From Candidatus Poribacteria bacterium (lineage in GTDB: Bacteria > Poribacteria > WGA-4E > WGA-3G), in the NCBI GenBank assembly GCA_022822085.1, contig JAJECK010000002.1:1-42807 (forward strand): a stretch of 42,807 nucleotides of DNA, in the 5' to 3' direction. The first letter of the stretch is position 1, and every line of letters begins with the position of its first letter. The notes under the pieces are model-generated. The model ran no database searches, was not told the DNA's origin, and was given only the letters and a program-made list of their open reading frames with translations. Shown here piece by piece: positions 1-42,807 of this stretch. Made by a program: the position numbers and the translations under genes.

Positions 1-831
1 CTGATGCCTAGAAAGCGTAATGGGTTTGGTGCCCTCCGGTCCGCGACCGGAACAATCCCACACCGTAACTTCCTGACCACCTCCCGTAGCCAAGAATTGA
101 CTCGTGGCATCCCACGAGAGTTCTCGCACTTTCGTCGGATAGCCAGACATTTGCAAGTCGAGACCGGTTGACATAATCCAGAAATGTACGGTGGAATCTT
201 GATCTCCAGTGGCGATGTGTTTGCCATCAGGGCTCCACTCAATCACCAGTGATGAGCCTATCCATTCCAATCGGCGGACGGCTTCCGACTGTTGCGGGTC
301 CCACAGCGTGACACCGCCGTAGGCAATCGAGGCAAGTTGCATTACATGCGGTTTCCATTGAATACCAGAAATCGTGCTCTGATGGTCGGGATATTCGCGA
401 ATAAGATCGCCGTCAGCGTTCCAGAGTTTCAGCTTACGACCAGCGGCAGAGGCAAGTATCGGTTTTTTACCGCCACTCCAAGCAAGGTGCTCAACCCATG
501 CTGCGCCCCCGTCAAGCGAATGGGTCGCGTCGCCACTTGTCATATCCCACAATCGAATTTTCCCATCCTGTCCTGCGCTTGCAAGCACCTTGCTGTCTGG
601 ACGCCACGCGAGTGACATTGTACCGAATTCATGCCCTTCAAAGGCATGGATAACCGCTTGACGACGACCTTCAAAAATTGTCACCGGACCGAGAACTGAC
701 GCTGCAGCGACGTATTTCCCATCAGGGGACCACGCCAGATCAATGACGTGGTCGCTGATGGTTGCGGTCCAATTTTCGCGCAGTTGAGAGGGCTGGACAA
801 AGCGGTTGTTCAAGTTGTTCAAGCGAGACAT
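1..831 (-). CDS. Cytoplasmic WD40-repeat protein, 3' end outside window
   Basis: The frame is open for 277 codons from an ATG at 831 to the window edge, so the C-terminus is missing. WD40 blades are plain: LAWSPDGKYVAAAS, then LASAGQDGKIRLWDM, then IEWSPDGKHIATGDQDSTVHFW and further weaker blades. There is no signal peptide or membrane segment, so it should be cytoplasmic, unlike the other WD40 proteins here. Its start codon overlaps the last 13 bases of the CobW-family GTPase gene, which suggests translational coupling and a shared job. A propeller next to a CobW-type zinc GTPase could serve as a docking platform, but that role is inferred. The call as a WD40 protein is secure; the function is not known. 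Confidence 0.85.
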   Translation of the reverse strand, partial: MSRLNNLNNRFVQPSQLRENWTATISDHVIDLAWSPDGKYVAAASVLGPVTIFEGRRQAVIHAFEGHEFGTMSLAWRPDSKVLASAGQDGKIRLWDMTSGDATHSLDGGAAWVEHLAWSGGKKPILASAAGRKLKLWNADGDLIREYPDHQSTISGIQWKPHVMQLASIAYGGVTLWDPQQSEAVRRLEWIGSSLVIEWSPDGKHIATGDQDSTVHFWIMSTGLDLQMSGYPTKVRELSWDATSQFLATGGGQEVTVWDCSGRGPEGTKPITLSRHQ

Positions 832-2171
832 GCTTCAAATCCTTCAGTCAATTCAGCCCGGTTGAGGTTGCGCCCGATGAAGATGAGGCTATTGTAGCGC
901 TGTTCACCACCCCAGGGGCGGTCGGGTCGACCGTCAAAAAGCATATGAACACCTTGGAAGACGAATCGGTTTGACTCACCTTTGATGCTCAGAATACCTT
1001 TCATGCGGAAGATGTCGGGACCTTTTGTCCGAAGCAGATTGCCAATCCAATCGTTCAGCCGGTCGCCATCGAGGTCGCCGGGGGTTGTGATGCCGACCGA
1101 TGTGACTTCGTCATCATGTTCGTGGTCTGGCTTAAATTCGCGTTCAACAACTGGCTTGACAAGGGCATCGCTGCCAAAGAGTTGTGCTTGAAATTCATCG
1201 GGATGATGCTCGGTAAACAGCGCGTAAGCACCGGGGCGGTCGATCTGCACGTTAAAACGTAATTCGTCCGCTGTGAGATTCAACTCAATGAGTTGTCCAC
1301 CTGGTTGAAGGGTGCCACCCGCCGAAAGTTCATGCTCATCATCGGAGAAAACCATAACGACTGGCTCTACAGCGGCCTCCAAAGCTCCATCGGTTGATTC
1401 ATTTACGGGCACCAACGCGAGTTTCATCGTCGGGTCAGGACCTTCTTGGAGAACCAGTTCCTGCGTGCCTGCCGAAAGGTTATATACACCAGCCCATTCA
1501 AAGGGATACTCCGGTTCCATAAACTGTGGGTCAACCTCCATCGCCCGGTCCAGATCGAAGCCGCCGACATTGAGAATCTTGTCCATTTCAACCACGGCGT
1601 TTTCTGTGCGATAAATCTTCGCTGCAGCGTTCATATTGCGAATTCTGGCTTCCAGTTGTTCTAACTCTCCCTCGGTCACAAGGTCAATCTTGTTCAACAA
1701 AATGACATCGGCAAAGGCAATCTGTTCACGCGCCTCGTCGCTGTCATCAATGTGCTGCCAGATGTGTTTGGCATCAACCAACGTCGTGACGGAATCCAAC
1801 TGAAGTTTCTCCTGCATTTCGGTGTCCATGAAGAACGTCTGAGCAACTGGCCCGGGGTCCGCAAGCCCCGTGGTTTCGACCATGATGTAGTCGAACTTAT
1901 CGCGACGCTTCATCAGGTTCCCTAAAATACGGATGAGATCACCGCGCACCGTGCAGCAGATGCAACCATTGTTCATCTCGAATATCTCTTCTTCGGCACC
2001 GATGACCAAATCATTATCAACGCCGATCTCGCCAAACTCGTTTTCGATGACGGCGATCCGTTTGCCATGGTTTTCGGTGAGAATACGGTTAAGAAGCGTG
2101 GTTTTACCAGACCCTAAAAAGCCCGTCAACACGGTGACGGGGACTTGATTGTTTAGCATGGCTGTGTTCAT
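819..2171 (-). CDS. CobW/ZNG1-family GTP-dependent metallochaperone
   Basis: A 450-residue G3E-family GTPase of the COG0523 group, whose members deliver metal (often zinc) to client proteins at the cost of GTP. Visible motifs are Walker A GFLGSGKTT (17-25), the metal-binding CICC (70-73), the switch/Walker B segment ETTGLADPGP (99 onward) and the base-specificity motif LNKIDLV near 160. The C-terminal CobW_C domain follows after about residue 350. Between them is an acidic, His-containing insert (about 215-335, including TEHHPDEF) that makes it longer than YjiA-type members. AGGAGA sits a few bases before the ATG. Neighbours are a TonB receptor, a metal-binding lipoprotein and a MerC-like protein, so a zinc role is more likely than cobalamin synthesis. 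Metal specificity is inferred from context. Confidence 0.9.
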   Translation of the reverse strand: MNTAMLNNQVPVTVLTGFLGSGKTTLLNRILTENHGKRIAVIENEFGEIGVDNDLVIGAEEEIFEMNNGCICCTVRGDLIRILGNLMKRRDKFDYIMVETTGLADPGPVAQTFFMDTEMQEKLQLDSVTTLVDAKHIWQHIDDSDEAREQIAFADVILLNKIDLVTEGELEQLEARIRNMNAAAKIYRTENAVVEMDKILNVGGFDLDRAMEVDPQFMEPEYPFEWAGVYNLSAGTQELVLQEGPDPTMKLALVPVNESTDGALEAAVEPVVMVFSDDEHELSAGGTLQPGGQLIELNLTADELRFNVQIDRPGAYALFTEHHPDEFQAQLFGSDALVKPVVEREFKPDHEHDDEVTSVGITTPGDLDGDRLNDWIGNLLRTKGPDIFRMKGILSIKGESNRFVFQGVHMLFDGRPDRPWGGEQRYNSLIFIGRNLNRAELTEGFEACLA

Positions 2172-2191
2172 CTTTCTCTCCTTTTTTGAAT

Positions 2192-2452
2192 TTAGCCAGC
2201 GGTCAAGCTAACGATGTCCGTCTGCTTCACCTCCGCCAGCGGTTTGTGAATCTTGTATTGCCGGGGCTTTCCCGGTGTCTCCATGATTGCAATGACCGTT
2301 TCAATAGGCGGACAGCCTTCTTCGGTGCATTCCAACTGAGTAATCATTATGGAGACATCATCTGATAGATCAAATGCTTGTGAGACCCACGATTTGACTT
2401 CGGCAAGTTGCCGTGGGTCACTCTTTTGTTGCGAATTGAAAAAATTCTGCAC
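2192..2452 (-). CDS. Small conserved-looking protein in the metal operon
   Basis: An 86-residue soluble protein read from GTG at 2452, preceded by AAGGAGG at good spacing, which fixes this non-ATG start. It has no signal peptide. A short motif, QLECTEEGCPPIETVIAI, contains two cysteines four residues apart that could bind metal or a cluster. The gene lies 20 bases upstream of the CobW-family gene in the same direction, so the two are probably co-translated. I do not recognise a named family. The context makes a role in cytoplasmic metal handling plausible but unproven. Confidence 0.7.
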   Translation of the reverse strand: MQNFFNSQQKSDPRQLAEVKSWVSQAFDLSDDVSIMITQLECTEEGCPPIETVIAIMETPGKPRQYKIHKPLAEVKQTDIVSLTAG

Positions 2453-2648
2453 TGTTGTATGGCCTCCTTTCCTTACATATAATGCTGTTTTAATCCCTGA
2501 AATCTCGCCACGAATCGGTCATCGCACACGATTCTGACCAGATTTTTCTCAAGTCTGCAGTCTCTATTCTGTGGAAGGTGTGTACGGAACTACACCAACC
2601 AGTTGCACAGTCCTCTAAACCTTTAGTCATCAAGCTCATATCAATGCA
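2453..2648. other. Intergenic gap inside the metal operon
   Basis: About 196 bases separate the ferredoxin-like gene from the small GTG-initiated gene. The only signal I can support is the AAGGAGG site for the downstream gene near 2465. I saw no convincing promoter, terminator or riboswitch, although the gap is long compared with the tight spacing elsewhere in the operon and could hold an internal promoter. Confidence 0.4.
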
Positions 2649-3146
2649 TCAACTCTGTACAACAGGAACCTCCCCGGCGAACGCTTGCTCCTGTGAAGTT
2701 TTGTAACTCACGGTTCCCTTATTTTTCTGAAACTCGAACGAGGGAGATCGAAACCGATCAAAACGGTGACTATCAAAGTCTGAAGGCAACGGAAGTAGCG
2801 CATCTGTTCGCGCCACGGATTCCGCCCAATCCACGAGTCGCTCATAGTGTAGATGGAGTTCTATCTGTCCTAACCACACGACACCGTGCGGTGATGTGAT
2901 ACAGACAACATTTGCGAGATCACATGGCCCAAGGCAGCCTTCGCTGACTGTCAATGTTACTGAAGGGGATAGTCGTCTGTTCCGCCACTCCTGTTTGAGC
3001 CACTCGACCGGTACAGGCGGTTTCCGTTTCTCTGTCACGCCACAACAACACCCCTTACAAACTATTATATGCATTAAGACACGCCGCCTTGATGCCAGCT
3101 TCGGCGACGATTCGATTCCATCTGCTCCCATATCTTTTTCCTGCAT
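2649..3146 (-). CDS. Thioredoxin-like [2Fe-2S] ferredoxin-domain protein
   Basis: A soluble protein of about 165 residues. The frame stays open further upstream to 3185, but the ATG at 3146 has GGGAG at proper spacing and lies just after the preceding stop, so it is preferred. The core has HIIVCKGCCCG followed about 45 residues later by SEGCLGPCDLANVV, the cysteine spacing expected of thioredoxin-fold [2Fe-2S] ferredoxins. The C-terminus (after about 130) is polar and unrecognised. Proteins of this type occur beside CobW-like and cobaltochelatase genes, where they may carry electrons or metal. Here it sits between a metal-binding lipoprotein and a CobW GTPase. The extra cysteines in CKGCCC could bind metal instead of a cluster. 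The fold call is good; the role is open. Confidence 0.75.
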   Translation of the reverse strand: MQEKDMGADGIESSPKLASRRRVLMHIIVCKGCCCGVTEKRKPPVPVEWLKQEWRNRRLSPSVTLTVSEGCLGPCDLANVVCITSPHGVVWLGQIELHLHYERLVDWAESVARTDALLPLPSDFDSHRFDRFRSPSFEFQKNKGTVSYKTSQEQAFAGEVPVVQS

Positions 3147-3165
3147 AGTGTTCAAATCTCCCGGG

Positions 3166-4113
3166 TTATAATTCCGATTCCCCAATCAAAGCATGTACAA
3201 TTGTATCAATATTATGTCGGATCATCCCGATGTAGGTACCTTCAAGTGTCCCCTCGTTTCCCATAGCGTCTGTGAAGAGCTGACCACCAATCTCTACATT
3301 AAATCCTTTCGCCTCCACAGCCGCTTTCACCGCTTTGAGACTCCGTGAAGAGACGGATGACTCTACAAAAATAGCAGAGATACCTCGCTCCACAATAAAC
3401 GTCGCCAATTCCTGGACATCAGTGATACCGACTTCTGTCGCGGTGCTAATACCTTGTAATCCGCGCACCTCAAACCCGTAAGCCTTTCCGAAGTAGTTAA
3501 AACAGTCGTGAGCCGTCACAAGGACGCGTTGCTGAGATGGCACGCGTTCCACTTGCGACTTTACGTATTCATCGAGTGCCATGAGTTTCGTAAGGTAGCG
3601 TTCGGCGTTGCTTCGGTACAGGACAGTATTATCTGCATCGAATTCACTCAGGGCATCGCGAACCTTTCCCACCGCTTGCATCCAAAGCTTCACGTCAAAC
3701 CATAAGTGCGGGTCGTAGAGTCCCTCGTATTCTTTGGGTGTTAGCAGCAGACTCCGATCTACAGCGTCTGTTACGGCGACCGTCAGCGTATCCCCCGACA
3801 TATTCGCAAGGATGTCCGCCATTTTTGCTTCAAGGTACAGCCCGTTATAGAAGATGATGTGTGCTGAACCAAACTCTTCAACATCTTTAGGAGTCGGGTT
3901 GTAAAAGTGTGGGTCTACTCCAGGTTTCACTATTCCGGTCACTTCAACGCGCGTACTGCCAACATTTTTAACAATATCAGTAATCATACCTATCGTGGTA
4001 ACAACGCGAAGTTTATCGGCTGTGGCAGCATCCGGTTGTCCCTTCGGATCACAGCCAGACCATACCAGTATCAGTATGCCTATTAAACACACTGAAATGT
4101 ATCTTCTTTGCAT
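3166..4113 (-). CDS. Zn/Mn-type ABC transporter substrate-binding lipoprotein (ZnuA/TroA family)
   Basis: A periplasmic cluster A-I metal-binding protein of about 315 residues. The frame is open to 4137, but ATG at 4113 has GGAGG upstream and gives a clean lipoprotein signal ending in LVWSGC, so the mature protein would be anchored through Cys 21. Family ligand motifs are present: GVDPHFY, DPHLWFD, TAHDCFNYFGKAY, and the C-terminal FTDAMGNEGTLEGTYIGM typical of the TroA/MntA branch. There is no His-rich loop like that of classical ZnuA. The upstream end overlaps the MerC-like gene, indicating one transcript. No permease or ATPase gene is present in the window, which is unusual for this family; the partner may be encoded elsewhere or replaced by the MerC-like protein. 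Confidence 0.88.
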   Translation of the reverse strand: MQRRYISVCLIGILILVWSGCDPKGQPDAATADKLRVVTTIGMITDIVKNVGSTRVEVTGIVKPGVDPHFYNPTPKDVEEFGSAHIIFYNGLYLEAKMADILANMSGDTLTVAVTDAVDRSLLLTPKEYEGLYDPHLWFDVKLWMQAVGKVRDALSEFDADNTVLYRSNAERYLTKLMALDEYVKSQVERVPSQQRVLVTAHDCFNYFGKAYGFEVRGLQGISTATEVGITDVQELATFIVERGISAIFVESSVSSRSLKAVKAAVEAKGFNVEIGGQLFTDAMGNEGTLEGTYIGMIRHNIDTIVHALIGESEL

Positions 4114-4117
4114 AATA

Positions 4118-4516
4118 TTATACATCCTCCGGTTCATATACTAGACAGGTCTTACATAGGTGCCGATTTACGAGGTGTGCGGATGCAAGTACAATCGCAC
4201 CGATACTGTAGAAGACCACTTCAAAAGTGCCTTCAACGGCTGTCCGGGCGGTGGCGATGAATACTAACGCCACTATTAATATCAAAAACGCTCGCCAGCG
4301 TCGATGGTGTCGAATACCCCACGCTAAACTCCCGATTGCCAGTACAATTGCGACAGTGATAAGAACCAATTCAGCACGCTCATTCGCAAGGAAACCCAAT
4401 CCGATCAAAGGCAAAACTGTAATTAAAAGCGGCATCGCTATGCAATGGATTGCACATGCAAAGGATAGGCACGCACCAGTATTGTCAACGAATTCTTGAC
4501 TTAAATATTTTTTCAT
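4118..4516 (-). CDS. MerC-domain inner-membrane protein
   Basis: A 132-residue protein with four predicted membrane segments. Helix 1 carries the MerC hallmark ACAIHCIAMPLL, a Cys/His pair within the membrane that passes metal in mercury-resistance MerC. A second pair near the end (NRHLCKTCLVY) is exposed at the C-terminus. A strong AAGGAG lies just before the ATG. No merA, merR or merP is nearby; instead the gene sits between a TonB receptor and a metal-binding lipoprotein. MerC-like proteins outside mer operons are often found with zinc genes, so inner-membrane passage of zinc or another soft metal is the likely job. The substrate is inferred. Confidence 0.82.
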   Translation of the reverse strand: MKKYLSQEFVDNTGACLSFACAIHCIAMPLLITVLPLIGLGFLANERAELVLITVAIVLAIGSLAWGIRHHRRWRAFLILIVALVFIATARTAVEGTFEVVFYSIGAIVLASAHLVNRHLCKTCLVYEPEDV

Positions 4517-4582
4517 TTTTTCTCCTTAGAGAATTAAGGGATGGGGCGATATGATAGACATTATCGCCCGCGTCCTACAGTT

Positions 4583-6850
4583 TTAAAAATTAAGTTTATA
4601 CAAGAGTTTCACATTCCTTCCCGGTTCCGGCATTGCCGATTTGATGCGGGACAGATGTTCACGATACGTTGTATCAAAGAGGTTTTCAATCTCGAAAACG
4701 ACCATGTTCTCAAGCTGCCACCACGAAAAATTGAGATAGCTGCCGATATCATAGACGAGATAGCCGCCTGTCGGTTCCTCAAATTCACCGAGCCGGGTCT
4801 GGCTGCCTGAAAAACGGGATGCGACATACACATGCAACGGTGCAGGTGTGTAACTAATGACGAATTTACCGTTGAGGGGTGGGACACGCTCCAGTGGTCG
4901 CCTATTGGTTTGTATCGTTCCGTTGACGTAACTCATATTGAGCTGAAGATGGACATGCGGCAGTACCTCACCCCCTATCTGGATTTCAGCCCCATTCATT
5001 ATAACGTCGTGTCCCATATATTGATAAATCCACAGCCATCCTGCTGCGCCGCTGCCCCACTCTTTTTCACCACTTTGCGTCGGAATGAGGTAGTTCTGTA
5101 TCTGATTCCTGAAAAGTGCCAGATTGAGTCTGAACCTGTCGTTTGCGTACTTGGCGAAGAGTTCAGTGCCATATCCATTCTCAGATTCCAGCTCTGCATT
5201 GCCGATTTCGTAGGAAAAGACAGCCAAGTGGGGTCCATCGCTGAAAAGTTCCTCAATACCGGGGGCTCGAAACGTTTTCATCAGGGTAGCCCCGGTACTC
5301 AGCCTATCCGTCCAATGGTAAATTCCAGAGGCAGCCCCAGAGAAACCGTTGAAATCGCGGCGTTTGACGGTTCCGGCTCGGACAACTGCCCCAGGCCTAA
5401 ACGGTTCCGCACGCCTAACGTCGTAGCGGATAGCCCCTTGTAGGGTGAGTTTGTCAAAGTTACGCTGGTTTAGAAAAAATCCTGCCAACGCGAATTCACG
5501 GGTGTGCGGTGTCCAGTAAAACCCGCCTGTGGCATGGTCTCGGTACTCACCCCAAATACCCGCAACGGCGTTGTCAAACACGTGAGCCATCGCTGAGACA
5601 TTGTAGGTTAGCACACCGAATTCCACACCAAGCGTCCCGTTCGACTCCAACTCTTGATGCTGATAACGCGTATAGGCAGTCTGGAGTTTTACCTTTTCAA
5701 GCATCCTTGTGTTGAAGCGGTATTCCATCTGTCCTTCATAGCGTTGTTTGTCAAGTGCAATGTTAACCCCACTAATATGCCCTTCTGGAGAACCAGGAAC
5801 GCCGTAATCTGAACCATAACTGCTTCCAGAGGCACCGATGAAGCCCCACGGCTTAATCAGCGAGGCACCGCCTGAAAAATTGACGTTTGAAAGGTCAGTG
5901 TTTTCGAGGACACCCACCGGCGTTTGAATGTCGGATGCACGCCGCCGATTCCATTCTACATTGCCCGCAAAATCACCAATTGGGAACGTAAAACCTGTCG
6001 TTCCGGTCAAACCTGAGTTGACAGATTCAGCCTGGAACGTTAGATGCGTATCAAGCCGGCTCGGTAGAATTTGCGGTATGTGATTGCTTTTGACATTAAT
6101 AACACCGCCCAACGTACTTGAGCCGTAAATGAGTGATGCGGGGCCACGGGTAATTTCAACGCCTTCGGCAGTCATCGGATCAATGGATACGGCGTGGTCG
6201 GCACTGGAGGCGGACTTATCGCCTGTCCGTTCGCCGTTTTCAAGAATGAGCAGCCTGTCACCGCCCAATCCACGAATAACAGGACGCGCGATCGCCCGTC
6301 CCATCGTTCGCTGTGAAATGCCCGACTCATCCGCCAACGTGTTCGCCAAGGTCATACCTAACCGTCTTTGGAGTTCTGCTTCGTCCAATGCTAAGTCGGT
6401 TGTTTCTTCAAACTGTGAAAGAGTTCGTTTTGAACCGTACACCGTGATGGTTTGCAGTTGAAACGGCAACGTCTCCAGTTCAATCTTGAGATAAGGTGTG
6501 GAGGTATTGACATTAACGACCTGTTCAAACTGCTGATAACCGACCTTTAGGAACTGAAGCGTCTGCTGTCCTTCTGGCACTACGTCAAACTTAAACCGAC
6601 CGTTTGCATCGGTTCGGACGTGCTTCTCAAGTCCCTTAATACGGACCGTAACCCCACCAAGTCGAGTACTGCTCTGTGTTTCAATGACCTCGCCTTCCAG
6701 GGACTGCCTTGTGTCCGAAGCACTTTGGACATCCTTGAGATAGCAGAACAGGCATCCTGCTATTCCAAATAACAACGCTAATAGGTGAGGACACTGTCCA
6801 AGTGTCCTCACCGTGGGGGACCTGTGCGAACAAGCACAAGTGTTTAACAT
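4583..6850 (-). CDS. TonB-dependent outer-membrane receptor, ZnuD-like
   Basis: A 755-residue outer-membrane importer. The order is: signal region (about 1-45), a carboxypeptidase-regulatory-like beta domain (about 50-125, with TDANGRFKFDVVPEG), plug domain (about 140-265, with RPVIRGLGGDRLLILENG and EITRGPASLIYGSSTLGGVINV), then a 22-stranded-type barrel ending in the expected terminal Phe (LLYKLNF). The plug segment SSADHAVSIDPM resembles the zinc receptor ZnuD more than siderophore or B12 receptors. AAGGGGG precedes the ATG. It begins 10 bases after the His-rich lipoprotein gene and is followed by the MerC-like gene, so metal import is well supported. Zinc rather than another transition metal is inferred. 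Confidence 0.88.
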   Translation of the reverse strand: MLNTCACSHRSPTVRTLGQCPHLLALLFGIAGCLFCYLKDVQSASDTRQSLEGEVIETQSSTRLGGVTVRIKGLEKHVRTDANGRFKFDVVPEGQQTLQFLKVGYQQFEQVVNVNTSTPYLKIELETLPFQLQTITVYGSKRTLSQFEETTDLALDEAELQRRLGMTLANTLADESGISQRTMGRAIARPVIRGLGGDRLLILENGERTGDKSASSADHAVSIDPMTAEGVEITRGPASLIYGSSTLGGVINVKSNHIPQILPSRLDTHLTFQAESVNSGLTGTTGFTFPIGDFAGNVEWNRRRASDIQTPVGVLENTDLSNVNFSGGASLIKPWGFIGASGSSYGSDYGVPGSPEGHISGVNIALDKQRYEGQMEYRFNTRMLEKVKLQTAYTRYQHQELESNGTLGVEFGVLTYNVSAMAHVFDNAVAGIWGEYRDHATGGFYWTPHTREFALAGFFLNQRNFDKLTLQGAIRYDVRRAEPFRPGAVVRAGTVKRRDFNGFSGAASGIYHWTDRLSTGATLMKTFRAPGIEELFSDGPHLAVFSYEIGNAELESENGYGTELFAKYANDRFRLNLALFRNQIQNYLIPTQSGEKEWGSGAAGWLWIYQYMGHDVIMNGAEIQIGGEVLPHVHLQLNMSYVNGTIQTNRRPLERVPPLNGKFVISYTPAPLHVYVASRFSGSQTRLGEFEEPTGGYLVYDIGSYLNFSWWQLENMVVFEIENLFDTTYREHLSRIKSAMPEPGRNVKLLYKLNF

Positions 6851-6860
6851 GATGTCCCCC

Positions 6861-7469
6861 TTATTTTACTGTTACTGGTATCAGGAGTGGAGCTGTGTAG
6901 TCAGCATGATCCCCGTGAAGCAGTTGCAGTTTGATTTCCGTTTCTCCTGCTTTCAGTCCCTCGAGGCCAAACGGTAACGCGTCACCGTGTTCTTCATGTT
7001 CTTCTTCATGATCCTCTTCACCTTCATGGCCATGTTCATCTTCGTCCAGATGGATCTTAATAATAGAGGAATCGTAACCAGTCAGCCTCAAACTGAAGGA
7101 TTCCAGTCCGTCATGGTCATGGTCATCTTCGTCATGTTCATCTTCACCTGGCGGGGGTGCTATTTCATCGAGATGGAGTTCCTTTTCGTCCGCGTCAAGA
7201 AAATGGACATGTATCTCAATCTCTTCACCAGCGTTAACGGTGAGACCGCCTTCATGGTGGTCTTGATGTTGATGATAGACCACTTCTCCATCGATTTCCA
7301 GGTTAAAGCCGTCAGCATCGGCGTGAAGGGGAGCATCTTCTTCGTGGTCATGAGGATCATCTATGATAGGATTGTCGTCTTCGCTGCAACCGCCCATAAA
7401 AGGTAGCACAGCAACAATAACTGTTAATAATATGCGTGAAATGGCCCGTTCAAAATAAGCTATAAACAT
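6861..7469 (-). CDS. His/Asp/Glu-rich metal-binding lipoprotein
   Basis: A 202-residue exported protein. The frame extends to a TTG at 7481, but ATG at 7469 has GGAG at seven bases and is preferred. A lipobox (VLPFMGGC) predicts an acylated periplasmic or surface protein. It has three His/acidic clusters: DPHDHEEDAPLHADAD near the N-terminus, GEDEHDEDDHDHDG in the middle and DEDEHGHEGEEDHEEEHEEH later, separated by beta-rich segments. Such clusters bind zinc with modest affinity and can concentrate it at a receptor. The gene lies directly upstream of the TonB receptor gene, which fits a metal-buffering partner of that receptor. The exact family is not recognised. Confidence 0.8.
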   Translation of the reverse strand: MFIAYFERAISRILLTVIVAVLPFMGGCSEDDNPIIDDPHDHEEDAPLHADADGFNLEIDGEVVYHQHQDHHEGGLTVNAGEEIEIHVHFLDADEKELHLDEIAPPPGEDEHDEDDHDHDGLESFSLRLTGYDSSIIKIHLDEDEHGHEGEEDHEEEHEEHGDALPFGLEGLKAGETEIKLQLLHGDHADYTAPLLIPVTVK

Positions 7470-7497
7470 TGTTTTCTCCAATTATTTAGGATTGAAA

Positions 7498-7539
7498 TAG
7501 TAGATACGAAACTACAAATAGTAGATACAAAACTACAGA
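7498..7539. repeat. Tandem 21-bp repeat in leader of metal operon
   Basis: Two adjacent 21-base copies (7498-7518 and 7519-7539) differ at two positions. Each contains GTAG-8 bases-CTAC, so each can form a small inverted repeat. They lie 29 to 70 bases upstream of the ATG at 7469. A tandem operator for a metal regulator is a reasonable reading. Confidence 0.6.
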
Positions 7540-7541
7540 GA

Positions 7542-7576
7542 ATGTGCAAATTAACTCACATGCAAATTTTGCACAT
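7542..7576. promoter_or_regulatory. Nested inverted repeats, candidate metal-regulator operator
   Basis: TGCAAA-T-TTTGCA (7561-7573) is a perfect 6-1-6 palindrome. It is nested in a larger pair: ATGTGCAAA (7542-7550) and TTTGCACAT (7568-7576). The site is about 75-105 bases upstream of the His-rich lipoprotein start. The odd-centred AT-rich palindrome is the shape of Fur/Zur-family sites, but the sequence does not match a known Zur consensus. Regulation by metal is inferred. Confidence 0.45.
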
Positions 7577-7755
7577 CTTACATTTTCTAAAATATTTCTG
7601 TATGTAGAATGGAATAATAGATACATAGACGCGCATAACTGTTCAGAAATGACAACTACACGACTTATCTAATATGCCGTTCTGAAAGTATTCTGACTTT
7701 CTATGAAAAATAACTATAGGACAATTTGGTTTGGTCTATATATAATAACAATGGA

Positions 7756-8097
7756 TTAATTGGAGAATGTAGGAGGGGCACGACTCTGGATATATATCGG
7801 GGGATTGAATGAGATGGAACTGACTTCAGTCAGTGGAAGTGTTTCAATATAAAGATAATTTGTAACTAAAGTTATAGGCGGGACATGAAAAGTAACGGGT
7901 GTATTGAGGAATACACACCCTGGACAACTCTCATCCGTATGCGTAGGTTCACTTTCATGATGTTCAGAACAATGATCATCATGATGTACAGGACAATGCT
8001 CATGAACATGCATAAAGGGCATCAGACTGAGAAGAAATACGTGACAAATTAAACCAATATTGAATAGGAAATTCGTTGCGTATTTGGCTTTTTTCAA
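7756..8097 (-). CDS. Small exported His-rich protein (DUF2946-like)
   Basis: A 113-residue protein with an N-terminal hydrophobic signal segment (about 8-28), then a dense His/Cys stretch (MHVHEHCPVHHDDHCSEHH) and CPGCVF, and a proline-rich end with RAPPTF. That layout resembles DUF2946-type proteins associated with copper or zinc loci. The start is taken as TTG at 8097, because starting at the next Met would remove the signal segment; AGGTGTGG lies upstream. A strong promoter (8146-8174) directly precedes it. It is the first gene of the minus-strand metal locus and is separated from the next gene by 286 bases holding possible operators. The function is inferred to be periplasmic metal binding or sensing. 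Confidence 0.7.
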   Translation of the reverse strand: MKKAKYATNFLFNIGLICHVFLLSLMPFMHVHEHCPVHHDDHCSEHHESEPTHTDESCPGCVFLNTPVTFHVPPITLVTNYLYIETLPLTEVSSISFNPPIYIQSRAPPTFSN

Positions 8098-8145
8098 GTT
8101 TCCACACCTATTTGGTTTTGTGTTTAGAATTATATTATGGATTAT

Positions 8146-8174
8146 ATTATACTATACAATTTGGTGAATTGCAA
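8146..8174 (-). promoter_or_regulatory. Sigma70-like promoter of the His-rich gene
   Basis: On the minus strand the -35 TTGCAA (8174-8169) and -10 TATAAT (8151-8146) are separated by 17 bases. It lies about 50 bases upstream of the TTG start at 8097. The -10 sits in a run of TATAATATAAT, and AT-rich half-repeats flank the -35, so an operator could overlap, but I could not define one with certainty. Confidence 0.65.
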
Positions 8175-8223
8175 TAATTTGTAATAAATTTAAGATTATT
8201 TGAATCTCAAGATACGTAGAAAG

Positions 8224-9174
8224 TCATTGACTCAACATTTTCTCACGATGCCATGCAAAAGCTTCTTTTGCTGGATACAGTTCTTGCTGTTCCGGTAAAA
8301 GAATCTCTTTACCATTGAGAGATGCTAATTTCCATTCAGCGGGTCCATTTTCAGTCATAAGGTCAGAGACAGTAACATAAAAGGACTCGTCCACCGAAAA
8401 CAGAAATCTATCAAATGCCCAATGGTGTAATTTGCAAAGTGAAATTCCATTCCGCACATCATCATTATTAGAATTCGTAAACGGAATGATGTGTGCAGCT
8501 TCAGTAACACTCTCTCCATTCAATGTTAAAATCTGCAGTTTGCAGACCACACATGTATAGTCGTATATTCTCATGATAGCACGTCGAAATCCAGGTTCAC
8601 GGATTTTCTTGTCGCTTTCAATTGGTTCATCAAGTTCTATTGAAAATTCGTGTTGAACATAATTCAATAGTTCCTGACTAAAACCACTAATCTGCTGTTC
8701 TTCTGAAATAATCCTTTGGATTTCATTCAATCTATGAGGCAAGTATTTGTCAATAAGCGTTTTCCGTAATATCTCTCTCTCCAAAGGTTGATTCAGTAGA
8801 GCAAAGAGATCTTCATCAAGACTTGCATGTGATATAATCTTACGGAGTTGAGAAAAGGTCTTAATTTGAGTGACGACTTCCAAGGCTTTTTCATAATCAG
8901 GATTTGGGTGATGATGCCAGAAACTGCGACTTTTTAGGTGGAAGAATGGTAATGCGATATTGGGTTTCCTATTAGTGATGCTATTCCAGTACTTCAGAAA
9001 CACTTCAACTAAATGTGGTGAGGGAGGAATCTCGTTGTTTTCAATCTGTCCTTGCTCAATCTGTTCAATAATTGACAGCAAAAGTACAGGTTGGTGTGGT
9101 GCATTCCCATGTGCTCTATCAATGCGTAAACTACTAAACTCTCTAATGTATTTCTGAAGAATCTCGTTAGCCAT
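8224..9174 (-). CDS. HNH endonuclease, possible phosphorothioate-DNA restriction enzyme
   Basis: A protein of about 316 residues starting at ATG 9174; the frame extends to TTG 9198 but has no better signal there. The C-terminal part holds a zinc-supported HNH fold: CVVCKLQ, then TEAAHIIPF, then RNGISLCKLHHWAFDRF, with the catalytic His in AHI. The N-terminal part (HGNAPHQPVLLLSIIEQIEQG, later LPFFHLKSRSFW) resembles the sulfur-binding domain of ScoMcrA-like enzymes that cleave phosphorothioated DNA. That match is from memory of motif style and not a proven alignment. The gene stands alone, with no dnd genes in the window. Confidence is high for HNH nuclease and moderate for the N-terminal role. 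Confidence 0.8.
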   Translation of the reverse strand: MANEILQKYIREFSSLRIDRAHGNAPHQPVLLLSIIEQIEQGQIENNEIPPSPHLVEVFLKYWNSITNRKPNIALPFFHLKSRSFWHHHPNPDYEKALEVVTQIKTFSQLRKIISHASLDEDLFALLNQPLEREILRKTLIDKYLPHRLNEIQRIISEEQQISGFSQELLNYVQHEFSIELDEPIESDKKIREPGFRRAIMRIYDYTCVVCKLQILTLNGESVTEAAHIIPFTNSNNDDVRNGISLCKLHHWAFDRFLFSVDESFYVTVSDLMTENGPAEWKLASLNGKEILLPEQQELYPAKEAFAWHREKMLSQ

Positions 9175-9241
9175 ATTTATAATACCGAGGATTGACAATG
9201 TTCATTCTAAAACGGCAACCATAGCATTTGAATACTGAATT

Positions 9242-11752
9242 CTACTTCCGCAACAACATCCTCCGCGTTGCACGAAAACCCCCAGCAGAGAAGGTATAAA
9301 CATAAACACCACTCGCAACCAACTCACCCCTATCATTCTTTCCATCCCAATAAGCAGCATTATCCTTGCCAAAGTATGTCCCCGCAGACCGATGCCCCAA
9401 ATCTAACGTCCTGACAACATGACCACGCATATCATATATCATTATCCTCACATCAGCATCAGAGGTTAACTGATATGGTATCCACGTCTCTGGATTAAAA
9501 GGATTTGGATAGTTTGCCAACAGACGTGTTTCAGTCGGCATCATAACAGTGAGAAGTTGTTCAAGTTTTTCAATACCATTTTCAACGATAGTCCCTCTAA
9601 ACGGCAAACCTTTAGCTTGATCAATCCATTGTTGTATAGCTATTGGGTTGAGAGACGGTATACGATGTAAATTGGTTGGCGCAGCAGTGTCACCCGCATT
9701 AAGTTCGTTCACTACCAATAGTAAATCAATAATATTCACTACACCATCCCTATTCACATCAGGATTTGGATTGACACTACCCATAACGGTTTTACCAAAG
9801 TGTGCTGCAACAAGCACAAGATCAGCAATGTCCACCGTTCCATCTCCGTTGACATCTATACGGTTCACAGCGGATGTCCCTTCGCCTACTATAAGGACAT
9901 ATTCTTGACGTGTGATATTTCCATAGACATCAATGACCTGTAATTGAACCCTATTCATTGGATATGAAGTCAATGATGAAATGTCAAATTCTACTGCAGA
10001 ACTTTGGGTATCTATACGTTGACAACTATGTAATTTTGTCCCGGTCGCTGGATCATCATCGGTTGTGGGAACAAGCAGCTGAACCTGATGGATACCGTCA
10101 AGATCAGTTATTTGGAATATAATCGAAAAATCAGATGCATTCGGTGGATAAGTATCAGATGTAAGGATGTGTATTGATGTTAGGTTGTTGAAAGTAATGT
10201 TATCTGTATTGAAAAAGCGACTCGCACTCAACCATTCTGTAGCACAGTGGGAAAACTGATTCGGACTATCACCGTAAGACATGATGTAACTATCGTCTCG
10301 GAAATCGTGGTCCAAACCAAATGCATGACCGAGTTCATGTGCTGTTACAATCTTACCGACTTCCTCATCAAAACAATCACCGGAAGCGGGAATCACCGCA
10401 TATCCACTATGAGATTTCACTTGATGTTCCAGTCCAATCCAACGACTACCGCCTACACCACATACATGTTCTTCCTCAATTGCCTGACTACTTAATTCCG
10501 CAACGATAAGATATATGTGTCTATCCATATCAAACTGAGTGGAGACTTCATTTAGAATCTTGTTTGTCGTATCTGTCAGATAATAAAAGTCGCTAAAGTT
10601 TCCCTTGACTTGATATACAACGGTTTGCGCGTTCTCATCAGTTTCAATGGTAAATGTTTTACGACCATATCCAGACGCTTCCATCTGGTCAGCATATAGG
10701 TTTTGTACGTCCTTGATGAGACTATCAAGTTTCGTCCACATATCAAACTGAGCAGTCCGGTTAGATGGGACGAAATAGATAATACGCACCATATCGGTTG
10801 TATCTGTCTGAAAAGAGGAAATATCCCAGAGACGTAATGTGCCATCACTGCCACTACTCGTTAGGAATGTTCCATCAGGAGAAAATGAAGTTGATAATAC
10901 CCATCCTACATGTCCAAGTAGAGTGGTAATTTGTTCTCCTGTGCGTGTTGACCACAGGTTCACGGCTTCATAATCAGTACCTGCTAAAATGCTCCCATCT
11001 GGAGAAAAACTAAGACCTGAGACTGTACCAGCTGTTGCCAAGGTGCCTATTAAATCCCAATTCGGTAATCTCCACAGTTTAACACTTCCATTATATCCAC
11101 CACTGGCGAGGATTTGGTCATCTGGCGAGAACTTCAAGGCAGTTATAAAATCAGCATCACCTCTAAATTGAGCGATGTTTTTCCGTGTTTGAAGATTCCG
11201 GACTGTAATTTGGCCACTGGTGTCACCCATAGCAAGATATTTTCCATCAGATGAGAATTCAACTGCAAAAATCCAATTACTATGTCTAATCGTCATTATC
11301 TCTCTGAGAGTATGTATATCCCACATCTTGACGTGTAGTCCAGCAGATACGATCTTCTGACCATCTGGTGAGAAAGTAACCACTTTGATTTGCGCTCGGA
11401 ATCGGTCAGTAGCATGAGTTAACGTAGAAAGATGTCGCTTGCCAGGTACATCCCACAATTTCATTGTTGTGTCATCACTACCGCTAACAAGATATTTGCC
11501 ATCAGGTGAAAAAGCAATGGAATTAACTATTTCTCTATGATTACCTAAGGTTGTTACAACCCCTTCATCCAAATCCCACAATTTTATTGTGTGATTGCCA
11601 CCTGCACTCGCAATCAGTGAAGAATTAATTGGAGAATATGCAACAGAATAGACACTACCACCATGGATCAATGTAGAGTGTTCCTGCGCGGAGGTGGACA
11701 TACAGAAAATAATGCCTATAAAGATTGAAAAAAACAAGGATTTACGCAGCAT
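9242..11752 (-). CDS. Secreted WD40-metallopeptidase-dockerin protein with C-terminal sorting module
   Basis: An 836-residue multidomain exported protein. Order: signal peptide (1-22), a WD40 propeller of about seven blades (28-315), a linker domain shared with the paralogue at 24632-26737, a metzincin-type zinc protease site HELGHAFGLDH (about 469-479) with Met-turn SYIMSYG, a dockerin-like pair of calcium loops (DVNGDGTVDIADLV and DVNRDGVVNIIDLL, about 634-685), and a FlgD-like/type IX-like sorting module (about 745-836) starting NYPNPFNPETWIPYQL and ending MLLRK. All three zinc ligands and the catalytic Glu are present, so it should be active. It likely acts at or outside the cell surface; the propeller may select the protein target. 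No clear ribosome site precedes the ATG. Confidence 0.88.
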   Translation of the reverse strand: MLRKSLFFSIFIGIIFCMSTSAQEHSTLIHGGSVYSVAYSPINSSLIASAGGNHTIKLWDLDEGVVTTLGNHREIVNSIAFSPDGKYLVSGSDDTTMKLWDVPGKRHLSTLTHATDRFRAQIKVVTFSPDGQKIVSAGLHVKMWDIHTLREIMTIRHSNWIFAVEFSSDGKYLAMGDTSGQITVRNLQTRKNIAQFRGDADFITALKFSPDDQILASGGYNGSVKLWRLPNWDLIGTLATAGTVSGLSFSPDGSILAGTDYEAVNLWSTRTGEQITTLLGHVGWVLSTSFSPDGTFLTSSGSDGTLRLWDISSFQTDTTDMVRIIYFVPSNRTAQFDMWTKLDSLIKDVQNLYADQMEASGYGRKTFTIETDENAQTVVYQVKGNFSDFYYLTDTTNKILNEVSTQFDMDRHIYLIVAELSSQAIEEEHVCGVGGSRWIGLEHQVKSHSGYAVIPASGDCFDEEVGKIVTAHELGHAFGLDHDFRDDSYIMSYGDSPNQFSHCATEWLSASRFFNTDNITFNNLTSIHILTSDTYPPNASDFSIIFQITDLDGIHQVQLLVPTTDDDPATGTKLHSCQRIDTQSSAVEFDISSLTSYPMNRVQLQVIDVYGNITRQEYVLIVGEGTSAVNRIDVNGDGTVDIADLVLVAAHFGKTVMGSVNPNPDVNRDGVVNIIDLLLVVNELNAGDTAAPTNLHRIPSLNPIAIQQWIDQAKGLPFRGTIVENGIEKLEQLLTVMMPTETRLLANYPNPFNPETWIPYQLTSDADVRIMIYDMRGHVVRTLDLGHRSAGTYFGKDNAAYWDGKNDRGELVASGVYVYTFSAGGFRATRRMLLRK

Positions 11753-11841
11753 GAATTTGTAGTTGATATGTAATGTAATAATTTTATCAGATAGTGCGCG
11801 GCACGGAGACCACGCGCTACAATGTGAGATGGAATACGATA

Positions 11842-12909
11842 CTAATAACGCGCTCTGTCTTCAGGTTTAATAATGTCTTCACCGATTGAAACACCTAAAT
11901 TATCCGCAGATTCATGAAGTTGATTCTTGATTGTATCCGGTATTTCTATACCATTCTTTAGACGTTCAGTGCGATAGCGTGATTCATAATCTCCTGGTGC
12001 TAATACTTCATCAAAACCAGCAGCAGGAGTTGTAGATTTGATAACATCTAAAAATGCCCTCACCCCTTTTTGGTAGTCTGTTATAGTAGTAAATGTATTA
12101 ACATCAATAGCCTGCATAAAGATACCACTCATCTCACCTGTATCTGCGTTGAATGTTCCTGCCAATCCGCCAAGAAGGCATGTTAACATCGCGAGTGCAT
12201 ATCCTTTATGCCTACCAAATGCTAAGAGTGCCCCGCCATCATAGAAATCGGCAGGTTTAACACTCGGTTCACCGTGTTTATCTAAAATACACCCTTCCGG
12301 TAATTCAGTTCCCTTGCTCCGGGCGACTTGTATTTTCCCTTCCGCAATCATACTCGTTGCATAGTCTACAATGAACGGTGTTTCATCTCCTGTCGGCACA
12401 CCGATAGCGATAGGATTGGTACTAAATGTTCCCTCTGCCCCGCCATAAGGCACTGTCGGACCGGCACCTTTCCCTCCCTTGCCAACGGTGATAAGTCCAA
12501 TACAACCTGCTTTGGCAGCATCTTCAGCATATTCACCTAAACGTCCAATATGTCCTGTATTGAAGATACTCACACAACATGTAGCAGAAATCTTTGCTTT
12601 TGCAATTGCTTTCTGCATTGCCCATCGAGAAACGTAGTGTCCAAAACAATTGTTCCCATCAATACGTAAGGTGTTTGCAGTTTCAGCAGCAACTTCAGGT
12701 TCAGCAGAAGGTTTTATGTGTCCAGACTCAATCCCTCTGAGATATGCGGGGATACGAAGTACACCGTGTGAATCATGACCTGCTAAATGTGCATTCACGA
12801 GAATCTCCGCAACATCATTTGCAATATGGTCTGATGTCCCAGCTGCAACAAAGATTGTGCGTGAAATCGCATGAAGATATGGTGCCAAAAATAGATGTGT
12901 CTTTTCCAT
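11842..12909 (-). CDS. Ldh-family (malate/L-lactate/ureidoglycolate) NAD(P)-dependent dehydrogenase
   Basis: A 355-residue cytosolic oxidoreductase of the type-2 malate/lactate dehydrogenase family (MdH/YlbC/AllD fold). Family features: an early segment HLAGHDSHGVLRIP with the conserved DSHG, the central cofactor region (TVGKGGKGAGPTVPYGG and STNPIAIGVPTG), VDYATSMIAEGKI, and the C-terminal FGRHKGYALAMLTCLLGG. These enzymes reduce or oxidise 2-oxo/2-hydroxy acids. The length matches the family. It is transcribed alone from a strong promoter at 12970-12997. The substrate cannot be told from sequence; sugar-acid or hydroxy-acid catabolism would suit the neighbouring carbohydrate-type genes. Confidence 0.88.
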   Translation of the reverse strand: MEKTHLFLAPYLHAISRTIFVAAGTSDHIANDVAEILVNAHLAGHDSHGVLRIPAYLRGIESGHIKPSAEPEVAAETANTLRIDGNNCFGHYVSRWAMQKAIAKAKISATCCVSIFNTGHIGRLGEYAEDAAKAGCIGLITVGKGGKGAGPTVPYGGAEGTFSTNPIAIGVPTGDETPFIVDYATSMIAEGKIQVARSKGTELPEGCILDKHGEPSVKPADFYDGGALLAFGRHKGYALAMLTCLLGGLAGTFNADTGEMSGIFMQAIDVNTFTTITDYQKGVRAFLDVIKSTTPAAGFDEVLAPGDYESRYRTERLKNGIEIPDTIKNQLHESADNLGVSIGEDIIKPEDRARY

Positions 12910-12969
12910 AGAATACGTCCTTTGTTATATCAAACCCTGTAAGCAACTTCTGTTATAGAATCTGTTCAT

Positions 12970-12997
12970 ATTATATTCAATTATCTTATTTTGTCAA
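12970..12997 (-). promoter_or_regulatory. Strong promoter of the Ldh-family gene
   Basis: On the minus strand a consensus -35 TTGACA (12997-12992) and consensus -10 TATAAT (12975-12970) lie 16 bases apart, about 60 bases upstream of the start codon at 12909. A 16-bp box, AAATCTAAATAACCCT on the minus strand (13032-13017), ends 19 bases upstream of the -35; the same arrangement recurs at two other promoters. Confidence 0.75.
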
Positions 12998-13444
12998 TCA
13001 AAACGGGTGCGAAAACAGGGTTATTTAGATTTAAGGCTTCCTTAATCATTACAATTCTTGTCTCGTGGAAGTTGAGTTTTCAATAGAAAATGCCGCACTC
13101 CAGCGGAGTGCTATGTCTATAGAAAACGGTTTGCACACATGCTCGCACTCCAGCGGAGTGCTATGTGCCGGAAATCACGGACCGCTCCGCTGGAGCGGAG
13201 ATGTCAGCACATAATATCAACTCACGTTTGGAAAAATTGTCCAAAGTTTAGTAATATTAAGTCCCTGAAGCGGAGCAATCACTGTATTAAGTGAAGTTAT
13301 TGATTCTTGTTTGAATCAGGATTTTCAGGATAAGATATTCATAATGTTGAAAATGTGGTATAATTGACTATCAACAGACATCAGTTTATCATAATTTTTT
13401 GCACCCATTTTAATCTCAGTAAGACTCTTATAAGGAGGGTTGTT
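12998..13444. other. Intergenic region with palindromic repeats
   Basis: No protein-coding gene is supported here. From left to right it holds the box upstream of the Ldh-gene promoter (13017-13032), an array of GC-rich palindromes (13095-13200), an AT-rich stretch, and a possible extended -10 promoter TGG-TATAAT (13356-13364) for the LamG gene that starts at 13445. Confidence 0.6.
13095..13200 (+). repeat. Palindrome array, CACTCC-AGC-GGAGTG type
   Basis: GCACTCCAGCGGAGTGCTATGT occurs at 13095 and again exactly 50 bases later at 13145; a related palindrome CTCCGCTGGAGCGGAG follows near 13185. The first copy continues CTATAGAAAACG, the same tail found after the GTCCC-type palindromes at 24214-24486 and 38704-38790, so it belongs to the same repeat family with a different stem. 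Confidence 0.7.
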
Positions 13445-14389
13445 ATGTATTTACAAAAATTTCTTTTTATCCTAACAGTGCAATGCATTTTGTGTTGCAT
13501 ATCCTACGCATCAACTATTGTGACAGATGGATTGGTCAGTTATTGGACATTTGACTTACAAAACATAGACGATGGGATTGCAGAAGATATTTGGGGAGAA
13601 AACGATGCAACGATTAAGGGAAACGCTACGATCTCAGATGGACATTTGAGACAAGGACTTGCATTAGACGGCGACGGAGATTATGTGGTCCTCTCAAATG
13701 TTGGAAACTTTCAAACACAAACAGGTCCGTGGACAGTAGAATTCTGGTTCAAAACCAGCAACAAAAGCAAGATCAGCACACTATTCAAAGTAATTGAACC
13801 CCCTTGTGCAAAAAGAGGTAATGGATGGGGTATAAATATACACGGTTCTCGAATTGTTAATTTTCATTTTGGACCACCCCCTCAAGAACCTGTTGTAGTT
13901 GGAAAAGTTAATGACGGATTGAAACATGATGAAGATTCCATAATGTTTCAAAAAGCTTCCAAATTGGGTAAGAATAGTTGTGGTTCTGGTTCCATCACAA
14001 TAAATATGCCGATTTCAGATGGTAAATGGCATCACTTAGTTTATGTAAGTGGCGCACTTTATGTTGGCACAACGGGTCAGGAGTGGAGCGAGGACATACT
14101 GTACATAGACAACATCCGGATGCGTATATTTGGATCTTCTAATGTAAATCCAGCCAATAACATACAGTATACACTACCTGTTTATCTGGGAGCAACAAAC
14201 AACAATGGCACTGCAGACAGGTTTTTTACGGGAATTATTGATGAGGTGCGAGTATATAACCGGGCACTCATTCATAGGGAAGTGACCCGAAATTACCTAT
14301 CTCGTTTCGGACTCTCTGTTGAACCTACAGAAAAATTGCCAATGATTTGGGGACAACACAAACAAACGACATATAAAGGTAGATTTTAG
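13445..14389 (+). CDS. Secreted LamG/concanavalin-like domain protein
   Basis: A 314-residue exported protein. The start is ATG 13445, preceded by AAGGAGGG; longer upstream starts lack any signal. A signal peptide (about 1-22, ending near SYAS) is followed by one LamG-type jelly-roll: VSYWTFD, a GLALDGDGDYVVLSN segment, TVEFWFKTSN, DGKWHHLVYV and IDEVRVYNRAL. Such domains bind glycans or act as adhesion modules. A roughly 40-residue Cys-containing insert interrupts the jelly-roll, around residues 115-185. The C-terminus (VEPTEKLPMIWGQHKQ) matches that of the next gene (VEPVSRLTTMWGKIKQ), although the domains in front differ. An extracellular glycan-binding role is inferred. Confidence 0.82.
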   Translation: MYLQKFLFILTVQCILCCISYASTIVTDGLVSYWTFDLQNIDDGIAEDIWGENDATIKGNATISDGHLRQGLALDGDGDYVVLSNVGNFQTQTGPWTVEFWFKTSNKSKISTLFKVIEPPCAKRGNGWGINIHGSRIVNFHFGPPPQEPVVVGKVNDGLKHDEDSIMFQKASKLGKNSCGSGSITINMPISDGKWHHLVYVSGALYVGTTGQEWSEDILYIDNIRMRIFGSSNVNPANNIQYTLPVYLGATNNNGTADRFFTGIIDEVRVYNRALIHREVTRNYLSRFGLSVEPTEKLPMIWGQHKQTTYKGRF

Positions 14390-14417
14390 AATCAATTTTA
14401 CATAAGCGTATTGTGAA

Positions 14418-14469
14418 AGTGAACTCCGATTCCCGAAAATACAAGTTAAGTCACGATTCGGAGTTCACT
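14418..14469. terminator. Hairpin downstream of the LamG gene
   Basis: AGTGAACTCCGA (14418-14429) pairs perfectly with TCGGAGTTCACT (14458-14469). It begins 29 bases after the stop codon. The 28-base loop is long and there is no T-run, so it may be a repeat rather than a true intrinsic terminator. Confidence 0.35.
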
Positions 14470-14470
14470 C

Positions 14471-14612
14471 CTAATGAACTTTGACAATCAAAATCGGTAG
14501 TTGAATACGTAGGGGTTGGGTTCCCCAACGCGCTTGGTTTGTGAGTTTCTGTAGATCGGGCGTGGAAACCACCTCGGACGAATACCCAACTTGAACGTCA
14601 AAAGTCATTAGG
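14471..14612 (+). mobile_element. MITE-like element, family A, copy 1
   Basis: A 142-bp element with imperfect inverted ends: CCTAATGAACTTTGAC (14471-14486) against GTCAAAAGTCATTAGG (14597-14612), 14 of 16 pairing. Inside is the palindrome GTTGGGTTCCCCAAC. A second copy lies at 29342-29474 in the same orientation with very similar sequence. It encodes nothing and has the design of a non-autonomous miniature transposon. Confidence 0.7.
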
Positions 14613-14665
14613 TGAGATGTCTTTTTATATATTTTGAATAATCTTAATAATAAGGAACAAATACC

Positions 14666-15655
14666 ATGAAAAATTTATTCCTCTCATTGTGTATATGTCT
14701 GACATTTTTGTATCCGTTCACCTTGTATGCAGATGTTTCTGGTGAAATGGTCATAGTGCATCCAACAAAGCCGCGCGAACTCTGGATAACACATGCCGAT
14801 AATAATACCAAAATCGAACACATCTACACACATAAATCAGAGTCTAATTTCCACATCATAGACGTTGTCTGTCAAAAGGACGGGGATTATATCGCTTTTT
14901 TAGGCAGATATGGCGACGAAGCAGCAGGTGAATATAAACACAATATCTATCTGATTGATAGAAGCCAACCTGACGAACCTGCGATCAATATCACAAAAGA
15001 TCGTTTTGCACTCATCCATCGACGAGGATTCGACATTTCAAAATTCGGTGATGTAGTGTTTTCTTTTTCAGATGCACGAGAGAGACAAACGAAAGGCATA
15101 TACCTCATACAACATAGTGAGTTGCAGCAGGAAAAACCTTTTACGAAACTGTTAGTCGCGGATGGACGGGCTCCGGTATGGTTTCCAGATGGAAAAAGGA
15201 TCGCATATTACGAAGGAAATACTATCAGTTTTATGACGGTTGAAACCTTCAAGAAAAACAATTTGGATGGATGGGGGTCATATCCAATAGTTTCTCCAGA
15301 TGGACGTTATGTCGCAATAACACACAGCTTTTTCGGTGCTACATTCGAAATTGCACTCTATTCAATTTCAACACAAAATTTACTGTCAACAAGTGATCTC
15401 ATCCACAATAGTATTTTTGTTGACTTCAAATGGTCCCCTGATGGAAAACATATTGTATATACAAGATACTTCGGGGGTAAGCACTACAAAGTATCTTTCA
15501 ATCCAAGCACACGCAAATTAGGGAAGCAGATAGAATTTTTGGAGGATGAGTTCTTGGATGACCATGTCTTAGTGTATGATTGGACTTATCAAGGGACATA
15601 TCCGGTTGAACCCGTTTCCCGCTTGACCACAATGTGGGGAAAGATCAAACAGTGA
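14666..15655 (+). CDS. Exported TolB-like beta-propeller protein
   Basis: A 329-residue protein with a signal peptide (about 1-23, ending YALYADVS-like at LYADV). Repeats of the PD40/TolB type are visible: APVWFPDGKRIAYYEGN, YPIVSPDGRYVAITHS and FKWSPDGKHIVYTRY. It should fold as a six- or seven-bladed propeller in the periplasm or outside. No pal, tolA or other Tol genes are near, so it is not the canonical TolB. The C-terminal end VEPVSRLTTMWGKIKQ mirrors the upstream LamG protein. AAGGAAC lies before the ATG. The ligand is unknown. Confidence 0.78.
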   Translation: MKNLFLSLCICLTFLYPFTLYADVSGEMVIVHPTKPRELWITHADNNTKIEHIYTHKSESNFHIIDVVCQKDGDYIAFLGRYGDEAAGEYKHNIYLIDRSQPDEPAINITKDRFALIHRRGFDISKFGDVVFSFSDARERQTKGIYLIQHSELQQEKPFTKLLVADGRAPVWFPDGKRIAYYEGNTISFMTVETFKKNNLDGWGSYPIVSPDGRYVAITHSFFGATFEIALYSISTQNLLSTSDLIHNSIFVDFKWSPDGKHIVYTRYFGGKHYKVSFNPSTRKLGKQIEFLEDEFLDDHVLVYDWTYQGTYPVEPVSRLTTMWGKIKQ

Positions 15656-15665
15656 AAACTCCAAG

Positions 15666-15886
15666 GTTATTTAGTTTTAAAATTGTAGGGTGTTGAGTTT
15701 TACTAATAGTTAGACTTAGATTCCATCATTGCATAGTAGTAGGCACACTCCGTGTGCCGTAATCTCTTCTCGGTGGACGGCACACGGAGTGTGCCTACTA
15801 CCATGTCGGTTTCGCAGCTAATACCTGACCTACAATACAGGAACATCTGTGATAAAATGCATCAAAATCTTTAAAAACTAAATAAC
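15666..15886. mobile_element. MITE-like element with perfect internal hairpin
   Basis: A 221-bp segment is bounded by GTTATTTAGTTTTAAA (15666-15681) and its near-complement ending CTAAATAAC (15870-15886). Inside, a perfect 24-bp inverted repeat (15736-15759 and 15778-15801, 18-base loop) carries the palindromic word CACACTCCGTGTG. The right edge holds the AAAACTAAATAAC box that precedes the promoter of the next gene. The mobile nature is inferred from architecture. Confidence 0.55.
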
Positions 15887-15908
15887 TCTGGTGAGAACTC
15901 CTCTATTG

Positions 15909-15937
15909 TTGAAAAGTCTGAAAGAAACTGCTATACT
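15909..15937 (+). promoter_or_regulatory. Promoter of the sialidase-like gene
   Basis: TTGAAA (15909-15914), 17 bases, TATACT (15932-15937), ending 31 bases before the ATG at 15969. The box AAAACTAAATAACTCT (15874-15889) lies 19 bases upstream of the -35. The same hexamers and spacing occur at the toxin promoter at 42191. Confidence 0.7.
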
Positions 15938-15968
15938 ACACTAATAGAGAAACAGTTGGAGAATAAAT

Positions 15969-17057
15969 ATGCAGCAAGTTACAATATATCGTGAAACGGG
16001 ACGTTATGCGGGTTGGCCAGCGAATTACGGTATTTGGTCATGGGACAATGAAATCGTTGTTGGCTTTACAGTTGGATACCATAAATCTGATGCAGGTTTT
16101 CATAGACGCGACAGAGACAAACCTTTTACTGCAATGCAAGCACGCAGCGCAGACGGTGGAGAAACGTGGACGGTATCAGAGACTCCTTGCCGCATTCCTG
16201 GTACAGGCACGTTGTCTGCAGACGAACATGTGCAAGACAAACATAGAAACCAAGATGAATCTACCTTTAGTAATGCGCATAGCGTTAACCTAGAACATCC
16301 GGATTTCGCGATGATGTGCAGCAGATCAGGTCTCAAAGCAGGAGCGAAATCATGGTTTTATACCTCAACAGATCGCTGTCACAGTTGGGATGGTCCATTT
16401 CAACTGCCGATGTTCGGTTATACCGGTATTGCAGCACGCACTGACTATCTTATCACAGATGCCGATGAATGTTTACTGTTTCTAACTGCATCTAAATCGG
16501 ATGGCGGAGAAGGTTTGATATTCTGTGCACAAACGACTGATGGTGGAAAATCGTTTTCATTACTATCACAAATTGGTCCTGAACCTGACGGGTTTGCAAT
16601 CATGCCCGCAAGTGTTCGACTTTCTGATACACGGGTTTTAGTGGCTGTGCGGTGTCGTGGAAAAAGCAAGCAGTCCAACAGAGATTGGGAACAACTGAAT
16701 AATTGGATTGATTTATATGCTTCGGATGATAACGGAGAAACATGGCATTATATGAACCAACCTGTTGAGAATACTGGTCGTGGTGGAAATCCACCTACAT
16801 TGACACGATTGTTGGACGGTAGACTGTGTTTAACTTACGGATACCGAGATGCACCGCACCGAATCTGTGCAAAGTTGAGTTCAGATGATGGGAGGAGTTG
16901 GGGAGAAGAGATAGTTTTGCGTGATAATGGTGGTGACCACGATATTGGGTACCCACGCACTGTGCAACGACCCGATGGTGTTATTGTAACCGTCTACTAT
17001 TTTGATGAAGAACCTGATGGGGAACGATTTATTGAAGCAACACTGTGGCAGCCATAA
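15969..17057 (+). CDS. Sialidase/BNR-repeat six-bladed propeller protein
   Basis: A 362-residue protein with five Asp-box motifs spaced along the chain: SADGGETW, STDRCHSW, TTDGGKSF, SDDNGETW and SDDGRSW. This is the signature of the sialidase (GH33-like) superfamily propeller. No signal peptide is seen, so it acts in the cytoplasm or leaves by another route. The arginine triad of true sialidases cannot be assigned with confidence, and many Asp-box proteins act on other glycans. TTGGAGAA precedes the ATG. It is transcribed from its own promoter and ends one base before the converging ABC permease gene. A glycan-processing role is likely; the substrate is unknown. Confidence 0.8.
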   Translation: MQQVTIYRETGRYAGWPANYGIWSWDNEIVVGFTVGYHKSDAGFHRRDRDKPFTAMQARSADGGETWTVSETPCRIPGTGTLSADEHVQDKHRNQDESTFSNAHSVNLEHPDFAMMCSRSGLKAGAKSWFYTSTDRCHSWDGPFQLPMFGYTGIAARTDYLITDADECLLFLTASKSDGGEGLIFCAQTTDGGKSFSLLSQIGPEPDGFAIMPASVRLSDTRVLVAVRCRGKSKQSNRDWEQLNNWIDLYASDDNGETWHYMNQPVENTGRGGNPPTLTRLLDGRLCLTYGYRDAPHRICAKLSSDDGRSWGEEIVLRDNGGDHDIGYPRTVQRPDGVIVTVYYFDEEPDGERFIEATLWQP

Positions 17058-17058
17058 A

Positions 17059-17832
17059 TCACATCTTGGACAATCGCCACACCAGTACAGGAAAAATCAT
17101 TACACAAATCAAACAATACAAACCGATATTCCACATCCACAGATCGTCTACTCCTGATTGAAGTATTGATAACAGTGATGTGATTGGGCTCATCTTTGTT
17201 AACATCGGTAAGTCTGCAAAAGGTGATATTGGCAACAGTGGTAAGAAAGTAGTGATTAATACAACAGCATAACTAATACCTTTTGCATTGAGTGGGGTTA
17301 ACCATAACGCAAACCCAATTCCAATCATAGCGAAAAACAGGCAACTTACAACTATAACTATTCCACTCTGCACATACTGTTCAATTGGCACACCCCCTAA
17401 GTAACTTGAGAGGGCAAATAATGGTATTGATATCCATATCATCCAGACAGACCAAACTACAATAGCAATCAATTTTCCCGTAATTATTCTCCAATATCTC
17501 AACGGTGTTATACTCAAGAGCGACCAGTTACTACTGTTTTTCAGCATGCTATTATTGACATATCCACCTGAAAATTCTAAATTCAAGGCATCCACTGCAT
17601 GTCTCGGCACTAAAAATAGCGCAAAAAAGATACATAAAATAAATAAAGTGTATATCTGTTTGCCTACATCAAGCGGTTTTCCATTCTGATTGGTGTCAAT
17701 ACCCTGTGCATAGAACTCAATCGTTCCAAGAAATAGCATTAAAACAAGTAGAGATAAAACCACAAATTGAATAATAAGATATTTACGTGTGTTAGTAAAT
17801 ATACGAAGGTCTTTTATGATAATGGCTCTCAT
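17059..17832 (-). CDS. ABC-2 type transporter permease
   Basis: A 257-residue membrane protein with about six hydrophobic helices. The N-terminal cytoplasmic stub (MRAIIIKDLRIF) and the large first loop after helix 1 (FYAQGIDTNQNG) fit ABC-2 permeases that export drugs, lipids or polysaccharides. The stop codon is separated by one base from that of the converging sialidase-like gene, so there is no room for a terminator. No ATPase gene is adjacent and no ribosome-binding site is obvious before the ATG. It may pair with an ATPase encoded elsewhere. Confidence 0.72.
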   Translation of the reverse strand: MRAIIIKDLRIFTNTRKYLIIQFVVLSLLVLMLFLGTIEFYAQGIDTNQNGKPLDVGKQIYTLFILCIFFALFLVPRHAVDALNLEFSGGYVNNSMLKNSSNWSLLSITPLRYWRIITGKLIAIVVWSVWMIWISIPLFALSSYLGGVPIEQYVQSGIVIVVSCLFFAMIGIGFALWLTPLNAKGISYAVVLITTFLPLLPISPFADLPMLTKMSPITSLLSILQSGVDDLWMWNIGLYCLICVMIFPVLVWRLSKM

Positions 17833-17877
17833 TTTTATGTTATCTATGGTCTAAAATATATTCATACCTAATTTTCA

Positions 17878-17906
17878 TTGACGTATATCAACATTGATGT
17901 TATGTT
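17878..17906 (+). promoter_or_regulatory. Promoter of Gfo/Idh/MocA gene
   Basis: TTGACG (17878-17883), 17 bases, TATGTT (17901-17906), about 40 bases upstream of the ATG at 17948. AAAGGAG lies just before the start codon. Confidence 0.55.
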
Positions 17907-17947
17907 TATAAAAACTTGGGTTTTTCATTAGACAAAGGAGTCTTTCT

Positions 17948-19138
17948 ATGTCAAAACTTAATATTGCATTGATTGGTGCTGGAAGACGTGGCGGCGGTTC
18001 CCATCTACCCGTCATTACCAAACTCAAAGATGTCTACAATTTAGTCGCAATTTGTGATATTGAAGAAGAAACAGCAACACGTTTTGCAGAACAATACGGT
18101 GCCAATCCATATACAAATGTTCGTGATTTAGTCGAAAATGAAGACCTTGATGTCGTTGATATTACAGTACCTGGTGTAGCACATCATTCAATCGCATGCT
18201 TTATGGCAGATGCAGGTGTCAATATCTTATGTGAAACACCGATTGCCGTTACGCTACCTACCTCAGATATGATGATTGAAAGTGCAAAAGCAAACAGTGT
18301 TAAACTTGAGGTAGCTGAGAATTACTATCGTGCACCACGTGAAAGATTTCTTTCAAAGGTAATTGAAGCAGATGTTATTGGAGATGTCGCTCGTATCTAC
18401 CGTATTTTTCATGAAGGTGGTTGCCACGGGATGAGTATGCTCCGTCTTCGCGCAGGAGGTGAACCCAAATCTGCTCTCGGTGTAACAAAATCAACCCCCG
18501 TTATCCCTATAATTGATAGAATGAAACGTGACCACACCAGTGAAAATTGGAGTCTCGGATTCATTGAATTTGATAATAATGCTACCGCTTTGATGGTCTA
18601 CTCAAATGTCATCCATGCTCGTTCACTTGGACGCGGACAAGCAGGTATCTCTCAGATTGATGGTAGTAAAGGCACAATTGTTGGAGATGAAATATATGTT
18701 ACACCTGCCGCCGACCTACAATCTGGGGCAAAAGGTATTCCTCATAAACCTAAACGCACAACTATCAATGTTGATGGTGTGGATGTTATTGAAAAGATTG
18801 AGCTGGAACTACCAGAACAGACAGTGACTTGGGAAAATCCTCTCAAACATTACCCACTTTCTGATGGACAAATTGCCGTTGCTGATGAACTTCTGAGTAT
18901 CGCTAACGCTGTGAAAAATAGGACTGAACCTGAGTACGGAGCAGCACTCGCAAGACAAGATGTAGAGATGAATATAGCGATGAACGAATCAGGTAAACAA
19001 AGCCGTGAAACATTACTGTTTCCACTGACTGATCTTACTGAAACGGAACGGGGCACACACCAAAACTATGAGAAACAGTATGGTCATCCGATTGAAGACG
19101 TTGAAGCAGGGATTGATACTTTCTTCCCACGCCGTTAA
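17948..19138 (+). CDS. Gfo/Idh/MocA-family oxidoreductase with ETP in place of EKP
   Basis: A 396-residue NAD(P)-dependent sugar-type oxidoreductase. Rossmann motif ALIGAGRRGGGSH (8-19) and a C-terminal alpha/beta substrate domain are evident. The usual EKP motif, whose Lys helps bind cofactor and substrate, reads CETPIAV here (residues 95-101), so Lys is replaced by Thr97. That may mean altered chemistry or a non-catalytic role. It is longer than most family members. It converges with the second Gfo/Idh/MocA gene at 19206, with a strong hairpin between them. The substrate is unknown, probably a cyclitol or modified sugar. Confidence 0.87.
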   Translation: MSKLNIALIGAGRRGGGSHLPVITKLKDVYNLVAICDIEEETATRFAEQYGANPYTNVRDLVENEDLDVVDITVPGVAHHSIACFMADAGVNILCETPIAVTLPTSDMMIESAKANSVKLEVAENYYRAPRERFLSKVIEADVIGDVARIYRIFHEGGCHGMSMLRLRAGGEPKSALGVTKSTPVIPIIDRMKRDHTSENWSLGFIEFDNNATALMVYSNVIHARSLGRGQAGISQIDGSKGTIVGDEIYVTPAADLQSGAKGIPHKPKRTTINVDGVDVIEKIELELPEQTVTWENPLKHYPLSDGQIAVADELLSIANAVKNRTEPEYGAALARQDVEMNIAMNESGKQSRETLLFPLTDLTETERGTHQNYEKQYGHPIEDVEAGIDTFFPRR

Positions 19139-19152
19139 TATGATATAGCTGT

Positions 19153-19201
19153 GAATATCAATATAGAAATGCATTCTATGACCTATTCTATATTGATATT
19201 C
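19153..19201. terminator. Bidirectional hairpin between convergent genes
   Basis: GAATATCAATATAGAA (19153-19168) pairs perfectly with TTCTATATTGATATTC (19186-19201), loop 17 bases. It fills the 67-base gap between two convergent genes, the expected place for a shared terminator. Confidence 0.6.
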
Positions 19202-19205
19202 TTTA

Positions 19206-20282
19206 TTATCCACGACTCAATGGATGTTCACGGTTTGCTATTGGAAACTGTACGCGTTGTCCTGTAAGTTGGGATTCATAAGCACCTAAGATCATCTCTA
19301 ACGCTGCGACAGCATCCTCAGCAGCAGAAATGGGTTTTCTGTCGTTTTCATACGCATCAATGAGATCAAGAATAGCCAGTTCGTTACCTTTGAAGAATGG
19401 TGTCCCGTCCAGATCAATCGCCTCCCATTCCTGATCTGGATTTGAGGGCACTAAAACCGGATATGGATAAACCATAAGTCTGTTCGCGACATCCCCTCGG
19501 AGTGAGAAAGTCCCTTCGCTGCCGACTATCTCCATACCGTACCTGCCTGATCCAGCCTGATCTTTACGCGACTGAAAGAAACCTGAAACACCACTCTTGA
19601 AAGCAAAGTAACTATTTATGCAATCACCTGCTACGGGACCTACGGGTTCAGTAGGTTCGTGGTGTCCACCGTCCGTCACTTCTTGACCATCTTTGGTAAC
19701 ATGCGATTGCATCCAATCAACATCACCAACATAGAAACGCATCATATTAAATAAGTGTGTACCAAGGACGATCATATCCTCACCACCACCGCGTCTGTCC
19801 TGTTTGCCACTTGCATATATGGCTTGGACAGTGCCAATCTTACCATCATGGAGTAGTTGTCTGATTGTATGTGTTGCGGGAAGATAAACCGCCTGATGTG
19901 CTACTGCAACCTTACGTCCGTTTGCCTTCGCAGACTCAACGATTTTATCGCCTTCTTCAAGTGAACCTGTCATCGGTTTCTCACAGTAGACATTGCAACC
20001 TGCTTCAAGACATGCGGTAACCATGTCAACATGTTCAGTCACCCAACGCGGTCCGACACTCACAATGTCTAAATCCTCTTTCTCTAACATATCACGATAG
20101 TCTGCGTAACTGCGCGCTGCACCGGTTTCCTCAACTGCTTTCTTCCTTCCCGCCTCATCTGGATCGGAGATAGCGATGAATTCGACATTGTCAATGTTAT
20201 TGTATGCCGTATGCAATCCGTGCCCATAGTTGCCGGCACCCGTATGTCCGATTGCTGCTGCACGATAGATCTTTTCACTCAT
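19206..20282 (-). CDS. Gfo/Idh/MocA-family oxidoreductase
   Basis: About 358 residues from ATG 20282, which has GAGG at good spacing; the frame extends to a TTG at 20297 without a better signal. The dinucleotide-binding motif appears as IGHTGAGNYGHG, and the canonical catalytic EKP is present in VYCEKPMTGSL. A later HHEPTEPVGP segment and C-terminal PISAAEDAVAALEM are typical of members acting on inositols and sugar derivatives. It is convergent with the divergent-motif paralogue at 17948-19138. The two are only distantly similar, so they are not a recent duplication. The substrate is unknown. Confidence 0.87.
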   Translation of the reverse strand: MSEKIYRAAAIGHTGAGNYGHGLHTAYNNIDNVEFIAISDPDEAGRKKAVEETGAARSYADYRDMLEKEDLDIVSVGPRWVTEHVDMVTACLEAGCNVYCEKPMTGSLEEGDKIVESAKANGRKVAVAHQAVYLPATHTIRQLLHDGKIGTVQAIYASGKQDRRGGGEDMIVLGTHLFNMMRFYVGDVDWMQSHVTKDGQEVTDGGHHEPTEPVGPVAGDCINSYFAFKSGVSGFFQSRKDQAGSGRYGMEIVGSEGTFSLRGDVANRLMVYPYPVLVPSNPDQEWEAIDLDGTPFFKGNELAILDLIDAYENDRKPISAAEDAVAALEMILGAYESQLTGQRVQFPIANREHPLSRG

Positions 20283-20597
20283 TATGTATATCCTCAAGAT
20301 TAATTTGGTTATAGGTAAAAGTACATCATATACTTCATCAGATTATCAAATCTGTCAAGTTTTATCAACATCTTCTTTGTTTTTCTGGTGATTTGTCAAC
20401 ATATTATTGTCCGTCACGATACGGAGATTGCTCGGACCGATGGACTGCTTAGGGTCCGAGGGAACTCCGATTCCCGACTACTTTCAAAACTCATCAATTA
20501 ATGCTTGACGAATCATTATTCTAATAGGACCGATATGTTTAGGACCGATATGTTTATTGAAATTGCTATTTTGCATAATTCGTGATGAATAGATGCA
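20283..20597. other. Intergenic region with repeat fragments
   Basis: No gene is supported. It holds CTCGGACC (20431-20438) and its complement GGTCCGAG (20453-20460), and a tandem duplication of AGGACCGATATGTTT (20526-20540 and 20541-20555) that looks like half-units of the GTCCC-palindrome repeat family. Confidence 0.5.
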
Positions 20598-21767
20598 TCA
20601 GTCAAATATGTTACTCACATCCCAAAGACGAATAATACCGCCAGAACCTCCACCAGCAAGCATCGTGCCATCAGAAGAAAATGTAATTTCATACGCGCCA
20701 CCTAAGAATCCTTTACCCTTCAGAATAGCGATTGGTGTCAGTGTTTCAAGGGATAAGAGTGTAACCTCTCCTGGATTTGAAACAGCGAGTATCTTACCAT
20801 CCGGAGAAAATGCAATTCGACTGATGATGCCTTCATTCACCTGATGGTATATTAACACATCCGGTAGACTCCAAATAAGATATTCGGGTTTTTCACCAAG
20901 GGGCGTAATTCCGATAAATTTACCATTACGAGCAAACTTTACAAAACGCAAAAAACCTTGGTGCGGTTCCAATAATACATGTCGCAGATTATTTTGCGTG
21001 TCCCATATCGTCAAACTTGTGTCTTCAAGAGCGACAATCCATCTTCCATTAGGTATAAATTTAATGTGCCTTAAGTGTACATGGCTATCAGTGGGAACGG
21101 AAAGAGTCTTGGTAAATTGCTCTTGTTCTAAATCCCATATTCTAATATCACCGTTTTCATATCCTATAGCAAGCGTTTCTCCATTAGGCGAAAAGGCTGC
21201 ACATTTGAAGGAGTTGTGATATTTGGTATGATGCAACTCTGTAATCTCGGTTATAATGGATGGTTCATCTGGATTTTCAATATTCCATAAAACAACTCGC
21301 TGTGAATGTACAGTTGCTATCCTATCAGCTGATGTAGAAATGGCAGTATCCCATTGGATTTTTTCCTGAGGCAAATAAATCATTTCATTTGATAACGCAT
21401 TCCACAAACCCGTTTTCCTATGCAATCCTTTACATAACAAGAAATTACCATTTTTAAGATATTCTAATGAAAAGAGACGTTCTTCTTGGTTGAATTGAAT
21501 TTCAGTCGGATTATCTGGATTGTTTCTGTTCCAAATTCTAATGTAATTATCATCTCCTGCTGTTGCTATGATATCCTTATCCGTAGGAGAAAATACAATG
21601 TCACTTATCCTTGCTCCATGCATATACTCAGCAACTGGCGGTATTGATCGCATACGTTCAATGATAGTACCTTGATTAGCATTCCACTGTTGCCATGTTG
21701 AAAAACCTAAGATTACACCGACAATAATTAGGGATATGAACCAGATTGAGAGTTTTCTAATTTTCAT
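20598..21767 (-). CDS. Membrane-anchored WD40 protein, third of three paralogues
   Basis: A 389-residue protein with an N-terminal membrane anchor (about 7-27) followed by the family tag STWQQWNANQGTIIERM and a WD40 propeller (first blade ISDIVFSPTDKDIIATAGDDNYIRIWN, shown in part; last blade ending GIIRLWDVSN). The propeller would face the periplasm. Its start overlaps the end of the upstream paralogue by 11 bases, giving a three-gene coupled operon. No enzymatic domain is present. Probably a protein-interaction scaffold; partner unknown. Confidence 0.8.
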   Translation of the reverse strand: MKIRKLSIWFISLIIVGVILGFSTWQQWNANQGTIIERMRSIPPVAEYMHGARISDIVFSPTDKDIIATAGDDNYIRIWNRNNPDNPTEIQFNQEERLFSLEYLKNGNFLLCKGLHRKTGLWNALSNEMIYLPQEKIQWDTAISTSADRIATVHSQRVVLWNIENPDEPSIITEITELHHTKYHNSFKCAAFSPNGETLAIGYENGDIRIWDLEQEQFTKTLSVPTDSHVHLRHIKFIPNGRWIVALEDTSLTIWDTQNNLRHVLLEPHQGFLRFVKFARNGKFIGITPLGEKPEYLIWSLPDVLIYHQVNEGIISRIAFSPDGKILAVSNPGEVTLLSLETLTPIAILKGKGFLGGAYEITFSSDGTMLAGGGSGGIIRLWDVSNIFD

Positions 21768-22899
21768 AAAGTTTACTCACATCCCATATCCATAAAATAC
21801 CAGACCATCCGCCTGCTGCAAGATATTTGCCATCTGGTGAAAAGATAAGAATATCTACATAAGTAAATGACCTTTTATCTTTTAGCAAGGCAATTAACTT
21901 TAATTTATCTACCGACCAAAGCGTAACCATTCTACTATCAGTCAATGCAAAGGACTTACCATCAGGTGAGAATGCAATATCTCCAATTCCTTGATCAAGC
22001 ACTTCATGATAGATATTCCATTTTGGTAAAGTCCAGATAGTCAAACCATATCTACCAGTAATTGCAAAGAAACGGTTGTTAGGTGAAAACCTAATGGATT
22101 CAATACCACGGAAATATTTGTCAGAATTCGATCCTTTTGGTTTTTCTCTATTTATTATCTTAATAAGTTGTTTATTCTTTAAATCCCATATTTTCACCTT
22201 TCCAATCCATTTTTCGTGTGTTCTGTCATAGAATCTCCCAGATGCAGTTAACCATTTATCTTCGTTTGAAAAGACTACCTCTTCATAACGATGGTTGACC
22301 GTTTCATTCTGATGTTTGATGTGACTTGCTTCTCCAAGTGTAAGGGCTTGACTTCCTATATTAGGAGACAAAACAACCGTTTCTGTGATTTCATTTAAAT
22401 TACTAATATCCCACAGTCTAACATCATTTAAAGCTGTTGCCAGTCGGTAACTGACTGGGGATATAGCACCTGTAAATGAGCGAATCTCAGTAGATATCAA
22501 TTTCTCTCCAGATGGCATTTCCCAAGCATCAAGTTTTTCATAAGTCTTGCTTGCAATCCATTCACCTGTCGGTGAAAAAGCGAGACAATCAATAAAGGTA
22601 TCATCACCATTCCCAGCATGACCAATTTTCGTCATTATAGGAGATGAAGAATTGTTGATATTCCAGATTTTAACTTTGTTTCCCTCGCTTGCTGTTGCAA
22701 TAGTATCTGTGTTGATGGGTGAGAATGCAATATCTTGAATCCAGCCACCATGGTTACATTGAGCAATAGGTGTAATTGGTTTCATCCGTTCAAGAATAGT
22801 CTCTTGATTAGCATTCCACTGATGCCATGTGGAATATCCTAAGATTACACCGACAACTATTAGGAATATGAACCAAAGTGAGAGTTTCTTAATGTTCAT
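21757..22899 (-). CDS. Membrane-anchored WD40 protein, second of three paralogues
   Basis: A 380-residue protein of the same build: N-terminal anchor (about 7-27), STWHQWNANQETILERM tag, then WD40 blades such as IAFSPDGKSFALTD and LAAGGWSGILWIWDVSK. It overlaps both neighbours by 11 bases. Blades with LTIWTLPKWNIYHEVLDQG are close to those of the 22889-24079 paralogue (LTIWSLPEWNIYHEVIDQR), so these two are the most recent duplicates. It has no enzymatic motifs. Confidence 0.8.
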   Translation of the reverse strand: MNIKKLSLWFIFLIVVGVILGYSTWHQWNANQETILERMKPITPIAQCNHGGWIQDIAFSPINTDTIATASEGNKVKIWNINNSSSPIMTKIGHAGNGDDTFIDCLAFSPTGEWIASKTYEKLDAWEMPSGEKLISTEIRSFTGAISPVSYRLATALNDVRLWDISNLNEITETVVLSPNIGSQALTLGEASHIKHQNETVNHRYEEVVFSNEDKWLTASGRFYDRTHEKWIGKVKIWDLKNKQLIKIINREKPKGSNSDKYFRGIESIRFSPNNRFFAITGRYGLTIWTLPKWNIYHEVLDQGIGDIAFSPDGKSFALTDSRMVTLWSVDKLKLIALLKDKRSFTYVDILIFSPDGKYLAAGGWSGILWIWDVSKLYEN

Positions 22900-24079
22900 A
22901 TAGAGGACTCACTTCCCAGAGTTGGAGAACACCACCGTAGCCGCCACTAGCAAGTGTGCTTCCATCATGTGAAAATGCAATTACGCTACTTCCAAGTAAT
23001 CCGCCCCCACTAAGCAACGCGACAGGTATGAGTGTTTCTATGGACCAGAGCGTTATTCCTTTCACATCGCAGACAGCAAACATCGTTCCGTCAGGTGAAA
23101 ATGCCATATCTCTGATCCTTTGATCAATAACTTCATGATAAATATTCCATTCTGGTAAAGACCATATTGTCAACCCATTTTTATCAGCAACAGCAAAAAA
23201 GCGATTATCAGGAGAAAATCTAATTGACCGAATTTTTCTATTATATTGCTCATGTTGTTGGTCATCCAGAAATTTTCTTTCAACAATTTTGAATAGGTGT
23301 TTGTTATGTAGATCCCATATTTTTACTTTATGCCCCCATTTTCCATTGTTACCGCTAAGCATTCTTCCACCTGCAGCGATCCATTTTCCATCATGAGAAG
23401 AGTCAATGGCATCATATTCTGGGTTTATGGCATCCGCACGGTATTCATTCGGAATATCGTGGTATGTAAATGATTTTCCATCATGAGAAAAAGTTCTTTC
23501 TAAACCCTCCAGTGATAATGATTCCCAACCGATTCTGGGTGGTAACAGGTAACTTGCAGTAATGTTGTATGGATCTCTGATATCCCATACCTTTAGGTTT
23601 GAGTGAGAAGAAGCTGTTATAAAAGTATTGCCAGTCTTAGAAATTGTAAATTCCGAACCAGGAATGTGTTTTGTATCTATCTTATTTCCTGATGTACCAT
23701 CCCAAATTTCAAGTGTCCAAAATGTCTTGGTTGCAATCCAATTATCTGTAGGTGAGAATGCTAAACCCACCATGTAAGTATCATCGTTATTGACATTATA
23801 AGCTTCTAAAGTTAACTGTGGTGAATCTTGGTTGCTTCTATTCCATACCTTCACAATATTACCATCCCCAGCACATGCAAATGTCTCTGGATCTTTTGGA
23901 TCGAAGGCAATATATCTTATTGACCCACCATGTGCAAACGTAGCATCTGGTGGTATAGGTCTCATCCGTTCAAGAATAGTCTCTTGATTAGCATTCCACT
24001 GATGCCATGTTGAATATCCTAAGAGACTAACAGTTATGATTACTGCTAAGATGAGGAGAAGTTTTTTTGGAATTGTCAT
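22889..24079 (-). CDS. Membrane-anchored WD40 protein, first of three paralogues
   Basis: A 396-residue protein that leads the operon. Anchor at about 7-24, then STWHQWNANQETILERM, identical to the next paralogue, and a WD40 propeller with blades such as IRFSPDNRFFAVADKNGLTIW and LASGGYGGVLQLWEVS. The DNA encoding the tag region is nearly identical to that of the 21757 gene, which points to recent duplication or gene conversion. It lies downstream of a 550-base repeat-rich region; no strong promoter is visible. Confidence 0.8.
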   Translation of the reverse strand: MTIPKKLLLILAVIITVSLLGYSTWHQWNANQETILERMRPIPPDATFAHGGSIRYIAFDPKDPETFACAGDGNIVKVWNRSNQDSPQLTLEAYNVNNDDTYMVGLAFSPTDNWIATKTFWTLEIWDGTSGNKIDTKHIPGSEFTISKTGNTFITASSHSNLKVWDIRDPYNITASYLLPPRIGWESLSLEGLERTFSHDGKSFTYHDIPNEYRADAINPEYDAIDSSHDGKWIAAGGRMLSGNNGKWGHKVKIWDLHNKHLFKIVERKFLDDQQHEQYNRKIRSIRFSPDNRFFAVADKNGLTIWSLPEWNIYHEVIDQRIRDMAFSPDGTMFAVCDVKGITLWSIETLIPVALLSGGGLLGSSVIAFSHDGSTLASGGYGGVLQLWEVSPLYEH

Positions 24080-24631
24080 TAGATTCTGTAGTCCGTATAA
24101 ATTAACCTAAAATTAACGTGAGTTTGATAATTAAATTCAAGAACCGCTGTGCGTTCGGTTGGGGAGCGAAGCCCATAAGTGTCAATTTAAGGATTTTGAT
24201 TTTGAGTCCAATTCTTCAGTCCCATCCGGACGCAATGTTTATAGAAAACGTTTGTCCACGGTGTCTTTAGTCCCGTAGGGACGATATGTTTATAGAATTA
24301 TGTTTGACTCCCCTCTTCAGTCCCGTAGGACGATATGTTTATGTACCTGTTATTGGTATCCAGATATCATTCGGACGGAACTCAAGAGGTGGTGACAGCG
24401 TTTTCTATAAACATATCGTCCCTACGGGACTAAAGAGGGTTTGAATAACGTTTATCTACAAACATATCGTCCCTACGGGACTAAAGAGGGTTTCTGTATT
24501 TGGAAATTCCTTAAGTTTACACCCACTGAATGCCATAAGGCATTCATAGCGTTGATTTATGGGGTTCGTGCCTCAACCCAACGGACGGATACATTTTTTA
24601 GAATTATCAAACTCACGTTAAAACTAAAGAG
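24080..24631. other. Repeat-rich intergenic region
   Basis: No gene is supported. It holds a short dispersed repeat CCCATAAGTGTCAATTTAAG (from 24172, also at 29317), five palindromic units in two opposed arrays (24214-24486), and the hairpin TGAATGCC-ATAA-GGCATTCA (24527-24546), which lies 86 bases downstream of the stop of the 24632 gene and may help end its transcript. Confidence 0.65.
24214..24486. repeat. Array of ~37-bp palindromic units at 50-bp period
   Basis: Units read CTTTAG-TCCCGTAGGGAC-GATATGTTTATAGAAAACG with variation. Three run forward (starting 24214, 24265, 24315) and two in reverse (24399-24435 and 24449-24486). Starts within each run are 50-51 bases apart, leaving 12-14 bases of unrelated sequence between units. 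The stem changes between copies but stays self-complementary; the tail ATGTTTATAG is the most constant part. The spacers are too short for CRISPR and no cas genes are near. Confidence 0.8.
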
Positions 24632-26737
24632 TTATCCAGGAAATAATTTCCGTACAAATGTCGTGAATGTACTCTCTCTATCGTCAATCAAGTCAATTTC
24701 CTTGAATACCATATTTCCATACATATCAATTATCTGAATTTTTATCTGATTCTGTGCGTATTTAGGAAAATTAAATGCGACAGTTGCCTGTTCTTCTGCA
24801 TTCATGGTTAAGTTTTCAAGTAAAACAAAGATTTTGCCTTTATGCTTTCTTTCCCAATCTATTTTATTTCTCTGTGGATTTGTGTTCCACAGATACCCGG
24901 GTGGCGGGTATGGGTCTGTCGGTTTCACTATCAATCTGACTTGGTGAATACCATTTGCGTCATGTACCTGAAATCTCAATTTACCGGGATGCGGTGAGAG
25001 TTTTTCTATTGTCGCGGGGGCATCAAAAAATGTAAGGTTGGCGTTAAAATAACGACTTTTATCTAACCACTCAGCACTATTCTTGGATAATTTTGATTGA
25101 TTCCTGCTGTAGGACATAAGATAAGATGGATCTCGAAGATCGTTATCTAATCCAAATGTGTATCCCAAATATCTTGATACTAGGATGGGTGAATATCCGT
25201 TATCCCAGACCGTCATAATGATGTCTCCACCACTTAAACCTGTCATATCTGATAAATAGTTATTTGTGGTTGGTCTTGGACTTGCATCAACAATCCGTTC
25301 TTCTTTTTTCTTTAGGACTTTACTTATATCGGCGACGATGAAGTGGATACTATTTGATGACCCAAATATTTGTTCTACTTCATTTAGAATTTTTTTGTGA
25401 GTGTTAATAAAATAATAATCCTCTGTTGTTCTTCCTTCAAATAGATAAACCTTTGCTGAACTATCCCCGTTATTTTCAACAGAAAAGGTTTTTCTTCCAA
25501 ATCCGTGACGCTCCATTTCATTTGCAAAGAAAGCTTGAACATCTTTAATTAAGTGATTTAATTTCTGAGGTATATCTGATTGTGGTGTTCTGTCACTGGG
25601 TAAGAAGTAGATGAGTTTAACAACATCAGATTGCATTATGTTTTGTTGCGAAAAAAGGTCTTTATCAATTTCCCATACACGTAAGAACCCATCATTGGCA
25701 CCACCTGCGACATAATTATTGTCATGTGAAATGTCAACACAGTTTACCCAACGAGAATATCCATCTATTGAGAGAATACGTTCTCCGTTTTTCACTGTCC
25801 AAAGTTCTATCTCATTATGTCCTCCACTGACGAGTATTTTTGCATCCGATGAAAAAGATAAATCGTTGACGTAACCCGCAGCGATTTCTGAATAAGATTC
25901 CCAATTTGTTGGAGAATGTAGATGTATATTCTTGTCGTTATCAGCAATTGCCAGAACAGGATTCTCAGCATCAGGTAAAAACTCTAATTTCTCAACCCGT
26001 TTCACCGTTTCAGTTTTCATATTGAAATTGGCTTTTCTTTCAGCTTTATTTCCAACTATTTCCCAAATAATGACATCCCCACTGACCCTATCCGCTGCTG
26101 TGAGAAGTTTTCCATCAACAGAAAATGTTAAATGTTCAGCGAGACCTTTTGATCGTAATTTAGGTCCTTTTAGCGGTTTAGTGGGTGTGCGTATATCCCA
26201 TAACTGTACACCCCCTATTGTACCGATTGCTAACCATTTTCCATCAGGTGAAAAAATGGAATCTCTACCAATAGAACTGAATGCATTAACATTCTGTTTT
26301 GTTTTAATGTTCCAAAGTTTAGTTCCATCCTTCAAACTACTTAAAGCAAGCAACTTGCCATCAGGTGAAAATGAAACAGAATTTCCGTGGAGCATTGCTA
26401 TCGGTTCGCTGGGCGCGTTTAGACGCCATATCTTAACTTTATCATTCTTACTTCTACTAACCAGCAGCGTTGAATCAGTCGGTGAAAATGCAACAGTTTC
26501 AATTCGCCCCTTAAGTTCAAAGGTTGCAATGAGTTCCGGTTTATCTGGCACCTTAGAAAATTTTTGTCGAACTTCGTTCGGTATTTCCACACTCCGAGGA
26601 ACTACAGGGGGTAATGCTTCATTCAAAGTTGATAAATATTTCGGTGTATCGCGGGTCTGTAATTTGAGATAAAAGACAAAACCAATAGATATGGTAATCC
26701 CAAAAACAAGTATAGCTAAAAACTTTTTGAAGGACAT
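24632..26737 (-). CDS. Membrane-anchored WD40 protein with inactivated metallopeptidase domain
   Basis: A 701-residue paralogue of the 9242-11752 protein. N-terminal membrane anchor (about 5-25), WD40 propeller (about 65-365, e.g. VSFSPDGKLLALSS and GGANDGFLRVWEID), then the same linker (LIYFLPSDRTPQ against IIYFVPSNRTAQ; GFGRKTFSVE against GYGRKTFTIE). At the position of the protease site HELGHAFGLDH it reads RYLGYTFGLDN (near residue 515), losing all three zinc ligands and the catalytic Glu, while the Met-turn SYLMSY is kept. It also lacks the dockerin and sorting module. GAGG precedes the ATG. A pseudoprotease with binding function is likely. Confidence 0.82.
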   Translation of the reverse strand: MSFKKFLAILVFGITISIGFVFYLKLQTRDTPKYLSTLNEALPPVVPRSVEIPNEVRQKFSKVPDKPELIATFELKGRIETVAFSPTDSTLLVSRSKNDKVKIWRLNAPSEPIAMLHGNSVSFSPDGKLLALSSLKDGTKLWNIKTKQNVNAFSSIGRDSIFSPDGKWLAIGTIGGVQLWDIRTPTKPLKGPKLRSKGLAEHLTFSVDGKLLTAADRVSGDVIIWEIVGNKAERKANFNMKTETVKRVEKLEFLPDAENPVLAIADNDKNIHLHSPTNWESYSEIAAGYVNDLSFSSDAKILVSGGHNEIELWTVKNGERILSIDGYSRWVNCVDISHDNNYVAGGANDGFLRVWEIDKDLFSQQNIMQSDVVKLIYFLPSDRTPQSDIPQKLNHLIKDVQAFFANEMERHGFGRKTFSVENNGDSSAKVYLFEGRTTEDYYFINTHKKILNEVEQIFGSSNSIHFIVADISKVLKKKEERIVDASPRPTTNNYLSDMTGLSGGDIIMTVWDNGYSPILVSRYLGYTFGLDNDLRDPSYLMSYSRNQSKLSKNSAEWLDKSRYFNANLTFFDAPATIEKLSPHPGKLRFQVHDANGIHQVRLIVKPTDPYPPPGYLWNTNPQRNKIDWERKHKGKIFVLLENLTMNAEEQATVAFNFPKYAQNQIKIQIIDMYGNMVFKEIDLIDDRESTFTTFVRKLFPG

Positions 26738-27114
26738 AAAGTGTACCTCAGTTTTCTCAAGATAATAAACCTATTCCAAATATTTGACTTTCAACAATAT
26801 ATTGTTCAAGCAAACTATATTATAACACATTAATTTGAAAATAATTAAGGACATTTATAGTAAAATCCGAAAATATGTTCACATTTCAATGAAAAACAAT
26901 TCCCACACACTCGTGCTGGCGAGGTTTCCTAACCTCGCCAATGTCCAGATAATTGTGATTTTTACTATAACTCAGAGACATTCAATTGTCACGCATCGTT
27001 GTTGTTGGAAGGTTTCCAACCCTGATATTAGATGTACAGAATGAAATATCGGGTTAGAAAACCATCTTACAAAAAATAAAATATTCAAGCGTAAGTGTAA
27101 TAGAACGATTGATT
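26738..27114. other. Intergenic region with MITE-like element
   Basis: No gene is supported. A 14-bp palindrome AACAATATATTGTT (26793-26806) lies about 55 bases upstream of the 26737 start codon and could be an operator. It is followed by a MITE-like element (26855-26970) and a small hairpin GTTGGAAGGTTTCCAAC (27004-27020). Confidence 0.5.
26855..26970. mobile_element. MITE-like element with GC-rich core hairpin
   Basis: TTATAGTAAAATC (26855-26867) is matched by the complement GATTTTTACTATAA (26957-26970) with one extra base. The core holds GGCGAGGTT (26918-26926) pairing with AACCTCGCC (26931-26939). AT-rich ends around a GC-rich hairpin match the other small elements in this window. Confidence 0.5.
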
Positions 27115-27918
27115 TCAATCTACTGCAACGACTGCTATTTTCCATTTATCTGCTTGTTGGCATAAATTTTCAGAATCCATAACAAAAGTGCGGTTTGCTT
27201 CTACCGCTAAGACACTCGCTTTGACTTCATGTAATGTCTGCAAGGTTTGCATGCCTACCGTAGGAATGTCAATACGAAAATCGTGGTTATCTGATGCAGC
27301 TTTTGCCACTATAACCCCTTTGCCACCTAATTCTCCACCTCTTAGTATTGTGTTGTCTGTACCTTCAATTGCTTCTATTGCAAGTATAATTTGATTTTTG
27401 ATGACAACTGTTTGTCCTATATCCAAGTTTGCAGTTTGTCTGGCAGTTTGTATACCGATTTCAATGTCTTCCCACTGTTTAGGACTCGGTTTGCGTTTTG
27501 TTAGTGGACCTGTTTCTGGTAATAGATGTGATAAGAATTGGGCTTGACTAAGGACAGAGAGTCCAGCGGATTGAAAGTGTTCAAGAACTGCAGATACAAT
27601 TGCGGTGGGTTTTTTACTACGATTTTGAGCCAGAATCTTGAGGGCAGTAGCATCAAACTGTAGTGGATTTAACAAGATGCTTGGCTCAATTTTCCCAATG
27701 ATGACAAGTTCCTTTACATTCAGGTCAAGAAGTTTGTGTGTTATTTTATTGAGTTGACCGACACCGTAAGGATAGACTTCACACGACAAATTGGCAAATC
27801 GTTGTTCATCTTCCTTAGTAATCTGTATTATTATGGGCTGTCTGTCGTGAGCGACCGCACTTTGTACAACAAGAATTGGGAGTTCGCCTGCACCTGCGAT
27901 AATGCCAAGTTTTTCCAC
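27115..27918 (-). CDS. lpxI: UDP-2,3-diacylglucosamine diphosphatase LpxI
   Basis: A 267-residue protein matching the LpxI (DUF1009) family in length and motifs: LGIIAGAGELPILV at the N-terminus, GQLNKITHKLLDLNVKELVIIG, an IQTARQTANLDIGQTVVIK block, AIEAIEGTD and a C-terminal FRIDIPTVGMQTL. LpxI hydrolyses UDP-2,3-diacylglucosamine to lipid X in lipid A synthesis, on the inner face of the cytoplasmic membrane. It shows that the organism makes lipid A by the LpxI rather than the LpxH route. The start is GTG at 27918, with no strong ribosome site. It follows the 27979-29220 permease gene by 60 bases and may share its transcript. No other lpx genes are nearby. Confidence 0.9.
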   Translation of the reverse strand: MEKLGIIAGAGELPILVVQSAVAHDRQPIIIQITKEDEQRFANLSCEVYPYGVGQLNKITHKLLDLNVKELVIIGKIEPSILLNPLQFDATALKILAQNRSKKPTAIVSAVLEHFQSAGLSVLSQAQFLSHLLPETGPLTKRKPSPKQWEDIEIGIQTARQTANLDIGQTVVIKNQIILAIEAIEGTDNTILRGGELGGKGVIVAKAASDNHDFRIDIPTVGMQTLQTLHEVKASVLAVEANRTFVMDSENLCQQADKWKIAVVAVD

Positions 27919-27978
27919 GCCGTTATTCCATTCACGAAATATGTAATAATATCTGTTTGGTTTTGAAGAAAATCACGA

Positions 27979-29220
27979 CTATGTATGCCGAATTGCATCA
28001 ATCGGACTTAATTTTGCAGCTTGACTGGCAGGATAGTAACCGAAGAAGATACCAACAGCAGTCCCTGCTGCGACAGATGTGATGACGGATTTGAATGTGA
28101 TGACTGATGGCCATCCGAACATTCCTGGCATGAATGTATCCACTGCCCATGAGAAACCTTGACCAACAATAGCTCCTAATCCAATACCGAGTATACTTCC
28201 AAAGAGGCATAGCAGTATAGATTCAGTTAGGAATTGAAAACGTATATGGTAGTTCTTCGCTCCAACAGCCTTTCGTAATCCGATCTCCGGAATGCGTTCA
28301 GTTACAGACACAAGCATGATGTTGAGAATCCCTATACCACCTACGATCAATGCAACGGATGCTATAATGACCAACACTAATTCAATAATGAAGATAGTCC
28401 TTTTCGCGCTTTCAATCCCTTTCTGTGCTTGCCAAGTTCGGAAAAACGTATCATCCCCACCGTGGTTGCGTCTGAGGATTGTTTGGACCTCTTTCACTGC
28501 TTGGTCTACCACAAGCGGACTCTTAGCACGAACCATAATATGTCCGACATTGTCATGACCCCAAAACCGAGTTTGTGCGGTCGTAATTGGAATGAAAATC
28601 ATATTATCATCGCTTTTTCCCGCCTCTAAACCCGGACCACGACTTTCCATAATACCGATGACATTGAACCGCTTGTTATTGATGGATACTTCCTTACCAA
28701 TCGGGTCCATCCCCTTGAATTGCTCTTTCCATACTTGCGAACCGATGACACAGACTTTATTCCAAAGATCCATATCTGTATCCGCAAGGAATCTCCCAAT
28801 TTCAGCATGCCACTGTCTGACCCCTTGATATTCAACAGTAGTTGCGCGCATGTAGGTAGGCTGGTGTTTTCCCTCAACTTCAAAGTTGATGTAATAACTT
28901 CCTTCAACTGTTGCTGTTTCAACGGATGGACACTGATGTAGGACATCACGAAGATCGCTCATATTAAGATAATGCGGACTTGTGTTTTCTCGCCATTTGT
29001 TACCGCGTCTAATCTTGCCTGGTCTGTAAACACCAAACATGCTCGGTCCGCCAATCTTTTCAAATTCCGACATCACCAGTTTCTCAGCACCAGCACCTAA
29101 TGACATCATGGCAATTACACCAGCAATACCGATAGTAATTCCTAACAGTGTTAGAATTGTTCGTAGTTTGCTTGCACGAAGTGCTGAAAATGCTGTAATA
29201 AGGTTTTCAAGTATTCTCAT
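27979..29220 (-). CDS. MacB/FtsX-type ABC transporter permease
   Basis: A 413-residue permease with the MacB layout: helix 1 after a short amphipathic start (LITAFSALRASKLRTILTLLG), a large periplasmic MacB_PCD domain (about 50-275), and three C-terminal helices (about 280-400, with NIMLVSVTERIPEIGLRKAVGA, shown in part, typical of FtsX folds). Such proteins move lipoproteins, peptides or drugs by mechanotransmission. No ATPase or membrane-fusion gene is adjacent, which is unusual. No clear ribosome site precedes the ATG. lpxI follows in the same direction, so an envelope role is plausible. Confidence 0.85.
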   Translation of the reverse strand: MRILENLITAFSALRASKLRTILTLLGITIGIAGVIAMMSLGAGAEKLVMSEFEKIGGPSMFGVYRPGKIRRGNKWRENTSPHYLNMSDLRDVLHQCPSVETATVEGSYYINFEVEGKHQPTYMRATTVEYQGVRQWHAEIGRFLADTDMDLWNKVCVIGSQVWKEQFKGMDPIGKEVSINNKRFNVIGIMESRGPGLEAGKSDDNMIFIPITTAQTRFWGHDNVGHIMVRAKSPLVVDQAVKEVQTILRRNHGGDDTFFRTWQAQKGIESAKRTIFIIELVLVIIASVALIVGGIGILNIMLVSVTERIPEIGLRKAVGAKNYHIRFQFLTESILLCLFGSILGIGLGAIVGQGFSWAVDTFMPGMFGWPSVITFKSVITSVAAGTAVGIFFGYYPASQAAKLSPIDAIRHT

Positions 29221-29341
29221 CGGTTATTTATTGAGTTCTGTCAGTAATATTTTGCACAGTATACAATTAAATCAACTGAAATAGCAAATATTCATGAAGG
29301 TAATTTTTCCATTCACCCCATAAGCGTCAATTTAAGGAATT

Positions 29342-29474
29342 TTGACAATCAAAATCGGTAGTTGAATACGTAGGGGTTGGGTTCCCCAACCCGCTTGGTT
29401 TGTGAGTTTCCGTAGATCGGGCGTGGAAACCACGCCCGGACGAATACCCAACTTGAACGTCAAAGTTCATTAGG
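29342..29474 (+). mobile_element. MITE-like element, family A, copy 2
   Basis: It is nearly identical to 14481-14612. The right end GTCAAAGTTCATTAGG would pair perfectly with the left end of copy 1, but its own left end is diverged and runs into the CCCATAAG repeat. Internal hairpins GTTGGGTTCCCCAAC and GGGCGTGG-AAA-CCACGCCC are intact here. Confidence 0.7.
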
Positions 29475-29560
29475 TTGCACAAATTTAACTCAACTTGCAA
29501 TTATATTCTACTGTAATTACGTTTGTAATATAATCCACCAGAAGAGATGAAAACTAGAGC

Positions 29561-29682
29561 GTATCTCATAAATCAATTGTAGGGGCGGGGTCTCCCCGCC
29601 CGTTTAGAAGAACCCTTTCTATATAAGGACGAGGTAACCTCGCCCCTACAATGAAGGTGTCATATTATGATTTATGAGATAC
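29561..29682. mobile_element. MITE-like element with perfect 15-bp inverted ends
   Basis: GTATCTCATAAATCA (29561-29575) and TGATTTATGAGATAC (29668-29682) are perfect complements. Further in, ATTGTAGGGGCG and CGCCCCTACAAT also pair, as does the core GGGGCGGGG/CCCCGCCC. The element is 122 bp, encodes nothing, and lies 29 bases beyond the end of the sulfatase-like gene. No target-site duplication is obvious. Confidence 0.7.
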
Positions 29683-29710
29683 ACTGTAAATAACTTTGAG
29701 GTGATTGGAC

Positions 29711-31165
29711 CTACTCACCTGGATAGAGTCTACCGAAATAGGGTGAATATCCTGCTGGACCTGGAAATCCATCCCAGAAGACAACATCTGTTGGAAATTC
29801 ACTCTCACCACCACTTCGGAGCCAAGACATTAAAGCTGGATCAGTGCCTCTGCGAGAAATCTCATCAACAGCAGTTGCATGGAGTTTCGCAACGATTTCC
29901 GGATGTTGGTCTTCAACATAATCCAATGACCCCAATTTGATCAGTTTAGAATTTTCAGGTTTTGTAGCCACTTCTATATTCCATTCTTGGTCAAATGCGG
30001 TAAAGAGAATAGCCTTCTCTCTATTGCGCGCCTGCTTCCATCTTTCAACACTTCCACCTGACAATGCAATTTCTCTTTCACCAGATTTACCTTCACGTGC
30101 AGGGGTCAAAAAGTCGTGTCCTTCAAGACCTTCTGGACGATCTTGTCCAAGTATATTTAGCACAGTTGGGAAGAAATCCTGTGGTTGCACGATGACGTCA
30201 CTTCGTCCAGAATCTCCTTCTGGTAAACGGACGAATAGTGGAACGTGTCCGACCTGTTCGCGTATAGGTTGTCCTTTTCCAAACGAACCGCGTTCAGCGA
30301 CATTAGTACCATGATCACCTGTTAATATAACTGCAGTGTTCTTATCAAGTCCAGTGGATTCCAAAGCATCCACAAATTGACCGAAGCAATGATCCATCCA
30401 CGTTACTTTTGCCGCATATTGGTGCTTGACGTGTTCTCTTGCTTCATCTGATAGGACATCTTTGTTTCTTCCTCCGAGACTGCGAGGGTCAATGTTTCCA
30501 TCATATCCAGCACGTTTGTCGTATTTTAACATATATTCTGGCGGTGCATCCCACGGTTCATGTGGATCGAAGCAGTCAACCCAAAGGAAGAAATTCTCTC
30601 TTTTTGCGTTATCCTTGAGAAATTGTGCAGCAGTATTGAATAATTTGGCACAGTTCCAATCGTCAAGTGTCTTGCGATTTCTGTTAGCACGAGAATAACT
30701 CCGTAGCATATTTGACTGGAATGCCTGATCGCTTAAGCAATCAAAGAGCGGTTCTTTTTTCCAATTCTCTGGCCACGGAACAGTATCCATAATCCAATCA
30801 CGATCAACCTCAGCACCACGAATAAATGTCCATGCATGGAAGGGCCAATCAAAGTTGTGTCCCCCATTGACAAGATGGGGAGTATCGTGAATGAGTTGTG
30901 TTGCATATCCATTTTGAGCAAGTGTTCGGGGTAATGTTTGCCTTTCATGTCGAAGGGGTTTCCATGGATGGAATGGAGCACCGTATTGCCCCGTGATAAC
31001 ATCTGTGCGATACGGAATTGTCGGGAAACTTGCCAAGAATGCACGATCATAAGCCCACGATTTTTCTGCAAACCGGTCAAAATTAGGTGTTTCTATCCAA
31101 TCATTACCGTTTGCGCCAATGTAATCATAACGTAGTGTATCAATAACAATGTAAGCTAAATTCAT
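29711..31165 (-). CDS. Sulfatase-like alkaline phosphatase superfamily hydrolase with Thr nucleophile position
   Basis: A 484-residue protein started at ATG 31165 (GGAGG upstream; the frame runs on to a TTG at 31192). N-terminal metal ligand region DTLRYDYIGANG (9-20) and the second metal site LTGDHGTNVAERG place it in the sulfatase/alkaline phosphatase superfamily. The usual C/S-x-P-x-R motif reads TIPYRTDVITG (49-59), so the residue that becomes formylglycine in sulfatases is Thr49. It therefore may be a phosphodiesterase or phosphatase rather than a sulfatase. There is no signal peptide. It follows two PhyH genes in one operon, suggesting stepwise breakdown of a decorated substrate. Confidence 0.83.
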   Translation of the reverse strand: MNLAYIVIDTLRYDYIGANGNDWIETPNFDRFAEKSWAYDRAFLASFPTIPYRTDVITGQYGAPFHPWKPLRHERQTLPRTLAQNGYATQLIHDTPHLVNGGHNFDWPFHAWTFIRGAEVDRDWIMDTVPWPENWKKEPLFDCLSDQAFQSNMLRSYSRANRNRKTLDDWNCAKLFNTAAQFLKDNAKRENFFLWVDCFDPHEPWDAPPEYMLKYDKRAGYDGNIDPRSLGGRNKDVLSDEAREHVKHQYAAKVTWMDHCFGQFVDALESTGLDKNTAVILTGDHGTNVAERGSFGKGQPIREQVGHVPLFVRLPEGDSGRSDVIVQPQDFFPTVLNILGQDRPEGLEGHDFLTPAREGKSGEREIALSGGSVERWKQARNREKAILFTAFDQEWNIEVATKPENSKLIKLGSLDYVEDQHPEIVAKLHATAVDEISRRGTDPALMSWLRSGGESEFPTDVVFWDGFPGPAGYSPYFGRLYPGE

Positions 31166-31213
31166 ATAATTCCTCCGTTGGAATAGACACAAAGAATGTG
31201 CCGTAATATTTTT

Positions 31214-31960
31214 TTACCATTTTGGAATTGCACCGAGTAATAACTTCTGTTTTGGTGATCCTTCTTCACGAAGTTTTGTGACGCGGGGTCCGTTAAAGGG
31301 TTCACGAGATTTCATCCAAGCGTTTTGATAGCACATCAGACAGACACGACGTTGTTGTGTTGAGGTATTTGCAGCACCGCGATGCCATGTCCATCCATCA
31401 AACATCACCGCTTGACCGGGTGAAACTAAAACGCGTTTTTCGTCTGGGAGCTGAACAGGACTTGGGGGTGGACGGAATGGTGCTCTGTGACTACCAGGTT
31501 GCACTACTGTTGGTCCTTTTTCATCAGTCACTTCGTCAAGATAGTAGCCACAATTTATCTGAGCGGGCAAACTTCCGTAAGGTGTTCCAAATGGATCAAC
31601 TGGCCAAGGTCCATCACGATGCCAGTTTTGGTCAGGTGTTCCCGGTTCGACGATACGGGCAGTGGCACTGTGCAGTTGGACACAAGTACCTAAGATTGCT
31701 TCCATCCGTTTCATCACAGGAGGGTTATCGAGTAAGAATGCAAACCTATCATCCTCTTCAAGTAGTTCACCGATGAATTGGCTTTTGTTGTGTCGTTCAT
31801 AGCTCTCATCAAGGGCAATACGCAAGGACTCAATCTGATCAGGTGTCGCTGCATCATCAACAATGAGGTATCCCCATTTTAGGAAAAAGTTCACCTCTTG
31901 TTGCAATTGATAATCGAGTTCAACATTTAGATGTGGAGGTACTACAGGTCCTTCAGCCAT
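31214..31960 (-). CDS. Phytanoyl-CoA dioxygenase (PhyH) family protein, operon gene 2
   Basis: A 248-residue Fe(II)/2-oxoglutarate oxygenase. The facial triad is complete: H114-R-D116 in QNWHRDGPW and distal H193 in TWHRGAANTS, with a 2-oxoglutarate-binding Arg in QQRRVCL. It should hydroxylate a small molecule in the cytoplasm. It starts three bases after the stop of the preceding PhyH gene, with AAGGAG inside that gene's end, so the two are coupled. The pair differ in sequence and may act in series. The substrate is not predictable; PhyH proteins in marine bacteria act on diverse metabolites. Confidence 0.87.
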   Translation of the reverse strand: MAEGPVVPPHLNVELDYQLQQEVNFFLKWGYLIVDDAATPDQIESLRIALDESYERHNKSQFIGELLEEDDRFAFLLDNPPVMKRMEAILGTCVQLHSATARIVEPGTPDQNWHRDGPWPVDPFGTPYGSLPAQINCGYYLDEVTDEKGPTVVQPGSHRAPFRPPPSPVQLPDEKRVLVSPGQAVMFDGWTWHRGAANTSTQQRRVCLMCYQNAWMKSREPFNGPRVTKLREEGSPKQKLLLGAIPKW

Positions 31961-31963
31961 TGT

Positions 31964-32788
31964 CTATTGCTCCTTTATAGCAGCTCGGTCCGCGGCTGCC
32001 CATGCCTCCCACCGTTCTTCATCTGATTGGAGGAATCCAGAGTTGCATCGCGGTTGTAGCTGCTCGTCAACACCGAGAAGCCGCATCAGTTGGTGGTTGT
32101 TCGCCTTTTTCGCTTCTTCAAGTAATTTTTGTGTGTGCGGTCCGGTGTGGTGATCGGTATGTTTGAGCCAAGTCAAGTTGTAATAGATACTAAAGAAGTA
32201 TCGGAGTTGTCCCGATGTATTGGGTGTACCAGAATGGACGAGACCGTTGTGTGTTATGACCACATCACCGGCTTTCATGTGTATAACGGTTTCATCGGGA
32301 TGTGGGACTCCCCGGTCAGAGTCAGGAATAGTAATCGGTTTTCTGTGTGAACCGACAATCACACGGAGAGGACCAAATTCATCAGTAAGGTCTTGTAGAT
32401 ATGATATTGCATTGATTGCATTTGGACGATGATATTCATCTGTAAATGGGACATGTGCCCATCTATCTCGGTGCCATCCTGAAACTCTGCCCTCCGCCTT
32501 TTCTGGTTCTATGGAAGGAAATGCAGCAAGGGTTAAGTTATCTAACTGCACAAAGGGTCCCATAACTTTTTCTAAAAATTCAAGGATGGTTGGATGTGAG
32601 ACAGCTTGCCACATCAGCTCTGGTGCTAATTCAAGCGTATTTCCAAACCACGTTTGACCATTGTGTGCTGCAGAGAGTTCTTGGTGTTTCTCTTTCCAAA
32701 GTTCCATCTGTATTTCGTCAAACACTTTCTCAAAGATAGTGAAACCATTAGTTTTATATGCTTCCAGTCGTTGTTCTAATGTAGCCAT
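31964..32788 (-). CDS. Phytanoyl-CoA dioxygenase (PhyH) family protein, operon gene 1
   Basis: A 274-residue Fe(II)/2-oxoglutarate oxygenase leading the PhyH-PhyH-sulfatase-like operon. Triad: H106-R-D108 in GWHRDRWAH and distal H185 in LVHSGTPNTS, with Arg in GQLRYFF for 2-oxoglutarate. The jelly-roll core is complete and the length is typical. GGAAGGAA precedes the ATG. Being upstream of a second oxygenase and a phospho/sulfo-ester hydrolase, it may open or deprotect a substrate such as an alkylphosphonate, choline-like or sulfated compound; that is speculation from context. Confidence 0.87.
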   Translation of the reverse strand: MATLEQRLEAYKTNGFTIFEKVFDEIQMELWKEKHQELSAAHNGQTWFGNTLELAPELMWQAVSHPTILEFLEKVMGPFVQLDNLTLAAFPSIEPEKAEGRVSGWHRDRWAHVPFTDEYHRPNAINAISYLQDLTDEFGPLRVIVGSHRKPITIPDSDRGVPHPDETVIHMKAGDVVITHNGLVHSGTPNTSGQLRYFFSIYYNLTWLKHTDHHTGPHTQKLLEEAKKANNHQLMRLLGVDEQLQPRCNSGFLQSDEERWEAWAAADRAAIKEQ

Positions 32789-32879
32789 TGTTCCTTCCTA
32801 TTGAACTATTTAGACTATATTTCGGTCTTGGTTTATCATACACATTCGATTAAATCATTATAATGTTTATTGTTATGCC

Positions 32880-34874
32880 TTACTTCCGTATCAACATTTT
32901 GCGCAGGACCGACACATTGTCCGCTTGCAGTTGATAGAAATAGATACCACTTGACACCTTTTCACCGATCTCGTTTGTGCCATCCCAATGCGCCGCACGT
33001 CCACGCGTTTGATACGCACCCGCCTGTTGATGTCCCAAATCAAGTTGGCGGACCACAGTGCCACGCGCATCATAGATCGTAATCTGCACGTCACTGGCAT
33101 TTGCTAAACGATACGGTATCCACGTCTCCGGGTTAAAGGGGTTCGGATAGTTTTGGAACAGTTGGGTACGCTTTATCTGACCGAGTGTGACAGGTTTCTT
33201 GCCGCGTGACTCAACGGAAAACGGCTCATCCACATCTTTCTCATCAGCACGGGATCTGTAATCCCATAAGAGAATGGTACCGTCCCCACTTCCACTTGCG
33301 AGTGTTTTTCCATCCGGACTGAACGCTACGCTTTCGACACTTCCTGTATGTCCTTTGAGTATTCTCTTTTCTTCTCCGGTAGCAACATCCCACAGACGGA
33401 GGGTTTTGTCACCACTTCCACTTGCGAACATCTTCCCATCTCCACTTGCGAGTGTTTTTCCATCCGGACTGAACGCTACGCTAAGGACCCACCAGGTATG
33501 CCCTTTGAGTATTCTCTTTTCTTCTCCGGTAGCAGCATCCCACAGACGAAGGGTTTTGTCCCCACTTCCACTTGCGAGCATCTTCCCATCAGGGCTGAAC
33601 GCTACGCTTGTGACTTCTCCTGTATGTCCTTTGAGTATTCTCTTTTCTTCACCTGTATCAACATCCCACAGACGGATAGTGACACTTCCACTTGCGAGTG
33701 TTTTTCCATCCGGACTGAACGCTACGCTTGCTACCAACCATCCATGTCCTCTGAGTATTCTCTTTTCTTCACCTATATCAACATCCCACAGACAGATAGT
33801 GCCGTCCTCATTTCCACTTGCGAGCATCTTCCCAACGGGACTGAACGCTACGCTTGCAACCTTCGCTATATGCCCTCTGAGTATTCTCTTTTCTTCACCT
33901 ATATCAACATCCCACAGACGGATAGTGTCGTCATAACTTCCACTTGTGAGTGTTTTTCCATCCGGACTAAACGCTACGCTAAGGACCCGCGATGTATGCC
34001 CTCTGAGTATTCTCTTTTCTTCACCTATATCAACATCCCACAGACGGATAGTGCCGTCCTCATTTCCACTTGCGAGCATCTTCCCAACGGGACTGAACGC
34101 TACGCTTGCAACCTTCTCTATATGTCCTCTGAGTATTCTCTTTTCTTCACCTATATCAACATCCCACAGTCGGATAGTGTTGTCAGCATAACTTCGACTT
34201 GTGGGCGTTTTCCCATCGGGACTGAACGCTACGCTTGTGACATGTCCTGTATGTCCTTTGAGTATTTTCTTTTCTTCACCTGTCTCAACATCCCACAGAC
34301 GGATAGTGTCGTCAGAACCTCCACTTGCGAGTGTGTTTCCATCCGGACTGAACGCTACGCTTGCGACAGGTCCTCTATGTCCTTTGAGTATTCTCTTTTC
34401 TTCACCTGTATCAACATCCCACAGACGACTGGTGTTGTCAAAACTTCCACTTGCGAGTGTGTTTCCATCCGGACTGAACGCTACGCTTGCGACCGACCAT
34501 CTATGTCCTCTGAGTATTCTCTTTTCTTCTCCGGTAGCAACATCCCACAGATTGATGGTTTTGCCACTACTTCCACTTGCGAGTGTGTTTCCATCCGGAC
34601 TGAACGCTACGCTCACGACAATTCCTATATGTCCAGTATATAGGTCCAGTTCTTCACCTGTTTGTGCATCATATATCCAAACACCGATGCTACTCGCCAC
34701 TGCCAGTTTAGAACCGTCTGGGGAATATGCGATTTCGCGGTTATGTCCTTTGCCAAGCCGCGCCATCGCGCCTTCGGGTAACCCCCAACGTGTGTAGTCT
34801 TGAGCGAAGGTGTTTAATGTAAAGGCAAATATCGTCAAGAGGACAGTTAGAATGAAAAATAGCTTGTTTTTCAT
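32880..34874 (-). CDS. Secreted WD40 protein with 12 near-identical repeats and sorting module
   Basis: A 664-residue exported protein: signal peptide (1-24, ending FAQD), twelve WD40 repeats of about 42 residues (about 45-560; typical unit SVAFSPDGKTLASGS, then LRLWDVATGEEKRILKGH), and a C-terminal FlgD-like/type IX-like sorting module (about 580-664) beginning NYPNPFNPETWIPYRL and ending MLIRK. The repeats are nearly identical at DNA level (126-bp unit). One repeat has a short deletion (GSVTIRLWD), and one has an extra half-unit (LASGDGKMFASGSGDKT), both signs of slippage. AGGAGG precedes the ATG by 12 bases and abuts a MITE-like element. Likely a surface-exposed recognition protein. Confidence 0.88.
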   Translation of the reverse strand: MKNKLFFILTVLLTIFAFTLNTFAQDYTRWGLPEGAMARLGKGHNREIAYSPDGSKLAVASSIGVWIYDAQTGEELDLYTGHIGIVVSVAFSPDGNTLASGSSGKTINLWDVATGEEKRILRGHRWSVASVAFSPDGNTLASGSFDNTSRLWDVDTGEEKRILKGHRGPVASVAFSPDGNTLASGGSDDTIRLWDVETGEEKKILKGHTGHVTSVAFSPDGKTPTSRSYADNTIRLWDVDIGEEKRILRGHIEKVASVAFSPVGKMLASGNEDGTIRLWDVDIGEEKRILRGHTSRVLSVAFSPDGKTLTSGSYDDTIRLWDVDIGEEKRILRGHIAKVASVAFSPVGKMLASGNEDGTICLWDVDIGEEKRILRGHGWLVASVAFSPDGKTLASGSVTIRLWDVDTGEEKRILKGHTGEVTSVAFSPDGKMLASGSGDKTLRLWDAATGEEKRILKGHTWWVLSVAFSPDGKTLASGDGKMFASGSGDKTLRLWDVATGEEKRILKGHTGSVESVAFSPDGKTLASGSGDGTILLWDYRSRADEKDVDEPFSVESRGKKPVTLGQIKRTQLFQNYPNPFNPETWIPYRLANASDVQITIYDARGTVVRQLDLGHQQAGAYQTRGRAAHWDGTNEIGEKVSSGIYFYQLQADNVSVLRKMLIRK
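33250..34640 (-). repeat. Tandem 126-bp WD40-coding repeats
   Basis: Eleven highly similar units of about 126 bases lie within the WD40 gene. Units around 33780-33900 and 34030-34150 are nearly identical (GKMLASGNEDGTI context), as are their neighbours, indicating duplication of a two-repeat block of about 250 bases. Confidence 0.8.
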
Positions 34875-34893
34875 GAGAAAGTTTTTCCTCCTA

Positions 34894-34984
34894 ATACCAA
34901 ATTAACAGAATCTATCTTGTTTTATTGGAGTCAGGTGCGGTTAGGAAACCGCACCTACCGAGACGAATCACGTTAATTTGGTAT
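34894..34984. mobile_element. MITE-like element at the 5' edge of the WD40 gene
   Basis: ATACCAAATTAAC (34894-34906) and GTTAATTTGGTAT (34972-34984) are perfect 13-bp inverted ends. The core hairpin AGGTGCGGTT (34933-34942) pairs with AACCGCACCT (34947-34956). It lies between the WD40 gene start (34874) and the end of the 35005 gene, so it separates the two transcripts and could contribute promoter or terminator sequence. Confidence 0.7.
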
Positions 34985-35004
34985 AAAACGTATAACACGA
35001 GTGC

Positions 35005-35952
35005 CTACTTTATTCCACTTAAAATATCTTCCGCAAGTTGCATAGTTTTTACTGCTTCATCTAAGTTCGCTGCGGGTAATGAAATAGGTGTATCGGATTT
35101 AACGCAATCAAGAAAATACCTGTTTTGCTCAACGGAACCGCTACTGCCAGGATCGGTGAGTTTGTGCTGTGTGCCATCACAGAAAATTGTTCCGTGCGAA
35201 ACACCTTCAAGATATGCAGAGATGTCCCTGCCGTGAATCTCATATCTTTCAAGACGCGCATTTGTTGTATAGTTGGCAATGAGTTGAGCAACACAGCCGT
35301 TCTCAAAAATAATCAATGCAGCGTGAACATCTTTGTAATCTGAGATTGTCCGTTGAACAACACTGTATACCTCACTAACATCCGATTCAGCGATAGCACG
35401 TATCGTATCCAGGGCATGGATTGGCGTTTCCAAAAACATGTTATCCATCAGAATTTCAGGGAATCTTCCTGATTTTGCTAAACCTGTAATGCTTTTGTGG
35501 AATTCACCGACCAATTGTGTGACAGGACCGCGTTCCATTACCATTTGCTTAGCTTGAACGATGATGGGATGAAAACGACGGTTCCAACCAACCATGCATT
35601 TCGCACCAGTCTGATTTGCAGTATTACGCAGATTGATAGTTTCTTCAACACTCATTCCCGGTGGTTTTTCAAGTAGTGTGTTTATCCCTCGCGATAAGCA
35701 AGGCAATGCAGCTTCACCGTTGAGATGTGCGGGTGTGGCAACGACAACAGCATCCAGTTCTTCATTGTCAAGCAAGCTATCAATGGTATCATATCGGTTT
35801 GAAACGTTGAATGTATCGCCTGCACTGTTCCGTGCATTTTCAACTGGATCGCATACTGCCACGAGGTTAACATCTTCAAATTTAGATAGTTCATTCAGGT
35901 GACCGCGCCCGCGTCCACCACATCCGATAACTGCAACTCGTAGGTTTGCCAT
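35005..35952 (-). CDS. Gfo/Idh/MocA-family oxidoreductase
   Basis: A 315-residue NAD(P)-dependent oxidoreductase. Nucleotide motif AVIGCGGRGRGH (7-18) and canonical catalytic EKP in TLLEKPPGMSVEE are present; the substrate-binding domain follows (VGWNRRFHPI). It is shorter than the other two family members here and not closely similar to them. It starts 11 bases downstream of a PhyH gene in the same direction, so the two form an operon from the 36807-36835 promoter. A joint oxidation pathway on a sugar-like compound is plausible. Confidence 0.88.
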   Translation of the reverse strand: MANLRVAVIGCGGRGRGHLNELSKFEDVNLVAVCDPVENARNSAGDTFNVSNRYDTIDSLLDNEELDAVVVATPAHLNGEAALPCLSRGINTLLEKPPGMSVEETINLRNTANQTGAKCMVGWNRRFHPIIVQAKQMVMERGPVTQLVGEFHKSITGLAKSGRFPEILMDNMFLETPIHALDTIRAIAESDVSEVYSVVQRTISDYKDVHAALIIFENGCVAQLIANYTTNARLERYEIHGRDISAYLEGVSHGTIFCDGTQHKLTDPGSSGSVEQNRYFLDCVKSDTPISLPAANLDEAVKTMQLAEDILSGIK

Positions 35953-35963
35953 AATATTCTCCG

Positions 35964-36752
35964 CTAATGCCTAATATGTGGGGCTTCCATCACTTCACGC
36001 TGTTCAGGTGTCATGTCTTCAATGTAATCAGGATACTCAATACGATGTGCTCCAGCACTATAGGCTTGAAATCCTGGACTAAATTTGTAAAGGAGTGCGC
36101 GCCGTTGATGTTCCGCTTTCCACGGAAGCGTTCCATGCGTTAAGGTTTCGGTGAAGATAACAGCATCACCTGCTTTAGCATGGACTTCAAGAACCAGGTT
36201 CTGGTGTTTTTCATAACGTTTCATGTTACTTGGACATGGTAGATTAGCTTTATGACTACCGGGAATAATTGCGAGACCGCCATCACCAGGTCCTTCATCA
36301 GCAAGCATATATTCCACAACGGTGAGGCCTGTATAGATTCGTCCATATTTGAAGAAATATGCTTCAGAGAAATTTGGACGTTCTATTCCACCGCCGTGAA
36401 GTGTACCACCTTCAGTACCGTTTTCCATTGCAATTAAGCCTGGACCGTGGTCAAGTCTATATTTCTTGCCTAAAACTTCCTCTAAGTGTGGTTTTACATT
36501 GGGATGCACCAGAAGGTCTCGGAAGGGTTCACACCACGGTTTTTCCCATGAAAGCATTCCACCCATATCCATGCGATGTGCTGTTCCAGCAAGTGCTTCT
36601 GACCCACCAGCTAATGAGTTCTCACGTTCTCTCAGATGTTCTATGTGGTGATCAATTGCTGCGTTGCATTGATCAACTTCATCGGAAGAAAGTGCATTCT
36701 CCACAATTAAATATCCTGTTAAATCAAAGAGGTACTTCTGCTCTTCGTTCAT
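35964..36752 (-). CDS. PhyH-family protein with HGG in place of HxD
   Basis: A 262-residue protein of the phytanoyl-CoA dioxygenase superfamily. The distal His is seen in LTHGTLPW (H206) and the 2-oxoglutarate Arg in HQRRALLY. At the proximal site, where HxD normally binds iron, the sequence is TLHGGGIERP (H119-G-G), so the carboxylate ligand is absent. In Fe/2-oxoglutarate halogenases an HxG/A motif leaves room for chloride, but many uncharacterised marine PhyH proteins share this LHGG pattern and their chemistry is not known to me. A strong promoter lies upstream; a Gfo/Idh/MocA gene follows after 11 bases. Confidence 0.83.
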   Translation of the reverse strand: MNEEQKYLFDLTGYLIVENALSSDEVDQCNAAIDHHIEHLRERENSLAGGSEALAGTAHRMDMGGMLSWEKPWCEPFRDLLVHPNVKPHLEEVLGKKYRLDHGPGLIAMENGTEGGTLHGGGIERPNFSEAYFFKYGRIYTGLTVVEYMLADEGPGDGGLAIIPGSHKANLPCPSNMKRYEKHQNLVLEVHAKAGDAVIFTETLTHGTLPWKAEHQRRALLYKFSPGFQAYSAGAHRIEYPDYIEDMTPEQREVMEAPHIRH

Positions 36753-36806
36753 AAGAGATTACTCCTGAACTGAGAATGAATTAATATGTCCGTTTCAGAT
36801 TTTTGT

Positions 36807-36835
36807 ATAATATCAACATAAATAAAGTGTGTCAA
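36807..36835 (-). promoter_or_regulatory. Promoter of the PhyH-oxidoreductase operon
   Basis: On the minus strand -35 TTGACA (36835-36830), 17 bases, -10 TATTAT (36812-36807), about 55 bases upstream of the start at 36752. No AAAACTAAATAACCCT-like box is found upstream of it. Confidence 0.7.
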
Positions 36836-36899
36836 GAAAAAAGGATATTGAATGATATTGTACTACCATTTCTAATATAGAACTCATAGCGAGTAAGAG

Positions 36900-37651
36900 T
36901 TAAGAATGGTTGAAGGTCACACCAAAGTTAATCATAGAACCTGCTAAATATCGAAACCCTAAACGAGTTTCTTTGAATTTATCGTAGCTAAGGGCGAGTT
37001 TCCGGTCCGTCCCTTGCCAGCCGAATGTGCGCTCCACTTTAAATCTCTCTTTGTCCATATTTTTTTTAAACCAGTGGAACTTGCAAGCAATAGCAATAGG
37101 TTCTTTAGTATTCCGTTTGTTCGGATAGATCACTGGGGTCAGACCTTGCTCTTTGATTATTTCGTGATTCACCTTTGAATCAAAACCAGCACCCAGCGTT
37201 AGAGCGGCACTTTCAAGGTCCATGCCAATGCGATTGCTGAAAGAGATGAATTCGGTCAATACCTCGGGTCCAATCGTTGTGTCATGATGGTGAACCGGTT
37301 TGAGGGTTATTGGACCAATGATAAACCCTTTATTGTCGGTGATAGTCAACTCTTTTTCACCTTTTTGATGTTTATAACCCGAATACCCTATATCGTCACC
37401 CCTTTTTGGACAACGGTGGTTGAACCATCGCCATGTCCACAAGAGGGGTCAAGTTGATCACTTTCAAGAAGATGTTCAACAGATGCTTCAAAAAGGTTTT
37501 GATATGAACCTTCTTTAGACCATCTATTATGCCATTTGTAGACATTAGACCAATGGATCTCGTTACGCCGTGTCCGGAGTTGATTCCATTGCGGACCTGT
37601 CCGTCCAACATAGAGGATATAATTGAGGAGTGTGCATAAATAAATGCCAGG
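36900..37651 (-). pseudogene. IS5-like transposase, two frames, N-terminus missing
   Basis: The gene is read in two frames. The first (37651 to a TAG at 37388) gives LLNYILYVGRTGPQWNQL, a helix-turn-helix region and GDGSTTVVQKG with the first catalytic Asp. The second (C-terminal part, stop at 36900) continues KRGDDIGYSGYKHQKGEKEL, then GAGFDSK with the second Asp and RFKVERTFGW with the catalytic Glu. The join lies at CCAAAAAGG (37401-37409) and needs a -1 shift. No start codon is present in the first frame and it is stopped at 37652-37654. It could be an IS5-family two-frame element or a decayed copy; the missing 5' end favours decay. Confidence 0.7.
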
Positions 37652-37819
37652 TCAGAAATGTGATTAAAGGTAGTCCGCACACTCCGTATGCCGTAACTAA
37701 AGTCAATGATGCACTGCGGCCTACACGACTACAACCGCACTTGGACAAATGAAGTAGCCCCTGAAGTGCCGTCCCATCTGTGTTGATTCACAAATATTTA
37801 TGCACACCCCTCAATTATA
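37619..37819. repeat. 25-bp inverted repeat pair around transposase 5' end
   Basis: Positions 37619-37643 and 37795-37819 are inverted copies matching at 24 of 25 bases (core GTGTGCATAAATA). The left copy lies inside the transposase coding frame. The 151 bases between encode nothing clear and include CGCACACTCCGTATGCCGTAA, similar to the 15739-15761 hairpin arm. Possibly an IS end or MITE that broke the transposase gene. Confidence 0.55.
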
Positions 37820-37893
37820 ATTAGCATACGATGTCCCCGCGGTTCAAGTTTTAACCCTATTCTCATGTATCTGACAAAAGAGGAGAAACACCG

Positions 37894-38661
37894 ATGGCAA
37901 CTTATACAAAAGGGGAACAAATCCCTGCTGTCCCTACAGACACAACAATATTTTACCCTGATGCGGATGGCAAACCCATGGCAGTTAGCGACCTTCACAG
38001 ACGTATCCTAACGCGCACATTACAAGCACTTGACGCACATTTCGAACAACACCCGGAAGTTTACGTCTCCGGCGATATACTGATGTATTACGTGGAGGGC
38101 GACCCGCGTAAATCAGTTTCACCGGATGTGCTCGTCTCTTTCGGGTTAGGCAAAAAACTCCGTCAGACATATCTTGTCTGGATGGAGGGCAAACCACCTG
38201 ATTTTACGATGGAATTCAGTAGCAAAACCACTTATGATAGAGATTTAGGGCATAAAATGAGACTCTATGCTTCTTTAGGAGTCCAAGATTACTTTTTATA
38301 TGATGCGGAAGGTCTATACCTCCCATCGCCACTGATGGGTTGTACATTAGTTGATGGTGTGTATGTTCCGCTTTCGAATGATACGGATGGCGGTTTACAT
38401 TCTGATGTCCTCGGTTTAGATTTCCATGTGAGCGATGTAGGGTTAGGGCTTTATGATTCTGCTGCGGATGCGTGGCTGCAGACCCCGGCTGAATCTGCCA
38501 CTGCACGAGCGGAACAGGAAACTGAACGCGCTAATACCGCTGAAACACGAGCGGAACAGGAAACCGAACGCGCTAATACCGCTGAAGCACGCGCTGAAGC
38601 AGCTGAAGTGGAAGCCGCACAACTCCGAGAACAACTGGAACGTTTACAAACACGCAGGTAA
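37894..38661 (+). CDS. Uma2-family (DUF820) restriction-nuclease-fold protein with coiled-coil tail
   Basis: A 255-residue protein. Residues about 20-185 fit the Uma2/DUF820 PD-(D/E)xK-like fold: YVEGDPRKSVSPDVLVSFG, then DFTMEFSSKTTYDRDLGHKM and LYASLGVQDYFLYD. Many copies of this family occur in cyanobacteria and other complex bacteria, often near mobile DNA; the biological role is unsettled. The tail (about 205-255) is an Ala/Glu/Arg coiled coil whose DNA has a 42-bp tandem duplication (38506-38547 and 38548-38589). GAGGAG lies nine bases before the ATG. It borders a broken transposase gene. Confidence 0.85.
   Translation: MATYTKGEQIPAVPTDTTIFYPDADGKPMAVSDLHRRILTRTLQALDAHFEQHPEVYVSGDILMYYVEGDPRKSVSPDVLVSFGLGKKLRQTYLVWMEGKPPDFTMEFSSKTTYDRDLGHKMRLYASLGVQDYFLYDAEGLYLPSPLMGCTLVDGVYVPLSNDTDGGLHSDVLGLDFHVSDVGLGLYDSAADAWLQTPAESATARAEQETERANTAETRAEQETERANTAEARAEAAEVEAAQLREQLERLQTRR
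38506..38589 (+). repeat. 42-bp tandem duplication in coiled-coil coding region
   Basis: Two adjacent 42-base copies, differing at one or two bases, encode AEQETERANTAETR and AEQETERANTAEAR. The duplication is in frame and lengthens the coiled coil by 14 residues, two heptads. Confidence 0.8.
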
Positions 38662-38703
38662 CACGAAAGCCATAACAGGGCAAAGGTTGCAGCGGAAAGG
38701 TAT

Positions 38704-38790
38704 CTTTAGTCCCATAGGGACGCATGTTTATGGCAGAACGTTGAGCACCAGGTCTTCAGTTCTGTCCGGACGGAATGTTTATAGCCAACG
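38704..38790 (+). repeat. Two palindromic units at 50-bp spacing
   Basis: CTTTAG-TCCCATAGGGAC-GCATGTTTATGG...CG (38704-38740) and CTTCAGTTCTGTCCGGACGG, continuing AATGTTTATAGCCAACG (38754-38790), start exactly 50 bases apart. They belong to the family arrayed at 24214-24486. They follow the Uma2-type gene by 43 bases and may also act as a terminator. Confidence 0.75.
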
Positions 38791-38891
38791 TGTTCTAACC
38801 GTGTCCCCTCAGCTGGCGTGGTTTCCCAACCTTGCCACATTACCGAATTTATTTATTAATCTTCATACAGGTTGTGATACTGAAGAGTCAA

Positions 38892-41822
38892 TTATTTCAA
38901 AATAGACATCTTACGCATAGCGGTCCAATCCCCTGCGGTGAGTGTGTAGAAATAGATACCACTGGCTACGGGTTCTCCGTGTGTGTTGCGACCGTCCCAA
39001 TAGGCTGCACGGGCACGGTCTTGGTAGATGCCGACGGTCTTATACCCTAATGTCAATGCCCGGACTAACTTACCATCGGATGTCCAAATTTCTATCCGAA
39101 CATCCGCAGGGGATGCAAGTTGATACGGTATCCACGTCTCTGGATTGAACGGATTGGGGTAGTTGGGTAATAACGCAGTCTGTTTGGGTGTCAAGGAATT
39201 CAATAGGTTTTCAAGGAATAGGATACCGCGCTGGAAGGCGGGATCGGATAGATTGAGAAGCCGTGCCTCGTGTAGCCATGCTTGGACATCTTCACGGGAT
39301 GGGAGATCAGACAGCAAGGTAGGGGCAGCTGCGTCATTACCGTTACCGATGGCTGCCGCGACTAACGCTAAATCTACGATGTTGACGATACCGTCCCCGT
39401 TGACATCGGCAAGATTAGCACCTACTTTGCCGAGGTTGGCTGCGACGAATGTTAGATCAGATATGTCCACAACACCATCAGCATTGACATCTTCGGGCTG
39501 AACGAAGGATTCCAGGACCTCCGCACCTGTGAGCTGCGGCACCGTGCTACCACCGAGACTATCTGTCAACAGCACATCGGATAGGGTGACGGTGGAGGCT
39601 TTACGCGCGATGACTTCAAAGGTGATAGTGGCGAGTGTACCGTCCCCATCGGATCGTTCTCCGAAGGAGGTCGCAGCAAGTCGAACCGTGTTTCCATCAA
39701 CGACCGTCGGCGCAGAATATGCGTTGGCGGACAGAAAATCTCCTGTGGTACTTTCAACAAAGGTGAGGACGGTGTTGTCATAATGCACGGTAGCTTGATA
39801 TCCTGCTACGTCTTGCCCTTCAGCGATGTCTAAGGACAGGGTGAGGTGTTCACCGATGGCAGGAGCCTGCACTTTGGCTGGAGATACACTCACCTGTGTG
39901 GGAGATGACACAACCGGCGTGATGTCCCATAAGAGGATGGTTTCGTCACCACTATTACTCGCCAATGTCTGCCCATCCGGACTGAACGCAACGCTGAAAA
40001 CCCAAAATGTGTGTGCGTCAAACTCGCGCAGTTCTTTACCTGTAACTGCATCCCAGAGACGTACGGTGTCATCGTGTCCACCCGAAGCGATCAGGGTGCC
40101 ATCTGGACTGATAGCAACGGAATGTAAGCCGCGGATATTCGCTATCGGTATGGTCAATAGTTCCGTGTAATCCGCTGCATCCCAGAGCCGTATATCTTCA
40201 AAACCAGCACTCACCAATTTGTGTCCGTTTGCACTAAAAGCCAAGTCCTGTATTCCGTGCGTGTGTCCTTCAAGCGTGCGTATATGTGTGCCACGAAGCG
40301 AATCCCAGAATCTGATGGTTCTGTCAAAACTGCAACTTGCGATTTCCGTACCATCGGGATTGAAGGCAATCTTACGCACCGGAAACGAATGTGCATTGGG
40401 GCGAGGAGTTCTACTGGTTAGACCGGGTGGCGGTGGTGTGTAGACGGTAATACTCCGAAGTTCTCTGCCGGTTGATACTTCATAGATATTGATGAACATA
40501 GTATTATTGTCGATTAAACCTGCTACTTTTGTTCCATCGGGGTTAAGTGTGACGCTATCAACTCGGTCTACCGTGTGGATCGGTGGACGTAGCGGATTGC
40601 CAGTTGCTACATCCCACAATCGGATAGTGTCATCACTGCTACCACTTGCGAGTATAGTGCCGTCTGCACTATATGCTAATGTTCTGATATATCGCGTATG
40701 TCCTATGAATTCGCGTTTGAATTTGCCGGTGTCAGCATCCCACAATCGGATAGTGCCTTTCAAACTACCACAAGCGATTGTATTTTCTGTGGGGCTGAAA
40801 ACGACTGTATTGCTGACATTTAGATGGGTTGTGAGTGTGCGTGTTTTCGTGCCCGTATTGACATCCCACAAATGGATTTCAGATTCATACCCACCACTTG
40901 CAATCGTATTGCCATCGGGACTGAAAGCGACTGCTCTAACAGTGCTGAAATTATCGCTGATTGTGCGTATTTCGTCACCAGTGTTTGCATTCCATAGACG
41001 GATGGTTTTGTCATAACTGCAACTTGCGATGATATTGCCGTGTGGACTTATGGCGACTTCATATACCTGTTCCTTATGACCGATGAGTGTACGTATAGGA
41101 TTACCTGTTTGGACATCCCACAGACGGAGGGTATCATCCTGACTACCGCTGACAAGCGTCTTGCTGTCGGGTGTAAACGTGAGGCTATAGACTGCATTTG
41201 TGTGCTCTGTGAGCTTGTACTTGAGTGTGCCTGTCTTCACCTCCCACATCACGATGGTGTCATCTTGGCCGCCACTTGCAATTGTATTCCCGTCCGGACT
41301 GAAGGCGATGCTGAGGATACCGGTCCAGTTCCTATGTCCTTTGAGTGTGCGTATGTTCTCGCCTGTGTCTGGATTCCAGAGTTGAATTACGCCTTGGCGG
41401 TCATTACATGCAATGATCTCTCCATCCGGACTGAATGCGACACCGTTGTTAAATATACTCGTCTCTACATCAAAGGTTCGCAGTTGATGCCCGTTCTTGA
41501 CATCCCACAGACGGAGGGTATCTTCTATCCCCGCACTCGCAAGCTTTGTGCTATCCGGGCTGAAGGCGATACTTTCAACGTCTACGGGTTCTGTTGCAAG
41601 GAATTGAAGTTCTTTACCTGTCTGGACATCGTATATCCACACTCCGATGGCTGTCGCTGCTGCTAACATTGTACCGTCTGGTGAATACTCTATCTCTTTG
41701 ATTGCACCTTTGCCGATACGGGCTTTTGTGCTTTCGGGTAGATGCCATTGCGGGGTGTCTTGAGCGATGACGTGCGTTGCTGCAATCAGTGTGATTAAGA
41801 TTGAATAGGATAAGTGTCTCAT
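38892..41822 (-). CDS. Large secreted WD40-cohesin-dockerin protein with sorting module
   Basis: A 976-residue exported protein. ATG 41822 is chosen because it has AGGAG upstream and begins a clean signal peptide (to about residue 20, VIAQD); the frame runs on to 42113 with low-complexity sequence. Order: WD40 repeats, about 13 (30-610, e.g. IAFSPDGNTIASGGQDDTIVMW, shown as a typical blade in part), a cohesin-like beta domain (about 640-775, VSVSPAKVQAPAIGEHLTL), a dockerin-like calcium pair (about 777-827, DVNADGVVDISDLT and DVNGDGIVNIVDLA), a helical spacer, and the FlgD-like/type IX-like sorting module (about 880-976, NYPNPFNPETWIPYQL, ending RKMSILK). Likely a surface scaffold. Confidence 0.88.
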   Translation of the reverse strand: MRHLSYSILITLIAATHVIAQDTPQWHLPESTKARIGKGAIKEIEYSPDGTMLAAATAIGVWIYDVQTGKELQFLATEPVDVESIAFSPDSTKLASAGIEDTLRLWDVKNGHQLRTFDVETSIFNNGVAFSPDGEIIACNDRQGVIQLWNPDTGENIRTLKGHRNWTGILSIAFSPDGNTIASGGQDDTIVMWEVKTGTLKYKLTEHTNAVYSLTFTPDSKTLVSGSQDDTLRLWDVQTGNPIRTLIGHKEQVYEVAISPHGNIIASCSYDKTIRLWNANTGDEIRTISDNFSTVRAVAFSPDGNTIASGGYESEIHLWDVNTGTKTRTLTTHLNVSNTVVFSPTENTIACGSLKGTIRLWDADTGKFKREFIGHTRYIRTLAYSADGTILASGSSDDTIRLWDVATGNPLRPPIHTVDRVDSVTLNPDGTKVAGLIDNNTMFINIYEVSTGRELRSITVYTPPPPGLTSRTPRPNAHSFPVRKIAFNPDGTEIASCSFDRTIRFWDSLRGTHIRTLEGHTHGIQDLAFSANGHKLVSAGFEDIRLWDAADYTELLTIPIANIRGLHSVAISPDGTLIASGGHDDTVRLWDAVTGKELREFDAHTFWVFSVAFSPDGQTLASNSGDETILLWDITPVVSSPTQVSVSPAKVQAPAIGEHLTLSLDIAEGQDVAGYQATVHYDNTVLTFVESTTGDFLSANAYSAPTVVDGNTVRLAATSFGERSDGDGTLATITFEVIARKASTVTLSDVLLTDSLGGSTVPQLTGAEVLESFVQPEDVNADGVVDISDLTFVAANLGKVGANLADVNGDGIVNIVDLALVAAAIGNGNDAAAPTLLSDLPSREDVQAWLHEARLLNLSDPAFQRGILFLENLLNSLTPKQTALLPNYPNPFNPETWIPYQLASPADVRIEIWTSDGKLVRALTLGYKTVGIYQDRARAAYWDGRNTHGEPVASGIYFYTLTAGDWTAMRKMSILK

Positions 41823-42190
41823 TGTTCTTGCTCCTGTCCATAAGTTTCTGATCTGTAGCGAGCAATTTGTATGCCAGTTTTTGTGGTGTTTGTTGCACGT
41901 TTTGGTGCAGGTTGGGGTTGTTGTTGCACGTTTTGGTGCTTTTGTCTGAATCAGAATGGACAGATGACACTGTTGGCATGGTTTGCAACCGCAGTTTGGT
42001 TCTGAATCTCGGAAAACGCGGAAGGTGCGGGGATTTAACAAGGGGCGGAAAAGAGGTTTTGCTTGGGTTTGATGGTTTTTCAACGGCGACAGTCCTGTAG
42101 GACAATCTGTCAAAATTCAACATTAACGTAATAGCAAAGAATCATCGAAGATATTGAAAACTAAATAACCCTATAATTGAATACTTCTGT
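41823..42190. other. Intergenic region upstream of the large WD40 gene and the toxin gene
   Basis: No separate gene is supported; open frames here are low-complexity extensions. It holds an 18-bp direct repeat TGTTGCACGTTTTGGTGC (41891-41908 and 41922-41939), the palindrome GTCCTGTAGGAC (42092-42103) related to the repeat family at 24214, and the box AAAACTAAATAACCCT (42157-42172). Confidence 0.55.
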
Positions 42191-42219
42191 TTGAAAATGT
42201 CTTGCAGATGTGTTATACT
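42191..42219 (+). promoter_or_regulatory. Promoter of the toxin-antitoxin pair
   Basis: TTGAAA (42191-42196), 17 bases, TATACT (42214-42219). The ATG of the toxin is at 42226, only seven bases after the -10, where transcription should begin, so the mRNA may be leaderless. The AAAACTAAATAACCCT box ends 18 bases upstream of the -35. Confidence 0.7.
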
Positions 42220-42225
42220 TAAAAT

Positions 42226-42489
42226 ATGCAAATCATTGCCCGAGAAGTCAGAAACTATATCACACCAGAACGGCGCAACCCGTTCCGTCAGTGGTTGACA
42301 CAACTCCGAGATAAAAGAACACGTGCAAACATTCAGAGACGAATTGCACGCCTACGAGAGGGAAACTTCGGTGATTATAGAAGGTTGCGGAGTGATTTAT
42401 ATGAACTGAAGATAGACTACGGACCAGGATATCGGATCTATTTTGGCACGCTTACTTCTCAAATTGTTATATTGCTCTGTGGTGGATAG
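42226..42489 (+). CDS. RelE/ParE-family (HigB/Gp49-like) toxin, probably truncated
   Basis: An 87-residue protein with the HigB-like layout: FRQWLTQLRDKRTRANIQRRIARL (helical, shown in part) and DLYELKIDYGPGYRIYF, then IVILLCGG. In this family the next residues are usually DK-TQ followed by a DI--A--YW helix. Here the D codon position is TAG (42487-42489), yet the frame past it reads KGTQQLDIQRAQGYWNEL and stays open to 42576. So the gene seems to have gained a nonsense codon that removes the last helix. The full product would overlap the antitoxin start by 20 bases. Toxins of this group cleave mRNA at the ribosome; this copy may be weak or dead. Confidence 0.8.
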   Translation: MQIIAREVRNYITPERRNPFRQWLTQLRDKRTRANIQRRIARLREGNFGDYRRLRSDLYELKIDYGPGYRIYFGTLTSQIVILLCGG

Positions 42490-42556
42490 AAAGGAACGCA
42501 ACAACTGGATATCCAAAGAGCTCAAGGCTATTGGAACGAATTAAGGAGCAGGGGCA

Positions 42557-42807
42557 GTGAAAACGGAAACAATACTTAAGCAGACTACCAGTTTTGGAGA
42601 TGACCTTTTAGAAGACGACCTCACAGATACAGAGTTCGCGATGTATTATATTGAGGCGGCTATAACGGACTATAAAGAAGATGGGAACACAGAGTCAATC
42701 TGGATGGCACTTCGTGATGTTGTGGAGGCACAGGGTGCTGTTTCTGAACTTTCCAAAAGAACGGGCATTGATGCTGAAACTCTCTCGAATACCTTCGCTA
42801 ACGAGGA
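42557..42807 (+). CDS. HigA-family antitoxin, 3' end outside window
   Basis: The frame is open from GTG 42557 to the window end (83 codons), with AAGGAG at eight bases, which supports this non-ATG start. The N-terminus MKTETILKQTTSFGDDLL and the middle ALRDVVEAQGAVSELSKRTG match the HTH region of addiction-module antidote proteins (HigA-like), where the second helix-turn-helix follows. It would bind the toxin and repress the operon at the promoter upstream. Its position directly after the RelE/ParE-type gene supports the pairing. The reversed toxin-first order is usual for HigBA systems. Confidence 0.78.
   Translation, partial: MKTETILKQTTSFGDDLLEDDLTDTEFAMYYIEAAITDYKEDGNTESIWMALRDVVEAQGAVSELSKRTGIDAETLSNTFANE

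Follow-up and report, generated by a model that had tools for sequence, protein, structure and literature searches.

A stretch of 42,807 nucleotides from a Candidatus Poribacteria bacterium (called the window here, as a whole) carries short palindromic units in regularly spaced and partly opposed runs, which raises the question of what these arrays are and which machinery produces them. A preliminary description of the sequence had reported opposed runs of units of about 37 bp at 24214-24486, and this arrangement was confirmed. The array at 24213-24487 consists of three plus-strand units (starting at 24213, 24264 and 24314), a short centre and three minus-strand units (ending at 24387, 24436 and 24487), the innermost of which is degenerate, with steps of 49-51 bp. 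Repeats with the same step had also been noted at 13095 and 38704, and both were recovered as two-unit runs (units starting at 13095/13145 and 38703/38753) with a step of 50 bp; these shorter runs span 13095-13198 and 38703-38790. The unit layout is TCTTTA-GTCCC-GTA-GGGAC-GAT-ATGTTTATAG-AAAACG, and the folding of the 24213-24487 array was far above that of shuffled sequences (z = -11.3; 0 of 200 shuffles as good). The features are given below in window coordinates, with E-values from a profile HMM of the unit.

24113..24132, plus strand: left terminal inverted repeat (TIR) TTAACGTGAGTTTGATAATT, enclosing the whole composite; arms 100% complementary.
24173..24192, plus strand: left outer B module CCATAAGTGTCAATTTAAGG, from the sequence; the module is enriched beside arrays and rare in the background.
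24213..24250, plus strand: outermost left hairpin unit, with the GTCCCATCCGGAC loop variant and a full ATGTTTATAGAAAACG tail (E 2.6e-10, and sequence).
24264..24301, plus strand: hairpin unit GTCCC-GTA-GGGAC (E 1.6e-12, exact match).
24314..24344, plus strand: hairpin unit with a damaged stem (GTCCCGTAGGAC) and a truncated tail (E 9.7e-07).
24362..24387, minus strand: innermost right unit of TTGAGTTCC type, degenerate (E 0.057; compare loci L203 and L204).
24399..24436, minus strand: hairpin unit GTCCC-GTA-GGGAC with a full tail (E 1.5e-13, exact match).
24450..24487, minus strand: outermost right hairpin unit (E 5.9e-11).
About 24509-24525: right counterpart of the outer B module, interrupted by an insert reaching 24559.
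24602..24621, minus strand: right TIR of the composite, pairing with 24113..24132.
13095..13128, plus strand: hairpin unit GCACTCC-AGC-GGAGTGC with tail ATGTCTATAG, from the sequence.
13145..13168, plus strand: second GCACTCC unit, 50 bp further, with a truncated tail.
13182..13198, minus strand: opposed hairpin CCGCTCC-GCT-GGAGCGG; copies in the relatives G010 and G001 have the same layout.
13235..13253, minus strand: right TIR AATTGTCCAAAGTTTAGTA of the A-type miniature inverted-repeat element (MITE) carrying the 13095 array; its left end is decayed.
38703..38740, plus strand: hairpin unit GTCCC-ATA-GGGAC (E 3.4e-06).
38753..38790, plus strand: hairpin unit GTTCTGTCCGGAC (E 3.8e-07).

The insert that breaks the right outer module is a short palindrome, AATGCCATAAGGCATTCATAGCGTTGATTTA, at 24526-24559, and it also occurs inside units elsewhere (e.g., L060). 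A lone decayed unit, TAGGACCGATATGTTTATTGAAATTG, at 20540-20567 matches the tail half of the repeat.

The same organization extends over the genome of the window organism (G000; 5.63 Mb, fragmented, estimated completeness 96.5%), in which a 26-nt core with up to three mismatches was present in 138 copies, with none in a reversed control. The HMM, which replaced a first stem-plus-tail finder that gave many matches in reversed sequence too (203 against 135), was run over 965 kb of stretches fetched around the copies and returned 225 units; the reversed sequence, serving as control, gave 2. Neighbouring units on the same strand (n = 87) were 51 bp apart in 52 cases, 50 bp in 14 and 52 bp in 5, i.e., 71 of the 87 spacings fell at 50-52 bp. 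Opposite-strand neighbours followed the order plus-minus 37 times and minus-plus twice, so that runs converge with their tails inward. A second finder, applied to other contigs and to transposase loci, gave spacings of 48-53 bp in 82 of 92 cases. Because the HMM and the second finder give the same spacing and order, the period and the convergence are general properties of the units and no coincidence of the window; random spacing in other arrays, which had been named as the outcome speaking against the description, did not occur.

Compensatory stem change had been claimed among the three palindromes of the window. For GTCCC-GTA-GGGAC and GTCCC-ATA-GGGAC this does not hold, the stem being identical and the loop alone differing; GCACTCC-AGC-GGAGTGC is a separate subfamily and the sole one of the three types with a different stem. 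Across subfamilies, on the other hand, the claim stood. Pairing was counted on tail-anchored units, i.e., units chosen by their tail only (a count on perfect-stem units was dropped as circular), and standard pairs were found in 411 of 475 cells, while the maximum was 359 in 1000 shuffles and 241 when the sequences were slid. A covariance without statistical support, the second outcome named as adverse, was thus not what we found. Both stem sides vary, the middle pair being, e.g., C-G, T-A or A-T. At the exact-tail sites of the window genome (n = 112), all five pairs were formed in 60 and four of the five in 34; the loop there also commonly takes a second form, GTCCCGTCCGGAC. This covariation over subfamilies supports selection on the hairpin, as the preliminary description had proposed. 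The tail, which it had considered constant and shared, differs by subfamily (ATGTTTATAG, ATGTCTATAG and AGGTGTATAG).

The search for transposase-like genes associated with repetitive extragenic palindromes (REPs), also suggested there, was productive. Sixty relatives were searched with Y1_Tnp and the flanks of the matches were then read, which revealed a Y1/HUH transposase (TnpA) flanked by units. In G005, an ORF of 157 aa (MANTYTQIYIHIVFAVE...) lies between plus-strand units at -82 and -31 and minus-strand units at +15 and +63; the flanks of another copy in this genome are similar. Other Poribacteria homologues are 62-75% identical, and in about 35 of the Poribacteria homologues the stems are different and the convergent arrangement is the same; stems at these other loci include GCACC-AGC, GCCCC-AGC, GCTCC-AGC, GTCCT-GTA-AGGAC, GCCCT-GTA-AGGGC and GCACTCC-GTA-GGAGTGC. 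Frequent positions of flanking units are -79 to -82 on one side and +59 to +61 on the other; the long arrays (L235, L237) step by 50 or 51 bp. Around 39 TnpA loci, we counted 49 plus-strand tails upstream and 65 minus-strand tails downstream, compared to 10 minus-strand tails upstream and 10 plus-strand tails downstream. The tail form (ATGT or AGGT) changes once on the TnpA tree, compared to at least four changes in 200 label shuffles. In addition, the TTGAGTTCC-type innermost unit of several gene-less arrays, including the one at 24362-24387, resembles the unit adjoining the TnpA stop codon in G005.

This association was also examined with a motif-free test, in which the upstream flank was compared with the reverse complement of the downstream flank and scored against shuffles. 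In 49 of 52 loci, which came from Poribacteria, Bacteroidota and Acidobacteriota, inverted palindromes common to both flanks beat each of the 25 shuffles; the sample is not random since ten of its genomes had been picked for holding a unit; in a Flavobacteriales sample that was not so picked, the fraction was lower (19 of 27 loci beating all 30 shuffles). Scores in direct orientation also beat the shuffles in 24 of the 52 loci, as palindromes would.

The protein scores 104 bits with Pfam Y1_Tnp and 88 bits with NCBIfam IS200 (cut-off 55), but 32.9 bits with the REP_Tyr_transpos (RAYT) model, under its cut-off of 80. Sequence matches were also obtained to IS200-like transposases with solved structures, ISHp608 TnpA among them. 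Of 33 proteins, nearly all have the motifs DHIH, W[QT] and Y---Q--HH (Y---Q--RH in the G005 pair), and DH[IV]H, W and Y---Q--HH occur in 27 of 27 Flavobacteriales proteins. The motifs published for TnpA subclass 1.2 are DH[IV]H, W[QT] and Y---Q--HH (Table 1, PMC6006769), and TnpA most likely belongs to this subclass, an assignment made by motifs and length. Distant relatives with Y---Q--HH that are 33-37% identical (L258, L272, L274, L278, L279, L282) are flanked by quite different inverted palindromes. Because these lack the ATGTTTATAG tail, the association of palindromes with TnpA may be older than the ATGTTTATAG-tail repeat type.

The window genome itself shows only TnpA fragments, of the AGGT-tail, GCACC/GCCCC type, and no intact gene was found in it; an intact copy may have been missed because the assembly is incomplete and its contigs break at repeats. 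Beside a TnpA relic on contig C135, the units form a clean tandem array whose spacers are conserved. GCTCC-type units number 12-47 in the four members of the genus with a cognate TnpA (G001, G007, G010, G014) and 0-27 in the other members, with none in seven of them. GTCCC units reach 138-252 copies in G004, G006, G014 and G000, where no cognate GTCCC-type TnpA was found. A relationship between copy number and cognate TnpA was thus rejected for the GTCCC type (G005 has both) and holds for the GCTCC type only. That the window genome shows fragments only, and of another type, and that the GTCCC copy number is not linked to a cognate TnpA, counts against a role of the Y1 enzyme.

Considering the position of the units around TnpA, we propose that the arrays are probably cognate REP-like end-repeats of a small IS200-like Y1/HUH TnpA of subclass 1.2, and that those of the window are transposase-less derivatives of REPIN type. 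The full form would comprise hairpin units before the gene, often in runs about 50 bp apart, and an inverted set after it, with tails inward; the window arrays would be the same arrangement minus the transposase, with convergent arms as in REPINs. We infer that units form hairpins when the DNA is single-stranded, e.g., on the lagging strand, where a TnpA dimer would bind one hairpin per arm through the stem and the adjoining ATGTTTATAG-type tail. Cleavage and rejoining beside the hairpins would then copy or move the array in trans. Arrays would grow by tandem duplication of a unit plus its spacer, and ordinary TIR elements (MITEs) would have taken up several of them and dispersed these further. 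The fixed spacing could follow from this growth, and perhaps from the setting of two hairpins for the TnpA dimer.

The site of the window array is empty in relatives: the interval between its two flanking genes measures 81 bp in G010, a single-contig relative of the same genus, versus 563 bp in the window, and it is also short in G009 and G015. These informative relatives are about 67-74% identical around the array, so that neither its exact insertion boundary nor a clear target duplication could be read there. Ortholog searches for the 13095 and 38703 arrays gave no clean empty site.

An unlikely alternative, but one to be taken seriously, is that the arrays are passengers, i.e., internal palindromes of ordinary DDE-type MITEs with several TIR types that alone disperse them, the Y1 gene lying merely among the repeats or being parasitic on them. 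The window array is indeed enclosed by the perfect 20-bp TIR pair at 24113/24602, and inverted modules of types B, C or D, which are rare in background windows, accompany 50 of 120 outer array sides. In G010, a GCACTCC/GCTCC array lies within an element of 344-346 bp with TIR ACTATAGTTTGGACAATT (L333-L341, L343), all ten copies of which are near-identical and have target duplications of 8-10 bp, a DDE-like signature. With TIRs, target duplication and no coding sequence, this A-type composite was amplified as a MITE in G010, and the 13095 array is, judging by its sequence and its right TIR at 13235-13253, a decayed copy of it. Because of the target duplications of the ten copies, the spread of the arrays need not all be due to the Y1 enzyme, and DDE-type hitch-hiking, seen for this one composite, may explain much of the copy number. 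The modules and TIR elements thus count against the Y1 reading. On the other hand, B, C and D modules are generally absent from TnpA-flanking arrays, where units lie at fixed distances from the gene and match the TnpA clade. Besides, most array sides carry no known module, and the outer ends belong to several unrelated types while the units remain constant.

Other elements were observed around the arrays. Unit hairpins are repeatedly interrupted by a palindromic element bounded by CGAAGATTAA...TTAATCTTCAT (L040, L051, L057, L073, L075, L352), which looks as though the element targeted them. Elements with B-type ends ATAAGCGTCAATTTAAG often lie between direct repeats of about 18-22 bp (L382, L386 and L392 in G004; L039, L048, L064, L079 and L093 in G000); several of these have the form GGT...ACC, they are not always palindromic, and they are unusually long for target duplications. 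The TIR AATTGTCCAAACTATAGTA occurs near the start (about position 120) of the G000 contigs C89, C90, C101, C110, C111, C112, C136 and C151; so many contigs starting close to it suggests an autonomous multi-copy IS that breaks the assembly.

It appears improbable that the units were selected for the host, with mobility being secondary, as terminators, mRNA stabilisers or an sRNA family, in other words as conserved RNA or regulatory structures. The strong hairpins and their covariation would fit such a function, as would the extragenic location (0 of 194 units inside ORFs, which cover 77% of the sequence examined). However, the clusters show no preference for the space between convergent genes (10 of 76, versus 69 of 565 overall), an Rfam search of the window gave no match, species of the same genus have anywhere from 0 to 252 units, and the units flank a transposase. 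The same patchy, transposon-like distribution also argues against protein-binding arrays in double-stranded DNA that are helically phased, e.g., for gyrase, IHF or a nucleoid protein, and we regard these as very improbable. The regular step of 50-51 bp would favour them, and the preliminary description had derived from it five helical turns, with all hairpins on one side of the helix. Neither claim is supported: with 10.5 bp per turn, the 51-bp mode amounts to about 4.9 turns, a non-integral number, some arrays with conserved spacers look like plain tandem duplications, and Y1 transposases act on single strands, as established for IS608 and ISDra2. Besides, stem sequences vary freely while pairing is kept, which fits single-strand hairpins better.

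CRISPR arrays have unique spacers of about 25-40 bp and run in one direction; despite the repeat length of about 37 bp and the short variable spacers in between, a CRISPR-like array is hardly conceivable and was rejected, as the spacers here measure 13-16 bp and include short families recurring between loci (e.g., ACGTTATTCAAACCC, ACGTTGAGCACCAGT, CGCTGTCACCACC), contrary to the 'unrelated' bases first described, and the convergent arrays are scattered over some 60 or more sites in the genome.

The proposed Y1 system shares features with several known ones. Standard IS200/IS605 elements (subclass 1.1) have one subterminal hairpin per end, on the same strand, with a guide 5' of each. IS608 and ISDra2 of this family encode a homologous Y1 HUH transposase, but a standard element was rejected, since the ends here are inverted arrays of several hairpins, and many near-identical gene copies are not seen. 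REPINs and REPtrons with a RAYT (TnpAREP class 2; PMC3116915, PMC3733652, PMC6006769) likewise consist of high-copy extragenic palindromes in inverted pairs around a matching Y1 gene, with dispersed transposase-less copies and the gene in one or few copies. Here, the transposase is flanked by its own repeat type in relatives and the window genome has only relics; the convergent inverted arrangement of a REPIN is seen, and the pair may be the mobile unit. Nevertheless, the units have no GT[AG]G foot (one strand has TTTA/TTCA at this position, the other TATC), they possess a conserved ATGTTTATAG tail and form 50-51 bp arrays on both sides, and the enzyme has Y---Q--HH instead of Y---NP. Membership in REP/RAYT class 2 was rejected for the lack of the GTRG foot and of a class 2 enzyme, although the system would work like such systems.

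CGTC-tagged REPs, for which a dedicated transposase is not known (PMC3733652), also form head-to-head dimers, and the GTCCC unit starts with CGTC on its other strand. They have an unpaired CGTC tag and a stem of 8-9 bp (PMC3733652), whereas here CGTC lies within the stem, stems are 5-7 bp with a 3-nt loop, and other subfamilies start with CGCT or CGCC; membership was rejected on tag and stem. The BrickBuilt MITE of Porphyromonas gingivalis (PMC4596501) is comparable in that an intergenic MITE contains a repeat array, but its 23-nt repeats have no spacers and form a single array, and no Y1 gene is reported in its abstract.

TnpA subclass 1.2 was described in 2018, mostly from Cyanobacteria and Bacteroidetes, with neither REPs nor IS features (PMC6006769). 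Our proteins agree with it in motifs, length (about 150 aa), low copy number and the presence of Bacteroidetes members; they differ from the published picture in the palindromes on both flanks and in their presence in Poribacteria and Acidobacteriota. Searches of the open-access literature returned no report of repeats or of a DNA substrate for this subclass, nor of such repeats in Poribacteria. We tentatively suggest, with a little less than even confidence, that subclass 1.2 is the enzyme behind an additional, independent REP system in Poribacteria, Bacteroidota and Acidobacteriota, in which recognition would rest on a hairpin and a conserved tail rather than on a GTAG foot, with ends that are often arrays spaced by about 50 bp and repeats that spread further via DDE-type MITEs. 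Linked in this way to specific units of DNA whose stems covary, the subclass would have a candidate substrate open to direct testing, which allows a comparison with IS608 and GTAG REPs regarding the evolution of hairpin and guide recognition. The occurrence of the repeats both around a Y1 gene and as MITE cargo also matters for the interpretation of REP copy numbers. Units of the same style are present in Flavobacterium and Acidobacteriota contigs; none was found in the viral contigs searched, therefore the unit is not phage-borne as far as this search extends.

The window contains further repeats. Two 101-bp copies at 14472-14572 and 29333-29433, 96% identical, represent another dispersed repeat family, with further inverted matches nearby at 14470-14499 and 29445-29474. 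Two long near-perfect hairpins at 15732-15805 and 29576-29652 are unrelated to the unit; arm length and complementarity are 29 nt and 97% in the first, 31 nt and 77% in the second. Tandem repeats of 126 bp lie within coding sequence at 33259-34740 and 39924-41578, and the ORF at 38892-42113 encodes a long WD40 protein.
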